Under the pieces are notes generated by a model. That model did no database searches. It had not been told where the DNA came from and saw only the letters and a program-made list of their open reading frames with translations. From assembly GCA_017994695.1 (NCBI GenBank), contig JAGOKF010000006.1, forward strand, positions 1-64,000: a stretch of DNA of 64,000 nucleotides. The letters are read 5' to 3'. Below, piece by piece: positions 1 to 64,000 of the stretch. Both the position numbers and the translations under genes were made by a program. Each line of letters starts with the position of its first letter. Within the stretch, counting starts at the first letter, position 1. This DNA is from Myxococcota bacterium. GTDB lineage: Bacteria > Myxococcota_A > UBA9042 > DTJE01.

Positions 1-338
1 CCACGAGGGACACCGCAACATTACACCTGCGCCGGCACCATTGCAACTATCGCAAGTCCTGCCGGCGGTCGTTTATGGCACCGCATTTCGCGGACCGTCC
101 GATGCCAAAACAAGGTGCGATGCGGGGCCGCGGCCCCCGATCCGTTAGAAACTGTAGAAGTTGGGCCTGACGAAAGCGCCGGGTCCGGAACCGGTGGGCG
201 CCGGCCTGGGCCGTCGCAACCCCGGGTGACGCCGGAGAAAGGCGCGATCCGGCCCATGCGGGCCCCGCTGGGCCGCCGATCGGGCCTTCCCATGGGGCCC
301 GGGGTCGGCAACCCCTTCGACTTCGACTCCGAGAGGAT
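1..338. other. Gene-free stretch downstream of the rRNA operon
   Basis: I see no convincing gene here. The reading frames that cross it also run through the 5S gene and have no start signal. The only clear structure is a perfect GC palindrome at 124-137 (GGGGCCGCGGCCCC), which could be a distal transcription-stop hairpin or an operator. The first 120 bases are less GC-rich than the rest of the window, as expected of non-coding DNA. Confidence 0.5.
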
Positions 339-346
339 AAAAAAAA
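339..346 (-). terminator. U-run terminator directly after 5S rRNA
   Basis: Read on the minus strand, the 5S gene ends and is followed at once by eight T residues. The long terminal helix of 5S itself (its 5' GGGGCTGG against its 3' CCGGCCCC) would supply the GC-rich stem, so 5S plus the T run can act as an intrinsic terminator. That the operon ends here is inference. Confidence 0.55.
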
Positions 347-468
347 GGGGCCGGCAACGTCCTACTCTCCCACCGGGTCCCCCCGGCAGTACCATCGGCC
401 CTGGAAGGCTTGACTTCTGAGTTCGGGATGGAATCAGGTATGGCCCTTCCGGTATGGTCACCAGCCCC
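347..468 (-). rRNA. rrf: 5S ribosomal RNA
   Basis: The minus-strand sequence has the usual 5S features: paired 5' and 3' ends (helix I), the CCCGAACTCAGAAG-type loop (complement near 412-430) and a GGGAGAGTAGG-type segment near the 3' end. It is the last gene of the rRNA operon, about 70 bases after 23S. The ends are set by helix pairing and may be off by a few bases. Confidence 0.93.
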
Positions 469-492
469 TCGTCTGGAACGACAAGGGAACGC

Positions 493-3611
<3,119 letters not shown>

Positions 3612-3672
3612 AGGTTCACTTGTCAAAGACCGAAACCGGGCGACGGCCAGGTGCCGTCGGCGCTCGCGGGGG

Positions 3673-3745
<73 letters not shown>

Positions 3746-3780
3746 GATGGGAGAACGGCGTCGCCGATCCCCGTCACGGG

Positions 3781-3854
3781 TGGGCCTGGGCAGAATCGAA
3801 CTGCCGACCCCGCGCTTATCAGGCGCGTGCTCTAGCCATCTGAGCTACAGGCCC
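3781..3854 (-). tRNA. tRNA-Ile (GAT anticodon)
   Basis: A 74-base cloverleaf with a perfect seven-pair acceptor stem (GGGCCTG with CAGGCCC), anticodon GAT and a T loop with GTTCGATTC. The CCA end is not encoded. It is the first spacer tRNA after 16S, co-transcribed with tRNA-Ala and 23S. Confidence 0.96.
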
Positions 3855-3913
3855 TGAGCCAGGCCGATGCGGCCATCAAGGACCTGCGAAGATCAGCCCC
3901 GCGGGCAACTCCA

Positions 3914-3926
3914 GTCTTCAAAGAAC
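3914..3926 (-). promoter_or_regulatory. boxA-like antitermination element in the 16S-23S spacer
   Basis: The minus strand reads GTTCTTTGAAGAC, close to the boxA form GCTCTTTGAAAA used by the NusB/NusE antitermination complex. A related GCTCCTTGAAAAC lies in the 16S leader (5613-5625). Having one copy before 16S and one before 23S is the known arrangement; function here is inferred from motif and position. Confidence 0.5.
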
Positions 3927-3936
3927 GAGGCCCGTG

Positions 3937-5629
<1,693 letters not shown>

Positions 5630-5651
5630 GCCTTTCGGGCCCGGGGCGCGA

Positions 5652-5680
5652 ACTATGCCCCCTTCCGCCTCCGCTGTCAA
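5652..5680 (-). promoter_or_regulatory. rRNA promoter, proximal
   Basis: On the minus strand a perfect TTGACA (complement at 5675-5680) is followed after 17 bases by CATAGT (5652-5657). It is the closest of three promoter-like sites upstream of 16S. Confidence 0.5.
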
Positions 5681-5766
5681 GATCTTTTTTTCGAGCCCGA
5701 CCGCCTCCTTGTCCTCGTCGGCGGCCGGCCCGTCCCGGACTCGTCGTCCGGCGACAGCGGAAAAGC

Positions 5767-5795
5767 AATTTAGTCGATCCGGGAACCCCTGTCAA
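5767..5795 (-). promoter_or_regulatory. rRNA promoter, middle
   Basis: Perfect TTGACA (5790-5795 in complement), a 17-base spacer and TAAATT (5767-5772). The predicted start is near 5760. It is the best match of the three to the housekeeping consensus. Confidence 0.65.
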
Positions 5796-5870
5796 GTCCT
5801 TTTCAGGGGAGGCCGGAACGACCGTTTCAAGGAGCCCGCCCGGGGATCCGCCTCGGGCGAACGGGGGCGA

Positions 5871-5899
5871 AGTTTAGACAGGCGAAAGAAGCCTGTCAA
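5871..5899 (-). promoter_or_regulatory. rRNA promoter, distal
   Basis: Perfect TTGACA (5894-5899 in complement), a 17-base spacer and TAAACT (5871-5876). Three tandem sites with identical -35 boxes and equal spacing suggest additive, growth-rate-controlled transcription of the rRNA operon. Confidence 0.6.
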
Positions 5900-6006
5900 G
5901 AGGTTTCCACCGGGACCGTGCAACCAGCGGAAATCCCAGGTAGTCGGGTCCCCGGAGCGACGGGCGTGGTGCGCAATGCCGGGTGGCAGCAACGGGGGGC
6001 GACGGG

Positions 6007-6297
6007 TCACGGGGCCCGGAAGTCCTCCGGGTCCCCGAGGCTGGCGGCCAGGGCCGCGGCCTCCTCCGGGGAGAGGTTCAGGCGGGCCTCGGGCTGGTAC
6101 CCGCCGTGGACCTTCCGGAGGCGCACCAGCGCCAGCATCGGCGGACCGAACTCCCCGCCGGATCCCCGGCGACGGAACCGGAAGCAGACGAGCGGCCGCG
6201 TCCCACGGGACAGAACGGCCCGGCCCTCCTCCCGCACGACCACCTCCCCGTCCTGCTCCTGCTCGACGTGGAGGTCCTCCAGGTCTTCCACCCACAT
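6007..6297 (-). CDS. Small conserved-looking protein, possible PC4-like fold
   Basis: A 96-residue cytoplasmic protein without signal peptide or membrane segment. It starts at an ATG preceded by GAGGGGGG, 11 bases after the stop of the upstream lipoprotein, and is the last gene of the cysS-def-fmt run. The second half (residues about 35-90) alternates short strands with a glycine turn and ends in a helix, LNLSPEEAAALAASL. That pattern recalls the small PC4/YdbC-type nucleic-acid-binding fold, but the resemblance is weak and I do not assign a function. Its real start could lie a few codons away. Confidence 0.6.
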   Translation of the reverse strand: MWVEDLEDLHVEQEQDGEVVVREEGRAVLSRGTRPLVCFRFRRRGSGGEFGPPMLALVRLRKVHGGYQPEARLNLSPEEAAALAASLGDPEDFRAP

Positions 6298-6308
6298 GCC
6301 GGCCCCCC

Positions 6309-7166
6309 TCAAGGCGATCCGGGCGCCGCCGGTTCCTGGTCCCGCCACGGCGCCCCGGGCGCCCATTCCCCCAGTCCCGACAGGATCTGCCGGGCCATCC
6401 GGACCGGCCGTTCCCGCCTGGCCGAAACGGCCTCCTCGGGCGCCTTCGGGGCGTTCCCCAAAGGAAGATCGTCCGCCCGGGCCCGGTGTTCCAGCAGCGC
6501 GGCCACGGGCCCGCCCTCGGTCCGGACGGTCCACTCGACACGGGCGGACAGGGCCCGGAACTCCCCGCCGGACCGCTCGACCACCAGGTCCAGGCGATCC
6601 ACGCGCCCCGGTCCTCCTCCCCGTTCCGGCGGGACCTCGCAGCCTCCGCCCTCGAGCACCCAGTGCTCCCGCCCGTCCTCGGGCCTCGCCCGGCCGCAGG
6701 CGGACGCGATCCGGTAGAGGTCCGCCGATCCCTGGAGGGCGATTCCCTCGAATTCCCGGATGGCGGCGGCCGGGTCCTCCCAGGCCACGAAGGGACCGCC
6801 GCTCCCCCGGGTCCAGAGCGCCTTTCCGACGGAGATCGCCGTGAAGGACTCCTCGGCCACGTCCCCCGCGGACAGGGGCACGCGGCGCCGGACCACCACC
6901 CGATAATCCCCTTCCGCCGTCCGGTCCATCTGCCGCAGGTCCTCGATGACCCGGGGTTCCTCCCCCTCGGCCTGGACCCGGATCGTCGTCTCGGCCTGCC
7001 ACCGGAGGCTTCGCCCGCCCTTCCAGAGGGCCGGTCCCACGGGCCCCGGAACCGGATCGGTCCCCTCCGGCCCAGGGCGAACCGCCACCGGCGGCGGGCT
7101 CGGCGAGCAGCCCCCGAGGGCCAGGATCGCCCCCCAGATCGCCACCATCCGCGCCCGCGCCGCCAT
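6309..7166 (-). CDS. Predicted lipoprotein of unknown function
   Basis: A 285-residue protein with a short lipoprotein signal: a basic start, a hydrophobic stretch and the lipobox LALGGC, so the mature protein is probably lipid-anchored in the envelope. The ATG at 7166 is preferred over an adjacent GTG because AGAGGA lies at good distance. The rest has alternating beta-strand-like segments and no motif I recognise. It follows fmt by 13 bases and so is probably in the same transcript as the translation genes, although nothing ties it to translation. A divergent member of an uncharacterised family is the most that can be said. Confidence 0.75.
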   Translation of the reverse strand: MAARARMVAIWGAILALGGCSPSPPPVAVRPGPEGTDPVPGPVGPALWKGGRSLRWQAETTIRVQAEGEEPRVIEDLRQMDRTAEGDYRVVVRRRVPLSAGDVAEESFTAISVGKALWTRGSGGPFVAWEDPAAAIREFEGIALQGSADLYRIASACGRARPEDGREHWVLEGGGCEVPPERGGGPGRVDRLDLVVERSGGEFRALSARVEWTVRTEGGPVAALLEHRARADDLPLGNAPKAPEEAVSARRERPVRMARQILSGLGEWAPGAPWRDQEPAAPGSP

Positions 7167-7179
7167 CACTTCCTCTCCG

Positions 7180-8142
7180 TCAGCCCGTCGGCCCCCCGGG
7201 TCCGGGTCCCAGCCGGTCCCCGATCTTCAGGCGGCGCCCCGCCAGCAGGTCCCGGACCGCCATCCGGCGCCCTCCGGCCGGCTGGACCTCCCGCAGGCCG
7301 AGCAGGCCGTCCCCCGCCTGCACCCACAGGATTCCCTGGTCCAGGGCCGCCACGGTTCCCGGCATCCCGGGACCCACGGTTCCGGGTCCCGGACAGGCCG
7401 GGGCGAACCATCGCAGGCGCAGTCCCCCGGGCCCGAAGGAGAAGGCCCCGGGCCACGGCTCCACGCCCCGGATGCGATCCGCCAGGGCCTTCCGGGATTG
7501 CGTCCAGTCCAGCAGGCCATCCTCCTTCGTCAGGGGAGGGGCCAGGGTGACTCCCTCGGCGGGCTGGGGTCTCGGGGCCAGGGTCCCCTCGGCGATTCCC
7601 CGGAGGGCCCGGATCAGCAGCGGCGCCCCCAGAACCGCCAGGCGGCGATAGAGGGACTCGGCGGTCTCCTCGGGGCCGACGTCCACGGACTCCTGGAGCA
7701 GGATGGGGCCCGTGTCCAGGCCCTCGTCCATGCGCATCACGGTGGCTCCCGAGACCGGGTCCCCGGCGATCACGGCCCACTGGACCGGGGCGGCCCCCCG
7801 CCAGCGGGGCAGCAGGGACCCGTGGACGTTGATGCACCCCAGGGGGGGGATCCCCAGCACCTCGGGAGGCAGGATCCGCCCGTAGGCCACCACGACGATG
7901 GCGTCGGGATCCAGGGACCGAAGGAACTCGTGCACGGCGGGATCCCGGAGGGTCTTCGGCTGGAACACCGGGAGTCCCCGTTCCATCGCCAGGCTCTTCA
8001 CCGGGGTCCAGGCGAGTTCCCGTCCCCGGCCCACGGGCTTGTCGACCCGCGTGACGACCTGGACGATCCGGTGGCCTTCCCCGATCAAGGCCTCCAGGGC
8101 AGGGAGGGCGAAGGGGGCCGATCCCATGAAGACGATGCGCAC
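7180..8142 (-). CDS. fmt: Methionyl-tRNA formyltransferase
   Basis: Transfers a formyl group from 10-formyltetrahydrofolate to the methionine on initiator tRNA. The 320-residue length is typical. The N-terminal hydrolase-fold domain carries the catalytic NVHGSLLPRWRGAAP segment (Asn, His) and the downstream Asp in MRMDEGLDTG. The C-terminal domain holds the usual LVxLREVQPAGGRRM type ending. The start is GTG with AGGGAG upstream; an in-frame ATG six codons later would cut into the first strand. It sits 12 bases after def, the enzyme that removes the same formyl group, a common pairing. Confidence 0.96.
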   Translation of the reverse strand: MRIVFMGSAPFALPALEALIGEGHRIVQVVTRVDKPVGRGRELAWTPVKSLAMERGLPVFQPKTLRDPAVHEFLRSLDPDAIVVVAYGRILPPEVLGIPPLGCINVHGSLLPRWRGAAPVQWAVIAGDPVSGATVMRMDEGLDTGPILLQESVDVGPEETAESLYRRLAVLGAPLLIRALRGIAEGTLAPRPQPAEGVTLAPPLTKEDGLLDWTQSRKALADRIRGVEPWPGAFSFGPGGLRLRWFAPACPGPGTVGPGMPGTVAALDQGILWVQAGDGLLGLREVQPAGGRRMAVRDLLAGRRLKIGDRLGPGPGGPTG

Positions 8143-8154
8143 GGGGCGTACTCC

Positions 8155-8679
8155 CTAGGGGGTCCCTTCCGACGCCTTCCGGGCCAGGTATTCCTTCAGG
8201 GCCAGGCGCCGGCGGACCAGCCCGACCCGGTCCAGGAAGACGATGCCGTCCAGGTGGTCCATCTCGTGCTGGAAGCAGATGGCCAGCAGGCCCTCGCATT
8301 CCCGCTGCCGGGGAGTGCCGTCGGGGTCGGTCCACTCCACGACGACCTTGTAGGACCGCTCCACGTCCACCTCGAGCCCGGGAAACGACAGGCATCCCTC
8401 GGTGGTCTTGCACCGGCCGGACCGGGCGACGATGCGGGGATTGACGGCCTGGATCAGCCCCGATCCGGGGTCCCCCTCCGACTCGCCGGGAACGTCGATC
8501 ACCAGGACCCGGCGCAGGTCCCCGACCTGCTGGGCCGCGAGGCCGATGCCCCGCTGGGCGTACATCGTCTCGGCCATGTCCCGCAGCAGGGTCCGGACCG
8601 AATCGTCGATCCCCTCGACGGGCTTCGCGGGGGTCTTCAGCACCGGATCTGGCCAGGTCCGCACCTTCAGAAGGGCCAT
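8155..8679 (-). CDS. def: Peptide deformylase
   Basis: Removes the N-formyl group from new proteins in the cytosol, using a metal ion. All three family motifs are present in 174 residues: GIGLAAQQ near residue 44, EGCLSFP near residue 94 and QHEMDHLDG near residue 137, supplying the Cys and two His metal ligands and the catalytic Glu. The start overlaps the end of the upstream J-like gene by 13 bases, suggesting translational coupling, and fmt follows directly. Confidence 0.97.
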   Translation of the reverse strand: MALLKVRTWPDPVLKTPAKPVEGIDDSVRTLLRDMAETMYAQRGIGLAAQQVGDLRRVLVIDVPGESEGDPGSGLIQAVNPRIVARSGRCKTTEGCLSFPGLEVDVERSYKVVVEWTDPDGTPRQRECEGLLAICFQHEMDHLDGIVFLDRVGLVRRRLALKEYLARKASEGTP

Positions 8680-9011
8680 CCCTGTTCCTCCCCGACGGGA
8701 GCCAGCGCCCGTCGATAGCGCATCCGCAGATCGGGGTCCGACAGGACCTCGAAGGCATCCTCGGCCACCTGCAACGCCTCCTCCAGAGCCTCCAGGGCCT
8801 CCAGGTGTCCGGCCGCCTCCCGCTTCAGGGCGTCGATGCGGGCCGAGAAGCGGACCCAGGCGTCCCGGACCTCCGAGGTGGAGCATCCCGGGGAGACCCC
8901 CAGGACCTGGAAGTAGTCCCCCTCGAAGGCCAGGTCCCGGAGGACCTCCCACTCGGCCGGGGACGGGAGGGGCCCCCCGGGGCGCCTCCCCGATCCGCGG
9001 ACCTTCCTCAC
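8667..9011 (-). CDS. Small J-domain-like protein lacking HPD
   Basis: A 114-residue protein between cysS and def. Residues about 33-102 resemble a J domain: DYFQVLGVSPG at the start, a helix with SEVRDAW, and AFEVLSDPDLRMRYRRAL at the end. The HPD tripeptide that activates DnaK is absent; the loop region reads ALKREAAGHLEAL instead, so a role in stimulating Hsp70 is unlikely. The GTG start overlaps the TGA of cysS (GTGA) and the end overlaps def by 13 bases, so it is locked into this operon. It could be an adaptor for nascent-chain or ribosome-related factors, but that is a guess from position. Confidence 0.8.
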   Translation of the reverse strand: MRKVRGSGRRPGGPLPSPAEWEVLRDLAFEGDYFQVLGVSPGCSTSEVRDAWVRFSARIDALKREAAGHLEALEALEEALQVAEDAFEVLSDPDLRMRYRRALAPVGEEQGWPF

Positions 9012-10453
9012 AGGACCTTCCACCGGGTCCCCTCCGGGCCGTCCATCACCTGGACCCCCATGTCGAGCAGCCGCTGGCGCAGGGCGTCCGCCCGGGCGAA
9101 GTCCCGGTCCGCCCGCGCCCCCGACCGCCGGGACACCAGGTCCTCGATGGTTTCCCGATCGAGGCCGCGCCGGGCCATCCTCCGGTCCCGGATGGCTTCC
9201 AGGACCTCGAGGGGATCCCGCTCGGCCAGGCCCAGGACCTTCCCGACCTCCCCGAGGGCCGCCAGCCCCCCGGCCACCCGCGCCCCCCGCTCGGGAAACT
9301 TGCCTTTCCGGGCCAGGGCCTCGTTCAGTTCCCGGGCCACGTCGGCCACCACCCCCAGGGCCATCGCGGTGTTGAAGTCGTCGTCCATCGCCTCCCGGAT
9401 CCGCCGCACGGCCGCCTCCCGGAGGGCCGGGTCCGGGTCCGCCGGGCTCCGGGACAGGAAGTCCCGGGCGGCCAGCACGGTCTCGTAGAGGTACTCCACC
9501 CGCCCCTCGGCCTCCTGGATCGCCCCGTCGTTGAAGTGGATGGGACTGCGGTAGTGGGTGGTCAGCAGGAAGTACCGCAGGGCCTCGGGGTGGAACCGGG
9601 CGATCACCTCCTGGATCGTGAAGAAGTTGCCCAGGGACTTGGACATCTTCTCGGAATCGACGTTGACGAACCCGTTGTGCAGCCAGTAGCGGACGAACTC
9701 GCCCCCCGTCAGGGCCCAGGACTGGGCCCGCTCGTTCTCGTGGTGGGGGAAGACCAGGTCCGCCCCGCCCCCGTGGAGGTCGAAGCAGTCCCCCAGGTAC
9801 TTCCGGCTCATCGTCGAGCACTCGATGTGCCAGCCGGGACGTCCGGGCCCCCAGGGGCTGTCCCAGGCAGGCTCCCCGGGACGGGCGGCCTTCCAGAGGG
9901 CGAAGTCCAGGGGGTTGCGCTTCTCCCGCTCCCCGGGATCGACCCGGCCACTGGCGCCTTCCATCATCTCGTCCAGGCGACGGCCCGACAGCCGCAGGTA
10001 CCCGGGGAAGGAGGAGACGTCGTAGTACACGTCGCCGCCGGCCACGTATGCGTGGCCCCGGTCCAGGATGGCCTGCACGGCCGCGATGATGTCGGGGATG
10101 TGGTCCGTGACCCGGGGCTCGATGTCCGCCCGGGCCACCCCCAGTTGCTCCATGTCCTCCTGGAAGGCCGCGATGTAGCGGTCCGTCAGCGCCCGGACGT
10201 CCTCGCCCCGCTCCCCGGCCCGCCGGATGATCTTGTCGTCCACGTCGGTGAAGTTGCGGACGTAGGTCACCCGGTACCCCCGCCAGCGGAGGTAGCGCTG
10301 GATGACGTCGAAGGCCACATAGGCCCTCGCGTGGCCGATGTGGCAGCGGTCGTACACGGTGACGCCGCAGACGTACATCCGGACATGGTCCGGTTCCAGG
10401 GGCTCGAAGGATTCCTTCGATCGCGTCAGGGTGTTGAATACCTTCAGGTCCAC
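9008..10453 (-). CDS. cysS: Cysteinyl-tRNA synthetase
   Basis: Class I aminoacyl-tRNA synthetase that charges tRNA-Cys. The 481 residues are normal length. The HIGH motif appears as CHIGHARAY near residue 36, the KMSKS loop as [10 protein letters not shown] near residue 268, and the zinc ligands around YVCGVTVYD near residue 28, a Cys near 213 and HHEN near 240. The start is GTG with GGAGGGG eight bases upstream. A good promoter lies just upstream (10484-10512), so this is probably the first gene of the cysS, J-like, def, fmt operon. Confidence 0.97.
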
Positions 10454-10483
10454 CGGGCAGACCCCTCCGGGAAAGACGCAAAG

Positions 10484-10512
10484 ACGCTATCCACCGGCGT
10501 CCCTCCTGTCAA
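10484..10512 (-). promoter_or_regulatory. Promoter of the cysS operon
   Basis: Minus strand: a perfect TTGACA (complement at 10507-10512), 17 bases, then TAGCGT (10484-10489). It lies in the 82-base gap between the CPBP protease gene and cysS. The -10 box is poor, so confidence is moderate. Confidence 0.5.
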
Positions 10513-10535
10513 TCGCGGGGGGCGGAAACGGCCGC

Positions 10536-11891
10536 TCAGGAGAACAGGGAGGTCAGCGCGAGCAGGGTCCCCAGGTTCCACAGGGCATGGGCCAGGATGG
10601 GGGTCCAGAGGCTCCCGGTGCGCTGGTAGATCATCCCCAGGGCGAACCCCAGCGCCCACAGCGGGACCAGGCTCGCGGGGGACAGGTGCACCAGGGCGAA
10701 GAGGAGGCCCGAAAGAGCCGCGGACCGCATCGGGGAGAGATGGCGACGGAACCGGTTCAGCAGGTAGCCCCGGAACAGCGTCTCCTCGAAGAGGGGAGCC
10801 ACCGCCACGGCGGTGACGCCCAGCAGGGCCCTGGAGGGTGGATCGGGGTCCAGCACCATCCTGAGGGCGACCGGGTTCTCGAAGGGGTCGTTCTCGACCC
10901 CCAGCAGGATCAGCATGGCCATGGAGGCCGTCACGGTGAAGAGCCACAGCAGGCTCCAGCCCGCCACTCCCCACCGCACCGCGGTCCAGGCTTCCCGCCA
11001 GGAGCCCCCGCTCCATCCCAGCAGGCGAGGAAACGACTCCTGGGAACCGGCTCGACCGGCCACGGCCACCAGGGCAATGCCCGCCGCGGCCTGGACCAGG
11101 TAGAGGGCCAGCGTCGCGGTCCCGACCCCGCCGGGCGGCGACCACCCCGCCAGCAGCGAGGGACCGAAGACCCCCGCCGTGACCATGGCCGCGGCGAAGA
11201 AGGCCGTGACCTGCAGGGGGGGCAGCAGGGCGTCCCCGGTGATCCGGGGCCGCAGGGCCGGGTCGTCCCCGGCGAAATGCCGCCGGAGGGATCGCCAGGT
11301 CCAGGCCCCTCCGAAGAGGGCCCCGATCAGGCAAAGCGCCAGCAGGCCCGCGCGGCTCTGCCGGGACTCGGAGAAGGCCTTCCACCGGTCCCGGGCCGCC
11401 CCGGCGCCATCGCCTCCCAGGGAGGCCAGCAGCATGGCCCGGAGTCCGTCGGGCAGCCGCGGCAGGTCCTCCTCCCCGAGGGCCGCCCCTTCGAATCCCG
11501 GGTCGAAGGCCCAGTGGATCACCCGGGCGGCGGCCGGGTCCGAGGCCCCCAGGGGCCCCAGGAAGACCGGCACCAGGTGCCTCTGGCGCAGGCCCGCCGC
11601 GGCGGCGGCCCCCCGCCACCGGTCCCCGGGATCGGCCAGGGGCCGGTGGGCCACCTCGCCGATCCCCCGGGCCAGGCCGTCGGCCAACCACTGCCAGGGG
11701 CCGAAACCGCCGTTCTCTTCCGGGGGAGGCAGCCACTGGACGACCCAGGTGACCGGGCGCAACTGGAGGCCGTTGGCCACGGGAGCCGGGAGGCCCGGGT
11801 CCCCGTCCCGGATCACGGCGGCGGTGACCGCCACGTAGATCGTCGCGGCCGCCAGCGATGACCATCGTCCCCAGCGCATGGAGGCAAGCAT
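10536..11891 (-). CDS. CPBP-family intramembrane metalloprotease
   Basis: A membrane protein of 451 residues related to CAAX prenyl endopeptidases and the bacteriocin-immunity CPBP family. The C-terminal third has the family motifs in order: EETLFRG, FALVHL and HALWN, which supply the metal and catalytic residues inside the membrane. Before it are several hydrophobic segments (around LALCLIGALFGG, VTAFFAAAMVTAGV and LYLVQAAAGIALVAV) and a longer extracytoplasmic N-terminal region than usual. The start at 11891 or the ATG four codons later cannot be separated; neither has a strong Shine-Dalgarno. It is divergent from fadD. The substrate is unknown. Confidence 0.88.
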   Translation of the reverse strand: MLASMRWGRWSSLAAATIYVAVTAAVIRDGDPGLPAPVANGLQLRPVTWVVQWLPPPEENGGFGPWQWLADGLARGIGEVAHRPLADPGDRWRGAAAAAGLRQRHLVPVFLGPLGASDPAAARVIHWAFDPGFEGAALGEEDLPRLPDGLRAMLLASLGGDGAGAARDRWKAFSESRQSRAGLLALCLIGALFGGAWTWRSLRRHFAGDDPALRPRITGDALLPPLQVTAFFAAAMVTAGVFGPSLLAGWSPPGGVGTATLALYLVQAAAGIALVAVAGRAGSQESFPRLLGWSGGSWREAWTAVRWGVAGWSLLWLFTVTASMAMLILLGVENDPFENPVALRMVLDPDPPSRALLGVTAVAVAPLFEETLFRGYLLNRFRRHLSPMRSAALSGLLFALVHLSPASLVPLWALGFALGMIYQRTGSLWTPILAHALWNLGTLLALTSLFS

Positions 11892-11937
11892 CGCCGGGAA
11901 CGGCACCGGGCGCAAGGGCACCGGCGTCCCGGACCCA

Positions 11938-11967
11938 TTGACCCGGATGACCCCAGTCCCATATTCT
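11938..11967 (+). promoter_or_regulatory. Promoter of the acyl-CoA ligase gene
   Basis: TTGACC (11938-11943), an 18-base spacer and TATTCT (11962-11967), giving a start near 11974 and a leader of about 25 bases with GGAGG ahead of the ATG. It is a fair housekeeping match in the divergent intergenic region. Confidence 0.5.
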
Positions 11968-11998
11968 GCATTCCTGGACCCGGACACCGGAGGACCCG

Positions 11999-13687
11999 AT
12001 GGAAACGCGACCCTGGCACCGTTTCTACACCGAGGGGATCCCCCTGGAGGTGTCCCCGGACGTGGACCCGCTTCCGGCGCTGCTGGACCGGGCCGCCGCC
12101 CGTTGGCCCGAACGGCCGGCCACGATCTTCGAAGGGGGAAAGGTCTCCTACCGGGCACTCCGGGAGGGGGCGGACCGGTTCGCCGCTGCCCTGGTCTCCC
12201 TGGGAGTCCGTCCGGGGGATCGGGTCGCCCTGCAACTGCCCAACCTGCCCCAGATGGTGATTGCCTATTACGGCGTCCTGAAGGCCGGGGCGGTGGCGGT
12301 GATGACCAACCCGCTCTACGTGGCCCGGGAGATCGAGCACCAGTTCAACGACTCGGGAGCCCGGGTGGTGCTGACGCTGGATGCCTACTGGGTCCGGACG
12401 ATCCGGGACATCCGGCACCGCCTGCCCTCGGTGGAACACGTCGTGCTGACCCGCCTGGCGGACTGGCTCCCCTTCCCGAAGAACCTGCTGTTCCCGCTGG
12501 TGGGCAAGAAGACCGGCCTGGTGGTGGACGTGGACCCCCAGGACCCCGTGATCTGGTTCCGGGACCTGCTGCAGCGCTTCCCGCCGTCGCCGCCGCGGAT
12601 CGACTGGAACCCGGACATGCTGGCCAACCTCCAGTACACCGGGGGCACCACCGGCCTGTCGAAGGGAGCGATGCTGACCCACCGGAACCTGGGCGTGAAC
12701 ATCCGCCAGGTCCAGGCCTGGTTCCCGGGCTTCCAGGAGGGAGGCGAGACCGTCGTCTCGATGCTTCCCTTCTTCCACTCCTTCGGCCTGACGGTGTGCA
12801 TGAACCTGGCGGTGGCCTCGGGGGCGACCCAGATCCTGGTCCCGAACCCCCGGGACATCCCGAAACTGGTCCGGACCATCGGGAAGCATCGCCCGACCTT
12901 CCTGCCGGCGGTCCCGGCGACCTTCAACGCCATCAACCACTTCCCCGGCATCGATCGCATCGACCTGTCGTCGATCAAGGCCTGCATCAGCGGGTCGGCC
13001 CCCCTGCCGCTGGAGGTGATGGAACGCTTCGAGCAGCTGACCGGCGGGAAGATCACCGAGGGGTTCGGGCTCTCGGAGACGTCTCCGGTCACCCACGCGA
13101 ATCCCCTCTACGGGGTGCGCAAGCCCGGGTCCATCGGCATCCCGGTCCCCTCGACCGACGCCCGGATCGTGGACCTGGAGGAGGGTCGGCGGGAGATGGG
13201 GGTCGGCGAGGACGGGGAACTGGTCCTCCGGGGCCCCCAGGTGATGCAGGGCTACTGGAACAACCCCACGGAGACGGAGGGGATGCTGCGGGACGGCTGG
13301 CTCTACACCGGCGACATCGCCCGGATGGACGAGGACGGCTTCTTCTACATCGTGGGCCGGAAGAAGGACATGATCATCGCCGGGGGCTATAATATCTATC
13401 CTCGGGAGATCGACGAGATCCTCTACGAGCACCCCAAGGTGCTGGAGGCGGCGGCGGTGGGCGTGCCGGACCCGAAGCGGGGCGAGACGGTGAAGGCCTT
13501 CGTGGTCCTGAAGCCCGGGGAGTCGGCCACGGCGGAGGAGATCATCGACTACTGCCGGTCCCGGCTCGCGGCCTACAAGGTGCCCCGGATGGTGGAATTC
13601 CGGGCGGAACTGCCCAAGTCCACGGTCGGGAAGGTCCTCCGGCGGGTCCTCCAGGAGGAGGAGAAGGCCCGGGCCAAGGCCGGGTGA
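11999..13687 (+). CDS. fadD: Long-chain acyl-CoA synthetase (AMP-forming)
   Basis: Activates fatty acids to acyl-CoA through an acyl-adenylate. The 562 residues carry the adenylate-forming motifs in order: YTGGTTGLSKGAMLTHRN (P-loop), GFGLSETSPV, YTGDIARMDEDGF and, near the end, LPKSTVGKVLRR. Lys545 in the last motif is the catalytic lysine that Pat-type acetyltransferases modify in this family. No signal peptide; a peripheral membrane enzyme in known members. A GNAT acetyltransferase gene lies 82 bases downstream. The exact chain-length preference cannot be read from sequence. Confidence 0.93.
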   Translation: METRPWHRFYTEGIPLEVSPDVDPLPALLDRAAARWPERPATIFEGGKVSYRALREGADRFAAALVSLGVRPGDRVALQLPNLPQMVIAYYGVLKAGAVAVMTNPLYVAREIEHQFNDSGARVVLTLDAYWVRTIRDIRHRLPSVEHVVLTRLADWLPFPKNLLFPLVGKKTGLVVDVDPQDPVIWFRDLLQRFPPSPPRIDWNPDMLANLQYTGGTTGLSKGAMLTHRNLGVNIRQVQAWFPGFQEGGETVVSMLPFFHSFGLTVCMNLAVASGATQILVPNPRDIPKLVRTIGKHRPTFLPAVPATFNAINHFPGIDRIDLSSIKACISGSAPLPLEVMERFEQLTGGKITEGFGLSETSPVTHANPLYGVRKPGSIGIPVPSTDARIVDLEEGRREMGVGEDGELVLRGPQVMQGYWNNPTETEGMLRDGWLYTGDIARMDEDGFFYIVGRKKDMIIAGGYNIYPREIDEILYEHPKVLEAAAVGVPDPKRGETVKAFVVLKPGESATAEEIIDYCRSRLAAYKVPRMVEFRAELPKSTVGKVLRRVLQEEEKARAKAG

Positions 13688-13769
13688 GGATCGGGGCGCG
13701 GACCGAAACGACCCGCACGACGCGGGGATGCCGGTTCCCCGGTTCCGATCGGCAGGCGGTTGTGCCAGC

Positions 13770-14342
13770 ATGACCGGCATGGACGATGGCGACTCCCCCA
13801 CCCGGATCGCGAAGGACGGCCTGCCGGTGATCCTGCGGGAGATCGGCCCGGAGGACGGCCCCCTGCTGGAGGAGCTCTTCCGGGCCCTGAGTCCCCGGAG
13901 CATCTACAACCGCTTCCTGGCGCCGATCCGGGAACTGGACGGAAACCGGATCCACGCACTGACCCACCTGGACCCCTGCGTCGAGTTCGCCGTGACGGCC
14001 TGCCGGGTGATCGACGGCCGGGAGCGGATGCTGGGCGTCGGCCGGTGCCACCGGGTGGGCGCCGAGGAGGCGGAACTGGCCATCGTGGTGGGCGACCCCT
14101 GGCAGCGGCTGGGAATCGGGCGCCTGGTGCTGCAGCGCATGGTCCGCCGAGCCCGGGAACTGGGCATCCGGTGGTTCCTGTCCACCGTGGACCCGAACAA
14201 CCATCCTCTGCTGCGGTTCTCCGAGGCGGTGGGATTCCGGGGGGACCTCCGCTACCACGGCGGTCTGCTGTGGATGCAGACCGACGTCCAGGCGCTCTTC
14301 CCCGGCGAGGAGGCCTGGCGGGAGAGAACCCCCAGGGCGTGA
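13770..14342 (+). CDS. GNAT-family N-acetyltransferase, Pat-like
   Basis: A 190-residue acetyltransferase. Residues 16-60 (PVILREIGPEDG, LSPRSIYNRF) resemble the N-terminal part of the GNAT domain in Pat/PatZ protein acetyltransferases, and GDPWQRLGIGRLVL contains the pyrophosphate-binding loop for acetyl-CoA. The ATG at 13770 is chosen because the domain begins soon after; an in-frame upstream start exists at 13728. It follows an acyl-CoA ligase whose Lys545 is the usual Pat target and faces a separate CoA-binding protein. A role in acetylating the ligase is inference; a small-molecule substrate is equally possible. Confidence 0.83.
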   Translation: MTGMDDGDSPTRIAKDGLPVILREIGPEDGPLLEELFRALSPRSIYNRFLAPIRELDGNRIHALTHLDPCVEFAVTACRVIDGRERMLGVGRCHRVGAEEAELAIVVGDPWQRLGIGRLVLQRMVRRARELGIRWFLSTVDPNNHPLLRFSEAVGFRGDLRYHGGLLWMQTDVQALFPGEEAWRERTPRA

Positions 14343-14367
14343 CGGCAGTGCCCCGACCGGGCCCCGG

Positions 14368-14778
14368 TCACAGGGTCCGGGTCACCACCATGATGCAGGC
14401 GTGGTGCACCACGTGGGGGAACCGCTCCTCGGCCCGGCGGACCACCTCGTCGTCGAAGGACCCGTCCTGGAACCAGATCACGGGAAACCGGGCGGGGTCC
14501 AGCGTCTCGATCACCTTCCGGGTCACCTCGGGAGGGGTCACGAAATCGACCACGTGGACCGGGTCGGGGACCTCCTGCAGGCTCTTCCAGGCCGGCAGGC
14601 CGGCGATCTCCCCCCCCTTCGGGTTCACCGGCAGCACCCCATAGCCCTGGCCCGAGAGGTGCCGGACGATGATGTTCCCGTACTTCTCGGGGTCGTTGGA
14701 GGCCCCGATCACGGCGATCCGGGTATCCGGCGCCTTCCGCTTCAGGAGCGAACGGGCGAAATCCAGCGCGGACTGCAT
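14368..14778 (-). CDS. Stand-alone CoA-binding protein (YccU-like)
   Basis: A 136-residue single-domain protein with the CoA_binding_2 Rossmann fold: RIAVIGASNDPEKYGN near residue 20 forms the nucleotide loop, followed by VLPVNPKGGEIAGLPAWKSL and VDFVTPPEV. Members bind CoA or acyl-CoA; their role is poorly known. The start is preceded by AAAGGA. It converges with the GNAT gene, their stops 25 bases apart, with a short GC inverted repeat (14355-14369) between them. In PatZ-type enzymes a domain of this kind is fused to the GNAT domain; here the two are separate genes. Confidence 0.87.
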   Translation of the reverse strand: MQSALDFARSLLKRKAPDTRIAVIGASNDPEKYGNIIVRHLSGQGYGVLPVNPKGGEIAGLPAWKSLQEVPDPVHVVDFVTPPEVTRKVIETLDPARFPVIWFQDGSFDDEVVRRAEERFPHVVHHACIMVVTRTL

Positions 14779-14916
14779 CGAGGATCCTTTCGAGAAAGGC
14801 CTTCCCAGGATGGGCACCGGCCTCCCATCTGGCAAGGCCCGGTCCCCGGACCATCTCCGGGGACCCGACCGCCGAAACGGAAGGAGCGCGGCGACCGCCG
14901 GGGCCGGGACCGTCCC

Positions 14917-16500
14917 CTACTCGGCCGGCATCCCCTGGAGGCGCAGCACCAGCGCCGGAAGCAGGGCCTGTGGCGGCCCGCCCCTGTCCCGGAGGGGCGG
15001 TGCCGAGGCGAAGAGGGACTCGTGGGCCAGGGCGGTCCGGTCCACCCGGGCCGCCAGGGCCTCCAGGACCTGGACCAGCAGTCCCACCGAAACGCTTCCC
15101 TGGACCGCCAGGCGACCGGACCGCTCCCCCTCGGGACCCGCCAGGGACACGGCGGCCTCGTAGGCCGCCCGCAGGGGGAGCAGTCCCCGGCTCTCGCCGT
15201 CCTCCGTCGGGAGCAGTTCCACCTCCCGTTCCCCGTCGCCCGATTCCAGCGACATGGCGAAAGGCGACAGGGACAGCGACAGGGCCTTGGGGCCCGACAG
15301 GAAGGCCCGGCGCGTCCCCCAGACGTCCCAGAGGGGCCGCTCGGAAAAGCGCCAGTTCAGCATCAGGAACGACAGGGATCGCCCCCCCTCGGGAATCAGC
15401 GCCAGGGCCGGCACGGCGTCGGTCTCCGCCAGCAGGGCCTCCAGCACCTCGGCCAGGTCCTGGAAGGTCTCCGATCGATCCACCGCGAGGGGGATCAGTT
15501 TCCGTCCCCGGATTTCCACCGGCGCGTGATCCTTCAGGGTCTGGCTCACGACGAGGCGCACGTCCTGCACCCCGTGGCGGGTCCGGAAGTCCAGCAGCGT
15601 CGTCTTCTTCTCCGGGACCCGTTCCGTCTGGCCGGCCGGGATCACCGGGGCCTCGGCCCGCAGGAGCCTCCCGGCGGAGATCACGAAGACCCACGGGGGC
15701 GAGAAGGACAGGCCACCGCCCCGGGTCCGGGGCAGCAGGGCCCCGGCGACCTCTCCCCGGGACAGGCCGCTCCAGGGCAGGGGCAGTTCCCACCGGGAAA
15801 AGGCCTGTTCCAGGCGATCGCAGACCTCCCGGATGCCCGGGGCGGACCCGGCTGCCCGGGGGCAGGACCCGATGGCCTGTCCCAGGCGGTCCCGGGCCGC
15901 CACCAGCACCTCGGCATCCTCGGCGTCGGGAGGCAGCGTGCAGCCGATCCAGATCCGGGCGGTGTCCCCGAACCCCTGCACCTGGAGGGGGTCGATGGCC
16001 CCGAGCAGGTGGGCGAGCAGCCCCGCCTCGGCCAGCCAGGCGACGTCGGAGAACCGCCCGGCGCCCTGTTCCAGGGCCTGCAGGGCCTGGATCCGGTCGC
16101 ACCGGGGCTCCCGGAGGGCCTCGAGGATCGTCCGGACGTCCCTGGCGCCGCTGCCGGGCCCCTTGCCCGGCAGGCGTTCCAGGCTCCGGGCCTCCTCCTC
16201 CAGCGTCCCCAGCGCCCGCTCGGGGGTCATGCCGGCCCCTTCCAGGAAGGCCCGGTCCATCTCGGGCCAGGAGGCCACCGCCACCAGGCAGTGCCGCAGG
16301 GCCCGGATCCGCGCCTCGGCCCCGTCGGCACTCTCCCGGGATTCCTGAGGCAGGCCCCGGAGTTCCTTCACGGCGAGCGCGCAGGCCGCCCGGTCCGAGC
16401 AGTCGGCCAGTTGCCGGTTCAGGCGCCTCAACGCGTCGTCCCGGCGCAGGCACCCCGCCGCGAGAACCGCCAGGATCCACCACGACCACCGGCTTCTCAT
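14917..16500 (-). CDS. Large predicted lipoprotein of unknown function
   Basis: 527 residues beginning with a lipoprotein signal (MRSRWSWWILAVLAAGC), so probably anchored to a membrane facing the periplasm. GGGAGG precedes the ATG at good distance. The N-terminal half is helical and rich in Arg, Glu and Leu with several scattered cysteines. The C-terminal third has two segments (about VPALALIPEGGRSLSF and GSVSVGLLVQVLEALA) that recall ExbD-like periplasmic domains, only faintly. I do not recognise the family. It is divergent from the phosphoesterase gene. Confidence 0.75.
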   Translation of the reverse strand: MRSRWSWWILAVLAAGCLRRDDALRRLNRQLADCSDRAACALAVKELRGLPQESRESADGAEARIRALRHCLVAVASWPEMDRAFLEGAGMTPERALGTLEEEARSLERLPGKGPGSGARDVRTILEALREPRCDRIQALQALEQGAGRFSDVAWLAEAGLLAHLLGAIDPLQVQGFGDTARIWIGCTLPPDAEDAEVLVAARDRLGQAIGSCPRAAGSAPGIREVCDRLEQAFSRWELPLPWSGLSRGEVAGALLPRTRGGGLSFSPPWVFVISAGRLLRAEAPVIPAGQTERVPEKKTTLLDFRTRHGVQDVRLVVSQTLKDHAPVEIRGRKLIPLAVDRSETFQDLAEVLEALLAETDAVPALALIPEGGRSLSFLMLNWRFSERPLWDVWGTRRAFLSGPKALSLSLSPFAMSLESGDGEREVELLPTEDGESRGLLPLRAAYEAAVSLAGPEGERSGRLAVQGSVSVGLLVQVLEALAARVDRTALAHESLFASAPPLRDRGGPPQALLPALVLRLQGMPAE

Positions 16501-16579
16501 CCGCCCACCTCCCCGCCCGACCCCGGGCCCCCCGCCCGGAATCCATGGAGCCCCGGTTCCCGACGGCCCGCCCCCGGCG

Positions 16580-16608
16580 TTGGAACGCCCGGAAGGCAAT
16601 GATACCAT
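16580..16608 (+). promoter_or_regulatory. Promoter of the phosphoesterase-CAP gene pair
   Basis: TTGGAA (16580-16585), 17 bases, TACCAT (16603-16608), about 30 bases upstream of the ATG. A modest match in the divergent gap. Confidence 0.35.
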
Positions 16609-16638
16609 GCTCCCGTCGCGGGCCTGGACAGGCACCCC

Positions 16639-17745
16639 ATGGACGAACCGTCCGAGGTCAAGGTGGTCGTGTCGGACCTCCACCTGGGCACCGGGGAGGG
16701 GCCCGGGCGGGTGAATCCCTACGAGGATTTCCACCACGACGTTCGCCTGGCCCAGTGGATCCGGCACCACGCATCGGGCATCTACCGGGACCGCCCGGTG
16801 GAGATCCTGCTGAACGGGGACATCCTGGATCTGCTGAAGGTCCCGGTGCGGGGACGATTCGTCACGGAGATCACCGAGGACATCGCCGTGGACAAGGTGC
16901 GGCGGTGCCTGAAGGGCCACCCGGCGGTCTTCGACGCCCTGGGGGAGTTCCTCCGGGTCCCGGACCACCGGGTGACCTGGATCGCCGGAAACCACGACCC
17001 GGACCTGGCCTTCCCGCGGGTCCAGCGCCTCATCGCCGCGCGCCTGGGCGTGGACCTCCTGCCCGAGGGGCCTCTGCGGTTTCCCCTGGACCCCTTCCTC
17101 CGGCTTCCCCGGGGCGTGGTCGTCACCCACGGACATCTCTTCGAGACGGTCAACCGCCTGGACCCCGGGCACCTGTTCCTGGAGCGGCCCGACGGCACGC
17201 GGGTGCTGAACCTGCCCCCGGGAAGCCGCTTCTTCAGCGAGGTGATCGCCCCGTTCAAGGCCGAACAGCCCATCGTGGACCTGGTGAGCCCCCTCTCCTC
17301 CCTGTTCCTCTGGGGGCTCGTCTTCGACATGCGCTTCACGATGCGCCTGACCCTCCGGATGATGCAGCACCTGCTCCAGACCAGATTGCGCCCCGCATGG
17401 CGCCAGGACGTGGGCACCTGGCGCACGCTGCAGATCGTCGCCGAGGAGGTGGCGCTCTTCACCGACATGGACCGGAAGGCCGTCGAGCACCTGATGGCCC
17501 GCCCGGACATCTCGGCGCTGATCGTGGGCCACAGCCACAACCCGATGATCCGGCGGCTTCCCCGGGACAAGACCTACGTCAACACCGGGACCTGGGTCCG
17601 CATGGTGCGCCTGGACCTCCGGGACCTGGGCACGCCGAACCCGACCACCTTCGCCCGGGTGGAATACCGGCCCGTCGGGCCGCCGGCCGTGTCCCTGCTC
17701 CGCTGGAGGGGCGAGCGGAAGATGGAGGAGGAGGTGCTGGCGTGA
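16639..17745 (+). CDS. Calcineurin-like metallophosphoesterase
   Basis: A 368-residue dinuclear-metal phosphoesterase. The metal ligands are visible in order: SDLHLG near residue 12, LNGDILD near 58, AGNHD near 116, THGH near 162 and GHSHNP near 298. The SDLHLG start and the length resemble UDP-2,3-diacylglucosamine hydrolase relatives (LpxH-like) acting on membrane lipids, but a long helical insert (about residues 190-270) with PLSSLFLWGLVFDMRF suggests membrane contact and a distinct substrate. The stop overlaps the GTG of the next gene, so the two are probably co-translated. Confidence 0.88.
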   Translation: MDEPSEVKVVVSDLHLGTGEGPGRVNPYEDFHHDVRLAQWIRHHASGIYRDRPVEILLNGDILDLLKVPVRGRFVTEITEDIAVDKVRRCLKGHPAVFDALGEFLRVPDHRVTWIAGNHDPDLAFPRVQRLIAARLGVDLLPEGPLRFPLDPFLRLPRGVVVTHGHLFETVNRLDPGHLFLERPDGTRVLNLPPGSRFFSEVIAPFKAEQPIVDLVSPLSSLFLWGLVFDMRFTMRLTLRMMQHLLQTRLRPAWRQDVGTWRTLQIVAEEVALFTDMDRKAVEHLMARPDISALIVGHSHNPMIRRLPRDKTYVNTGTWVRMVRLDLRDLGTPNPTTFARVEYRPVGPPAVSLLRWRGERKMEEEVLA

Positions 17746-18794
17746 CCGGCGGAAGGACCTGGGGATGGGGGATCGGCCTCCTGGTGTGCTGGGCGCTTGC
17801 CCGCTGCGGCCCGGCCACGGACGCCGGGGAACGGGATGCGTGGCCGGCGACGGACCTCCCCGGACAGGAGGACGCCGGGAACGTGGCTCCGGAGACCCTG
17901 GAGGGGGACCTCCCGCCGGATCTCCGGGAGGCCCCCCCGTGGGTCGACGATGCCGAGTGGGCGGCTCTCCAGGCGGTCAACGGGGTCCGCTCCTCCTGCG
18001 GCCTGGCCCCCCTCGAACCGGTCGAGTCCCTGAGCCGGGCCGCCCGGGCCCACGCGGCCTTCCTGACGGAGCACTGCGAGGACTACCGCCGCACCGGTCT
18101 CAGCCCCCACCAGCAGGATCCCTCGTGGTCCGGCTTCCTGGGCCGGGACCCCTGGGACCGGATGATCGCGATGGGATATCCGGCCCGGGGGGTGGGGATG
18201 GCCGAGGTCATCGCCTTCGACAACGACCCGGACAAGGCCGTGGCCGGCTGGATCCGGACCCTCTACCACCGGCTGCCGCTGCTGGACCCCCGGACCCGCC
18301 ACGGGGGCTACGGGCGATCCGGGCCCGCCGCTGCCTGCTCGTGGCTGATGCTGCGGAACGCCGACGTGATGGACCTGGGCATGGCCCTGGATGCAGAGGA
18401 CACGATCGTGCTGTACCCCCCCGATGGAGCGCGTCTGGTACCCACCTCCTTCGACGGGGCCGAGGTCCCGACCCCCATCGCCCCGCCCGCCGGCTGGCCC
18501 TCCGGCACGATCATCACCGTGCAGTTCGGCCGGGACCGGCCCTTCCAGGTCCGGTCCCACGACCTGCTGGAGAGGGGCGAGACCCCGGTGCCCCACCTGA
18601 TCGTCGCCGCCGCCGGGGATCCGGTATCGGGCGTCACGGCGGACCCGAATCTCCACGACTCACGGGTGCTGGCCCTCTACGCCCTGGCCCGGCTGAAGGC
18701 GGGGACGGACTACACGGTGCGCCTGGACCTGCTGCGGGACGGCCGCCCGCTGCTGCTCCAGTGGGGCTTCAAGACCCGGTACAAGCAGGACTAG
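17742..18794 (+). CDS. CAP/SCP-domain lipoprotein
   Basis: 350 residues with a GTG start overlapping the previous stop (GTGA). The signal ends in LARC, a plausible lipobox, followed by an acidic linker. Residues about 65-220 look like a CAP (SCP/PR-1) domain: AVNGVRSSCGLAPLEPVESL, AARAHAAFL, the central HGGYG region and the VGMAEVIAFD strand. The last 120 residues form a beta-rich domain of unknown type. CAP proteins are extracellular with varied roles such as lipid or cell-wall binding. The pairing with a lipid-type phosphoesterase is suggestive only. Confidence 0.82.
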   Translation: MTGGRTWGWGIGLLVCWALARCGPATDAGERDAWPATDLPGQEDAGNVAPETLEGDLPPDLREAPPWVDDAEWAALQAVNGVRSSCGLAPLEPVESLSRAARAHAAFLTEHCEDYRRTGLSPHQQDPSWSGFLGRDPWDRMIAMGYPARGVGMAEVIAFDNDPDKAVAGWIRTLYHRLPLLDPRTRHGGYGRSGPAAACSWLMLRNADVMDLGMALDAEDTIVLYPPDGARLVPTSFDGAEVPTPIAPPAGWPSGTIITVQFGRDRPFQVRSHDLLERGETPVPHLIVAAAGDPVSGVTADPNLHDSRVLALYALARLKAGTDYTVRLDLLRDGRPLLLQWGFKTRYKQD

Positions 18795-18812
18795 ATCCAA
18801 CCGCGACGGGAA

Positions 18813-18832
18813 CCGGCGGCCCGAACCGCCGG
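18813..18832. terminator. GC hairpin between convergent genes
   Basis: CCGGCGG (18813-18819) pairs with CCGCCGG (18826-18832) across a six-base loop, in the 48-base gap between two facing genes. It could stop transcription in both directions, but there is no T run on either strand. Confidence 0.4.
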
Positions 18833-18842
18833 AACGCCCGGT

Positions 18843-19868
18843 TCAGAGGTAGCAGTCGTACATCTGCTGCTCGGGATTCCAGCCGCAGCGCTTCGGGGGG
18901 ACCAGCGAGAAGCAGTCGTACCGGACCAGGATCCCCTGGTGGCAGAAGACCAGCTGGTAGGCGTCGGCGCAGATCCCCGCCTCGGTCACGTCGCCGCAGG
19001 ACTCCCCGCACTGGCCCCCGGTGGAGCAGACCTGCCCCCCGGGGCAGTCCCCGCAGGTCCCCCCGCAGCCGTCCCGGCCGCATTCCTTGCCGGTGCACTG
19101 GGGCTGGCAGACCTCGGGAGGACGGCACAGGAACTTCTTGCCGACGCTGTCGTAGCCGCAGACCACCCCGGTCTGGGGATCGCAGTACTCCTTCTGCAGG
19201 ATCCCGCCCTCGCACCACTGGCGCTCGTTGCCCACGCAGCGCCCCGTCGCGGTGACGTCGTAGCAGTTCCGGTCCTCGGTGCACTGCCCCTCGGGAGTGC
19301 AGAGGAACCCCTCGTCGCACTGCCCGCAGAGGGATCCGCAGCCGTCGGGCCCGCAGACCTTCCCCTGGCACTTCGGCACGCAGGACTTCAGCACACAGGT
19401 GAAGAAGGGGCCGCATTCCTCGTTCTCGGCGCACCCCGGGGGGCACTCCCCGCCGCATCCGTCGGCTCCGCAGGCCTTCCCGGCGCAGTCGGTCCGGCAG
19501 AAGAGCTCGCAGGTCCCCTCCACCGTGCAGAGGTATCCCTGGAGGCAGTACCCGCAGACGTCCCCGCACCCGTCGGATCCGCAGACCCGGTTCCGGCAGT
19601 CGGGGACGCACGGGACGTCCACCAGGTCCGGCCCCGGAAGGTCCGGTCCGGTCTCCCCCGGGTCCCCGACATCCCCGGGAGCCTGGTCCGCGAGGGCCTC
19701 GTCGTCCCGGCCGCCGGGGTCCCTGGGCAGTTCCCGGCCGTAGTCCGGGTCCACCAGGGGGATGTCCACCGCCGCATCGTCCGGCACCGCGCTGGCATCC
19801 CTCGCCCCGCTCCCGGAGGAGCAGGCGCACAGACAGACGCCCCACCACACCCACACCCGCTTCGTCAT
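18843..19868 (-). CDS. Cys-rich repeat lipoprotein
   Basis: A 341-residue exported protein with about 47 cysteines. The signal has WWGVCLCAC with a likely lipidated Cys. After an Asp/Pro-rich linker come four copies of a module of the form CxPxCxxKxCGxDGCGxxCGxC followed by GxxCxxxGxC, near residues 87, 116, 150 and 250. The modules are separated by a region with other paired cysteines. Such repeats are common in surface proteins of Myxococcota-like bacteria and probably form a chain of disulfide knots. GGAGGG precedes the ATG. No catalytic motif is seen. Confidence 0.85.
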   Translation of the reverse strand: MTKRVWVWWGVCLCACSSGSGARDASAVPDDAAVDIPLVDPDYGRELPRDPGGRDDEALADQAPGDVGDPGETGPDLPGPDLVDVPCVPDCRNRVCGSDGCGDVCGYCLQGYLCTVEGTCELFCRTDCAGKACGADGCGGECPPGCAENEECGPFFTCVLKSCVPKCQGKVCGPDGCGSLCGQCDEGFLCTPEGQCTEDRNCYDVTATGRCVGNERQWCEGGILQKEYCDPQTGVVCGYDSVGKKFLCRPPEVCQPQCTGKECGRDGCGGTCGDCPGGQVCSTGGQCGESCGDVTEAGICADAYQLVFCHQGILVRYDCFSLVPPKRCGWNPEQQMYDCYL

Positions 19869-19925
19869 CCGTTCCCTCCGGAGCGCCTCCCCGTCCCGCG
19901 TGCTTCGGCCGGCCGCGGGGGAAGG

Positions 19926-19954
19926 TTGCAGCCCTGGCCAACGACCCCTAGAAT
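19926..19954 (+). promoter_or_regulatory. Promoter of the large lipoprotein gene
   Basis: TTGCAG (19926-19931), 17 bases, TAGAAT (19949-19954), with transcription expected near 19961 and GGAGGAGCC ahead of the ATG. The same TTGCAG -35 occurs in the tnaA promoter. Confidence 0.5.
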
Positions 19955-20016
19955 AGTAGCGGCGCCGCGGACTTCCCGCAAGGGAGCGACGCCGGGACCG
20001 TCCCGCCGGAGGAGCC

Positions 20017-23000
20017 ATGAGATTTCCCGCCGCCGTCCGTGCCAGCCTGTGCCTCCTTGCCGTCGCCTGCGGCGGGGGTTCCCCCTCCGGCACCCCCGAC
20101 CTCGGCAGCCCCGATGTCCCGGAGGACCAGGCGCCGCCGGTCCCGTCCATCGAGACGCTGCTCGACGCCACGACGATCAAGGCGGGCCAGTGGGTGCAGG
20201 TCTCCTGTTCCGGGTTCGGGTTCGACCGGGACCGGGTGGAACTGGTCGTCCAGGAGGTCGCCGCTCCCCCGGCCCAGGATGCCCCGGCGGCCGATCCCGG
20301 CGCCTCGCCGACGACCCAGGATGCGGCCCAGGCCGACGTCCCCCCGGATCTCCCCCCGGACCTGACCCTCCCTGCCGGCGTGACCCGGGACGGCATGCGC
20401 CTGCGGTTCGAGCGCACCGGCCCCTACCTCGTGGCCTGCTTCGCCTCCGATGCGGACCTCCTGGACCCGACTCCCGCCAGGCTGCTGGTGCGCCCGGGGA
20501 CCGCGGCGACCATCGACACCGCCGTGGACCGCGAGGAAGTGAAGGCGGGGGAATGGGTCGTGGTCACCTGTTCGGGGCAGGACATGTACGGCAACCCCCT
20601 GGAAAGCGAGATGGTGCCCGTCGTGACCCCGCCGGGCGGCGTCCAGATCACGGGTCTGACCTTCCAGCCCACCCGGGCGGGCGAGGTCCAGGTCGCCTGC
20701 GCGGTGAAGGACACGAGCCTCCAGGACCAGACCCCCGCCCGGGTCCGGGTGATCCCGAACCTCCCCCGCCGAATCGTCACCCTCGTGGATCCTCTCTCGT
20801 TCCCCGCGGGGGAAAGCGCCACGATCACCTGCCGCGTGACGGACGGGTACGACAACCCGGTCTCGGACCTGCCGGTCAGCATCCAGGTCCCCCTGGGCCT
20901 CCAACTGGCGGGCCGCACGCTGACCTCGACCCAGGCGGGGGTGTACACGGTCCGGTGCGTTCCCCAGACCGCCGAGTGGAAGTACTTCACCCTGGTGCCG
21001 GCCACCGTCACCGTGGAACCGGGCACCCCGGTCGCGATCTTCCTGGACCCGGTTCCCCGGAAGCCCTACTACGGGCGCAACGAGCAGCTGACCGTGAACG
21101 CCCGCATCGAGGACGCCTGGGGCAACCTCCTGCCCGAAGCCAGGGTCCAGGCCCCGGTGGAGATCTCGCCGCCACGGGGCATCGTCCCCTCGACCCAGAG
21201 CCCCACCCGGGTCTTCACGATGAAGGAGGAGGGGGTCTACCGGATGACCTTCCGGGTGGCCGGCGCGCCCCAGGTCTTCGCCGAACTGGAGGTCCGGGTG
21301 GAGGGCAGCGGGCCGCTGCTGACGCTGATCGTGCCCGAGCGGGGCCTGATGCTGGGCGGGGACAAGCCGTCCCTGACCCTCGAGGGTCAGGTCCACGACG
21401 ACCAGACGGGGATCACCCGCTTCCGGGTGAACGGCCAGGAGGCCTCCCTGAAACTGATCCGCCCCGACGGGACCTTCACCTACCTGCTGAGCCCCCTGAA
21501 GCAGGGACTGAACGTGGTCACCGTCGAGGTGGAGAACGGCGCCGGGATCCGGTCGTCGGCCACCCGGGGCTTCTACTACTCGCCGAAATGGCGGGCCCCC
21601 CAGGACCGGAATCCCGCCGACGCGACGATCCCCGAGGCCATCAAGGCCTTCCTTTCCAAGGAGTTCGTCGACGACCAGGACCACTCGATGCCCCCGGACG
21701 ACCTGGCCACGCTGCTGGAAGTCGTCTTCGCGAACCTGAACCTCGCGGCCATGCTGCCGAATCCCCTGGCCTCGGCGGGCCCCTACCAGGTCAAGATCAC
21801 CCGGCTGCGCTACGACAAGCCCCGCTTCGACCTGTCCCTGCTCGACGGAGGCATGGTCGTCCGGATGGAAATCCCCAACATCGACGTGGGGATCCTGGCG
21901 GTGGGCCAGTGCAACTTCATCATCGACTGGTGCCCCGACGTCTCGGGCACCATCTCCCTGCGCCGCCTGCTGGCGATCGCCCAGATGGACGTGGGCATGA
22001 CCGCGCAGGGGAAGCCCAGGGTCTCGGTCCGGACCCTCCAAGTGCAGCTGGGAGGGCTCGACGTCAACATCGACGGCATCCTGGGAGACCTGCTGGACTT
22101 CCTGGTGGACCTGCTGGTGGACGCCTTCACCGAGACGCTGCGCAGGACCCTGGAGACCCAGGTGAAGGACCTGCTGAACAGCACCCTGGGCGGCCTGTTC
22201 GACCAGCTGACCATCGACCAGTCCATCGACATCCCGGCGCTGCCGGGCGGCCAGGCCCGATCGATCCGCCTGGTGACCCGGCCCACCCGCCTGGACGTCC
22301 ACGGGGAGGGCATCGTCGCGGGGCTCGACACCAGCATCGGGGCCCGGAAGGGGATCACCCGGGACCCCCTGGGGTCCATCGGGAGGGCCGGGTGCCTGCA
22401 GCCGGGGTACGACTCCTCGAAACCGGACCCCTATCCCCTGCCCTGGGACCCGGAAGTGGACCTGGTGGCCTACGACGACCTGCTCAACGAGGCGCTCTTC
22501 GCGCTGTGGTACGCCGGGAGCCTGAATCTGCGCCTGACCGCCGGCGACCTCGGGGACACCGACCTCTCCCAGTACGGGGTCGATGAACTCCGATCGGTGA
22601 TGCTGGACTTCTACCTGCCCCCGATCCTCACCGACTGCCAGATCGTGAAGGACCCCGTGAACCCGGCCCCTCCGGGGCTGGTCCAGGCCCACCTGGGGGA
22701 CCTCTACGTCTTCGCGGACCTGACCCTCTTCGGGAGCCCGCTGCAGTTGGGGCTGTTCGTGCAGGCGAACGCCGAGGCGGTGCTGTCCCTCTCCCGGGAC
22801 CCGGCGACGGGCGAGGCCCGGATCGGAGTGGCGCTCCGGGCCCTGCCGGTGCTGGACATCGAGGTGGTCAGCATCAACGAGGACTTCCCCCTGACCTCCG
22901 AGGACCTGATGGGCATCCTCCAGGGGCAGGTGCTCGACCAGCTGCTGGCGGGCGTGCTGGGGAAGGAACTGGTCTCCTTCGCCCTGCCGGCCATCGATCT

Positions 23001-23118
23001 CTCGGCCCTGGAACCGAGCCTGCCCCAGGGCCTGACCATCCGGATCGACCTGTCCACCCTGAAGCACGAGAAGGGCAACACGGTGGTCACGGGCCGGCTG
23101 GTCGGGGTCTCCCAGTAG
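20017..23118 (+). CDS. Ig-like lipoprotein with possible TULIP/BPI-like half
   Basis: 1,033 residues with a signal ending in LLAVAC. After an Asp/Pro-rich linker (to about 120) come three or four beta-sandwich repeats of about 90 residues (TIKAGQWVQVSCSG, EVKAGEWVVVTCSG, FPAGESATITCRV), each with a VxVxPG-type ending, then a cadherin-like domain (about 430-525). From about 535 to the end the pattern changes: alternating strands, a long amphipathic helix with VDLLVDAFTETLRRTLETQ, more strands and a second similar half ending in LDQLLAGVLGKELVSF and short strands. That resembles the lipid-binding TULIP/BPI architecture, but no family signature proves it. GGAGGAGCC precedes the start. Confidence 0.8.
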   Translation: MRFPAAVRASLCLLAVACGGGSPSGTPDLGSPDVPEDQAPPVPSIETLLDATTIKAGQWVQVSCSGFGFDRDRVELVVQEVAAPPAQDAPAADPGASPTTQDAAQADVPPDLPPDLTLPAGVTRDGMRLRFERTGPYLVACFASDADLLDPTPARLLVRPGTAATIDTAVDREEVKAGEWVVVTCSGQDMYGNPLESEMVPVVTPPGGVQITGLTFQPTRAGEVQVACAVKDTSLQDQTPARVRVIPNLPRRIVTLVDPLSFPAGESATITCRVTDGYDNPVSDLPVSIQVPLGLQLAGRTLTSTQAGVYTVRCVPQTAEWKYFTLVPATVTVEPGTPVAIFLDPVPRKPYYGRNEQLTVNARIEDAWGNLLPEARVQAPVEISPPRGIVPSTQSPTRVFTMKEEGVYRMTFRVAGAPQVFAELEVRVEGSGPLLTLIVPERGLMLGGDKPSLTLEGQVHDDQTGITRFRVNGQEASLKLIRPDGTFTYLLSPLKQGLNVVTVEVENGAGIRSSATRGFYYSPKWRAPQDRNPADATIPEAIKAFLSKEFVDDQDHSMPPDDLATLLEVVFANLNLAAMLPNPLASAGPYQVKITRLRYDKPRFDLSLLDGGMVVRMEIPNIDVGILAVGQCNFIIDWCPDVSGTISLRRLLAIAQMDVGMTAQGKPRVSVRTLQVQLGGLDVNIDGILGDLLDFLVDLLVDAFTETLRRTLETQVKDLLNSTLGGLFDQLTIDQSIDIPALPGGQARSIRLVTRPTRLDVHGEGIVAGLDTSIGARKGITRDPLGSIGRAGCLQPGYDSSKPDPYPLPWDPEVDLVAYDDLLNEALFALWYAGSLNLRLTAGDLGDTDLSQYGVDELRSVMLDFYLPPILTDCQIVKDPVNPAPPGLVQAHLGDLYVFADLTLFGSPLQLGLFVQANAEAVLSLSRDPATGEARIGVALRALPVLDIEVVSINEDFPLTSEDLMGILQGQVLDQLLAGVLGKELVSFALPAIDLSALEPSLPQGLTIRIDLSTLKHEKGNTVVTGRLVGVSQ

Positions 23119-23127
23119 TTCGGGGCC

Positions 23128-25602
23128 CTACCGGAACGACACGCCGTCCACCAGCACGGCCGTGTCGTAGATGCTGTCCCCTTTGTCGGTGCAGTAGAAG
23201 CGCAGGGTCACGGGCACCGGCTCGTTGCCGACCAGGTGGCTGACGTCCAGTTCGGCCTTCTGCCAGTCGGTCATGAACGTGTCGCCCACGTCGAAGTTGA
23301 TGTCCGCCCGCTTCAGGCCTACCGCCTTGCTCCCGCAGGCCGGGCACTTGTCCGGGATGGGAGGGCACAGGTCGTCCACCGCCAGGTTCACGATCTCGTG
23401 CTTCCGGTCGCCGGTCCAGAGCTCGGCCTTGAACGTGTCCTGGTACCGGGTACCGCAGAACTCCTGGAATTCCTCGGAGTAGTACTTCCAGAAGAAGGAC
23501 AGGGTCCGGGCCCCGGGCTGCAGGCAGAAGTGCTGGTCCACCGCGCCGGTCGAAACGGTGTAGCCCAGTCCCGTCGAAATGATCCCCATGAACTTCCCCT
23601 GGACCGGCGTCGCGCCCCCCAGGCGGGTGATCACCCGGCCGTCCCCGGACTGGCCCCAGGCCGTCAGGTCCCCGAACTCGAACGACTCGTTCAGGATGGC
23701 CGAATCGGACACCCAGAGGCCCCGGGCCCCGAAGAGGCGGAACCACGACCCGGGGTGGTCCGGGTCCTGGGTGCCCAGGCCGTAGGCCCCCCCGGCGTCC
23801 CGGCCCTCGGTCATCAGCCGTTCGAAGAACGCCCCGGCGGCCCGGGCCGCGAAGGCCGAGGTGACGCTGCCGGTGAAGCCCGTCACGGCCGAGGCCCCCG
23901 CCGCGAAGAGGGAGGCCGCCAGGGACCCGTTGTAGAGGGTCCGGCAGCCGCCCAGGTGCACCAGGCTGTCCGGGAAGCGGCGGTTCGCCAGGTGGTGGTC
24001 CAGGAAGGCCGGCAGGATGCCCCAGGTCCGGTCCCCCAGCACGATGCGGCCCGCCATCACGTCCACCTGGGTCGGGTCATGGCAGATGCCCGTCGAGGGC
24101 TGGTCCTTGTCCGCCGGCGGATCGGTCAGGATGCAGACCTGCCCCTGGGGGCAGTCGGCACGGCTGGCGCAGGTGCGGTCCTCGGCGGCCAGGTTGCCGC
24201 AGTTGACGGTCTCCCCGGTCCAGATCACCTCCGCGAGGCCCTGGTGATGCCAGCCCAGTCCTTCCTTCACGGCGGGTTCCAGGGACTGGAAATAGACCTC
24301 CCCGTGGGTGGCGATCACGGCCAGGCCGGCCCGGGTCAGCCCCCGGAACCGCTCCAGGCTGGCCGCGGACCCGTTGTAGGAGGACACGTTGTACACCGGG
24401 CAGGGGGTCTTCGCGGCCAGGCTGGCCACCGCCACGGTCTCGTCGTCGGACCCCAGCTCGTCGGCGAAGGGGGACAGCAGCAGGGTGTCCCGGGACCGGA
24501 TGGGGACCCGGGCCGTCAGGCCCGAGGCGGCGATGGCCCCGGGAGGGCCCTCCCCGCCCCGGTCGCCCTCGTAGGGCAGGTTCAGGGCCCCCAGCACCCC
24601 GTCCTGGAACCGCACCCAGATCCCCCCGGTCTCCTCGTCCCCGGCGGCCTGCATCACCTGGGAATCGGCCCGCAGCAGCGCCAGGGCCGTCTTCCGGGCA
24701 TCGCCGACTCCCTTCCCGATCGTCCGGGCGGCCAGGAAGGCCTCCCGGGCATCGACCAGGGTCTTCCGGTGCGCCTGGCAGGTGTCCGGTCCCAGGCGGG
24801 GCAGGCACTCGAAGCGGACCGGCGCCGACCAGGCGTCGCCTCCCTGGGCCGGCACCACCGCCCGGAGATACAGGGCCCCCGGAGCCGAACAGGTCAGCGT
24901 CACCCGCAGCGTGAAGACCCCGTCCCCCTGGATCTCGTCCCCCGACTCCGCCAGCTTGCCGTCGTCCGACATCTCCCCCAGCAGGTTCAGGGACTTGCCG
25001 TCCGCATCGACCTGGTGCAACCGGAGGGTCTTCCCGGTGAGGACCCCGAAGGGACCCAGGGCCAGCGTGGCCAGCACCGGGCGGGAGGACCCCACGAAGA
25101 GGGCCGGAGGGCTCGCCTCCAGGGGGTTCGGTAGCATGAACGAGGTGTTGCGGGTGATCACCAGCGCGTCCGAGACGGCGTTCCCGTCGGCATCCGTCGC
25201 CCGGACCCGGATCCGGTTGTCGCCGGCCTTCAGAGAGATCCCCCCGGCCAACCAGAAGGGCGTTCCCGAGGGGACCTCGATGGGGCCGCTCTGGTCGCCC
25301 ATCTCCCACTGCATCGACGCCACCGGGCCGAAGACCACGCCCGAGAGGGAGACCACGCTGCTGAGGGTCGTGGTCCACCCGTTCCCGGCGGGAGCGGTGA
25401 TGCGGACCAGCAGTTCGGTCGCCGGGGCCTCGGTTCCGGCCCCCGACGGCCCCGAGTCCTCGAGGGGGCGCTGCCGGACGTCCCCCGGATCGGCGGCCAC
25501 CTCTCCCGGCCCCGGGTCCGGGATCGCCACCACGTCCCCGGGAACCGGGGACACCTCGCACCCGGCCAGCACCCACAACCACGCCCAGGACCGCATGCTC
25601 AT
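23128..25602 (-). CDS. Secreted lipoprotein with a CHAT (caspase-like) domain
   Basis: 824 residues with lipobox LAGC (Cys15). Residues 65-155 form an Ig-like domain and 165-270 another beta domain. From about 365 to 620 the pattern fits a CHAT cysteine protease: LAVIATHGEVYF carries the His (433) and VHLGGCRTLYNGSLAASLF the Cys (553), followed by AGASAVTGFTGSV, the typical CHAT helix. About 90 residues with six cysteines are inserted between the two motifs. The last 200 residues look like a jelly-roll binding domain (FEFGDLTAWGQSG, FFWKYYSEEFQEF). GGAAGGA precedes the ATG. A surface protease is inferred; C25-type gingipain relatives are an alternative. Confidence 0.8.
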   Translation of the reverse strand: MSMRSWAWLWVLAGCEVSPVPGDVVAIPDPGPGEVAADPGDVRQRPLEDSGPSGAGTEAPATELLVRITAPAGNGWTTTLSSVVSLSGVVFGPVASMQWEMGDQSGPIEVPSGTPFWLAGGISLKAGDNRIRVRATDADGNAVSDALVITRNTSFMLPNPLEASPPALFVGSSRPVLATLALGPFGVLTGKTLRLHQVDADGKSLNLLGEMSDDGKLAESGDEIQGDGVFTLRVTLTCSAPGALYLRAVVPAQGGDAWSAPVRFECLPRLGPDTCQAHRKTLVDAREAFLAARTIGKGVGDARKTALALLRADSQVMQAAGDEETGGIWVRFQDGVLGALNLPYEGDRGGEGPPGAIAASGLTARVPIRSRDTLLLSPFADELGSDDETVAVASLAAKTPCPVYNVSSYNGSAASLERFRGLTRAGLAVIATHGEVYFQSLEPAVKEGLGWHHQGLAEVIWTGETVNCGNLAAEDRTCASRADCPQGQVCILTDPPADKDQPSTGICHDPTQVDVMAGRIVLGDRTWGILPAFLDHHLANRRFPDSLVHLGGCRTLYNGSLAASLFAAGASAVTGFTGSVTSAFAARAAGAFFERLMTEGRDAGGAYGLGTQDPDHPGSWFRLFGARGLWVSDSAILNESFEFGDLTAWGQSGDGRVITRLGGATPVQGKFMGIISTGLGYTVSTGAVDQHFCLQPGARTLSFFWKYYSEEFQEFCGTRYQDTFKAELWTGDRKHEIVNLAVDDLCPPIPDKCPACGSKAVGLKRADINFDVGDTFMTDWQKAELDVSHLVGNEPVPVTLRFYCTDKGDSIYDTAVLVDGVSFR

Positions 25603-25630
25603 CGTCGCGTCCTTCCCAGCCGCCGCCCCC

Positions 25631-25636
25631 ATTATA
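25631..25636 (-). promoter_or_regulatory. Perfect -10 box upstream of the CHAT gene
   Basis: The minus strand reads TATAAT 29 bases before the start codon. No good -35 box is found at 16-18 bases, so an activator or an alternative sigma factor may be needed. Confidence 0.4.
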
Positions 25637-25690
25637 GGAAGCGGACCCTCGGGAAGCCACGAAACGCACCGGACGGGCCGGGGAAAGGGG

Positions 25691-27712
25691 TCAGCGAAGC
25701 TCGACCAGGCGGGAGACCTCGGCGTTCTCCTCCACCTCGATCACCACTTCGGTCGATGCGGTCTGGTTCCGCAGCACGAAGACCTGGCGGCCGACGGGGA
25801 CCTCGAAGTGCCGGATGGGCGTCGTGCCGATCTTCCGCCCCTTCCAGTACACGTCCGCCCAGGGCTTCGCGTTGATCGAGACCCGCCCCGTGGCCCGGGC
25901 GGCCGGGGGCGGGGGAGCCTTCTTCTCGACGGTCTCGGGCCGCGGCCGGACCGGTGCAGGGGCGGTCTTCTCCGGCCGGACCGTCACCTCGGTCCTGGGG
26001 GCGACCAGGGTCACCTCCTCGCGCCAGGGGACGAACCCGTCGGCGGTCACCTCGATCACCGCCAGGGCCCCGGATTTCCAGTTCCCCCGGACCTCCCCCC
26101 GGCCATCGGCCGTCGCCGGCTGCCCGTCGATCCGGACCGCGGCCTTCGGGGGCAGCCCCCGCAGGGCGATCCCCGTGACCGCCGGGGCCTCGGCCACCGG
26201 AGGGGGCTGGCGGCCGTCCACGGCGACCTCCGCCGGGGGAGGATTCGCGGGCTGCCCGACGGCGTCGGCGGAGGCCTGCCGGTCCACAGGAACCGCCGGG
26301 GTGGAAACGGCCGCGCCGGGGGACTCGCCGGGTCCCCGGTCCCGACCGATCCACCACCATCCGAACCCGCCGGCCAGCAGCACCGCGAGTCCCAGGATCC
26401 CCCACCACAGGCCGCGGGGTCGGCCGCGGACGCCCCTCTCCTCTTCCCCGGCCTCGGTCCGATCGGGACGGGACTCCCCGGGAGGCGGCGACGGACGCTT
26501 CCGGGCATTCTGCTGGAGGTAGGCGGCGATCTCCTGCTCGTCCAGGGGAAGCGTGTTGCTGCGATGGATTTCCGAGGACCCGCCGGCCCGGGCAGCAGGC
26601 GGGGGAGGGACCAGAGGCGCGGTCGGCCGCGCCGGCGGCTCCGGCGCCGCGGCCGCCGAGGGTGCCGCCGGTTCGGGGACCGGGACGGATTCCGGGGTCT
26701 GGGGAGCCGCCGCCGGTTCGGGGGTCCTCGTGGCCTGGGGCGGGCTCGTCGAGGGCACCTGGGTCGAGGTCCCCCGGTCCAGTTCGTCGGCGAACAGGTC
26801 CTGGAGGTAGGGACCGACGGCCACCTCGTCGAGGCCCCGGGCGTTGCGGAAGATGAAGTTCCGGAGGTCCCGCTCCAGCGTCGCCATGTCGGGGTACCGC
26901 CGGTCGAGGTCCCGCTCCAGTCCCCGGAGCAGGATCGCGTCCAGGTCCGGGGGCACCTCCCCGTTCAGGGAGGAGGGGGCCGGCACCTCCTGGCTCATCA
27001 CGTGGTTCAGGATCTCGAAGTCCGACTCCCCCTGGAAGAGCTTGCGCCCCGTCAGCATCTCCCAGCCGATGGCGCACAGCGCGAAGAGGTCCGATCGCCC
27101 GTCCAGGGGCCGTCCCCGGGCCTGCTCCGGGGACATGTAGGAGCACTTGCCCTTCACGGTGCCGGCCCGCGTCCTGGTGGACCGGGCGGCGGCCTTCGCG
27201 ATCCCGAAGTCCAGGATCTTGGCCTCCCCGCTGAAGGCCAGCATGATGTTGTGGGGGCTGACGTCCCGGTGGACGATGTTCAGGGGTTGCCCGTCGTCGC
27301 TCGTCGCTTCGTGGGCATGCTTCAGCCCGGCGGCGATGTCCGCGAGGATCTGGGCGGTCCGGACCGGGGTGATCCGCTTGCCGGTCCTGATCCCCCGGTC
27401 CAGGACCTTCCGGAGGTCCCGGCCGTTCACGTACTCCATCGCGATGTAGTAGAAGTCGTCGCACCGGTCGAAATCGTAGATCTGGACGATGTTCGGGTGG
27501 TGCAGCCGCGCCGCGATCCGGGCCTCGTCGATGAACATCGTGACGAAGGCCTCGTCCTCGGAATAGGTGGGCAGGATCCGCTTGATCACCACGTCGCGCT
27601 GGAAGCCCTGGGCCCCCTGGACCTTGGCCAGGAAGATCTCGGCCATGCCCCCGACGGCGATCCGCCGGATCAGCAGGTACTTCCCGAAGACCTGGGGCTG
27701 GGTGCCGCTCAT
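25691..27712 (-). CDS. Ser/Thr protein kinase with PEGA domains
   Basis: 673 residues. The N-terminal kinase domain (about 10-275) has all key motifs: the Gly loop AVGGMAEIF, VVIKRI (ATP lysine), FIDEARI (partner Glu), HRDVSPHNIML (catalytic loop), DFGIAKA (metal) and SPEQARG. A Pro/Ala-rich linker follows, then one transmembrane helix (LGLAVLLAGGFGWWW) and two PEGA-type beta domains outside the membrane (about GLPPKAAVRIDGQP and ADVYWKGRKIGTTPIR). It is the typical deltaproteobacterial receptor kinase: external sensing, internal phosphorylation. ATG at 27712 is preferred over an in-frame GTG nine codons upstream. Substrates are unknown. Confidence 0.95.
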   Translation of the reverse strand: MSGTQPQVFGKYLLIRRIAVGGMAEIFLAKVQGAQGFQRDVVIKRILPTYSEDEAFVTMFIDEARIAARLHHPNIVQIYDFDRCDDFYYIAMEYVNGRDLRKVLDRGIRTGKRITPVRTAQILADIAAGLKHAHEATSDDGQPLNIVHRDVSPHNIMLAFSGEAKILDFGIAKAAARSTRTRAGTVKGKCSYMSPEQARGRPLDGRSDLFALCAIGWEMLTGRKLFQGESDFEILNHVMSQEVPAPSSLNGEVPPDLDAILLRGLERDLDRRYPDMATLERDLRNFIFRNARGLDEVAVGPYLQDLFADELDRGTSTQVPSTSPPQATRTPEPAAAPQTPESVPVPEPAAPSAAAAPEPPARPTAPLVPPPPAARAGGSSEIHRSNTLPLDEQEIAAYLQQNARKRPSPPPGESRPDRTEAGEEERGVRGRPRGLWWGILGLAVLLAGGFGWWWIGRDRGPGESPGAAVSTPAVPVDRQASADAVGQPANPPPAEVAVDGRQPPPVAEAPAVTGIALRGLPPKAAVRIDGQPATADGRGEVRGNWKSGALAVIEVTADGFVPWREEVTLVAPRTEVTVRPEKTAPAPVRPRPETVEKKAPPPPAARATGRVSINAKPWADVYWKGRKIGTTPIRHFEVPVGRQVFVLRNQTASTEVVIEVEENAEVSRLVELR

Positions 27713-27808
27713 CCCGTCACCGAAAACCGGCGCGGCCACATCTTACCACCGCTGGCGCAGAAAAGCCCTCATGGAAGCATCGGAGGCCCGGGAGGCGGAC
27801 GTGGGGCC

Positions 27809-29974
27809 CTACCGGCGGAACGGCCCCGATCGCCCCGGGAGGCCCCGGCCCGAGTCCCGGGGACGGGGCGGCACATAGGTCGGCGGCGGCGTGGACTGGG
27901 AACCGGAGGACGGGGCGGGCGAGGGCCGGAACGAGGGACCGATGGACCGCGAGGGGGTCTCCGTCCGGTCCGGGACCCTCCGGCGCTCCTCCGGCCGCAC
28001 CTCCGAAGGGCGGGGAACGGGACGATCCGGCACCTCCCGACGCAGGTCCGACGGGCGCGGCGCGGAACGATCCGGCACCTCCCGACGCACCCCGGGGGCC
28101 GGGGAGGGCCGCCAGGGGGACTCCTCCGGTTCCGTGGGGCGTTCGATCCTCCCGGGAACCGGCCTCTCGCGGACTTCGGGATCGGCCCAGGTCGGCCGCG
28201 GCGACGGGCGGTCGGGAACCTCCGGCCGCGTTTCCGCCGGGCGGGGAGCCGAACGATCGGGCATTTCCGGCCGGACGTCCGAGGGGCGCGGGACCGGACG
28301 ATCGGGCACCTCCCGCCGCACCCCCGGGTCCCGGGAGGGCCGCCAGGGGGACTCCTCGGGCTCGGCGGAGCGTTCGATCCCCCCGGGTACCGGCCGTTCG
28401 CGACCCTCGGGATCAGTCCACGTCGGCCGCGACGACGGAACGGGCCGGGGAGAGGGATTCACGACTCCCTGATCCCGCCTGGGGACGGGCCGGTCGGGAC
28501 CCGCGGTCCCCGAACGGACCTCCGAGGGACCCGCCTCCCGGCCGAAATCCACCCTCCGGGGTTCCGCCCCCCCACCGGCGAGGTCCCGGGGCGTCCATCG
28601 CCGCAGCACCTGCCGGTCCTCGCCCACCTGGGTCGGCGGCATCGCCACGCCCCGATCGGGCCGGGTCCGCTCGGGCCGGGCGGCCGTCCGGACCACCGAG
28701 TCCGCCAGGGAGGTCCGGACGCCCGCCCGATCCTCCCCGTCGCTCCCGAGGCGCTGGCGGATGTTCCGGGAGAGATCCCGGTACTCGGCCGGCGCCTCGA
28801 AGACCGGCCGGACCGGCTCGAACTGCTGCCGGGCGTCCCGGCCCTCGCCGATCGACACCCGCTTCAGGGGCACTTCCTGGGGTTCGATGCCGGTCCTTTG
28901 GGCAATGAAGGCCTTTCCCGCCGCGGGATCCTTGCCGCCACCCGGCACCGGTCCGACGGCGCCGCGCTGGACGGCGCTCTCCATCACCCGCCCGACCTGG
29001 CCCGGGTCCCGCACCAGCACCTTCGACAGGTCGGCCGTGGCGTGCGGGCTGGCCGACGGACCTCGGCCGCCCCTCCCCGGGGGCGACGGGTGCCGGCCGG
29101 AGGCGTAGAAGTCCTCCTGGCGAACCATCACCGCCCCGTGGTGCCGCCGCCCCTCCCGGCGGCCGTCCCGCCGGCCGGCCCAGTAGCCCGCCCAGTAGCC
29201 GTCGTCGTAGCCGTGGGCGTAGCCGCGCCGGTACCCGTGGTGCCATCCCGAGTCGTAGGGCCACCAGCCCAGGAAGTCCCCGACGAAGAAGAAGGTCACC
29301 ACCGCGGGGCGCCAGACCCACAGGGGATCCGGGACCCAGACCCAGCCGTAGATCCGGTGGTGGCGCCAGTGGCCGTAGTGGTCCGTGACGAATCCCCAGG
29401 GGTCGTAGGAGTACCAGGTCCAGCCGAAGGACGTCCAGTACCAGTACCCCCGGGTGTAGGGGCTCCAGTCGTCCACGTAGGCGTAGGGGACGAACACCCG
29501 TTCACCCCCGATCCAGGTCCACCAGCCGAAGCCCCCCAGCCGGTCCTCGAAGGCGCCGGTCCGGTCGGTCCGCTGGAGGACCAGGGTGTCGGAACCTCCC
29601 CCCTCCCGGGCCCGCACCTCGATCCGGATGGTCCGGGGCCCGTTCCGGGGGACGTAGTAGTTGACCCCGTAGTCGGTCACCTCGAACCGGGTGTCCCGCC
29701 GGCAGTCGGTCCGGGGATCGCAGGCGGCCGAGGACCCGTCCCGGGCCAGCCACAGGAAGTCCTCGACGGGGCGATAGGCGTAGTCCAGATTCCCGTCCCG
29801 GTCCCGGAATACCTCGTCGGCCACCAGGCTCACCACCTGTCCGGGCCAGACCTCGACGGGGCCCGGGGGACCGTCCAGGAACTTCCCGTCGATGGAGATG
29901 ATGCGGATTTCCTGTGCCGCGGCCGACATCCCGGCCAGGCACATCCCGACGACCACCAGGGCGACCCTTGTCAT
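27809..29974 (-). CDS. Trp/Tyr-rich secreted protein with Pro/Arg repeats (DUF6600-like)
   Basis: 721 residues with a cleavable signal peptide ending AAAQ. Residues 20-130 are a beta domain. Residues about 145-270 are packed with Trp, Tyr, His and Gly in YGYW/VWVPDP style (YTRGYWYWTSFGWTW, HHRIYGWVWVPDPLWVW), as in DUF6600 and YXWGXW-repeat proteins of this group. A hydrophilic middle follows. The end is highly basic and proline-rich and contains a 77-residue direct duplication. Function is unknown; an envelope or matrix role is likely. The upstream reading frame continues, but the ATG at 29974 starts the signal peptide. Confidence 0.83.
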   Translation of the reverse strand: MTRVALVVVGMCLAGMSAAAQEIRIISIDGKFLDGPPGPVEVWPGQVVSLVADEVFRDRDGNLDYAYRPVEDFLWLARDGSSAACDPRTDCRRDTRFEVTDYGVNYYVPRNGPRTIRIEVRAREGGGSDTLVLQRTDRTGAFEDRLGGFGWWTWIGGERVFVPYAYVDDWSPYTRGYWYWTSFGWTWYSYDPWGFVTDHYGHWRHHRIYGWVWVPDPLWVWRPAVVTFFFVGDFLGWWPYDSGWHHGYRRGYAHGYDDGYWAGYWAGRRDGRREGRRHHGAVMVRQEDFYASGRHPSPPGRGGRGPSASPHATADLSKVLVRDPGQVGRVMESAVQRGAVGPVPGGGKDPAAGKAFIAQRTGIEPQEVPLKRVSIGEGRDARQQFEPVRPVFEAPAEYRDLSRNIRQRLGSDGEDRAGVRTSLADSVVRTAARPERTRPDRGVAMPPTQVGEDRQVLRRWTPRDLAGGGAEPRRVDFGREAGPSEVRSGTAGPDRPVPRRDQGVVNPSPRPVPSSRPTWTDPEGRERPVPGGIERSAEPEESPWRPSRDPGVRREVPDRPVPRPSDVRPEMPDRSAPRPAETRPEVPDRPSPRPTWADPEVRERPVPGRIERPTEPEESPWRPSPAPGVRREVPDRSAPRPSDLRREVPDRPVPRPSEVRPEERRRVPDRTETPSRSIGPSFRPSPAPSSGSQSTPPPTYVPPRPRDSGRGLPGRSGPFRR
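27976..28437 (-). repeat. 231-bp tandem duplication inside the Trp/Tyr-rich gene
   Basis: Two adjacent copies with an offset of exactly 231 bases (77 codons), for example 28078-28206 against 28309-28437. Each encodes RPTWxDPExRERPVPGxIER followed by PEESPWRPS and several REVPDRPVPRPS repeats of about 15 residues. The copies differ at scattered bases, so the duplication is not recent. Confidence 0.85.
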
Positions 29975-30027
29975 GGCGCACCTCCCGGGCGAACTGCCGC
30001 CGCTCCGACGAGACACCCCGCGGGGAT

Positions 30028-30056
30028 ATTCTGTGCCCCGGGCCGGGGGATGCCAA
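30028..30056 (-). promoter_or_regulatory. Promoter of the Trp/Tyr-rich gene
   Basis: Minus strand: TTGGCA (complement 30051-30056), 17 bases, CAGAAT (30028-30033), followed by GGGAGGTGCGCC before the ATG at 29974. Confidence 0.45.
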
Positions 30057-30139
30057 GGGCCACCCCGGACCCAGGGACGAAGGAACCGGACCATCAACCG
30101 GGACGGGCAACGCCATCGGGTCCCAGTGCAGGGGCGGGG

Positions 30140-30247
30140 TCAGAAGGGGCAGGAGTCGCACTGGCAGGCCACGTGGTCGTCGCTGTTGGTGTTGTCGGCG
30201 GCCCAGTTCCAACCGGAGGCGATGCGGGAATCGGCGAACCATGCCAT
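30140..30247 (-). CDS. Possible 35-residue Cys-containing peptide or gene remnant
   Basis: A short minus-strand frame too small for usual gene finders. It reads MAWFADSRIASGWNWAADNT, then NSDDHVACQCDSCPF, with a strong GC third-position bias like real genes here. The frame stays open upstream of the ATG, so it may instead be the surviving end of a longer, broken gene. No clear Shine-Dalgarno is present (GTGGGGCC lies upstream). It lies head-to-head with the frameshifted lipoprotein gene. Evidence is composition and peptide character only. Confidence 0.3.
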   Translation of the reverse strand: MAWFADSRIASGWNWAADNTNSDDHVACQCDSCPF

Positions 30248-30276
30248 GCAAAGGCCCCACAGACAGGGCGGTCCCC

Positions 30277-31741
30277 GTGAGCCGGCGCTGGAACCCGACC
30301 ACGGCTCCGCTTCTTGTTCGCAGCTTCGCGTGGACCCTGGGCCTGCCGGGATGCGGCGGCGACCAGGGACCGGGCGAGGCCGTTCGGATCACGGCCACGG
30401 CGATCATCCCGGTCACCACGAGAGGCGCCCTGGAACTGCCGGACGGCACCCAGGGGACCATCCCGCCGGGGGCGCTGGCCGCGGACACCACCGTGACGAT
30501 CTCCCGCCCGGAGCCGCGGGTCTTCTCGCCCGAGGGATGGCTCGCCTCGGTGCGCCTGGAACCCGAGGGCACGGTCTTCTCGACCCCCGTCGAAGTGACG
30601 ATCCCCGACGACGCCTCGAAACTCGAGCTTCCCAAGGACGTGGCGCCGGTGCCCACGAGCCTCGCCAACGACCCGGTGGACCTGGGCAGCGAAGCCAGTC
30701 GCACCGCGCTGGTGGCCGACGTGGATCGCGCCCCGGGACGCTTCCCCGGACGCATCGGGCACTTCTCGCGGCTGGACGGGGTCTGGGTCCCCCAGAGGCT
30801 GGTTTCCCCGGTCATCCCGGGACGCGACCTGCGGAGCAGGGACCTGATCGATACGCTGGCCGGGGCGAACAACGACTTCCGCAGGTCCTCCATGGCGCCT
30901 CTGCAGGTCGGGATGTTCCACGGCAACGCGATCCGGATCGGAGTCATCGAGTCCACCACACCCACGGGGTTCTGCGACCCGCCGGCCGACGGCGTGGTGG
31001 ATCACCAGGGATCCACCGGGGAGTGCGCCTTCGTCTGCCTCCGGGGCCAGCACGTCTCCGCCGGGGCCCGCAGGCCCCGCGGCGCGTCGCCGGAAAGGGG
31101 CGCGAAAGCCGTCGAGGCCGCCCGGAAATGGCTGGGCACGCCCTACGGGGCCACGGGGCTGGGCATCGCGGAGATCGGGAGCGGGGTCGACTGCGTGCAA
31201 CGGGCCGAACTGGCCTGGAAGGAGGCCGGCGTCTGGATCACCTGCACGCGGCGGCTGGTCCTGACGCCCTATGCCCAGTACAGCAACGGGGTGCCGGTCA
31301 CCGACATCGAGGTGCGGCTGTCGGAGGAGAGGTGCGCATCCCGATCGTGGTCGCGGTACGCATGTCCAACGTCGTCTTCTTTGGCATGAACGCCTTCGAC
31401 GCCGCCGGCGAGTGCCTGGTGGAAGCCCTGCTGACGCCGACCGCCGACCACCCCGGGATGATCGACTCCGGCCGCGCGCGCCTGGAAGCCCCGTCCCGGT
31501 CGAGACCACCTTCCAGACCACCCGGAACCGCATCCTGGGCACCTACGTCCACGACCCCGAGATGACCGGGTTCCGCTGCTCCGGGTACAACGGTCCCGAC
31601 GGCACCGAGTCGAAGATCTACGGCGCGCGGATCGATCTCTCCTTCCGGGGATCGCACGTCGAGGGGTCGATCACCGTCAGGACCAAGGAGGGCGACGAGG
31701 CGCTGGTGGAGGTCCGGGGCTGCAACTGCCCCTGCACCTGA
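30277..31741 (+). pseudogene. ZU5/NlpC-like lipoprotein gene with two apparent frameshifts
   Basis: Starts at GTG with a signal ending in LGLPGC. Residues about 35-105 resemble a ZU5-like domain (GTIPPGALAADTTVTI, GTVFSTPVEVTIP). Residues about 270-320 look like an NlpC/P60 peptidase, with AARKWLGTPYGATG and GSGVDCVQRAELAWKEAG holding the candidate catalytic Cys. The frame closes at 31389, but coding-like sequence continues in a second frame (EVRIPIVVAVRMSNVVFFGM, from about 31330) and then a third (VPVETTFQTTRNRILGTYV, from about 31495) to 31741, ending VRGCNCPCT. Two indels, or two sequencing errors, would restore one gene of about 488 codons. Confidence 0.65.
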
Positions 31742-31856
31742 CCCCGTGCCGGGGTCTGCCTCCCGCACCTCCCGGCCGGTCGTCCAGGAGGTCCCCGCTG
31801 CATGAGGAGCGCCGAGGAGGCCGGTTGCCACCCACCCTGCTCCCGGCGGCCGGGGA

Positions 31857-31886
31857 TTGACACCAACTGGACGGATGCGCTAGTTT
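31857..31886 (+). promoter_or_regulatory. Promoter of the envelope-glycan operon
   Basis: A perfect TTGACA (31857-31862), an 18-base spacer and TAGTTT (31881-31886), 32 bases before the first start codon. The eight following genes are closely spaced on the same strand, so this probably drives the whole set. Confidence 0.5.
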
Positions 31887-31917
31887 TTCGCGCCTTTCCC
31901 CGGGGGCGGCAGGGCCG

Positions 31918-33231
31918 ATGGAGCAAGTCCGGTGCGTGATCCTCGGGGCCGGTCTGTCGGGCCTCTCCACGGCCCTCCACCTGGGTCACCAGGACTGGAT
32001 CGTGCTGGAACGGGAGGGCCGCCCGGGGGGTCTGACGCGCACCGAGGACCTGGACGGGTTCCTGTTCAACCACACCGGGCACTGGCTCCACCTCCGGGAC
32101 GACCGGGTCAAGGCGCTGGTGCAGGACCTGCTGCCCGGCGGGCTCGTCCCGGTGGTGCGCCAGGCGGCCATCTGGTCCCACGGCGTGTTCACGCTGTACC
32201 CCTTCCAGGCGAACCTCCACGGGCTCCCGGCGGCCGTGCTGCGCGAATGCCTCCAGGGGGCGGTCGAGGCAGCGGTCGCCCGGGCGGCGGGCACGGCCCC
32301 CCGGCCCCGCAACTTCGAGGAGTACGCCCGGGTCCATTTCGGGGAGGGGATCGCCCGCCATTTCATCGTGCCGTACAACACGAAACTGTGGGGAGTGCCC
32401 CCCTCGGAGGTGACCGCCGAGTGGACCCAGCGCTTCGTCCCGATCCCGGACATCCGGCAGGTGATCGACGGCGCCCTGGGGCTGTCCCGGGAGGCGATGG
32501 GCTACAACGCGACCTTCCTCTACCCGGCGGAAGGAGGCATCGAGACGCTGGCCCGGGCCTTCTACCGCCGTCTGGACCCGGGGCGCTTCCTGCTGAACAC
32601 CCGCCCCCGGCGGATCCACCTGGGACGCCGGGAAGTGGAATTCGGCGACCAGCGCCTCCGCTACGAGTCGCTGGTCTCGACGCTGGCCCTTCCGGACCTG
32701 GTGGCCCTCTGCGAGGACGCCCCCGCGGCGATGCGCCAGGCGGCGGCGCGCCTGAGGTGCTCGCCCCTGCGGTACATCAACGTCGCCCTGGACGTCGATC
32801 GGCCCCTGGACGGGCGGCATTGGATCTATCTCCCGGAGGGCCGGTACCCCTTCTACCGGGTCGGGTCGGCCAGCAACGCGGTGGCCTCCCTGGCACCGGC
32901 CGGGAAGTCCTCCCTCTATGTGGAGATCGCCAACGACCAGGACCTGCCCGAGGGGGACATCCTCCGGGCCCTGGTGGAGTTCCTGAAGGAGATCGGTACG
33001 GTCCGGTCGGACCGCCAGGTCCTCTTCGCGGCCTTCCGGCGCCACCCCTGGGGGTACGTGATCTTCGACCGGCACTGCTCCCGGGACCGGGAGCGGATCC
33101 TCGCGGCGCTGAAACGCCGCGGAGTCCTCTCCATCGGTCGCTACGGCGGATGGACCTACAACTCGATGGAGGACGCCATCCTGGACGGGATTCGAACCGC
33201 GGAGGCCCTGGGAACCCCCGCAGAGAGGTGA
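31918..33231 (+). CDS. FAD-dependent protein related to UDP-galactopyranose mutase
   Basis: 437 residues opening with the dinucleotide fold VILGAGLSGLSTALHL and the FAD-ribose Glu in IVLEREGRPGG, then an amine-oxidase-type middle (NFEEYARVHFGEGIARHFIV, PYNTKLWGVPPSEVTAEW). The second stretch is close to the NNKLW/NxRxW-type region of UDP-galactopyranose mutases and related protoporphyrinogen-oxidase-like proteins. The end, YGGWTYNSMEDAILDG, matches the C-terminal FAD contact. It is first in an operon with a glycosyltransferase and a deacetylase, so conversion of a nucleotide sugar or lipid-linked sugar is likely. The exact substrate is open. Confidence 0.87.
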   Translation: MEQVRCVILGAGLSGLSTALHLGHQDWIVLEREGRPGGLTRTEDLDGFLFNHTGHWLHLRDDRVKALVQDLLPGGLVPVVRQAAIWSHGVFTLYPFQANLHGLPAAVLRECLQGAVEAAVARAAGTAPRPRNFEEYARVHFGEGIARHFIVPYNTKLWGVPPSEVTAEWTQRFVPIPDIRQVIDGALGLSREAMGYNATFLYPAEGGIETLARAFYRRLDPGRFLLNTRPRRIHLGRREVEFGDQRLRYESLVSTLALPDLVALCEDAPAAMRQAAARLRCSPLRYINVALDVDRPLDGRHWIYLPEGRYPFYRVGSASNAVASLAPAGKSSLYVEIANDQDLPEGDILRALVEFLKEIGTVRSDRQVLFAAFRRHPWGYVIFDRHCSRDRERILAALKRRGVLSIGRYGGWTYNSMEDAILDGIRTAEALGTPAER

Positions 33232-33237
33232 GCGGAC

Positions 33238-33975
33238 ATGGCCCCGGATCACGTCGAACCGCCCCGCTTCCACGTCAGCATCGTGATCCCGGTCTTCAAC
33301 GAGGAGCGGCTGCTGGCCACCGCGGTGAACGACCTGGTGGCGCGACTCCAGCGGGAGATGCCGGTCACCTGGGAGGTGATCCTGTCGGAGAACGGCAGCC
33401 GGGACGGGACGCCCCGGATCGCCGAGGAACTGGCCGAGCGGCACCGCAACCTCCGGGTGCTCCACACCCCGGAACCGAACTACGGCCGGGCGCTGCGGCG
33501 GGGCATCGAGGAGGCCCGGGGCTTCCACGTCTTCTGCGACGAGATCGACATCTGCGACGTGGACTTCTACCAGCGGGCCCTGGAGATCCTGATGGCCGAC
33601 CAGGCGGACATGGTGGTCGGCAGCAAGCGGCATCCCGACGCCCAGGATCGGAGGCCCTTCATCCGGCGGCTGGCCACGAGGGTGCTGAACCTGCTGCTGC
33701 GGGTGATCGTCGGCTTCCACGGCACGGACACCCACGGGCTGAAGGCCTTCCGGCGGGACCGGCTGATGCCGGTCGTGGAGCGTTGCATCGTGGAAAAGGA
33801 CCTGTTCGCCAGCGAACTGGTGATCCGGGCGGAACGGGCGGTCCGGGTGCGGGAGATCCCGGTCACCATCGTCGAGAAGCGCCCCCCGTCCATCAACCTG
33901 TTCCGGCGGGTCCCGAACGTGCTGCGCAACCTCTGGCGCCTCTTCGTGGTGATCCGGCTCGGGAGGCCGGCGTGA
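33238..33975 (+). CDS. Family 2 glycosyltransferase
   Basis: 245 residues with the GT-A fold: VSIVIPVFNEERLL at the start, the donor-binding VILSENGSRDGT and the acidic metal site in FCDEIDICD, replacing the common DxD. The layout and length resemble dolichyl-phosphate-mannose-synthase-like enzymes without the extra membrane domain, so it probably transfers a sugar to a polyprenyl carrier or cell-surface glycan. The Shine-Dalgarno GAGAGGTGA overlaps the previous stop; the stop overlaps the next GTG start. Confidence 0.92.
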   Translation: MAPDHVEPPRFHVSIVIPVFNEERLLATAVNDLVARLQREMPVTWEVILSENGSRDGTPRIAEELAERHRNLRVLHTPEPNYGRALRRGIEEARGFHVFCDEIDICDVDFYQRALEILMADQADMVVGSKRHPDAQDRRPFIRRLATRVLNLLLRVIVGFHGTDTHGLKAFRRDRLMPVVERCIVEKDLFASELVIRAERAVRVREIPVTIVEKRPPSINLFRRVPNVLRNLWRLFVVIRLGRPA

Positions 33976-34904
33976 CGCCCCCGACGTCGCGGGACCCCCT
34001 GCTGTGCCTCTCGATCGACCTGGACGATCTGCGCTACTACCGGGCCATCCACGCCCTGGCCCCGGGACCCGCCGAGGAGGACGAGTGTCTCTTCCGGAAG
34101 GCCGTCCCCCGCTTCCTGGAACTGGCCGGGGACCTGGGCGTCCCCGGGACCCTCTTCGTGATCGCCGAGGACCTGGACCGGGTCGAGGGGGCCCGGGAGG
34201 CGCTTCGGGAGGCCGTCGGCCAGGGACACGAGGCCGCGTCCCACAGCCTGACGCACCCCTACGACCTGTCCCGCCAGCCCCGGGAGGCCATCGCCCGGGA
34301 GGTCCGGGAGGCCCGGGCCCGGATCCAGGACGCCCTGGGAACCGAGGTCCGGGGATTCCGGGGGCCCGGCTACAACCTGTCCCCGGTCCTGCTCCAGGAG
34401 GTGGCCGCGGCGGGCCATGCATGGGATTCCTCGATCCTCCCCTCCCCGGCCTACTGGGCTGTCCGGGCCTCGGTGATCGCCTGGATGGCCCTCCGGGGAC
34501 GACCCAGCCGGTCGATCACGGGCCGGGCCCGGGACTTCCTGGCCCGTCCCCGGACCCCCTTCCGCTGGCCCCAGGAACACGGAGGGATCTGGGAGATCCC
34601 GATGACCGCGGCCGGGTGGCTGCGCCTCCCCCTGATCGGCACGAACCTGGCCCTGGGAGGATTCGTGGCCCGGCATCCCTGGACCGCGGCCTGGGACCTC
34701 CCGCTGGTCCACGTGGAATTCCACGGGCTGGACTTCCTGGACGCCGAAGAGGATCGCCTGGACCCGGACCTCCGGGTGGAGCCGGTGCTCCGGGTTCCCC
34801 TGGCGGAACGGATGGATCGGTTCCGGGAGTTTCTTCGGCCCCTGGCGGCCTCCCGGCAAAGCCTCGTCCTCTCCCGGGTGCCCCTGTCGCCGACCCGAAC
34901 CTGA
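33972..34904 (+). CDS. Polysaccharide deacetylase family protein
   Basis: 310 residues; the GTG start overlaps the GT2 stop. NodB-type motifs are visible: LSIDLDDL for the catalytic Asp pair, ASHSLTHPYDL for the two zinc His, and FRGPGYNLSP for the third motif. Near the end, HVEFHGLDF holds the His of the last motif. Members remove acetyl groups from N-acetyl sugars in peptidoglycan or other surface glycans. No signal peptide is evident, so it may act in the cytoplasm on a lipid-linked precursor made with the two preceding genes. Position supports that; sequence alone does not. Confidence 0.9.
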   Translation: MTPPTSRDPLLCLSIDLDDLRYYRAIHALAPGPAEEDECLFRKAVPRFLELAGDLGVPGTLFVIAEDLDRVEGAREALREAVGQGHEAASHSLTHPYDLSRQPREAIAREVREARARIQDALGTEVRGFRGPGYNLSPVLLQEVAAAGHAWDSSILPSPAYWAVRASVIAWMALRGRPSRSITGRARDFLARPRTPFRWPQEHGGIWEIPMTAAGWLRLPLIGTNLALGGFVARHPWTAAWDLPLVHVEFHGLDFLDAEEDRLDPDLRVEPVLRVPLAERMDRFREFLRPLAASRQSLVLSRVPLSPTRT

Positions 34905-35004
34905 CGCGGCTGGCTGGAGGCCGACGGCCTCTGTGGACCCCCGGCCTGTCCCTGACGGCGGGTCCGTGGCAAGATAGGGCCGCCTTTCGACGGGAGGATC
35001 CCCC

Positions 35005-35421
35005 ATGAAGGACTGCGTCTTCTGCCGGATCGTCGAGGGATCGCTGCCCTGTGCCCGGGTCTTCGAGGACCGGGACTTCCTGGCCTTCCTGGACATCCGG
35101 CCGGTGCACCCGGGCCACCTGCTGCTGATCCCGAAGACCCACTGGGTGCGCCTGACGGACCTCCCGGAGGAGATCCTGGCCCGGGAGATGCCCCTGGCGG
35201 CCCGCCTGGCCCGGGTCGTGCTGGAAGCCACCGGCGCGACCGACTTCAACCTGCTGAACACCAACGGCCCCGCCTCGGGCCAGGAGGTCTTCCACCACCA
35301 TCTCCACGTGATCCCCCGGGCCCCGGGCGACGGCCTCCGGCTCTCGATCTCCGCCACCCCCTACGGACCGGGGGAGTTGGAGGCCCTGGCGGAACGCATC
35401 GCGGGACGGGTGGCCCGATGA
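35005..35421 (+). CDS. HIT-family nucleotide hydrolase/transferase
   Basis: 138 residues, close to the usual size. A zinc-type CVFC lies near the start and the histidine triad appears as HHHLHVIPR near residue 97. Family members hydrolyse nucleoside phosphoramidates or dinucleotide polyphosphates. GGGAGGA precedes the ATG. The stop overlaps the ATG of the next gene (ATGA), tying the two in translation. Why it lies in an envelope operon is unclear. Confidence 0.94.
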   Translation: MKDCVFCRIVEGSLPCARVFEDRDFLAFLDIRPVHPGHLLLIPKTHWVRLTDLPEEILAREMPLAARLARVVLEATGATDFNLLNTNGPASGQEVFHHHLHVIPRAPGDGLRLSISATPYGPGELEALAERIAGRVAR

Positions 35422-37493
35422 ACCGGACCCTCCCCTCGGACGAGGAACTGCTGGGCCTGGTCTGGCCCGCCCTGCGTCCGCTGAACGCCGAGGGGTCGGG
35501 CGGGTCCCACACCGAGGTGATGGTCTTCGAAGCCGGGGCCCTGGAGGAGATCCTCTGCCGGGAGGCCGGCGGGTCTCCGAAGGCTGCCGATCGGACCCGG
35601 TCCCTCGCACGGTCCCTGGCGGACCGCTTCCTGGTCAAGGTCGGCAACATCGACCGGTACGTGGTGAAGCTCCGGGAGGACCGGGAATCGGTCATCCCCC
35701 GGCACCTGGTGTCCGAGGCCTTCGGGCCCGCGGGCTACAACCTCGCGCCGACCCTGGACAAGGTGATGACCGACGCCCGGGAGGCCGTCCGGGAGATCCC
35801 CTACTTCGGGTTCGGCCGCCTGGAGGACCAGTTCGCGCCGGACCCCCTGGAACAGATCCGGGGAGCCCTGGGCGGGAGCCTCGAACCCGTCGGCGATCCC
35901 GACGGGACCTTCCTGGTCGTCGAGGACGGACGGCGGGTCCGCCACAGCGCCTTCGACATCCTCCACGAGGACCCTTTCTTCCGGGAAGCGGCCAACTCCC
36001 CGGATTCCCTCTTCGCCTTCCAGCAGAACCTCCGCCGGTTTCCCCTCGACCTCGCGGCGACGGAACGCCTGAGGCCCTTCTTCGACGCCCCGATCACCGT
36101 CGGCGTCCGGGACGTCCTCCGCTACCTCCACGGGAGCCGCCACCCGGCGCTGGACTGGAACCGGGCCCACGAGGTGATCCGCCGGTCCTTCGCCACCCAC
36201 GGCCGCCAGAACTTCCTCCCCCCGGAAATCAACTACTACGTCCGGGAGGCGGCGGTGGATCGCGAGCGGGCCCGATGGATGGCCCGGGAGAACCGGGAGA
36301 CGGCCAGTGCCTTCGCCCGGTGGATGGTCGAGCGGCTTCCCTGGGACGTCACCGCCCCCCTTTCGGACGCCCGCCTGGAGGAAATCGCCTGGGCGGTCCT
36401 GGAACTCCACCACGACTATCCCCTGTACGAGGTGGAGCCCTACTCGGGGGTGCTGAGCCTGACGACGCTCCGGTTGGCCCTCCGGGCGGCCGTCAGCGCG
36501 ACGGAGTGGCTGCTGGACATCCCGGTGCCCGTGCGGCGCAACGCCCTCCACGAGGAAATGGCCCGCCGGGCCGCCCCCCTGGCCCGGTGGATGGACGACC
36601 TGCCACCGGACCGCCGCCTGCCGATCTGCAACCTGCTGAACGGGATGCTGTGGGAGATGGCGATGCGGGGCGGCGTCCCCCGGGAGGACGGCACCCTGGC
36701 CCGCTGGCGGATCCACCGGAAGACCTTCTATTCCTTCCAGGAGAAGGCCGGGTACGGCATCTCCCGCAGCGGGCGCCTGACGGAGGTGGTGCCCCTGGAG
36801 GCCCTGCGCGGCCCCGAAGGACCGCGGATCCGGAAGCGCCACCCCGAACTGGACCCGATGCTGGTGGTCTTCTTCACGGTGGCCTACCGCTACTTCCTGG
36901 ACACCGGACACGCCCCGGACTTCCGGCCGGACCAGGCGGGACGGGATCTCTTCCTGATGGGGGAATGGGGGGACCTGACCCGGAACGTGCTGCTGGGCCT
37001 CGGGGAGGCCCCCGACGGGCGCCCCCTCTGCGAGGTCCGCTTCGTGGACAACAAGGACCAGTTCAAGCAGTACCGCTCCTGGGAGGATCGGGCCCACCCG
37101 ATGGGGCTCGTCAAGTACGGACTCCGGCTGGTGGAGCCCCTGGTGCGCCCGGGCCTGGAACGGGCCCTGGGACGGGCGGTCGAGCGGGCGGAGGAGGGAC
37201 TGGGAGGCCGGCCGGGGAGGGCGCCGGCCCGGAGCCAGCGCCTGGTCCGGGTGACGGGGCAGGTGCTCCGCCAGGGCGTCGACTTCGGGACCTCCCACCT
37301 GCAGGCGTTCCTCCACGACCTGATCGACGACACGGTGGCCGGTGTCCTCTGGGCCCTGGGCCGCCGCGGGGACCCGGAACCCCGGGAAGGCGCCGACGGA
37401 GCCCCCGGACCGGAAGCGGCCGGGAACGACACGGATTTGTCCCTTCCCCCGTCCCCGGGTAGAATGGCCGGCAGACAGGAGGTGGCTCGATGA
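35418..37493 (+). CDS. Large protein of unknown family in the envelope operon
   Basis: 691 residues, no signal peptide or transmembrane helix, so probably cytoplasmic. I do not recognise it. An N-terminal segment FLVKVGNIDRYVVKLRED looks like nucleotide-binding or small beta structure; the middle (about 220-440) is helical. Near residue 480, RYFLDTGHAPDFRPDQAGRD, then LFLMGEWGDLTRNVLL, has the Asp and Asn spacing seen in atypical kinase catalytic loops, a weak hint only. The last 50 residues are Pro/Gly-rich and may be a tail. Start and stop both overlap neighbours by four bases (ATGA), so it is an integral part of the operon. Confidence 0.8.
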   Translation: MNRTLPSDEELLGLVWPALRPLNAEGSGGSHTEVMVFEAGALEEILCREAGGSPKAADRTRSLARSLADRFLVKVGNIDRYVVKLREDRESVIPRHLVSEAFGPAGYNLAPTLDKVMTDAREAVREIPYFGFGRLEDQFAPDPLEQIRGALGGSLEPVGDPDGTFLVVEDGRRVRHSAFDILHEDPFFREAANSPDSLFAFQQNLRRFPLDLAATERLRPFFDAPITVGVRDVLRYLHGSRHPALDWNRAHEVIRRSFATHGRQNFLPPEINYYVREAAVDRERARWMARENRETASAFARWMVERLPWDVTAPLSDARLEEIAWAVLELHHDYPLYEVEPYSGVLSLTTLRLALRAAVSATEWLLDIPVPVRRNALHEEMARRAAPLARWMDDLPPDRRLPICNLLNGMLWEMAMRGGVPREDGTLARWRIHRKTFYSFQEKAGYGISRSGRLTEVVPLEALRGPEGPRIRKRHPELDPMLVVFFTVAYRYFLDTGHAPDFRPDQAGRDLFLMGEWGDLTRNVLLGLGEAPDGRPLCEVRFVDNKDQFKQYRSWEDRAHPMGLVKYGLRLVEPLVRPGLERALGRAVERAEEGLGGRPGRAPARSQRLVRVTGQVLRQGVDFGTSHLQAFLHDLIDDTVAGVLWALGRRGDPEPREGADGAPGPEAAGNDTDLSLPPSPGRMAGRQEVAR

Positions 37494-37696
37494 ATCGCTG
37501 GACGATGCTGCTGGTGGCGATGGGCCTCTCGTTCGCCACGGCGTGCGAGGAGAACCTCCCCCGGCCGACCCCGCCCACGGGCAAGGGGGCCGAGAACGGG
37601 GCGACTCCCAAGTCCTCCTTCTCGAGTTCCAATCCGGGCATGTTCACCTTCCCGGACGCCGCCGCGCTGGACGCTCCGGAAGAGACGGGCCTGTAG
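37490..37696 (+). CDS. Small predicted lipoprotein
   Basis: 68 residues: a signal MNRWTMLLVAMGLSFATAC with the lipidated Cys at 19, then an unordered Pro/Ser/Asn-rich tail. AGGAGG lies just before the ATG and the start overlaps the previous stop. Too small for a domain; possibly a membrane tether or assembly factor for the operon. Confidence 0.8.
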   Translation: MNRWTMLLVAMGLSFATACEENLPRPTPPTGKGAENGATPKSSFSSSNPGMFTFPDAAALDAPEETGL

Positions 37697-37736
37697 GGCA
37701 GGGATCCGCCCCCCCTCGATGGCCGGGAGGTCTCCC

Positions 37737-38351
37737 ATGACGCGAAGGGCCCTCGTCGCAGGCCTGCTGCTGCTGGCGGCCTGCTCCTCCAGGGAACCCG
37801 ACCTCACGAAGCCCTCGGGGACCTACCTGGCCTGGAGGGAGGCCGAGGACCGGGGGGACTACCGGACCATCTTCCAGTTGCTGGTCTCCCCGGTCCGGGA
37901 GCAGATCCGCAAGACCTTCGAGAACCTGCAGGAGTCCCAGGCCCTGATCGCGAAACACTACCCAGTGCCCCTGCAGCGCCAGGCCCTGGAGGATCTGGCT
38001 CCGCCGGAGATGCGGGAGGCCCGGGACCCTGCCGCGCTGTACGAGGCGATGATCCGGCGGGACGGCCGGCCTCCGGAACTGATCACCGGCGCCACCACCC
38101 GGAGGTGGCTCGCGGAGGTCCGGACGATCGAGGAGAAGCCGCCCGGCACCGGCCGCTACGAACTGGTCCCCATGTCCGGAGCCAAGGTCGAACTGGTCCG
38201 GGAAGAGGACGGAAAGGTCCACATGGTCCCCTCGCCGGGAGACCTCGAGAAGATCCGGGGGCACCACGTGCGTTCCCTGGACCGGCTGGCCTCGATCCGC
38301 CAGGCCGCCGAGGTCCTCCGGGGAGACGCCCAGGCGACCCAGAGACGCTGA
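37737..38351 (+). CDS. Predicted lipoprotein
   Basis: 204 residues with signal MTRRALVAGLLLLAAC and a mature chain of about 190. The region after the anchor (SGTYLAWREAEDRGDYRTIFQLL) resembles the helix-turn-helix opening of NTF2-like or DUF4878-type lipoproteins, in which a cone-shaped fold follows. No catalytic residues are evident. GGGAGG precedes the ATG. The end lies 15 bases before the CTG start of the MepA-type gene. Confidence 0.78.
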   Translation: MTRRALVAGLLLLAACSSREPDLTKPSGTYLAWREAEDRGDYRTIFQLLVSPVREQIRKTFENLQESQALIAKHYPVPLQRQALEDLAPPEMREARDPAALYEAMIRRDGRPPELITGATTRRWLAEVRTIEEKPPGTGRYELVPMSGAKVELVREEDGKVHMVPSPGDLEKIRGHHVRSLDRLASIRQAAEVLRGDAQATQRR

Positions 38352-38366
38352 ACCACGGAGGTCCCA

Positions 38367-39422
38367 CTGAAGACCCATCGACTGATCTGGACGGGATGGA
38401 GCCTGCTGGCGCTGTCCTGCGCCACCGCCGGCCCCCGAACCGCCTCCCTCCGGGAGGAACTCCCCCCCTGGGAGACGCCCCCGGCGCCCCCGGCACCGCC
38501 GCCCCTCCAGGACCGGATCGTCCAGGGACAGCGGGGGCTTTCGGGGATCGAAGGGCGGGATGCGGAAGTCCCGCCGGAACGGGCCGCCGGGGAGGGAACG
38601 CACATCTCGTTCCGGAACCCCGAAGGTCGCCGGGTCACCCTGCAGATGCAGCCCCAGTCCCGCTCGGTCGGGAGCCCCAATCGGGGCCGCCTCGCGGGGG
38701 GCCGGGAGTTCCCGAAGGAAGGCCCGGGCTGGTTCCGGTTCAGTCCCAATGCCTGGGGAACCGACGAGACGGTGTCCCTGCTCCAGTGGGCGCTGGAGGA
38801 GTGGAACCGCACCTTCCCGGACGCCCCCCCGGTGGCCGTGGGGGCCCTGTCCCGGGAGAACGGGGGGCGCCTGCGCCCCCACAAGTCCCACCAGTCGGGA
38901 CGGGACGTGGACCTGGGCCTGGTGCCGGCGGATCGGCAGACCCCGAACGGGTTCGTCCCGTTCCCGAAGTCGCGGCTGGATTTCCGCAAGACGGTCCACC
39001 TGATGGCGCTGCTGGTATCGACCGGGCGGGTCCAGGCCATCTTCATCCACCGTTCGCTGATCCCGGGCCTGCGCCAGGCGGCCGAGGAGGCGGGGTTCGA
39101 CCCGGACCTGCTGGCCCGGATGTTCGGGACGCCGGGACGGAAGGGAATCGTCCAGGCCTGGAAGGGCCACCGGGCCCACTACCACGTCCGGTTCGCCTGT
39201 CCCGCCGGCGACCCCTCCTGCTACGAGGAGGCGGTCCGCCTCGGGCCGAAGTCCAAGGCGATCGCCGGGAAGAAGAAGTCCTCGCCGGAACGGACCGGAG
39301 CCGCTTCGAAGGCGGGGTCCCGTCCGGCTCGCAAGGTGCTCACCAACACCCGCCCCGGCGGCAGGTCCGATGCCTCCCGGTCCCCGGGGACGAAATCCCG
39401 GGAACACCGGCGCCGGTACTGA
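38367..39422 (+). CDS. MepA-type murein endopeptidase lipoprotein, apparent CTG start
   Basis: The lipoprotein signal (KTHRLIWTGWSLLALSC) is encoded directly after a CTG at 38367 that sits five bases after GGAGG. No ATG, GTG or TTG occurs in frame between the upstream in-frame stop (38349-38351) and the ATG at 38646, which lies past the signal. CTG is thus the likely start, giving 351 residues. The catalytic part has HKSHQSGRDVDLGL (zinc His, Asp) near residue 172 and AHYHVRFAC, both typical of penicillin-insensitive D,D-endopeptidase MepA. A basic tail of about 60 residues follows. It should cut peptidoglycan cross-links. Confidence 0.88.
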   Translation: MKTHRLIWTGWSLLALSCATAGPRTASLREELPPWETPPAPPAPPPLQDRIVQGQRGLSGIEGRDAEVPPERAAGEGTHISFRNPEGRRVTLQMQPQSRSVGSPNRGRLAGGREFPKEGPGWFRFSPNAWGTDETVSLLQWALEEWNRTFPDAPPVAVGALSRENGGRLRPHKSHQSGRDVDLGLVPADRQTPNGFVPFPKSRLDFRKTVHLMALLVSTGRVQAIFIHRSLIPGLRQAAEEAGFDPDLLARMFGTPGRKGIVQAWKGHRAHYHVRFACPAGDPSCYEEAVRLGPKSKAIAGKKKSSPERTGAASKAGSRPARKVLTNTRPGGRSDASRSPGTKSREHRRRY

Positions 39423-39467
39423 TCCCGCAGGAACTGTCCACGGACTTTGGGCCGGTCGGGAAAGACC

Positions 39468-41345
39468 TCAGCGCTCGAGGTCCGAGAGGCGCTTGCGGAC
39501 CTGGGAGACCTGCCACTGGTTCAGCACCAGCACCACGTCCCGGAAGCCGGGCTCGGCCGGGGCGATCCCGTAGGGATCCCCGTCCTTCTTCTCCCCGAAG
39601 ACCTGCAGCACGTGCCGGGACCCGTCGTCCAGTTCCACCGTCACGGTGACCTCCGGCCTGCCCGATGCGGCCTTGCGGGCCGCCGGATCCCGGGCGATCG
39701 CCTTGGCGGTCCACCCGGCCACGGTGCCCAGCACCAGGCCGACCGCATCGTCCTTCAGCGACGCCGCCTCCCGGGGTTTCAGGGCCTTCCAGGCCCGCTT
39801 TCCTGGGGCCGATTCCCCCGCGTCCACGAGCACCAGCGTCTCCTCGGGCTGGGCGATCTCGATGCGCCGGACCCGGGCCTGGTCGAAGTCGAAGAAGGTC
39901 TTCTGCCGGAGGTCCTCGGGGCCCTTCCGGATCCGTCCCAGGGCCCACCCGGGCAGCAGGGCCACCTGCCCTGACGGCTCCACGGCCACATAGCGGGTCC
40001 CGGATCCCTTCTCGGCGCCCACCTTCAGGACCCGGCGCCCGCCGTCGGCCGTCGCCACCGTGACGGTCACGACCGGGGCCTCCAGGCCCGTCTGGGCCCC
40101 CTGCCAGGCCGAGGGGGGCAGGAAGGCGTCGGCCTTCAGGGACTCCAGGTCGGTCAGCAGCGCCTCCACGACCGCCCGGCCCAGGGGAAGGCCCGCCGGT
40201 TCGACCGCCCGCCAGGCGTTCCCCGCCCGTTCCAGGGCCACCCGGCTCGACCCGTCCCGGATCTCGACCGCCCGGATCCGGTCCCGGGGCACCCCGAAGA
40301 GGCGGGTGTCCCGCAGCTCCCCGGTGTGCTTGCGCAACTGGTCATGGGCATACCGGGCGACCTTGCCGTACCCCCCGACCCCGGAGACCTGCACGAAGGC
40401 CTGGTCGTCCTTCAGGTTGGACAGCCGGATTTCGACCCGGCGGCCGTTCTCCAGCACCGCGGTCACCCGGAAGGACTGGTCGTCGATCCGGAAGCCCTCG
40501 GGCAGGGCATCGACGTACTCCTGGACGTAGGTCCCCGCCAGGGACGCCACATAGGCCGACACCGCGCCGGCGGCCAGCCCCGGCGGGTTCTCGAACCGCC
40601 AGGTCCGCTCCTTCTTCGCCGGCGCCTTGCCGGGATCGGCCCCCTCGGCCTGGTCGGTCCCCTCCCGGACCTCCGAGACCAGCCGGATCTCCCGGTCCTC
40701 GGGGTCCGGCGCCCCGGGGTCCCGGATCTCGATCGCCTGGACGTCCCCGCTCTCGAAGTCCAGGATGCGCCGGTCCCGGAGCGCCTTCAGGCCCCCCTCG
40801 AAGGGACGGCGGAGGTCCCGTTCCAGCACCCGCCAGACCCGGGGATCCCCGGCCACCCGGACGAAGGTGTCCGCGGCCCCCGGGGAACCGTCCTTCTCGT
40901 CCTTCTGGGCCGCCCCGATCTCCAGGGTGACCTCGGGCTGGCCCACCCGGTGCCAGGTGACCCGGATGCGGTTCCCCTCGTCCAGCCCGTAGGCCTTCTC
41001 GTCGTCCTTCGAGGCCACCGAGGGGATCACCGACACCAGGTCCTCCTTCAGAACCTCGATCATCTGCCGGACCTTGTAGCGGTCGGCCCTGGCCCCTTCC
41101 GGGGCGCTCATCGTCCACTTCCGGGTGTCGGCGTCCCGGACCAGGGTGACCCTGCCCTCGGACGTCTCGATGTCGATCCGGTCGATGGGGGCCTCCTCCT
41201 CGGGCTTCTCGGTCTTCTGGACCGAGGCCCATCCGGGGATGCGCAGATCGGCACCCCCGCGCCCCCGGGGCCACCAGGCCACCGCCAGCACCACCACCAG
41301 GAGGCCCAGGAACACCCCGAGCAGGATGCGGGTCCCGCGGTTCAT
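39468..41345 (-). CDS. DUF4340 domain protein
   Basis: 625 residues: a short cytoplasmic start, one membrane helix (TRILLGVFLGLLVVVLAVAWW), then a large extracytoplasmic region of repeated beta domains containing DUF4340-type segments such as RVTLVRDADTRKWTM and ERAGNAWRAVEP. Proteins of this family sit beside GldG-type ABC components, as here: it follows the GldG gene by one base. It probably acts with the exporter, perhaps as a periplasmic accessory; its activity is unknown. Confidence 0.9.
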   Translation of the reverse strand: MNRGTRILLGVFLGLLVVVLAVAWWPRGRGGADLRIPGWASVQKTEKPEEEAPIDRIDIETSEGRVTLVRDADTRKWTMSAPEGARADRYKVRQMIEVLKEDLVSVIPSVASKDDEKAYGLDEGNRIRVTWHRVGQPEVTLEIGAAQKDEKDGSPGAADTFVRVAGDPRVWRVLERDLRRPFEGGLKALRDRRILDFESGDVQAIEIRDPGAPDPEDREIRLVSEVREGTDQAEGADPGKAPAKKERTWRFENPPGLAAGAVSAYVASLAGTYVQEYVDALPEGFRIDDQSFRVTAVLENGRRVEIRLSNLKDDQAFVQVSGVGGYGKVARYAHDQLRKHTGELRDTRLFGVPRDRIRAVEIRDGSSRVALERAGNAWRAVEPAGLPLGRAVVEALLTDLESLKADAFLPPSAWQGAQTGLEAPVVTVTVATADGGRRVLKVGAEKGSGTRYVAVEPSGQVALLPGWALGRIRKGPEDLRQKTFFDFDQARVRRIEIAQPEETLVLVDAGESAPGKRAWKALKPREAASLKDDAVGLVLGTVAGWTAKAIARDPAARKAASGRPEVTVTVELDDGSRHVLQVFGEKKDGDPYGIAPAEPGFRDVVLVLNQWQVSQVRKRLSDLER

Positions 41346-41346
41346 C

Positions 41347-43704
41347 TCAACTCCTCCTCCGTCGAGACAGGGTCCGGAAGACCCCGAACAGTGCGAAGAG
41401 GGCCGGCAGGCCCAGGATGAACAGCCACTGGATCGCCGTCCGGACCCCGGGAGACAGGACCCGGATCGGTCGCTTCACGTACGCCTTGGACCGGATGTCC
41501 ACCAGGGCCTCGTTCTGGATCCCCCAGTCCAGGGCGTTGAACAGGAAGTCCAGGTTCTGCATCACGATGGGGGAGATCTGGGTCAGGCGCAGCTGCCAGT
41601 TCTGGAAGTTGGCGATGTAGTCCTTCAGCCGCAGGAAGAAGTCCGCCCGGCCCGAGGTCAGCATCGACAGGTTGAAGCCGTCGAAGACCTTCTCGGGGCT
41701 GAGGTTCTCGAGACCGAGGTTCGACCCGATCACCAGCAGGCGCCCCTGCCCCCGGGCCTGGAAGGGCCGTTCGGGCGGGGTCCTGTCCCCCGCCGACCCC
41801 TCCCGCGCCGGGCGTTTCGGGATCTCCTTGCCGTCGAACCAGGACCGGAAGGTTCCCTGGATGGCCACTGCGACCGTGTGGGGCCCGTTGGAGGGCAGCA
41901 TCGCCGCCTGGCGCAGCAGCGCCGGGGGCGAGAGTTCGACGTTCTCCTTCACGGCGCTGGCATCCCGGCTGGACCGGATCAACTCGACCACCTGCCGCTC
42001 CGGGTCCTGGCGCGCCTCGTCGGTCACGGCGAGGGTCGAGGCGTAGGGCAGCGTGACCGACGACAGGCGCTTCACCAGCACGTGGGACCGGTCCAGGTCC
42101 GAAAAGGTGGGCAGCAGCGGGTAGGGGAAGTCCCGCTGGCTCTGGAGCGTGTAGCGCCCCTGGCGCTGGAGCTGCAGGATGGTGATGTCCCCGAAGTCCC
42201 GCTTCTCGACCACGATGTCCTGGTTGGCCTGGACCCCGTAGTGGGCCAGCAGGGGTCCCAGGTTGGTCGGGCGGGACTCGCGGTGCAGGTCGTCGGCGGT
42301 CATGTCCGAGGGATCCAGGGACTCGCCGCCCTTGCGGAAGTTGTACACGGCCACGTCCCAGGTGTTCAGGAACACCAGCACAGAGCGCCCCGAGAGCAGG
42401 AACTGGTCGATCACGTAGAGGTCCCGGTCCGACAGGGGCTTTTCGGGCCCGAAGACCACCAGGGCCTCGACGTCGTCGGGGACGTCCTCCCCCGGGTCGA
42501 TCCGCTTCAGCGTCAGGCCCTTGCGGGTGAAGAGGGCCCGGCGGATCTGCTCGTTGATCTGCTGGATCTGGTCCTCGATGGCCTTGGCCTGGGACGCGAA
42601 CTGCTGCACCAGGGGGTTGTTCTGGCCCATCAGGCCCAGGATCTCCGGCCGGAACAGGGAGGAGGACTCGGCGAAGGGACAGAACTCCCGGTGGCCGCAC
42701 AGGAACCCGACGGCCTTCCTTCCCGGGCTGTCCTTCAGGGTCTCCTGGTCCCGGGCGACCAGTTCGGCCAGCTGGAGGAGCGCCTCGACGGACTCCCCGA
42801 TCCCCCGGGATTCGCCCTGGGGGTCCCCCAGCAGCCGCTTGACCTCGTCCAGGCGCTGCACGAAGGCCTGGGCGGTTCCCAGCAACTGGTCCAGGTACTC
42901 GTTCCGGCCCCTCAGGACCTGGGCCTTCGCCACCTCCCCGGCCACCGCGTCGCAGGTCCGGGCGAATCCCTCGGCGTCGGCCCGCATCGCCGCCAGGCCG
43001 CCGCCTCCCCCCTGGAACAGCGCCGCCAGGCCCGTCCCCTGATCCCCGTCGGACTTCCGGTAGCCCTCGACCTTCTCCCGGCAGGCCTTCACGGCCTTCG
43101 CGAGGCCCTCCCCGGCGTTCAGGACGTCCTGCATCCCCTGGGACTTCTCGTACTTCTCCTTCAACCGCATCAGGATCTTGGTGATCTCGAACTCGAAGTA
43201 CTCCGGCTCCAGGGCCAGGGGAAAGACCTCCATCTGGTTGCGGTACTGGAAGGTGGCCCCCAGGGCGTACCGGCGGAACTCCAGCCGCCCGCCCTCCACC
43301 GCGGCCTCCTTGCCCGTGAAGAGTTCCAGCCGGGCCGCCTGGGCCTTGTTCTCCACGTCCTCGGTGACCCGGGTGAGGTGCATCCGTCCCCCGGAGTAGG
43401 ATCGGTACTCCTCCAGCTTGTCCAGGAACTCCCGGGCCACTCCCCGGATGTCCCGCTCCCGGCCGTAGCCCAGGTCCAGCGTCCCCGGAAGGTCCGGCGA
43501 GATGAAGACCTGCACCTGGACCGAGTCGAGGTCCCGGACGGCCTGCCGGCTGACCTCCGACAGGGAGTACCTCCGGTTGTCCGTCAGGTCCCAGCGCCCG
43601 AACAGGAAGATCCCCAGCACGTTGACCAGCACCAGGATGCCCAGGATGGAGACCACCGTCACGGTGGCGTTGACCCGGGCCGAACGTCCGCTCTGCGTCG
43701 CCAT
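41347..43704 (-). CDS. GldG-type ABC transporter component
   Basis: 785 residues with one N-terminal membrane helix (VVSILGILVLVNVLGIFLF) and one at the C-terminus (WLFILGLPALFALFG). The large domain between them begins RYSLSEVSRQAVRDLDSVQVQ, the typical start of the ABC-type uncharacterised transport domain of GldG, and continues with coiled-coil stretches. DILRREF-type motility proteins are absent nearby, so gliding is not implied. It overlaps functionally with the permease and ATPase genes upstream in the same run. Confidence 0.9.
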   Translation of the reverse strand: MATQSGRSARVNATVTVVSILGILVLVNVLGIFLFGRWDLTDNRRYSLSEVSRQAVRDLDSVQVQVFISPDLPGTLDLGYGRERDIRGVAREFLDKLEEYRSYSGGRMHLTRVTEDVENKAQAARLELFTGKEAAVEGGRLEFRRYALGATFQYRNQMEVFPLALEPEYFEFEITKILMRLKEKYEKSQGMQDVLNAGEGLAKAVKACREKVEGYRKSDGDQGTGLAALFQGGGGGLAAMRADAEGFARTCDAVAGEVAKAQVLRGRNEYLDQLLGTAQAFVQRLDEVKRLLGDPQGESRGIGESVEALLQLAELVARDQETLKDSPGRKAVGFLCGHREFCPFAESSSLFRPEILGLMGQNNPLVQQFASQAKAIEDQIQQINEQIRRALFTRKGLTLKRIDPGEDVPDDVEALVVFGPEKPLSDRDLYVIDQFLLSGRSVLVFLNTWDVAVYNFRKGGESLDPSDMTADDLHRESRPTNLGPLLAHYGVQANQDIVVEKRDFGDITILQLQRQGRYTLQSQRDFPYPLLPTFSDLDRSHVLVKRLSSVTLPYASTLAVTDEARQDPERQVVELIRSSRDASAVKENVELSPPALLRQAAMLPSNGPHTVAVAIQGTFRSWFDGKEIPKRPAREGSAGDRTPPERPFQARGQGRLLVIGSNLGLENLSPEKVFDGFNLSMLTSGRADFFLRLKDYIANFQNWQLRLTQISPIVMQNLDFLFNALDWGIQNEALVDIRSKAYVKRPIRVLSPGVRTAIQWLFILGLPALFALFGVFRTLSRRRRS

Positions 43705-43713
43705 GATCGCCTC

Positions 43714-44451
43714 CTACTTCCACTTCCTGGACTCGAGGGAGTGGCCCGCCAGCGCCAGGGCCCCCGCCACCACCGAGAGGAAGAAGACCAGGTCCCGGGT
43801 GTCCAGCACCCCCCGGGCGATGGACTGGAAGTGGTGGTGGAAGGACATCATGTTGGCGGCTTCCAGGGCCGGCAGCCCCACGGCCTCGGGGAGCCGGTCC
43901 ACGAAGGTCAGGGCCGCGCACAGGGCGATGGCGGTCAGGAACGCGGTGATCTGGCTCTGGGTCCAGGCGGAGGTCAGCAGTCCCACGGCCAGGTAGGCCG
44001 CCCCGACCAGCAGGACGCCGAAGTAGCCCCCGACCAGGGGTCCGGGGTCCGGACTGCCCAGGGCCGTCACCAGCAGGGGATAGGGAAGCGTCAGGGCCGC
44101 CGCGACCCCCAGGAACCCCAGGGCCCCCAGGAACTTGCCCAGGACCACCTCGGTCTCCGTCAGGGGAAGCGTCAGCAGCAGTTCCAGCGTCCCCAGTTTC
44201 CGTTCCTCGGCCAGCAGGCGCATCGAGATGGCCGGGAGGATGATCGTGAACAGGAAGATCATCCACTCGAAGAGGGGGCGCAAGGTCGCCTCCCGGGCTT
44301 CGAAGAAGTCCTCCTTCGGAAGCAGGAAGGGGACCCGGAAGAAGAAGACGACCCCCAGCAGCAGCAGGAACACCGCGATGGCGATGTAGGCCACCGGGGA
44401 TCCGAAGTAGGCCAGGATCTCGCGCCTGGCCAGGGAGATCACGTTGCGCAT
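43714..44451 (-). CDS. ABC transporter permease (GldF-like)
   Basis: 245 residues with about six hydrophobic segments, starting ISLARREILAYFGSPVAYI, the usual opening of ABC-2 permeases of the GldF group, with EERKLGTLELLLTLPLTETE in the coupling-helix region. It should form the membrane channel with GldG and the ATPase encoded just upstream. Confidence 0.93.
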   Translation of the reverse strand: MRNVISLARREILAYFGSPVAYIAIAVFLLLLGVVFFFRVPFLLPKEDFFEAREATLRPLFEWMIFLFTIILPAISMRLLAEERKLGTLELLLTLPLTETEVVLGKFLGALGFLGVAAALTLPYPLLVTALGSPDPGPLVGGYFGVLLVGAAYLAVGLLTSAWTQSQITAFLTAIALCAALTFVDRLPEAVGLPALEAANMMSFHHHFQSIARGVLDTRDLVFFLSVVAGALALAGHSLESRKWK

Positions 44452-44479
44452 GGCTCGGCCTCCTGGTCTGTTCGTCCCG

Positions 44480-45418
44480 TCAGGACAGGGTCAACCGCTG
44501 GAAGATCGCCTCCAGGTCCAGGCGCTCGCGCCGGGACTCCAGCAGCGTCCAGCCCGCCTCCACGCACCACCGGAACAGCGCCGGGCGGAGGTCCTCCTCC
44601 CCCCTCGCCGCGACCCGGAAGACCTGGCCGGCGGCCCCGGGGACCTCCAGGGGGGTCACCTCGGCGACCTCGGGACGGCTCCCCAGCAGCGTCCGGGGTT
44701 CGGGGGATCCGCCGGGGACCAGGACCTCGAGGCGGTAGGTGTTGCCGCCCCCGTGGCGCGCCGTGATGGCGTCCGGGGTGCCGTCGGCCCGGACCTGCCC
44801 CTTGTGGATCAGGACGATCCGGTTGCAGGTGGCCGTGACCTCGGGCAGGTTGTGGGTGGACAGGATCACGGTCCGGTCCTGGCCCAGGTCCCGGATCACC
44901 TCCCGGATCTCCACGATCTGGTTGGGGTCCAGGCCCGACGTGGGCTCGTCCAGGACCAGGATGTCTGGATCGTGGATCATCGCCTGGGCCAGGCCGACCC
45001 GCTGGCGGTACCCCTTCGACAGGGTCCCGATCTCCTGATCCATCACCGGGACGATCCCGACCCGGAGGGCCACCCGCTGGATCCGCTCGGGCAACTCCCG
45101 GGGCCCGATGCCCCGGACGTCCCCCACGAAGGAGAGGTACTCCCGGGGCGTCATGTCCGTGTAGAGGGGGGCGTTCTCCGGCAGGTAGCCGATGCGGCGC
45201 CGCACCTCCAGGCCCCGGTTCACCACGTCCATCCCGGCGACCGTGACGGTGCCCGAGGACGCGGCGATGAAGCCGGTGAGGATCTTCATGCAGGTGGTCT
45301 TCCCCGCCCCGTTCGGCCCCAGGAATCCCACCACCTCCCCCTTCTCGACCGTGAAGGAGACCCCATTCAGCGCCCGAATGGGGCCGTAGTCCTTGACCAG
45401 ATTCCGGATCTCGATCAT
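44480..45418 (-). CDS. ABC transporter ATP-binding protein (GldA-like)
   Basis: 312 residues. Walker A is GPNGAGKTT, the signature LSKGYRQRVGLA and Walker B ILVLDEPTSGLDP, with the H-loop His in STHNL. A C-terminal extension of about 90 residues is typical of exporters in this group. GGAGGGAGGACC precedes the ATG. It is the first gene of the ATPase, permease, GldG, DUF4340 run; the 28-base gap to the permease gene shows coupling. The cargo is unknown. Confidence 0.95.
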   Translation of the reverse strand: MIEIRNLVKDYGPIRALNGVSFTVEKGEVVGFLGPNGAGKTTCMKILTGFIAASSGTVTVAGMDVVNRGLEVRRRIGYLPENAPLYTDMTPREYLSFVGDVRGIGPRELPERIQRVALRVGIVPVMDQEIGTLSKGYRQRVGLAQAMIHDPDILVLDEPTSGLDPNQIVEIREVIRDLGQDRTVILSTHNLPEVTATCNRIVLIHKGQVRADGTPDAITARHGGGNTYRLEVLVPGGSPEPRTLLGSRPEVAEVTPLEVPGAAGQVFRVAARGEEDLRPALFRWCVEAGWTLLESRRERLDLEAIFQRLTLS

Positions 45419-45567
45419 GGTCCTCCCTCCGATTCCGACCCTCCGGCCCTCCCGGCGGACCCGGCCGGGCACCAAACCCCCGGCGGCGCCGGTTTATTCC
45501 GGGGACCGTCCCCTGTCAATGGCCCGGCGCCCGGGTCGGGGGTCCCGCGGCGGGGCCTGCCCTCTGC

Positions 45568-45573
45568 TACAAT
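45568..45573 (+). promoter_or_regulatory. -10 box of coaE giving a leaderless transcript
   Basis: TACAAT ends six bases before the coaE ATG, so transcription should start at or next to the A of the start codon. No Shine-Dalgarno lies upstream and no good -35 is evident. Confidence 0.4.
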
Positions 45574-45579
45574 GCCCCC

Positions 45580-46251
45580 ATGCGGCTGGAACGCCCCCCT
45601 CTGCTGCGCTTGGCCGGTCTCACGGGCGGCATCGGATCGGGCAAGAGCACGGTGGCGGCCTGCTGGCGCGCCCTGGGGATCCCGGTGATCGACGCCGACG
45701 GAGTGGCCCGGCGCCAGTCGGAACCCGGAGAACCGGGGTTCGAGGCGATCCGGGACCTGCTGGGTCCCGGAGTGCTGGGGCCCGATGGCCGGATCGACCG
45801 TCGGGCGGTCGCCGCCCTGGTCTTCCGGGACCCCGATCTCCGCCGCGCCCTCGAGCAGCGGGTCCATCCCCCGGTGATCGAGGAGGTCTCCCGGCGCCTG
45901 GAACGGCTGGCCGAGAGCGGCTGCCGCCTGGCGGCGATCGAGGCTGCCCTGCTGATCGAGAGCGGCCTTTCCCGGGAGGTGGACCGGACCGTGGTGGTGG
46001 TGGCGCCGGAGGAACAGCGCATTGCCCGGGTCTGCCGCCGGGACGGCCTGACCGCCGGGGAGGTGCAGGCCCGCATCGCGGCGCAACTCCCCGACGAGGC
46101 GCGCATCCTTTCCGCCCACCGGGTCCTGGAGAACGGGGGAACGCTGCCGTCCCTGCTGGGACGGGCCCGACGCCTGGCGCTGGACCTCCAGTCGGAGATG
46201 GACCCCCAGGTGCCGGGAGGAATCAATACGGAGGCTACGCTTCGCCGTTGA
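45580..46251 (+). CDS. coaE: Dephospho-CoA kinase
   Basis: Phosphorylates dephospho-CoA in the last step of CoA synthesis. The 223 residues have the P-loop GLTGGIGSGKST, the acceptor-site DADGVAR and the lid region EEQRIARVCRRDGLT. The middle reads RRALEQRVHPPV as expected. There is no Shine-Dalgarno, and a -10 box sits right before the ATG, so it may be translated from a leaderless mRNA. Its end overlaps the end of the HU gene by 17 bases on the opposite strand. Confidence 0.94.
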   Translation: MRLERPPLLRLAGLTGGIGSGKSTVAACWRALGIPVIDADGVARRQSEPGEPGFEAIRDLLGPGVLGPDGRIDRRAVAALVFRDPDLRRALEQRVHPPVIEEVSRRLERLAESGCRLAAIEAALLIESGLSREVDRTVVVVAPEEQRIARVCRRDGLTAGEVQARIAAQLPDEARILSAHRVLENGGTLPSLLGRARRLALDLQSEMDPQVPGGINTEATLRR

Positions 46252-46516
46252 GCCGCTGCCGCAGGCCCAGGCCCACCTTGAAGAAGGGCAGGCGCTTCGG
46301 GGGCACCACGACCTTCTCGCCGGTCTTGGGGTTCCGGCCCTCGTAGCCCTCGTACTCCTTCACGATGAAGTTGCCGAAGTTCCGGATCTCGATCCGCTCG
46401 CCCCGCTTCAGGGCGTCCACCATCTGGTCGAAGATCGCGTTGACGACCACCGCCGCCCGATCCAGGGAGATTCCGGTCCGCTTCGCCACCGCCTCGATCA
46501 GGTCCGACTTCGTCAT
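46235..46516 (-). CDS. HU/IHF-family DNA-binding protein
   Basis: 93 residues with the whole family fold: MTKSDLIEAVAKRTG in the helical base, GERIEIRNFGNF in the beta saddle and the DNA-intercalating arm GRNPKTGEKVVVPPKRLPFF. The arm sequence is close to IHF-beta-like proteins of deltaproteobacteria. GGAGGG precedes the ATG, and a good promoter lies upstream. It folds and bends chromosomal DNA; whether it acts as a homodimer or partner of another subunit cannot be told. Confidence 0.95.
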   Translation of the reverse strand: MTKSDLIEAVAKRTGISLDRAAVVVNAIFDQMVDALKRGERIEIRNFGNFIVKEYEGYEGRNPKTGEKVVVPPKRLPFFKVGLGLRQRLNGEA

Positions 46517-46548
46517 GGAATCCCTCCAAGGGGCCTCAAGCGAATGGG

Positions 46549-46576
46549 ATGATAAACGAATCGAGCCTCCCGTCAA
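46549..46576 (-). promoter_or_regulatory. Promoter of the HU gene
   Basis: Minus strand: TTGACG (complement 46571-46576), 16 bases, TATCAT (46549-46554). On the other strand TTGTCA (46578-46583) with TAGAGG (46601-46606) may serve pgi, so the two promoters would be back to back. Confidence 0.55.
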
Positions 46577-46655
46577 GTTGTCATCGCCGGCCTTCTCTGG
46601 TAGAGGAAGGGCCGGACGGCGATGTCCCGTCCCTTCTCCGCACCGCGAGGATGCC

Positions 46656-47969
46656 ATGGATCTTCCCTTCCGCTTCACCCTCGACCGCCGGGCTCCGCGG
46701 ACGATCCCGGAGCCGGAGGTCCGTTCCGCCGTGGACCGCCTGATCCGGGACGGGGAAGGGCCCGCCGCCTTCCTGGGCTGCGGCCGGTCGGACCCCGGGG
46801 AGGTCGAGGACCTGGTCCGGGGACTGCCCTCCCGGTTCCGCAAGGTGCTGGTGCTCGGCATCGGGGGATCGGGCCTGGGGGCCCTGGCCGCCCTGGAAGC
46901 CCTGGGACCCGTTCCTCCCGGGCCGGGAGGCAGGGAGGTCCGGGTCCTGTCGAACCTGGACCCGGTGTCGGTGGCCAGGGCACTCGAATGGTTCGACCCG
47001 GCGGACACGCTGCTGAACCCGGTGACCAAGTCGGGCACCACGGTGGAGACCCTGACCCAGTTCGCCCTCTTCGCGGACCGGATCAGACGGGAAGCCGGCC
47101 CGGCGGGACTCCGGGAGGGCATCGTGATCACCACGGACCCCGAACGGGGGGCCCTCCGGCGGGTCGCCAGGACGCTGGGCTGCCCCGCGCTGCCGGTCCC
47201 TCCCAAGGTCGGGGGACGGTTCAGCGTGCTGACCCCCGTGGGGACCTTCCCGATCCGGGCGGCCGGGTACGACGTGCGGCGGCTGCTGGCCGGGGCGGAG
47301 CGGGTGTTCCAGGCCCTCGGGGACCGGGACACCGCCCACCCCTCGGTGCAGGCGGCCCGGAGCCAGGTCGCCCACATGCTGGGAGGGTCCCACGCCCGGG
47401 TGATCTGGGCCTACTGCGACCGGCTGGCCTCCCTGGGCGACTGGTTCTGCCAGCTCTGGGGCGAGTCCCTGGGCAAGCCCCGGGGCGACGGGACCCTGGG
47501 CCAGCAGCCGGTGCGGGCCATCGGGAGCACGGACCAGCACTCCCTGCTGCAGCTGTTCATGGAAGGATCGCCGGACAAGCACCTGACCTTCCTGACCGTC
47601 GGGGGGCCCCGGCCCTCCCTGGTGGTCCCGGACCTGTCGGACCTGGACCCGGACCTGAAGGAGTTCGCGGGCCACGAGGTCTTCGAGGTCTTCGAGGCCC
47701 TCCGGGCGGGGACGATGGCCGGCCTGGTGGAGGCCGGGCGGCCCGTGGACCGGATCCACGTGCCGACGCTGGACGAGGAGGCCCTGGGGGCCCTCTTCGC
47801 CCACTTCGAGGTCGAGACGGCACTGGCCGGGTACCTCCTGGGCATCGACCCCTTCGACCAGCCCGGCGTCGAGGCGGGAAAGCGCTTCGCCCACGGGCTC
47901 CTGGGACGGCCCGGCATGGAGGACTGGGGGCGGCGGGCCCGGGCCATCCTGGGCGAGGAGGGGGCATGA
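46656..47969 (+). CDS. pgi: Glucose-6-phosphate isomerase
   Basis: 437 residues, as in the shorter bacterial form. LVLGIGGSGLGALAALEAL near residue 66 is the first sugar-phosphate domain, NPVTKSGTTVETLTQFALF the phosphate-binding loop, and GSTDQHSLLQLFMEGSPDK carries the conserved QHS with the catalytic region. The ATG at 46656 is preceded by GCGAGG; the frame is open upstream but lacks coding character. The stop overlaps the next ATG (ATGA). Confidence 0.93.
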   Translation: MDLPFRFTLDRRAPRTIPEPEVRSAVDRLIRDGEGPAAFLGCGRSDPGEVEDLVRGLPSRFRKVLVLGIGGSGLGALAALEALGPVPPGPGGREVRVLSNLDPVSVARALEWFDPADTLLNPVTKSGTTVETLTQFALFADRIRREAGPAGLREGIVITTDPERGALRRVARTLGCPALPVPPKVGGRFSVLTPVGTFPIRAAGYDVRRLLAGAERVFQALGDRDTAHPSVQAARSQVAHMLGGSHARVIWAYCDRLASLGDWFCQLWGESLGKPRGDGTLGQQPVRAIGSTDQHSLLQLFMEGSPDKHLTFLTVGGPRPSLVVPDLSDLDPDLKEFAGHEVFEVFEALRAGTMAGLVEAGRPVDRIHVPTLDEEALGALFAHFEVETALAGYLLGIDPFDQPGVEAGKRFAHGLLGRPGMEDWGRRARAILGEEGA

Positions 47970-48742
47970 GCGGCTACCTGCGGGAGATCGAGCACCGGTA
48001 CGGGCCTCGGGTCCACATCCTGGACGATCCCTACTGCCGGACCTTGCTCGCCGAACTGTGCCAGCCCCAGACCATGCAGCCCCGGCTCAACTGGCTGCTC
48101 CAGTCCCTCTACGACGGCCTGCTCCGGGCGTGCATCAACGACCTGTTCCCGAAGCAGGTGCGATCGGTCCGGACCCGGATGGGGGCCGAGTACCGGGCCG
48201 AACTGCTGGATCCCCGGACCGAGGTCGTCACCGTGGACATCGCCCGGGCGGGCATCAAGCCGTCCCTGGTGTGCTTCGAGCTCCTCTCGACCGTGCTGGA
48301 CCCCGCGGGGGTGCGCCAGGACCACATCGTGATGAACCGGACCACCGACGCCCAGGGATCGGTGACCGGCGCGGCGATCTCCGGGAGCAAGATCGGCGGC
48401 CCCATCGAGGGGAAGTTCCTGCTGTTCCCGGACCCGATGGGGGCCACGGGGTCCTCCCTGACCGAGGTGGTCCGCTGGTACCGGGACCACGGCGAGGGCA
48501 CCCCCCGGGGATGGGTCAGCATGAACCTGATCGTGACGCCCGAGTTCCTGCGACGGGTGACCCGGGAGTGCCCGGAACTGGAGGTCTATGCCCTCCGGGT
48601 GGACCGGGGCCTGTCCCCCCCGGCGGTGCTGGCCCGGGTGCCCGGGGAGGCCTGGGACCAGGAGCGGGGGCTCGACGACCACGACTACATCGTGCCCGGA
48701 GCCGGGGGCCTGGGAGAGGTGCTGAACAACGCCGTGCGGTAG
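47966..48742 (+). CDS. Uracil phosphoribosyltransferase-like protein
   Basis: 258 residues, longer than the usual 208. VDIARAGIKPSLVCFELL corresponds to the VSILRAGLGM region of Upp, and FPDPMGATGSSL is the PRPP-binding loop. Near the end YIVPGAGGLGEVLNN stands where Upp has YIxPGLGDAGDR; the Asp that contacts uracil is missing, so the base specificity may differ. A 50-residue N-terminal extension precedes the fold. It overlaps pgi by four bases and is followed by hpt, so a salvage role is likely. Confidence 0.83.
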   Translation: MSGYLREIEHRYGPRVHILDDPYCRTLLAELCQPQTMQPRLNWLLQSLYDGLLRACINDLFPKQVRSVRTRMGAEYRAELLDPRTEVVTVDIARAGIKPSLVCFELLSTVLDPAGVRQDHIVMNRTTDAQGSVTGAAISGSKIGGPIEGKFLLFPDPMGATGSSLTEVVRWYRDHGEGTPRGWVSMNLIVTPEFLRRVTRECPELEVYALRVDRGLSPPAVLARVPGEAWDQERGLDDHDYIVPGAGGLGEVLNNAVR

Positions 48743-48775
48743 TCCGGCGGCGGGAGACCCGACGAGGAGGGAACC

Positions 48776-49330
48776 ATGGAGGGCGCCGATCGGTTCCGGA
48801 TGCTGATCCCCGAGGACCGGATCCAGGCCCGCATCGCCGAGATGGGCCGCCAGATCACGGGGGATTTCCAGGGGCGGGACCTGGTGGTGGTGGGGGTGCT
48901 GAAGGGGGCGATCTTCTTCCTGACGGACCTGGTCCGGCGGATCGACCTGCCCCTGTCGATGGACTTCCTGGGCCTGTCCTCCTACGGGGACGCGACGGAG
49001 TCCAGCGGGGTGGTCCGGATCACCCAGGACCTCTCCCGGCCCATCGTGGACCGGGACGTCCTGGTGGTCGAGGACATCGTGGACACCGGGCTGACGCTCT
49101 GGTTCCTGCGGGAGAACCTGCTGGCCCGGAGGCCCCGGAGCCTCCGGATCTGCACATTGCTCCACAAGCCCTCGAACACCCTCCGGGAGGTCCCCCTGGA
49201 CTACGTGGGGTTCACCATCGAGAACCGGTTCGTGGTGGGCTACGGCCTGGACTACGAGCAGCGCTACCGCAACCTGCCCTACATCGGCTACCTGCCCCTG
49301 CCCCAGGCCCCGGCCGCCCCGGGGTCCTAG
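48776..49330 (+). CDS. hpt: Hypoxanthine phosphoribosyltransferase
   Basis: 184 residues with LVVVGVLKGAIFFLTDLVRR at the start of the fold and the PRPP motif VLVVEDIVDTGLT near residue 98. LDYVGFTIENRFVVGYGLDY is the typical C-terminal base-binding stretch. It salvages hypoxanthine and guanine to nucleotides. GAGGAGGGAACC precedes the ATG. Its stop overlaps the end of the converging hydrolase gene by four bases. Confidence 0.95.
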   Translation: MEGADRFRMLIPEDRIQARIAEMGRQITGDFQGRDLVVVGVLKGAIFFLTDLVRRIDLPLSMDFLGLSSYGDATESSGVVRITQDLSRPIVDRDVLVVEDIVDTGLTLWFLRENLLARRPRSLRICTLLHKPSNTLREVPLDYVGFTIENRFVVGYGLDYEQRYRNLPYIGYLPLPQAPAAPGS

Positions 49331-50010
49331 GAGGGATCCCCCCGGCTCTGGACGGGAGGCAGCACCAGCACCACCGGATCCTCCGAGGCGGGCAGGCCCC
49401 CGGGCCAGCACCACGGGCCCCGATCCCCCCGGACGACGGTCCAGCCCTCCGCTTCCACCTCCCGGAGGAAGTCCCCGAGGGGAAGCAGCGGCAGGTCCAC
49501 CTCCGGCAGCCGGTAGTGCATCGGCACCACGACCCGGGGCCGCAGTCGTCGCACGGCCTCCAGCGCCTCCCGGGGTCCCACCGTGAAGGTGCCGCCCACC
49601 GGCACCATCAGCAGGTCCAGGGGGCGAAGGGCCCGGGTTTCGGCCGGAGACGGCGGCCTCCCGGCATCCCCCAGGTGGACCAGGGTCACCCCGTCGATGG
49701 CAAAGCGCAGCGCCGTGACGAACCCCCGCCGGGCCCCCTCCTCGCCGTCGTGGGGCAGCCTCACCCCGGTGAAGGCGACCCCCCGGGCCACCTGGTCGCC
49801 CCGGACCACCACCGGGTCCCCGAAGGCCGGGTCCAGGTGGAAGTGGTCCAGGTGTTCATGGGTGGAGGCGACGATGTCCACCTCCCCCTGGAAGCCCGGA
49901 AGGCCGAACCGCCCCCCGAAGGCCCCGGGCTGGTAGGGATCCAGCAGCACCCGGGTCCCCGCGGTTCCCTCGACCAGCACGCAGGCATGCCCGATGAAGG
50001 TCATCCGCAT
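49327..50010 (-). CDS. Metallo-beta-lactamase-fold hydrolase (UlaG-like)
   Basis: 227 residues with STHEHLDHFHLDP (HxHxDH metal site), LVHLGDAG (Asp bridging ligand) and VVVPMHYRLPEV (final His). These match the UlaG-type lactonase branch, which includes enzymes of unknown substrate. Two ATGs and a GTG lie at the start; 50010 is chosen because GAGGGG is at proper distance. The gene starts 9 bases after the exonuclease stop, so the two are co-transcribed. Confidence 0.87.
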   Translation of the reverse strand: MRMTFIGHACVLVEGTAGTRVLLDPYQPGAFGGRFGLPGFQGEVDIVASTHEHLDHFHLDPAFGDPVVVRGDQVARGVAFTGVRLPHDGEEGARRGFVTALRFAIDGVTLVHLGDAGRPPSPAETRALRPLDLLMVPVGGTFTVGPREALEAVRRLRPRVVVPMHYRLPEVDLPLLPLGDFLREVEAEGWTVVRGDRGPWCWPGGLPASEDPVVLVLPPVQSRGDPS

Positions 50011-50019
50011 CGCCACCCC

Positions 50020-50850
50020 TCACTTCTCGGTCCCGTTGGCCCCCCCCCGTCCCGGGCCCTTCCCGGAGGCTTCCATCGTGTCGAACCAGGCCCTCAGGAC
50101 GGCCCGGAGGGGATCGGGGTCCCGGCCGTAGAGATAGGAGGGGCCCAGGCTGACGCGTCCCTCCCCGTCCCGGAGCACGGTCGCCGCCGTCCCCGTCCGC
50201 AGGAGGGCCTCCCGGTCCCCGTCCCCCTCGCCGCGCCCGCGCCACCGGGACCGCTCGGCCCGCTGCTGGGCCTGCCACTGGGCCTGGAGGTTCAGCAGGT
50301 CCTCCAGTTCCTCCGGCAGCCGGGAGGCCATCGCGTACAGCAGCCGCACGGTGGCCTCGGCATCCGCCGTGGCCCGGTGGGCGGTCCCCATCGGGACCTC
50401 GAAGAAGCGCACCACGTCCTCCAGGCGCAGGCGGATGCGCCGCCCCTGGTCGTCCTTCAGGCCGAGGCCCCGGGCCAGCACCAGCACGTCCACCACGTGG
50501 CAGGGGGGCACCTCCATCCCGACCCGGGCGAGTTCCGCCCGGAGCAGCGGCAGGTCGTAGTCCAGCACGTTGTAGCCCACCAGCACCTGGCCCCGGATGC
50601 GGTCGGCGATCTCCGGGGCCAGGGTCTGGAACACCGGGCGCCCCTGCAGGTCCTCGTCCCGGAGGCCCGTCTTCTCCCTGGAGGCCTCCGACAGCGGCCG
50701 CATGGGGTCCAGCAGGACCGCGTAGGGGTCCACCGGCTCCCCTCCCTGGAAGGTCACCAGGGCGATCTCGAAGATCCGGTCCTCGGTCACCGACAGGCCT
50801 GTCGTCTCCGTGTCGAACCCCACCAGCGGCATCCCGATCCACCGACCCAT
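50020..50850 (-). CDS. DEDDh 3'-5' exonuclease
   Basis: 276 residues. The exonuclease motifs are VGFDTETTGL (Asp, Glu), VGYNVLDYDLPLLR (Asp) and AHRATADAEAT (His, Asp), the DnaQ/RNase T type. A C-terminal segment of about 90 residues (from LNLQAQWQAQQR) is not part of the domain. GGAGGAGG precedes the ATG. It may act in DNA proofreading or RNA trimming; not the replicative epsilon subunit by length alone. Confidence 0.9.
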   Translation of the reverse strand: MGRWIGMPLVGFDTETTGLSVTEDRIFEIALVTFQGGEPVDPYAVLLDPMRPLSEASREKTGLRDEDLQGRPVFQTLAPEIADRIRGQVLVGYNVLDYDLPLLRAELARVGMEVPPCHVVDVLVLARGLGLKDDQGRRIRLRLEDVVRFFEVPMGTAHRATADAEATVRLLYAMASRLPEELEDLLNLQAQWQAQQRAERSRWRGRGEGDGDREALLRTGTAATVLRDGEGRVSLGPSYLYGRDPDPLRAVLRAWFDTMEASGKGPGRGGANGTEK

Positions 50851-50875
50851 CGAATCCTCCTCCTTCCGATCCCTC

Positions 50876-50905
50876 TTGACGAACCGGATCCGCAAAGTCT
50901 ATGAT
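50876..50905 (+). promoter_or_regulatory. Orphan strong promoter
   Basis: TTGACG (50876-50881), 18 bases, TATGAT (50900-50905): five of six matches in both boxes. It points away from the exonuclease into a region where no plus-strand protein gene lies; the tryptophanase gene ahead is on the opposite strand. A small RNA or an antisense transcript is implied. Confidence 0.55.
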
Positions 50906-50911
50906 GACTTC

Positions 50912-51045
50912 TGCCGGGCTGGGCGGCGCGAGCCGGGCCGGTCCGGACCCCTTCAGGGTTCCTTTCCCCCTGGCCGGTGGGGGAGACCAATCCGCCCGAG
51001 TTCAACGCCCGCTCTCTCCTGCCGGCCCACTCCATCCCGGCGGCC
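50912..51045 (+). ncRNA. Candidate structured small RNA
   Basis: Transcription from the promoter just upstream would begin near 50912. The first bases (50911-50922, CTGCCGGGCTGG) pair with 51032-51043 (CCATCCCGGCGG) at 11 of 12 positions, closing a loop of about 110 bases. Inside are smaller hairpins, one with TTTCCCCC against GGGGGAGA (about 50962-50985). There is no reading frame of note and no U run at the end. It does not show the SRP RNA or RNase P signatures; a 6S-like RNA or unknown regulator is possible. Confidence 0.4.
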
Positions 51046-51049
51046 CGGG

Positions 51050-52429
51050 TCACAAAACGGGCTCGAAGGTCGAGGTAAAATGCCGCAATACCTGGGTCTG
51101 GCGCCGGAACCGCAGGCCCCGGACCCGATCCCTCCGCCGGAAGACCTCCAGCACCACCTCGACCAGGTACTCGATGTGACTCTGGGTGTAGACGCGCCGG
51201 GGGATCGCCAGGCGCACCAGTTCGTTCCGGGCGGGAATGAAGCGCCCGTCGGCCTCCCTTCGCCCGAACATCACGGACCCCACCTCGACGGACCGCACCC
51301 CGCCTTCCAGGTAGAGTTCCCCGACGAGGGCCTGTCCCGGAAACTGCTCCGGCGGGATGTGGGGCAGGAACCGCCGGGCGTCGATGTAGATCGCATGGCC
51401 GCCCGGGGGCTCGAAGATCGGCACGCCGTGTTCCAGCAGGTGCTCGCCCAGGAAGGCCACCGACCGGACCCGGTAGCGCATGTAGTCCTCGTCCAGGACC
51501 TCCTCCAGTCCCTGGGCCATCGCCTCCAGGTCCCTCCCGGCCAGGCCGCCGTAGGTCGGGAATCCCTCCGTGAGGATCAGCATGGACCGGCAGCGATCGG
51601 CCAGTTCCTCGTCGTTCATGGCCAGGAAGCCCCCGATGTTCACCAGGGCGTCCTTCTTCGCCGACATGGTGAGCCCGTCGCAGAGGGAGAACATCTCCCG
51701 GGCGACCTCCCGGAGGGACCGGTTCCCGTACCCCGGTTCCCGTTCCCGGATGAACCAGCAGTTCTCGGCGAACCGGGCCGCATCCAGGAACAGCGGCAGC
51801 CGGTACCGGTCGCAGACGGCACGGACCGCCCGGAGGTTGCCCATCGAGACCGGCTGCCCCCCGGCGGCATTGTTGGTCACCGTGACCATCACCAGCGGGA
51901 TCGCCTCCGGGCCCACGCGCTCGATCAGGCGCTCCAGGGCCGGGACGTCCATGTCCCCCTTGAAGTCCCCCCGGAAGGTCGGGTCCAGGCCCTCGGGAGC
52001 CACCAGGTCCACCGCCTCGGATCCCACGTGCTCGATGTTGGCCCGGGTGGTGTCGAAGTGGGTGTTGTTCGGGACGACCTTCCCGGGACCGCCGACCACC
52101 CCGAAGAGGATCCGCTCGGCCGCCCGGCCCTGATGGGTCGGGATCACTTGCCCCAGTCCGGTGAGGCGTTTCACCACATCGGCGAACCGGGTGAAGGACC
52201 GGGCGCCGGCGTAGGACTCGTCCCCGCGCATCATCGCCGCCCACTGCTCGCTGGACATCGCCGAGGTCCCCGAGTCGGTCAGGAGGTCCAGCAGGACGTC
52301 CTCTGCTGGGATCAGGAAGGGGTTGTAGCCGGCCTTCTCGAGGATGGCCTGTCGCTCCTCCCGGCTGGTCATGCGGATCGGTTCGACCATCTTGATCCGG
52401 AACGGTTCGATGATGGTCCGGACGGACAT
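51050..52429 (-). CDS. tnaA: Tryptophanase (PLP-dependent beta-eliminating lyase)
   Basis: 459 residues, full length. LTMSAKKDALVNIGG near residue 253 carries the PLP lysine (Lys259 by comparison). Tyrosine phenol-lyase is closely related, but two residues favour tryptophanase: Asp in HFDTTR, as in TnaA, and Val in SVEVGS where tyrosine phenol-lyase has its substrate-binding Arg. The C-terminus VLRHFTSTFEPVL is also TnaA-like. It splits tryptophan to indole, pyruvate and ammonia. GGAGG precedes the ATG. A divergent Crp/Fnr gene may regulate it. Confidence 0.92.
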   Translation of the reverse strand: MSVRTIIEPFRIKMVEPIRMTSREERQAILEKAGYNPFLIPAEDVLLDLLTDSGTSAMSSEQWAAMMRGDESYAGARSFTRFADVVKRLTGLGQVIPTHQGRAAERILFGVVGGPGKVVPNNTHFDTTRANIEHVGSEAVDLVAPEGLDPTFRGDFKGDMDVPALERLIERVGPEAIPLVMVTVTNNAAGGQPVSMGNLRAVRAVCDRYRLPLFLDAARFAENCWFIREREPGYGNRSLREVAREMFSLCDGLTMSAKKDALVNIGGFLAMNDEELADRCRSMLILTEGFPTYGGLAGRDLEAMAQGLEEVLDEDYMRYRVRSVAFLGEHLLEHGVPIFEPPGGHAIYIDARRFLPHIPPEQFPGQALVGELYLEGGVRSVEVGSVMFGRREADGRFIPARNELVRLAIPRRVYTQSHIEYLVEVVLEVFRRRDRVRGLRFRRQTQVLRHFTSTFEPVL

Positions 52430-52457
52430 TCCACGCCTCCAGTCGCTGCCCGGCCGC

Positions 52458-52486
52458 ACTCTAGCGCCCCCTGCCCTTCGCTGCAA
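52458..52486 (-). promoter_or_regulatory. Promoter of tnaA
   Basis: Minus strand: TTGCAG (complement 52481-52486), 17 bases, TAGAGT (52458-52463). The palindrome at 52490-52501 abuts its -35 box. Confidence 0.5.
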
Positions 52487-52489
52487 CGT

Positions 52490-52526
52490 CCCCCGCGGGG
52501 GGAACTCCCGGACCACTTGGGTCCGG
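52490..52526. promoter_or_regulatory. Two palindromes between the tnaA and Crp-gene promoters
   Basis: CCCCCGCGGGGG (52490-52501) is a perfect 12-base palindrome touching the tnaA -35, and CCGGACC with GGTCCGG (52508-52514, 52520-52526) forms a 7+7 inverted repeat just upstream of the sigma-54-type promoter. Either could be an operator for the divergent regulator or for an enhancer-binding protein. Confidence 0.45.
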
Positions 52527-52544
52527 TTGGCACCATTCGTGCTT
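52527..52544 (+). promoter_or_regulatory. Sigma-54-type promoter of the Crp/Fnr gene
   Basis: TTGGCACCATTCGTGCTT has GG (52529-52530) and GC (52541-52542) separated by exactly ten bases, matching the -24/-12 pattern TGGCAC-N5-TTGC with two mismatches. The start would be near 52554, about 33 bases before the ATG. Sigma-54 promoters need an ATP-dependent activator. Confidence 0.5.
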
Positions 52545-52586
52545 GGGGAACCGCCCGGGCCGGTTCTCTTTCTGGCAGGAGACGTC

Positions 52587-53273
52587 ATGAACTTCCATCA
52601 GCGGTTCACCCGGGTGGCTCTGTTCGAAGGACTGACCGATTCCCAGCGGGCGCAGCTGGAACAGATGGGCAGCGAGGTCCCCTTCAACCGAGGGGAGGAA
52701 CTCTTCCGGCAGGCCGACAGCGCGGACGCCCTCTACGTGATCCTCCGGGGGCGCGTCAAGATGCTGCGATCCACGGCCTCGGGCGAGACCTCCCTGCTGG
52801 AGATCCTGACCACCGGCGACGACCTGGACCTGGCGGCGATCGTGGACGGGAAGGGGCATACGGTCACGGCGAAGGTGCTCTACGACGGGACGGCCTTCCG
52901 GCTTCCGACCCCCGCCTTCCGGCGGCTGCTCTGCGAGTGGCCGGTCCTCGCGGCGAACCTGCTCCGGCTGCTGGCGACCCGGCAGCGGGCGCTGCTGGAG
53001 TCGGTCACGGCGCTGGGCACGATGTCGGTGGACGAGCGGATGTGCCGGGCCCTGGCCGGCCTGGCCCACCGGTTCGGCATCCTCGGGGACTGCCGGGGGG
53101 TGATCCTGGACCTGGGGCTGACCAGGCAGGACCTGGCCGACCTGACCGGGTCCACGCTGGAAACCGCCATCCGGGCCCTGAACCGGCTGAAGGACCAGGG
53201 ACTGGTCACCTGGGAGGGGCGGCGCTTCTTCCTGCCGGATCTCCGGTCCCTCGAGTCCCAGGTCGCCGCCTGA
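52587..53273 (+). CDS. Crp/Fnr-family transcription regulator
   Basis: 228 residues: a cyclic-nucleotide-binding-type beta roll (about 15-125; FNRGEELFRQADSADALYVI, RGRVKML) and a winged helix at the end (LTRQDLADLTGSTLETAIRAL). The recognition helix has E and R in ETAIR as in FNR-like proteins. The N-terminus lacks the cysteine cluster of oxygen-sensing FNR. AGGAGA precedes the ATG. It is divergent from tnaA, so it probably controls that gene; the ligand is unknown. Confidence 0.92.
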   Translation: MNFHQRFTRVALFEGLTDSQRAQLEQMGSEVPFNRGEELFRQADSADALYVILRGRVKMLRSTASGETSLLEILTTGDDLDLAAIVDGKGHTVTAKVLYDGTAFRLPTPAFRRLLCEWPVLAANLLRLLATRQRALLESVTALGTMSVDERMCRALAGLAHRFGILGDCRGVILDLGLTRQDLADLTGSTLETAIRALNRLKDQGLVTWEGRRFFLPDLRSLESQVAA

Positions 53274-53324
53274 GGCGGGAAGCCGTCGGCCTGGCGGCAC
53301 GTCGGCCCGACGGGGACGGGTGGG

Positions 53325-53645
53325 TCACTGCATGCACTTGTTGTACTTGTTCGCCGCGGCCCCGCAGTCCTGGGGCGCCTGGTTCTGTTCGGCGTAGAGC
53401 CGCAGCTGGTCGCAGGAAAGGTCCTCCACGCAGGAAATGAAGGACTCGTACTCGCCCCCGCAGCCCTTCACCTGGGCCCCTTCCAGCACCGCCTGCACGA
53501 CGTTCTCGCACTGGGAGACGCTGAAGGCCTCCCCCGCCTTCTGGTAGCAGGACTCCGCGGCCGAACAGAAATCCCCCACATAGTCCTTGGGACCACAGGC
53601 CGCCAACCCCAGCGACAATCCGCCCAGCACCAGCCATCGGGACAT
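53325..53645 (-). CDS. Small Cys-rich lipoprotein
   Basis: 106 residues: signal MSRWLVLGGLSLGLAAC, then a mature part of about 90 residues with eight further cysteines in CxxxxxxC and CxxxC-type spacing (FCSAAESC, SCVEDLSC). It looks like a small helical disulfide-knotted domain. GAGGAA precedes the ATG. It lies next to the thioredoxin-fold lipoprotein gene on the same strand and may be one of its substrates. Confidence 0.82.
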   Translation of the reverse strand: MSRWLVLGGLSLGLAACGPKDYVGDFCSAAESCYQKAGEAFSVSQCENVVQAVLEGAQVKGCGGEYESFISCVEDLSCDQLRLYAEQNQAPQDCGAAANKYNKCMQ

Positions 53646-53805
53646 CGGGAACTTCCTCGTGAGAGAGGGCCCGATGATAGATCGGAACCGGCCGGGAGGC
53701 CAAGGGCCCGGACGACCGGAGGCCCAGCAGTCAGGCAGGACGGACGATCCGGGGATTCGAGGAACGACGGGGGTCAGGAATGGGCGAGGGGGAGCGGACG
53801 GGGGA

Positions 53806-55413
53806 TCAGTTGGCGCCGCAGCCGCCGCTCGGGCCGCCCTGGGCCTGGCCCGAGAGGGTCTTGCCGCAGCCCTTCAGGTCCTTGTTGTAGGCGCAGAACT
53901 GCTGCTTGATCTGCTCGGCGGCGATGCCCGAGAACTGGAACTTGTTGTTGCCGAGCCAGGTCGGGGAGGCGCCGATGCCCAGTTCCTTCGCCTTCTTGAT
54001 GTTCTCGGAGTGCAGGCGCTTGCCGTCCTTGTCGATGCAGTCCTGCATCTTCTTCGCGTCGATGCCGTCCACCGCGCACTTCTGCCAGTCGGTGCTCCGG
54101 ATGTCCTGGTTGCGGCAGAGGATGTACTGCATGTACTTCGGCAGGCCCGTCGCCTTGTCCACCTGGGGATACAGCTTGATGGCGCAGAGTTCCCGGATGT
54201 TCTCGTCCACCTCGGGCTGGCCGTGGAGGGCCTTGAAGGTCCCGTCGGGGAGTTCGTCGGCGATGAAGTTCACGTGGAAGGTGATGCCGTCGTCCTTGAA
54301 GGCCTCCAGCACTTCCTTCATCGCGTTCAGGGCCTTCACGCCGAAGGGGCACTGGGACATCACGAAGACCTCCAGGGTCTTCGGCTGCTCCTGGCGGCAG
54401 ACGATCTTGCCCTTGCAGCCGTCATCCTGGCAGTCCACCTGGCCGTTGCCGTCATCGTCCTGGCCGTTGTCGCAGATCTCGGCGGTCGGGTCCCACTTGG
54501 CGCCGATCTGGAGCAGTTTGTACTCGCCGGCGTCGGTCATGAACCGCTGGACCTGCTGGTAGCCCGGGTCCTCGGCGACCACGGGGGCGAACAGGAACGC
54601 GGGCAGCATCTTGACGCCCTTGTCCTTCAGGCTCTCGTAGAGGGCCTTCCCCTCGGGGGTGGAGTAGTCCAGCGTCTTCGGCTCCATGCCCGGGAACATG
54701 CCCCGCAGCTGGCCCAGGATGCGGTCCGGCATGCAGTCCTTGCAGCGGGAGTCGGTCAGCACCGTGACGGGGATCTTCTTGGGCTCGGGGATGTTCTGGC
54801 AGGCCTGGGGCTTCGTCTGGTACTTCGCGCAGATCGCCCGCATGAAGTCCATCTCGGTCCGGCCGCCCTGGTAGGGCTGTCCGGCGACGAACATGGTCGG
54901 CGAACCCCGGGCACCCTTCTCCTGGGACCGCTTGAAGGAGTCCGAGAGCAGCTTCTTGCCCTGGTCCCCCTCGGCGCAGGCCTTCACCTTCGCGGCGTCG
55001 ATCTTCACCTCGGCGGCGCAGGCGTCGAAGTTGCCGGGAATGGCGCGCATGTCCTTGTTCATGCAGAGAATCAGGTCGTAGCCCTTCGCCGGATCCAGGT
55101 TCAGGGCGCAGATCTGGAGCAGGTTGCCCTTCACCTCGTTGTCGCCGTGCATCGAGGTCAGCTGCCCCGGGGAAGGCTCCTGGCCGATGAACTCGATCCG
55201 CAGGTCCACGGCGTCGCCCAGCTTGTCCTTGACCGGCTTGAAGGCGTTTTCCACCTGCACGCCGAATGGACACTGGGACATCACGTGCATCGTGAACTCG
55301 ACCTTCTCCTTCGCGCCTCCCGAGGCCTGGCCCGGAGCGCCGGACTGCCCTTTGCAGCCCGCCGCGGCGATCGCCAGGGCCATCGAGACCACCACCAGGT
55401 TCCTTGCCTTCAT
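53806..55413 (-). CDS. Lipoprotein with three thioredoxin-like domains (GILT-like)
   Basis: 535 residues, lipobox AAAGC (Cys20). Residues 36-205 and 345-510 are two related domains, each starting with VMSQCPFGV (Cys48, Cys355), containing MHG/LHG and several further cysteines (NLLQICALNLDP, IRELCAIKLYP), as in gamma-interferon-inducible thiol reductase-like proteins. Between them, residues 215-300 form a plain thioredoxin-like domain with CKDC (224-227) and a cis-Pro region KMLPAF. An Asp-rich NGQDDDGNGQVDCQDDGC loop joins the middle and last domains. It probably reduces or shuffles disulfides in exported proteins. Confidence 0.85.
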   Translation of the reverse strand: MKARNLVVVSMALAIAAAGCKGQSGAPGQASGGAKEKVEFTMHVMSQCPFGVQVENAFKPVKDKLGDAVDLRIEFIGQEPSPGQLTSMHGDNEVKGNLLQICALNLDPAKGYDLILCMNKDMRAIPGNFDACAAEVKIDAAKVKACAEGDQGKKLLSDSFKRSQEKGARGSPTMFVAGQPYQGGRTEMDFMRAICAKYQTKPQACQNIPEPKKIPVTVLTDSRCKDCMPDRILGQLRGMFPGMEPKTLDYSTPEGKALYESLKDKGVKMLPAFLFAPVVAEDPGYQQVQRFMTDAGEYKLLQIGAKWDPTAEICDNGQDDDGNGQVDCQDDGCKGKIVCRQEQPKTLEVFVMSQCPFGVKALNAMKEVLEAFKDDGITFHVNFIADELPDGTFKALHGQPEVDENIRELCAIKLYPQVDKATGLPKYMQYILCRNQDIRSTDWQKCAVDGIDAKKMQDCIDKDGKRLHSENIKKAKELGIGASPTWLGNNKFQFSGIAAEQIKQQFCAYNKDLKGCGKTLSGQAQGGPSGGCGAN

Positions 55414-55436
55414 CGTCGCTCCCTCGTTGTGATTGC

Positions 55437-55492
55437 CATCCCGGTCGGATACCGGGATGCGCGAGTATAAGCGGATTCGGGGAGTCAGGCAA
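55437..55492 (-). promoter_or_regulatory. Promoter and 5' hairpin of the thioredoxin-fold lipoprotein gene
   Basis: Minus strand: TTGCCT (complement 55487-55492), 17 bases, TATACT (55464-55469); start near 55457. The first transcribed bases form a perfect hairpin, CATCCCGGT with ACCGGGATG (55437-55445, 55451-55459; nine pairs, five-base loop), which could stabilise the mRNA or bind a regulator. The promoter lies over the 3' end of yihY. Confidence 0.55.
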
Positions 55493-56366
55493 GCGTCTTC
55501 CCGCGGCGATGCCACAGGACCCCGGTGAAGACCGCGGCGAACAGGAACAGCACCGACGCGTAGAAGGTCCAGAGGACCACCAGCAGGGGGGCCGCCAGCG
55601 ACCCGTAGAGGACCCCGTAGGTGGCCACCCGGCCGACGTAGAAGGCGTAGAGAAGCCGGGCGCTCTGCCAGAGGCCCGTGAACAGCAGGGCTCCCCCGAG
55701 GGCGCACCGCCAGGGGATCCGGGCCATCCCCGGGAGGTAGAGGGCCAGCAGGAATCCCAGGGGGGCCTGGACCACCGACCAGATCGTCGTCCAGGCGGGG
55801 GAGAGGCCCCAGGCCGCCGAGAGGTCCCGGCCGCCGACCGCCGACCAGATCGACTGGGCGAAGGACCAGGCGTGGTACACCCCGAAGGCCAGGATCCCCC
55901 CGGCGACAATCACCGAGGCGAAGACCAGCCGGGTCACCAGGAAGGCCCGGCGGTGGGCGACGCCCAGGGCGTCGGCCACGGCGTGCTCCAGGGCGCTGAA
56001 GGCCGCCGAGGCCCCGATCACCAGCATCGCGCCGCCCCAGAGGCCCAGGGAGACCCTCCGGGCGACCAGCCCCTCCACGACCCGCTGCACCTGGTCCCCC
56101 TCCACGGGGGTGAAGGACTGGATCGTCCCGGTGATCCAATCGGTCAGCCACGAGAGGTTGTCGTCGCCACGCCCCAGCAGGGGGGCCAGGAAGCCCGCCA
56201 GCGACACCATCAGCACCAGCGTGGGGGCCAGGGACAGCAGGGCGAAGAACGAGATGGAGGCGGCGTGGTCAAGCCCCCGGGCCGCCAGGAAGGCCCGGAA
56301 GGTGTCCCGGACCAGCCCGAAGCCCTCCCGCAGGATCGCCGTTCGCCTGCCGCGACGCCGTCCCAC
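55485..56366 (-). CDS. YihY/BrkB-family membrane protein
   Basis: 293 residues with about six hydrophobic helices. The start DTFRAFLAARGLDHAASISF, then FALLSLAPTLVLMVSLAG, and the later YGSLAAPLLVVLWTFYASVL are typical of the family. GTG start with GGAAGGGGGG upstream, 16 bases after the tolB stop. The family was once called RNase BN, but its true role, probably in membrane transport or lipid handling, is not settled. Confidence 0.92.
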   Translation of the reverse strand: MGRRRGRRTAILREGFGLVRDTFRAFLAARGLDHAASISFFALLSLAPTLVLMVSLAGFLAPLLGRGDDNLSWLTDWITGTIQSFTPVEGDQVQRVVEGLVARRVSLGLWGGAMLVIGASAAFSALEHAVADALGVAHRRAFLVTRLVFASVIVAGGILAFGVYHAWSFAQSIWSAVGGRDLSAAWGLSPAWTTIWSVVQAPLGFLLALYLPGMARIPWRCALGGALLFTGLWQSARLLYAFYVGRVATYGVLYGSLAAPLLVVLWTFYASVLFLFAAVFTGVLWHRRGKTLA

Positions 56367-56382
56367 CGGGCCCCCCTTCCGG

Positions 56383-57708
56383 TCAGCGCCAGTCGGGGGC
56401 CCCCCAGGGTTCCCCCTTGTCGGTCAGCGGATACTGGTAGCGGCCGTCCTCGGACATCAGGAAGACCCGCCAGCGCCCCCCGCGGTCGGACAGGAAGACC
56501 AGCCACCGCCCGTCGGGGGACCAGGCCGGGTTGGTGTTGCTTCCCTGCTGCTGGGTCAGGCGGTTCAACTGGCCCGACAGGTTCACCGTGAAGATGTCCG
56601 ACACGAAGTCGTCCATGCCCGAGAAGGCGATGATCCCCCGGGGACCGAACCGGGGCGCGGTGTTGTAGGACCCGGCCATCGTCAGGCGCCGCTCCCCCGT
56701 GCCGTCGATGCCGATCACGTGGACCTGGGGCCGGCCGCTCCGGCTGCTGCAGAAGGCCACCAGCCGGCCGTCGGGGGAGAGGGACGGGTCCACCTCGTCC
56801 CAGGGGGAGTCGGTCAGGCGGCGGATCTCCTCGCCGGTCCGCGCGTCGATCAGCACCAGGTCGGCCTGCCCGTCGATGTCCACCGAGGCGACGATCTTCC
56901 GGCCGTCCGGGGTCATCTCGGCGCCCCGGTACTGCCGCTGGTCGTGGGTGATTCGCCGGTTCCCCAGGTAGATCTGGGGCAGGCCGGGCAGGAAGGAGGT
57001 GTAGAGGACGCCCCCGGGGGCGAACCTCGGGAAGAGGTTCGCGGACCCGTTGTGCACCAGGGTGCGCCGCCCGGACCCGTCCATCTCCATCGCGACGAGG
57101 TCCCAGACGAAGTTCCCGGTCCGGAGGGCCAGCACGATCTCGCTGCCGAAGACGCCCGGCTTGCCCGTGATCGCCTCGATCAGCGAGTTCACGAACTCGT
57201 GGACCGATCGCCGGACCGCCGAGTCGGAAAGCCCGGTGAACCGGTCCACCTTGACGGGAATCGCCTGCCGGTCGTTCACCGACCAGAGGCGGAACCGCAG
57301 GTCGATCCCCCCGGCGGACCGGGAGATCTGGGTGGTCACCAGGTAGCGGGCCCCGACGTTGAACCAGTCGTCGAACCGCGGCGTGGCCGGGTCCGTGGCG
57401 GCCGGATCCCCCAGGAAGGAGGCCCGATCCAGGACGTTGAAGAAGCCCGACAGGGTCAGGTCCTTCGACAGCACCTGGTCCACGGTCCCGCAGGCCTGGC
57501 CGGTCCCCTCGGGGCAGCGGAACGGCGAGACGGCGATCGGGTCCAGGGATCGCGCCGAGGGACCCACGACGACGTGGATGGCCTGGAACAGGTCCGAACT
57601 GTCGGGCCCCCGGGAGGGGAGAGGCGGGGTCTGGGCCAGCACCCCGGCAGCCGTCCCGAGACACAGGAACCCGAAGACGCAATGACAGAACCCGTTCCTG
57701 GCCGACAT
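56383..57708 (-). CDS. tolB: TolB-like beta-propeller protein
   Basis: 441 residues: a signal peptide ending VLAQ, an N-terminal domain with SGFFNVLDRASFL, then five TolB/WD40-like blades such as SPDGRLVAFCSSRSGRPQVH and SPDGRWLVFLSDRGG. Periplasmic, normally part of the Tol-Pal system linking outer membrane and peptidoglycan during division. No tolA, tolQ, tolR or pal gene lies nearby in this window, so the partners must be elsewhere. Confidence 0.93.
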   Translation of the reverse strand: MSARNGFCHCVFGFLCLGTAAGVLAQTPPLPSRGPDSSDLFQAIHVVVGPSARSLDPIAVSPFRCPEGTGQACGTVDQVLSKDLTLSGFFNVLDRASFLGDPAATDPATPRFDDWFNVGARYLVTTQISRSAGGIDLRFRLWSVNDRQAIPVKVDRFTGLSDSAVRRSVHEFVNSLIEAITGKPGVFGSEIVLALRTGNFVWDLVAMEMDGSGRRTLVHNGSANLFPRFAPGGVLYTSFLPGLPQIYLGNRRITHDQRQYRGAEMTPDGRKIVASVDIDGQADLVLIDARTGEEIRRLTDSPWDEVDPSLSPDGRLVAFCSSRSGRPQVHVIGIDGTGERRLTMAGSYNTAPRFGPRGIIAFSGMDDFVSDIFTVNLSGQLNRLTQQQGSNTNPAWSPDGRWLVFLSDRGGRWRVFLMSEDGRYQYPLTDKGEPWGAPDWR

Positions 57709-57760
57709 GCTCCCTCCGGAATGCTTCGCGGAATGCCCGCGGACCCGGTCCCGCGGGCGG

Positions 57761-60499
57761 TCAGTTCCGGCACACCTCGTTGCAGGCGGTCCCGCCCACG
57801 GCCTGGCAGTGCTGGATGCAGGAGTCCACCTTCACGCCGCAGACGAAGGCGCATCGCTGGGCCCCCGCCCCCTTCACGCAGCCCTCGATGCAGTCCTCGA
57901 CGCTCCCCTTGCAGAGGTCGTCGCAGGTCGCCGCCTGGTCCAGGAAGACCGACAGGCACCGCTTCTGGCAGGCGAAGGGCCGGGACCGGTACACGATCTC
58001 GATCCGGTCGTTGTACTCCAGCGGCTTCGAGAACAGCAGGGCGTTCTCCAGGCGCTCCCCCAGCGAGACGTCGAAGAGGGGGCAGACCGGGGAGTTGGCC
58101 ACCAGCTGGTAGTCCCAGGCGTCGCCCTGGCCCTGGGGCGTCAGGGGGAGGCAGTTGCCGGCGGAATCGGTCCGGGCGCAACGCCCCCTGGAGTCGTACT
58201 GGTAGACCTCGATCGCCTCACCGGAAGCGCAGATTTCCGCGCAACCCGGGATGCCCCCGAAGAGGTCCTGGCAGGTCTTGAAGCAGTCCTCGGCCCCACA
58301 GGCCTGCTGGCACTTCTCGCGGTCCTGGAAGCCGGCGAGGGTCTCGCATCGCGTCTCGCAGGGCCAGTCCAGGGGCCGGGGGAGGCAGATCTGGGTCAGC
58401 AAGGGGATGACCAGGTTCGCGATGGCCTCCAGGGAGGGCTCGATGCCCTGGTCCGAGCAGATGTTCGAGAACTGCCCGTAGGACCCCTGGCCGAAGGCCC
58501 GGGCGACGTCGATGTACCGGGCGCCCAGGGCGGCCTTCCCCTGGCGGCTCAGGCAGACGAAGTTGTAGATCGAGGTCGTCGGGGCTTTCGCGTCGCACAT
58601 GCAGTCGAAATAGCGCTTCCGGATGTCGTCGGACCGGGCCCCGGCGGCGTAGATGCCCGACAGCACGTTGGGGCTCCCGTCCTCGAGGGTCAGCACGTCG
58701 CCGGTGATCGTCGCGAAGACCACCTGGGCCGGGTCGGGCTTCAGACTGCGGAGCAGGTTGACGAACCGGGCGGTGGAGTACAGGGGGCACTTCTTCACGT
58801 CGAAGGCCCCGCCGGTGAGGCACTTCGTGTAGTCGCACTCCCCGTTGGGCAGGCAGCCGTTCTCGTCCCGGAGGCAGGAGCACCGGCCGAAGTCCTCGCT
58901 GGGGACCACGTTGTCCAGCACCCCGGGGCTCTTCTCGTACTCGGGGGCGGAGCAGTCGTCCTCGTCGCCCATCACGACGATCAGCAGGTAGGCATCGTCC
59001 CGGAGGAAGGCCCGGGCCTGGTTGCGGTTCTCCCCGTCGGGGTCCAGGGCCATCCAGGCCGCCCGGAGGCCCTGCTCCTGGTTGCCGCAGATCGACTGGG
59101 CGGCGCCCACCGTGGCCATGCACTGGAACAGCAGCTCGAAGACCTTGGCCCGGGCGACCTCCCGGGCCGCGACCTCCTCCGCCGTGTCGCCGGTCGGCAG
59201 GGACTTCCAGGCCGGATCCCAGTCGGGATGCCCGGCCCACTTCCCGGCGATCCAGTCCTTCAGGTACTGGTCGGCGACGGTGTTGTTCAGGATGGTCGGA
59301 CCCTCCCACTGGTAGGAGCCGTCGGGATTCCGGCCCTTCAGGCCCGGGCAGTAGCCCGTCGCGGGAGGCTGGAGGCACCCCGCCCCGGTCGGGTCGTCCC
59401 CGGGGTAGAGGCAGCGGAACTCGGGGATGCCGAACTCGGCGGTGCAACGGTCCGAGCAGGAGGCCTGGGCGTTGCAGGCCAGCGTGCAGAGGAATTCCTG
59501 GTTCTTGAACGTGGTGCGGCACTGGCTCCTGCAGTCGGCCGCCTGGCAGACCTGGGCGCACCGGGCGGGGTCGTGGAGGAAGTCCCCGCAGATGCCCTCG
59601 CAGCTGTTGTCCCCGCCGCAGACGTGCTGGCAGGCGACGGTCTTCGAGACCTGCCGGCAGACGTCGTAGCACGAGTCGTTCGCCGCCTGGCACCGGGCCT
59701 GGCACGCCGCGGCGTCCTGGAGGAACTCGGCGCAGACGGTCGCGCACTCGGCGCCCCGGCACCGGGTCGCGCAGTCGACCGATGAGGGGAGGGTGTCGTT
59801 GGCCAGGCAGGCCCCGGTGTCACAGGAGGACGCCTCGCACATCGAGGGGCGATCCCCGGAGGAGACCGTCGAGCACCCGTCGGGCATCCCGAAGACCCGG
59901 GCGCACCGCCCGGCGTCGTTGTCCCGGTCGCACTTGTACCGGCACTGGGTGGACATCGTGTAGAGATAGTCCCCCGGATAGCGGTCGTCGGCCCCGCCCG
60001 CCTTCACCTCCGGCGGGTAGTCGCAGACCCACAACTGGGCGGCCGGCTTCGATTCGCAGACCCATCCTGCCGGGTCCGGCAGGTCGGTCCGCGCCTGGCA
60101 CTGGGCGTCGTTGAGGCAGGGGAGGACCCGCTTCTCCACGCAGTCCGGGGGCATGTCCACGGCCGGCTGGTACAGGAACCGGCCCCGGACCGCCTTCTTG
60201 TCCTTCGCCGTCGGGCACACGTTGGTGGTGGTGACCGCCAGCTGCATGTCGATGGCCGTGTATTTCTGGAAGACGTCCAGGAAGGCCTTGAAGGAACGCG
60301 CCAGGTTCTGCTGCTCCTGGCACATCGAGGGCGAGTCGTCGATGACCCAGAGGACGTCGAGCTTGGCCGGCTTGCCCCGGTCGCGGATCTCCTGCACCTG
60401 GACCTGGTAGGTGCTGGTCAGGTTCCGGACGGGAACGTCGTTGCAGGCCGCGACCAGCCCGGTCACGAGCCAGAGAGCGCCGATGGTCCGCAGTTTCAT
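57761..60499 (-). CDS. von Willebrand A-like lipoprotein with about 75 cysteines
   Basis: 912 residues; signal ends LVAAC. LDVLWVIDDSPSM near residue 48 is the start of a von Willebrand A domain with the metal-binding DxSxS; the domain seems interrupted by a long insert (about 180-390) of CxxxC pairs every 10-15 residues (CATRCRGAECATVC, CQARCQAANDSC) before it resumes near AYLLIVVMGDEDDC. A second Cys-rich block closes the protein. About 75 cysteines in all. ATG is chosen over an adjacent GTG. It is likely a surface adhesion or matrix protein stabilised by disulfides. Confidence 0.85.
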   Translation of the reverse strand: MKLRTIGALWLVTGLVAACNDVPVRNLTSTYQVQVQEIRDRGKPAKLDVLWVIDDSPSMCQEQQNLARSFKAFLDVFQKYTAIDMQLAVTTTNVCPTAKDKKAVRGRFLYQPAVDMPPDCVEKRVLPCLNDAQCQARTDLPDPAGWVCESKPAAQLWVCDYPPEVKAGGADDRYPGDYLYTMSTQCRYKCDRDNDAGRCARVFGMPDGCSTVSSGDRPSMCEASSCDTGACLANDTLPSSVDCATRCRGAECATVCAEFLQDAAACQARCQAANDSCYDVCRQVSKTVACQHVCGGDNSCEGICGDFLHDPARCAQVCQAADCRSQCRTTFKNQEFLCTLACNAQASCSDRCTAEFGIPEFRCLYPGDDPTGAGCLQPPATGYCPGLKGRNPDGSYQWEGPTILNNTVADQYLKDWIAGKWAGHPDWDPAWKSLPTGDTAEEVAAREVARAKVFELLFQCMATVGAAQSICGNQEQGLRAAWMALDPDGENRNQARAFLRDDAYLLIVVMGDEDDCSAPEYEKSPGVLDNVVPSEDFGRCSCLRDENGCLPNGECDYTKCLTGGAFDVKKCPLYSTARFVNLLRSLKPDPAQVVFATITGDVLTLEDGSPNVLSGIYAAGARSDDIRKRYFDCMCDAKAPTTSIYNFVCLSRQGKAALGARYIDVARAFGQGSYGQFSNICSDQGIEPSLEAIANLVIPLLTQICLPRPLDWPCETRCETLAGFQDREKCQQACGAEDCFKTCQDLFGGIPGCAEICASGEAIEVYQYDSRGRCARTDSAGNCLPLTPQGQGDAWDYQLVANSPVCPLFDVSLGERLENALLFSKPLEYNDRIEIVYRSRPFACQKRCLSVFLDQAATCDDLCKGSVEDCIEGCVKGAGAQRCAFVCGVKVDSCIQHCQAVGGTACNEVCRN

Positions 60500-60528
60500 C
60501 ACGGTCCCCCAGGGGCATTCAGGGGTTG

Positions 60529-60557
60529 AGTCTATCGGTCTCCCGGGCGGGGGTCAA
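60529..60557 (-). promoter_or_regulatory. Promoter of the von Willebrand A lipoprotein gene
   Basis: Minus strand: TTGACC (complement 60552-60557), 17 bases, TAGACT (60529-60534). The -35 box overlaps the stop codon of thyX. Confidence 0.5.
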
Positions 60558-61996
60558 GATGGAGCGGCGGGCCTCGGGAACCGGTCCTTCCCCCCCAGCC
60601 GCGAGGCGCAGAGCGGGAAGGCCTCCCGGACCAGCCCCGCCAGGGCGGTGGTCAGGGACCGGATGTCCCACTGGGCATGGCCGTCCTCCCGGAGGCGGCT
60701 GACGTGGTACACCTCCCGGAGGTTCAGGGTCCACCAGACCCTGCGCCGGTGGGCGTTCAGCAGGCAGTAGGCCGAGGCCGGCTCGCCGGGCCCGCCCAGG
60801 CGCCGGGCCAGGTCCTCGGCCTCCCGGCTCCCCTCTTCCAGGATCTCCCGGAGGGAATCCGCCCGCATCGTGGGGGGAACGGTGATGCCCAGTCCGGGGT
60901 CGTAGGGTCCGGGCGTGGGCGAGGAGATGCGGTGCCGCTTCAACTGGCCGAAGGCGGCCGCCGAGATCACCAGTTCCACCTGGACGATGCCGTGCTCGAA
61001 GGCCCGGGGAAGGGAATCGTGGGGTCCCAGGTGCTCCACCACGGCCTCGAAGAGGGCCCGCCGCTCCCCGGGCCCCAGGGCCTCCACCTCCCGAAGGGCC
61101 TCCCCGGCGTCCAGGCCCGTCGTCTCGCAGACCAGGGCCGCCAGGAGGGTCTCGTCCCCCCGGGGCGTCGCGGCCAGCAGCCGCACGCGGCCTTCCTCCA
61201 GCAGGATCCCGTCCGCCGGGGAGTCCTTGTCCGACCGGGAAGCCCTTCGGCCGGACCGGATCCGTTCCCAAGCATCGGCCACCCGGCGGGAGCGCCCTTC
61301 CAGGTAGGGACCCGGTTCCAGGTATCGCAGCAGGGACGGCGCCAGGGGCCGCGTCGCCTGGAGGATCGCCCGGCCCAGGGCCCGGACCTCCTCCAGGGGA
61401 TGGGCCGCCAGGGTCTGGATCTGGTGCTCGAGGGACCTTGCGTTGAGCGTCATGCCGAGTTGGCCGGTCACCGCCAGCGGGAGGGCGTAGCGGGCATCCT
61501 CCCCCGCCTCCTTCTCGCCGATGCCCAGGGCCATCAGCCGCCCCACCAGCAGGGCATAGCGGGCGAAGGCCCGCTGGCACAGGGTGCGGAAGTCGGCCTC
61601 GAGGCCCGCCCGGACGACCTCTTCGGGCACCACGAAGTCCTCCCCCAGACGGATGTAGCGCTGGGACTTCTCCGTGTAGGAGGCCAGACGGTGGCTTTCG
61701 AGGGCCTCGATGGCCAGGCGGGAGACCTCCGAGACGTCCAGGTTGAAGACCGCATGCTCGGCCACCGAGGCATGCCCCAGGCCGAAGACGATGCGCTCGT
61801 TGGCCGCGCGGGCCTTCCCCACCTCCTGCCGGGCCAGGCGACGGAGTTCCCCGACGGGCCTCGGGTCCCGACTGATCCGGGCGTAGGCGGCCGAGAGGGT
61901 CTCGGGAGTCCAGTCCGGGGGGGAGGGGAGTCCCGCCGCCACCTCGGCGAGCCACTGGGCGTCCACGTTGTAGCCGGCCAGTTCGACCCGGGGCAT
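60554..61996 (-). CDS. Tandem-domain ThyX-like thymidylate synthase
   Basis: 480 residues, about twice the usual ThyX length, made of two ThyX-like domains. In the first, SHRLASYTEKSQRY (101-114) nearly matches the FAD/dUMP motif RHRxxSxxExSxRY, and LNARSLEHQIQTL is the substrate stretch. In the second, KRHRISSPTPGPY (353-365) has RHR but loses the ExSxRY part, while NLREVYHVSRLREDGHAQWD keeps the C-terminal motif. Each half may lack something the other supplies. FAD-dependent dTMP synthesis is the likely job; no thyA is seen here. Confidence 0.85.
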   Translation of the reverse strand: MPRVELAGYNVDAQWLAEVAAGLPSPPDWTPETLSAAYARISRDPRPVGELRRLARQEVGKARAANERIVFGLGHASVAEHAVFNLDVSEVSRLAIEALESHRLASYTEKSQRYIRLGEDFVVPEEVVRAGLEADFRTLCQRAFARYALLVGRLMALGIGEKEAGEDARYALPLAVTGQLGMTLNARSLEHQIQTLAAHPLEEVRALGRAILQATRPLAPSLLRYLEPGPYLEGRSRRVADAWERIRSGRRASRSDKDSPADGILLEEGRVRLLAATPRGDETLLAALVCETTGLDAGEALREVEALGPGERRALFEAVVEHLGPHDSLPRAFEHGIVQVELVISAAAFGQLKRHRISSPTPGPYDPGLGITVPPTMRADSLREILEEGSREAEDLARRLGGPGEPASAYCLLNAHRRRVWWTLNLREVYHVSRLREDGHAQWDIRSLTTALAGLVREAFPLCASRLGGKDRFPRPAAPS

Positions 61997-62114
61997 CGCG
62001 TCGTCCGTGTGGTCCGGCTGCTACCTTTACCCCGAACGCCCCTCCAGGGCAAGCCGGACCGGGACCCCGATCCGCCCCCCGGACCCTGGTCCGTGACGGG
62101 CCGCCGCATCGGAG

Positions 62115-62120
62115 TAGAAT
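62115..62120 (+). promoter_or_regulatory. -10 box of the alr gene
   Basis: TAGAAT, five of six matches, 20 bases before the alr ATG; GTGACG lies 16 bases upstream as a partial -35. Confidence 0.4.
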
Positions 62121-62140
62121 CGGCACCGGAAGGAGGTCCG

Positions 62141-63289
62141 ATGGCGCGACGCCTGACCTGGTGCGAGGTCTCCACCGGCGCCCTGGCGGCCAACCTGCGG
62201 GAATTCCGGTCCCTGGTGGGACCCCGGTGCGAACTGGCCGTGGTGGTGAAGTCCAACGCCTACGGCCACGGCCTGGTGCTGGCCTCCCGGGCCTTCCGGG
62301 ACGCCGGGGCCGACGTCCTGTGCGTCCAGGATCTCTGGGAGGCCGAGGCCCTCCGAGAGGCGGGGATCGGGAGCCCGGTCCACGTCCTGGGACGGGTCGA
62401 GCCGGACCAGGCCCCCGAGGCCGTCGCCCTCGACGTGAGCCTGGTGGTCTATGACGCCGACCTGCTCCGGGCGCTGGATGCCAGCACGCCCCCCGGCCGA
62501 CGGACCCGGATCCACCTGAAGGTGGAGACGGGAACCCACCGCCAGGGGGTGTCCCTGGAGGAGGCCCTGGCCCTGGCGGACCTGGCCCGGAGCCTCCGGG
62601 GCGTCGAGGTGGCCGGGGTGGCCTCCCACTTCGCGGACGTGGAGGACACCACCCACCACGACTTCGCCCGGCGGCAGATGGACCTCTTCCGGGAGGCCCT
62701 CGAGGCGGTGCGCGGGGCGGGGTGGCCCGGGGCCCGGGGGGACCTGGCCAACTCGGCGGCGACGATCCTCTGGCCCGAGGCCCACCTGGACCGGGTGCGC
62801 CTGGGCATCGGGGCCTACGGCATGTGGCCCTCGGCGGAAACCCGGGTCTCGGCGGCGATGATCCACCGGGATCAGGTCTCGCTGCGGCCCGCCCTGACCT
62901 GGAAGTCCCGGATCGCCCAGGTGAAGAAGATCGCCACGGGGGAGTTCATCGGCTACGGCCGGACCTGGCGGACGCCCCGGCCCACCCTGCTGGCGGTGAT
63001 CCCGGTGGGGTATGCCGACGGCTACGACCGAGGACTGTCCAACCTGGCCCACGTGCTGATCCGGGGCCAGAGGGCCGCCGTCCGGGGCCGGGTCTGCATG
63101 AACATGACGATGGTGGACGTCACCGACATCCCCGGCGTGGTCCCGGGGGAGGAGGTGGTCCTGCTGGGAAGCCAGGGGGACGAGACCCTGACCGCGGAAC
63201 GGCTGGCCCAGTGGGCGGGGACCATCAACTACGAGATCACGACCCGGATCGCCGAGTCGGTGCCCCGGGTCCCGGTGGAAACGACCTGA
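62141..63289 (+). CDS. alr: Alanine racemase
   Basis: 382 residues, full length. [11 protein letters not shown] holds the PLP lysine (Lys37) and [10 protein letters not shown] the catalytic Tyr in the second domain. AGGAGGTCCG is an ideal ribosome site. It makes D-alanine for peptidoglycan. The gene is divergent from the ThyX-like gene and 16 bases upstream of hemL. Confidence 0.95.
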
Positions 63290-63305
63290 GAGCGGAGGGA
63301 CGCCG

Positions 63306-64000
63306 ATGGAGCAGGACGGGAGGCTGGATCGGAGCCGGCAGTGGATGGACCGCGCCCGGAAGGTGATCCCCGGGGGCGTCAACAGCCCGGTCCGGGCGAT
63401 GAAGAGCGTCGGGGGAACCCCCTTCTTCGCCGCCTCGGGCGACGGGGCCTGGATCCTCGACGAGGACGGGAACCGGTACCTGGACTACGTGCTCTCCTGG
63501 GGCCCCCTGATCCTGGGGCACCGGCACCCGGAGGTGGTCCGGGCGGTGCGAGAGGCCCTCGAGGAAGGCATGTCCTACGGGGCTCCCACGGTCCGGGAGG
63601 TCCTGCTCGCCGAGCGGATCTGCGGCGCGATCCCCGGGGTCGAGATGGTGCGGCTGGTCAGCAGCGGCACCGAGGCGACCATGAGCGCGGTGCGGGTGGC
63701 CCGGGGATTCACCGGGAGGTCCCGGATCGTGAAGTTCGAGGGGTGCTATCACGGCCACGCGGACTTCCTGCTGGTCCGGGCCGGGAGCGGGGCCCTGACC
63801 TTCGGGGCCCCCGACAGCGCCGGGGTGCCCCCCGAGTTCGCGATGCACACCCTGACGGTCCCCTACAACGATCCCGAGGCCCTGGACCGGGTCTTCCGGG
63901 AGGTCGGGGGGGAGATCGCGGCGGTCATCGTGGAGCCGGTGGTCGGCAACATGGGCGTGGTGGCGCCGACTCCCGGGTTCCTGGAGGCCCTGGACTCGGT
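63306..64000 (+). CDS. hemL: Glutamate-1-semialdehyde 2,1-aminomutase, partial
   Basis: The start of a class III aminotransferase running off the window end (232 codons seen, about half). [35 protein letters not shown] and [17 protein letters not shown] are characteristic of HemL, which makes 5-aminolevulinate for haem. The PLP lysine lies beyond the window. GAGGGACGCCG precedes the ATG. Confidence 0.94.

Follow-up and report, generated by a model that had tools for sequence, protein, structure and literature searches.

The gene at positions 23,128–25,602 on the reverse strand of the window, by which is meant the whole 64,000-nucleotide stretch of Myxococcota DNA analysed here, encodes an 824-residue lipoprotein with a CHAT-like domain. 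The protein is probably an extracytoplasmic, lipid-anchored cysteine peptidase whose family would be the sister of CHAT within clan CD and have the caspase-hemoglobinase fold. In the literature found, the best-described CHAT proteases (Craspase/Csx29 and the separase-like enzymes) work inside cells, and no description of a lipoprotein CHAT was found in the openly licensed literature, which is weak evidence of novelty.

The gene is defined by its open frame, its homologues and its dN/dS, with an in-frame ATG ten codons upstream, at 25,632, as an alternative start; all the features of the protein described below lie on the reverse strand. The N-terminus, MSMRSWAWLWVLAGC (25,558–25,602), is a short signal peptide with the lipobox LAGC, as in bacterial lipoproteins, in which Cys15 would be the lipidated residue. 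The corresponding column holds a Cys in 46 of 52 homologues in the family alignment, which supports the assignment as a lipoprotein made in an earlier, sequence-only reading of this DNA; the gene, strand, coordinates, lipobox, His433 and Cys553 given there are all as found in the sequence. Exposure at the cell surface is suggested by these sequence features, and the protein could equally sit on the periplasmic face of the membrane.

The catalytic domain, of the clan CD type, spans residues 345–640 (23,683–24,570) and is delineated by its profile match to CHAT. Within it, His433-Gly434-Glu435 (24,298–24,306), embedded in AVIATHGE, forms an HG motif with the putative catalytic His, and Leu550-Gly-Gly-Cys553 (23,944–23,955), within SLVHLGGCRTLYNG, aligns with the LsAC motif of CHAT and carries the putative nucleophile. 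H433 and C553 are each kept in 48 of 52 sequences of the family alignment, and among 88 aligned homologue domains the His is present in 83, the Cys in 84 and both in 83. The gene is under purifying selection: against a 90% identical homologue dN/dS is 0.15 overall, 0.125 in the protease domain and 0.147 in the insert described below. This overall value and the joint retention of the two residues indicate that neither the gene nor its motifs are a product of chance.

The exceptions are informative. Four homologues (L033, L034, L044 and L050) have lost both residues; all come from one taxonomic family and form a single clade in the tree (support 100/98). The fifth, L103, keeps the Cys, and its His, in SSHGDA, is merely misaligned. 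The His column is also invariant in ten remote relatives, which are about 20% identical and in which no columns other than H, G, V, C and G are invariant. Near-invariance combined with loss only in concert, in one clade, is the pattern of an active-site dyad, and we infer that H433 and C553 form the catalytic pair. Cleavage by Csx29 depends on their counterparts there, H615 and C658 (PMC10028731). The same pattern makes it improbable that the protein uses a CHAT-like fold, with Cys and His kept for structure, as a surface adhesin or receptor that catalyses nothing, even though every neighbouring domain is of an adhesive or anchoring kind and four catalytically dead paralogues have been retained. 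In L033, L034 and L044 an intact copy has the dead one immediately downstream, in the same orientation; these tandem active/dead pairs occupy 2,933–8,377 of L033, 2,158–7,671 of L034 and L044/L244, and a dead copy is also present in L050. AlphaFold2 models calculated from three-row alignments (the window protein, L031 and L032) are of low confidence, with mean pLDDT values of 43 and 35 and the catalytic domain mostly at 20–50.

To which peptidase family, then, is this domain most closely related? In Pfam searches the window protein gives no CHAT match and passes no peptidase model. Weak CHAT (PF12770) matches occur in five of 40 family members (best E 0.0065), falling on the Cys half where inspected, and none of the 40 reaches the gathering cut-off. 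The relationship emerges from profile–profile comparison by hhalign, with alignments built from the relatives' genomes and with E-values that are those of single comparisons, not database searches. The family profile gives E = 5.7e-5 against CHAT, 0.026 against C25, 0.17 against C14 and 0.53 against C11. The family without its insert, combined with the remote relatives, matches CHAT at E = 4.4e-8 (prob 95), with the H-G and C in register, and C25 at E = 0.004. In the CHAT controls 100 column shuffles scored at most 18.4 against 60.2 for the real comparison, reversed CHAT scored 22.6 and the protein's remaining domains no more than 17.1; for C25 the shuffled maximum was 20.7 against 28.2. C14 and C11 align with the family only over short, motif-sized stretches, nothing comparable to CHAT, and the remote relatives alone match C14 at motif level (E = 1e-4 over 12 columns). 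A search of the PDB found no sequence relatives of the protein.

The family is therefore best read from its sequences as a sister of CHAT and not as a Pfam-recognised CHAT. The earlier call, made from the two motifs, is now backed by the profile match, by the paired conservation and loss of His and Cys, and by a family HMM that matches, in register, proteins which Pfam itself scores as CHAT at 1e-37 and 3e-18; the profile comparison proposed with that call has CHAT as the closest family (E = 4e-8), well ahead of C25. With CHAT, including the Csx29/TPR-CHAT of Craspase, the family shares the hydrophobic strand-HG and strand-C motifs, and also the GA-x-x-V-x-G and helical stretch that follow them. 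Unlike CHAT, it is exported as a lipoprotein, lacks a Pfam-level score, carries a Cys-rich module between His and Cys and has choice-of-anchor domains on both sides. It also lacks TPRs, none being matched by Pfam in 40 members, although TPRs are common in CHAT proteins without being universal.

A gingipain-type (C25) peptidase, the alternative to a CHAT relative, would share the same clan motifs, and C25 peptidases are extracellular enzymes with jelly-roll adhesin domains, a layout much like the present one. Moreover, the remote relatives alone match C25 at E = 0.0007, and genuine C25 genes, distinct from the CHAT-like gene, are present in 27 of the 53 genomes that were searched, including the window's own. 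This identity is nevertheless unlikely for the family itself, given the far better E-values for CHAT in both comparisons and the absence of a C25 Pfam match in any of 40 members. The sister-of-CHAT reading still leaves gingipains (C25, PF01364), as extracellular clan CD cysteine peptidases with beta-sandwich domains, a probable analogy for how the family works; their profile match is much weaker than that of CHAT and no C25 model matches, and they depend on type IX secretion where the family has a lipid anchor.

Between the two motifs lies a Cys-rich insert (residues 466–508; 24,079–24,207) with C468, C478, C484, C490 and C507, all five of which are present in 73 of 88 homologues. A few members give weak matches to Myxo_Cys_RPT, Dickkopf_N and DX, and the insert has the CxxxxxCxxGxxC...GxC pattern of the TIGR04201 Myxo_Cys_RPT and Dickkopf_N-like repeats. 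On this resemblance it is a known Myxococcota (Myxococcus-type Cys-repeat) module of about 40 residues; unlike the repeat arrays of TIGR04201, it is embedded inside a catalytic domain. The sequence-only reading had proposed about 90 extra residues with six cysteines. The Cys-rich piece is real, but five cysteines lie strictly between the motifs and only about 40 residues are removable. The distance from H433 to C553 is 120 residues, against 41–89 in the true CHAT domains compared; it is 83–94 in the natural insert-less members and 106–135 in the rest. The remaining extra length is a loop around W451/E458, which is partly present in the insert-less relatives too. The insert is absent from L035, L036 and L042, though they have the overall architecture common to the family, and is reduced and differently spaced in L037–L039. 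As L035, L036 and L042 and the remote insert-less relatives are basal in a midpoint-rooted tree, a single gain of the insert inside the class is suggested.

The catalytic core is flanked by modules of an anchoring type. Residues about 65–275 (24,778–25,410) comprise a Glucodextran_B-like Ig domain followed by a choice-of-anchor-X-like domain, recognised from sub-threshold Pfam and NCBIfam matches in several members and from near-invariant Asp columns (D213-x-G215, D222, D227); choice-of-anchor X (NF041940) matches 12 of 40 members, mostly below cut-off. A conserved C275 directly precedes a helical linker (residues 276–344; 24,571–24,777) that contains an invariant W329 in the alignment and has helices predicted in a full-length AlphaFold2 model. 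The C-terminal domain (residues 641–824; 23,131–23,682), with conserved C693, C716, C746, C753 and C756, resembles choice-of-anchor L and MAM domains, and NF038133 (choice-of-anchor L) matches it in 34 of 40 members, again mostly below cut-off; the earlier reading had called this beta-rich domain jelly-roll-like. NF038133 and NF041940 describe anchoring modules only, and linkage to a CHAT-like core falls outside their description.

In related genomes this C-terminal domain also sits at the end of large surface proteins that are otherwise unlike one another, an arrangement that raises the idea of a transpeptidase or sorting enzyme, PorU-like or like the legumain ligase, that trims and attaches surface proteins with this C-terminus. 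PorU is a clan CD enzyme with ligase activity. Legumain, also of clan CD, has ligase activity according to PMC9604545. The idea seems doubtful, however, as the putative sorting enzyme carries the choice-of-anchor-L domain itself, targets bearing that domain were not found co-localised with its gene, and no cleavage motif was identified. One protein capped by this C-terminal domain, encoded at 177–6,632 of L247, has 2152 residues and 55 Dicty_CTDC repeat matches.

The distribution of the family is narrow. A domain profile search of 379 genomes of the phylum finds it in 48 of the 52 genomes of the window's class, usually in one to three copies per carrying genome, and in the class the homologues are full-length proteins sharing one architecture wherever the contig is long enough. 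Of the four class genomes without it, two are only 67% complete. In the rest of the phylum no more than ten genomes give matches, all weak; those traced are either genuine CHAT proteins (L108, and inside the class L109) or remote relatives (L103–L106, L110, L111 and L115), of which L105, L106 and L110 at least bear a lipobox themselves. Of 189 genomes searched with a profile of the remote relatives, only six from outside the class gave a match. Among named records the nearest are MAGs of Myxococcota; no relative was found in the plasmids searched or the viral contigs scanned, and anti-phage system models gave no convincing match. L110 and L115, from other Myxococcota, encode FG-GAP-repeat proteins with Glucodextran_B domains and a remote, insert-less form of this catalytic domain that Pfam leaves unannotated. 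In L241 a family member (1,303–4,041, reverse strand) is broken by a TGA stop and is either a pseudogene or an assembly error.

How might such a protein operate? The lipid-anchored putative peptidase would use the C553/H433 dyad on its CHAT-type core, while the Ig-like/choice-of-anchor-X and choice-of-anchor-L domains would display it at the surface of the cell and attach to substrate or to the cell envelope. The Cys-rich module, presumably disulfide-bonded, would be carried close to the active site by a loop lying between the catalytic strands, where it could gate access or recognise partners. The Asp-rich loop DxG...GD...GDG, which is conserved, may be a Ca2+ site. Activation by a ligand or by Ca2+ is described for several members of clan CD (PMC4357240), and the near-invariant acidic loop (D213, G215, D222, D227) may serve such a purpose. 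The likeliest job would be to process or shed envelope proteins or secreted proteins by limited cleavage, in the manner of gingipains, rather than to signal cell death. Near-universal carriage in one uncultured Myxococcota group suggests that a caspase-type enzyme is probably used outside the cell. More tentatively, this near-universal and perhaps undescribed family of lipid-anchored CHAT-type proteases may constitute an extracellular proteolytic system of one Myxococcota class, in some lineages with an adjacent dead paralogue as regulatory partner in an active/pseudo-protease pair. If the lipid-anchored branch holds, the caspase-type fold would reach into protein processing at bacterial cell surfaces beyond the gingipains, names would go to large proteins that now score below every peptidase model, and the family would provide a tractable example of active paralogues paired with dead ones.

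The genes around the CHAT-like gene recur over a limited range. Immediately upstream on the same strand, at 25,691–27,739, is a Ser/Thr protein kinase with a PknB-like catalytic domain (Pkinase, E = 1e-34), a possible operon partner, whose homologue adjoins the CHAT-like gene in five other genomes of the same family. The convergent neighbour (20,017–23,118, forward strand) is a 1033-residue lipoprotein that has Ig-like repeats and weakly resembles LBP/BPI/CETP; its homologue adjoins the CHAT-like gene in seven other genomes of the family. The survey of neighbouring genes that had been proposed thus bears out shared neighbours within the taxonomic family but, outside it and across the class, no constant partner or substrate gene is seen. 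Further upstream, also on the reverse strand, at 27,809–30,097, is a 762-residue DUF6600-domain protein that is found near the CHAT-like gene in five other genomes. Finally, a complete rRNA operon (16S, two tRNAs, 23S and 5S) occupies 349–5,535 on the reverse strand and accounts for the lower GC content at the start of the window.

Follow-up and report, generated by a model that had tools for sequence, protein, structure and literature searches.

The gene considered here occupies positions 35418..37493 of the window, by which we mean the whole 64,000-nucleotide stretch that was analysed; it lies on the forward (+) strand, as do all features below unless noted otherwise. It runs from an ATG at 35418 to a TGA at 37491-37493 and encodes a 691-residue protein with a predicted protein-kinase-like (PKL) fold, an annotation based on the ORF and its translation, conservation, omega, a structural model and the PKL matches of that model. 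The stop codon (TGA, 35419-35421) of a HIT (HinT-like) gene at 35005..35421 (PF01230, E 2e-24) overlaps its start, and a 68-aa ORF at 37490..37696, a candidate lipoprotein beginning MNRWTMLLVAMGLSFATAC and found also at loci L020, L023 and L071, starts within its stop. Both overlaps consist of the four bases ATGA, which confirms the ORF and its overlap with the genes on either side, for which the sequence-only reading had proposed translational coupling. The G+C content by codon position (0.75/0.48/0.92) resembles that of the neighbouring genes, and dN/dS (omega) against the gene of a same-genus genome (87% identity) is 0.17 for the whole gene; the ORF is therefore coding rather than a chance frame, a genuine gene that is conserved and evolves under purifying selection. 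Within the same pair omega is 0.087 over residues 431-600, where the candidate C-lobe lies and where the value is the lowest in the protein, 0.107 over residues 186-430 and 0.42 in the tail. On the minus strand opposite the gene there is a 651-aa ORF, which we discounted as the antisense frame of a high-GC gene. The protein contains no segment of sufficient hydrophobicity for a membrane span.

Upstream lie genes for a flavoprotein (UGM-like/amine oxidase, 31918-33231; PF01593, TIGR00031 weakly), a GT2 glycosyltransferase (33238-33975; family match) and a polysaccharide deacetylase (33972-34904; PF01522). The deacetylase gene ends 100 bases before the HIT start at 35005, and the overlapping unit therefore consists of the HIT gene, the 691-aa gene and the small lipoprotein gene. 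Downstream follow a second candidate lipoprotein of no family (37719..38351), conserved beside the gene in f1, the genome family to which the window belongs, and an M74 (MepA-like) murein endopeptidase (38646..39422; PF03411, E 4e-18), whose true start is probably further upstream and which is conserved downstream in f1. The flavoprotein, GT2, deacetylase, HIT and M74 neighbours thus match by family the names that they had been given from the letters. The GT2 gene beside the PF01522 deacetylase recalls the ArnC-ArnD pair, with a weak NCBIfam match to PRK10714. On the minus strand, 39468-45475 holds a gldG-like/ABC transporter cluster (an ATPase, a permease, a GldG-like protein and one more, named by reading), also conserved downstream in f1.

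The 691-aa protein had been described as lacking any familiar domain, and the library searches agree: nothing in Pfam or NCBIfam (E<=1 for both) or in PADLOC (E<=0.1) matches it. Searches of PDB sequences with the protein itself and with profiles A1 and A3 gave nothing convincing; profile A3 against PDB chains, haspin among them, returned at E<=10 one match, which is unrelated. Alignment by hhalign to the ABC1 and APH families gave probabilities of 0.1-0.2%, no higher than those of unrelated control families, and C-lobe fragments searched against Pfam at a low threshold produced chance matches only. Remote homology search by sequence therefore yields no clear match to a characterised family. 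At this locus only the HIT protein has a PADLOC match, to ThsC, through its HIT domain, and this was not taken as defence.

Homologues were found in about 35 genomes, every one from Myxococcota, the profile-level search having been made within the phylum; among 378 sampled genomes of the phylum, 28 carry one. All 13 genomes of f1 have a homologue, f2 and f9 within the class have it too, and further homologues are scattered among f13, f29, f40, f49, f64 and f65. A scan of 84,980 species with a single sequence, which detects close relatives only, gave 11 loci, mostly titled Deltaproteobacteria or Myxococcota; one of them, L029, is titled Oligoflexales and is the same contig as that of genome G002 of f1. 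The alignment of 35 sequences (A3) divides into subfamily I, with 26 members including the 691-aa protein, and subfamily II, a monophyletic group (clade support 1.0) of nine members, those of f40 and f13 together with one of the two proteins that genome G235 encodes. Identity across subfamily I ranges from 31 to 88%. Genome G235 encodes both branches on separate contigs (L065, 4323-6245, and L066, 8894-10849).

An AlphaFold2 model built from the 35 relatives has a pLDDT of 85.8 and a pTM of 0.86, compared with a pLDDT of 74.5 for a first model from 17 sequences. Foldseek against the PDB gave no match at E<=0.001 with either model; its top matches (IRG1, CYP51, Fanzor and oxidoreductases, at E 0.2-4 and probability <0.1) were taken as chance. 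When VIA-align was run on Foldseek's top 1000, all 50 of the entries listed were PKL folds. The best is haspin (6g34; Z 9.0, rmsd 5.0, 209 residues aligned), and DAPK, PRPK, Rio2, Rv3197, Src-family kinases, FGFR and CK1 are also listed. At rank 50 Z is still 6.1, against a stated background of 4-5; models without clear matches reach 7-8, which the haspin value exceeds by little. A similar list came from the poorer first model. The matches span residues 7-597 of the model with only about 200 residues aligned, and a large intervening part must therefore be extra. Since the PDB holds many kinases and a Z of 9 is modest, the fold list alone is weak, and it is the residue pattern described below that makes it convincing. 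Taking both together, we regard a PKL fold for the 691-aa protein as likely.

None of the known PKL groups that we compared is a close counterpart. Haspin (GSG2), a eukaryotic histone kinase, is the top structural match over residues 7-597 but has 10% identity to the 691-aa protein with no detectable sequence homology, and to our knowledge it has no comparable 300-residue insert. Rio2 and PRPK (Bud32) match the model with Z 7.1-7.5 and have no sequence match; as far as we know, they are compact kinases lacking an insert. A bacterial fold match is to UbiB/ABC1/ADCK (PF03109) via Rv3197, an ABC1-type protein (Z 6.8, rmsd 4.8, 202 aligned). However, the 691-aa protein has no Pfam ABC1 match, an hhalign probability of 0.1% and neither the KxGQ nor the HxDPHPGN loop, and the source genome has a separate true UbiB, the 691-aa protein not being among its listed ABC1 matches. 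The first model matched the APH/choline-kinase-like proteins APH(2'') and LicA (Z 5.2-5.5), but there is no PF01636 match, the hhalign probability is 0.2%, and the candidate catalytic loop reads PDLRP, nearer to the DLKP of Ser/Thr kinases than to APH.

Six PKL residues serve ATP and substrate binding and catalysis, namely G52, K72, E91, D166, N171 and D184 (PMC1821047). In the model and alignment of the 691-aa protein the candidates G29-H31, K74, E122, D501, N523 and D544 come in the same order as these six, the equivalences being drawn from the order of secondary-structure elements in the model and not from superposition. The candidate glycine-rich-loop equivalent (G-S-H, residues 29-31; 35502..35510) precedes the strand of residues 32-37, and its G29 and H31 are invariant in subfamily I and lost in II. 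K74 (35637..35639), in the strand 71-76, is the candidate β3 lysine (PKA K72), invariant in subfamily I and present in 0/9 of subfamily II. E122 (35781..35783), in the helix 113-130, is the candidate αC glutamate (PKA E91); the subfamily I rows that cover this site have E, with one D. The candidate catalytic loop, the DLKP-like D501-x-R503-P504 (36918..36929), follows the helix 478-496 and lies in RYFLDTGHAPDFRP; D501 and P504 are invariant in all 35 sequences and R503 throughout subfamily I. N523 (36984..36986), within LTRNVLL just before the strand 524-530, is asparagine in 34 of the 35 rows and may be either the catalytic/metal asparagine displaced by an expanded loop or a structural residue. 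The candidate DFG-equivalent metal-binding motif, D544-N-K-D547-Q-F-K550 (37047..37067), follows the strand 536-542; D544 (26/26), N545, D547, F549 and K550 are invariant in subfamily I, and residue 544 is glycine in all nine subfamily II proteins.

The pattern departs from canonical kinases at three points. The HxD motif (PKL H164) is absent, the residue two before D501 being A, V, I, L, M or Y in the 35 rows, and residue 506 (D501+5, the place of PKL N171) is N in f9 and f29 and D, E, Q or K elsewhere. N523, 22 residues after D501, is conserved rather than D501+5. The faint resemblance to atypical kinases noted earlier around LTRNVLL has nevertheless held up, more for the fold than for the activity: the model is confident, the listed matches are uniformly PKL, and the aspartate and asparagine whose conservation was in question are D501 and N523.

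Between the candidate αC and the candidate β4 the model places a region of about 300 residues (131-430; 35808..36707). It contains the motif TVGxRDxxRWxxGSRHPxxxW (residues 227-247), nearly invariant in both subfamilies, within which GxRDxxRWxxGSRHP shows the strongest conservation anywhere in the protein. In the homologue at L106 (G394, f65), K74, D501, N523 and D544 are intact and the insert motif is degenerate, with VEYGVQGFLRRLAGLDKP in place of TVGxRDxxRWxxGSRHP. A long C-terminal helix (residues 605-650; 37230..37367), modelled with lower confidence, lies outside the kinase-like part.

Subfamily I has 55 invariant columns, and subfamily II has lost 20 of them and kept 29. The lost ones are G29, H31, K74, G76, K115, D119, P128, L267, E270, F437, A444, E461, D544, N545, D547, F549, K550, D557, G563 and K566, while those kept include R95, R125, G229, R235, G239, P243, W247, D501, P504, G515, G518 and N523. 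Residues 1-90 or 544-566, a region picked post hoc, hold 12 of the 20 lost columns and none of the 29 kept (Fisher p 1e-6). Read from the alignment, the losses in subfamily II would fit a pseudokinase pattern. A truncated, degenerate relative at L064 (2-946; G033, f9) has LELAP where the PDLRP loop should be, so that the catalytic aspartate is lost, and LSS in place of VDN.

On the combined evidence of model and alignment we propose that the gene probably encodes a cytosolic, ATP-dependent phosphotransferase of PKL fold that represents a separate sequence family within Myxococcota; for the ATP-dependent phosphotransfer itself our confidence is moderate. The N-lobe would comprise residues ~7-130, with the Gly-loop G29-H31, the β3 lysine K74 and αC carrying E122, and the C-lobe residues ~430-597, with D501 in the DLRP-like loop, N523, and D544 as the DFG-Asp together with D547 and K550. 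Mg-ATP would bind between the lobes and phosphate would be passed to a substrate that the insert helps to hold. Subfamily II, having lost the lysine, the loop and the DFG-Asp together, may act as a pseudokinase or scaffold. The evidence leans slightly towards a new PKL family of Myxococcota, characterised by the ~300-residue αC-β4 insert, an expanded D501-N523 loop and an ATP-binding as well as a pseudokinase branch in which loop, lysine and DFG-Asp are lost together.

Could both branches be ATP-binding kinase-fold switches or scaffolds, that is, pseudokinases? The missing HxD and the variable D501+5 residue would be in keeping with this, as would the conservation of subfamily II despite the loss of its candidate ATP-site residues. 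However, K74, D501, N523 and D544 are retained by every member of subfamily I, and a pure scaffold would not need them, so we consider this reading rather unlikely, though the best placed of the alternatives to phosphotransfer.

Another reading concerns the chemistry. The PKL fold could transfer a nucleotide (AMPylation, as in SelO) or catalyse some other ligation that depends on ATP, in which case the HIT protein would remove or recycle the resulting AMP adduct. Hydrolysis of AMP adducts is a known activity of HIT proteins. SelO is a divergent PKL protein found in bacteria, and the HIT neighbour offers a possible link between SelO and the 691-aa gene. PKL-fold proteins that AMPylate or glutamylate are described in two reports (PMC10870513, PMC6858067). 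The HIT gene overlaps ours by four bases and is the sole f1 neighbour retained in f2, where BrkB and a Mur-ligase-like gene lie downstream. Against this, no Pfam family, SelO included, matches the 691-aa protein at E<=1, and the HIT gene adjoins it in only six of ten informative f1 loci (missing in L021, L024, L029 and L030) and was not seen beside it in families other than f1 and f2. Such chemistry therefore seems to us improbable.

The neighbourhood also raises the possibility that the 691-aa protein is an obligate enzyme of the flavoprotein-GT2-deacetylase glycan pathway. The f1 order, flavoprotein-GT2-deacetylase-[HIT]-gene-lipoprotein(s)-M74-gldG-like, is kept wherever contigs allow, its upstream part in all ten f1 loci with upstream sequence, including L030 with ~5 kb between deacetylase and gene. 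Outside f1 the association breaks down. The module, complete in f2, f3, f6 and f9, is old and conserved across several families of the class, yet it is present in genomes without a detected homologue of our gene (G014 of f3, several of f6), and in f2 and f9 module and gene are on different contigs. With the module found without the gene and the gene without the module, neither requires the other. The survey of gene neighbourhoods thus upholds the earlier placement in an envelope-glycan operon as a constant arrangement of f1 but not beyond it, since in other families the gene is placed elsewhere, and an obligate role in this pathway, already weakened, appears doubtful at best. An envelope-related substrate or regulatory role in f1 genomes is favoured by gene order alone. 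Loci of the module outside the window's 31918-34904 are L193, L198, L199, L201, L202, L205, L206, L207 and L208.

Least probable is a new non-kinase α/β fold merely resembling the kinase arrangement, for although Foldseek has no significant match, profile-profile comparison shows no relation to ABC1 or APH and the strongest conservation sits in the non-kinase insert, every listed VIA-align match is PKL, Z exceeds the stated background at rank 50, and the invariant residues agree independently and are lost in coordination.

For the preferred reading, a PKL-fold phosphotransferase, the natural contrast between a branch that has the candidate ATP-site residues and one that lacks them provides clean, testable predictions. 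The case is of wider interest since unusual chemistries (AMPylation, glutamylation, lipid handling) have been found in kinase-fold proteins invisible to sequence libraries. Genes of the family adjoin envelope-related genes in several lineages. A sulfatase/LtaS-type gene lies after the gene of subfamily II at five f40 loci (L070, L075, L178, L179 and L069), and in f29 and f13 (L066, L068) a diacylglycerol-kinase-type gene comes before the gene of this branch.
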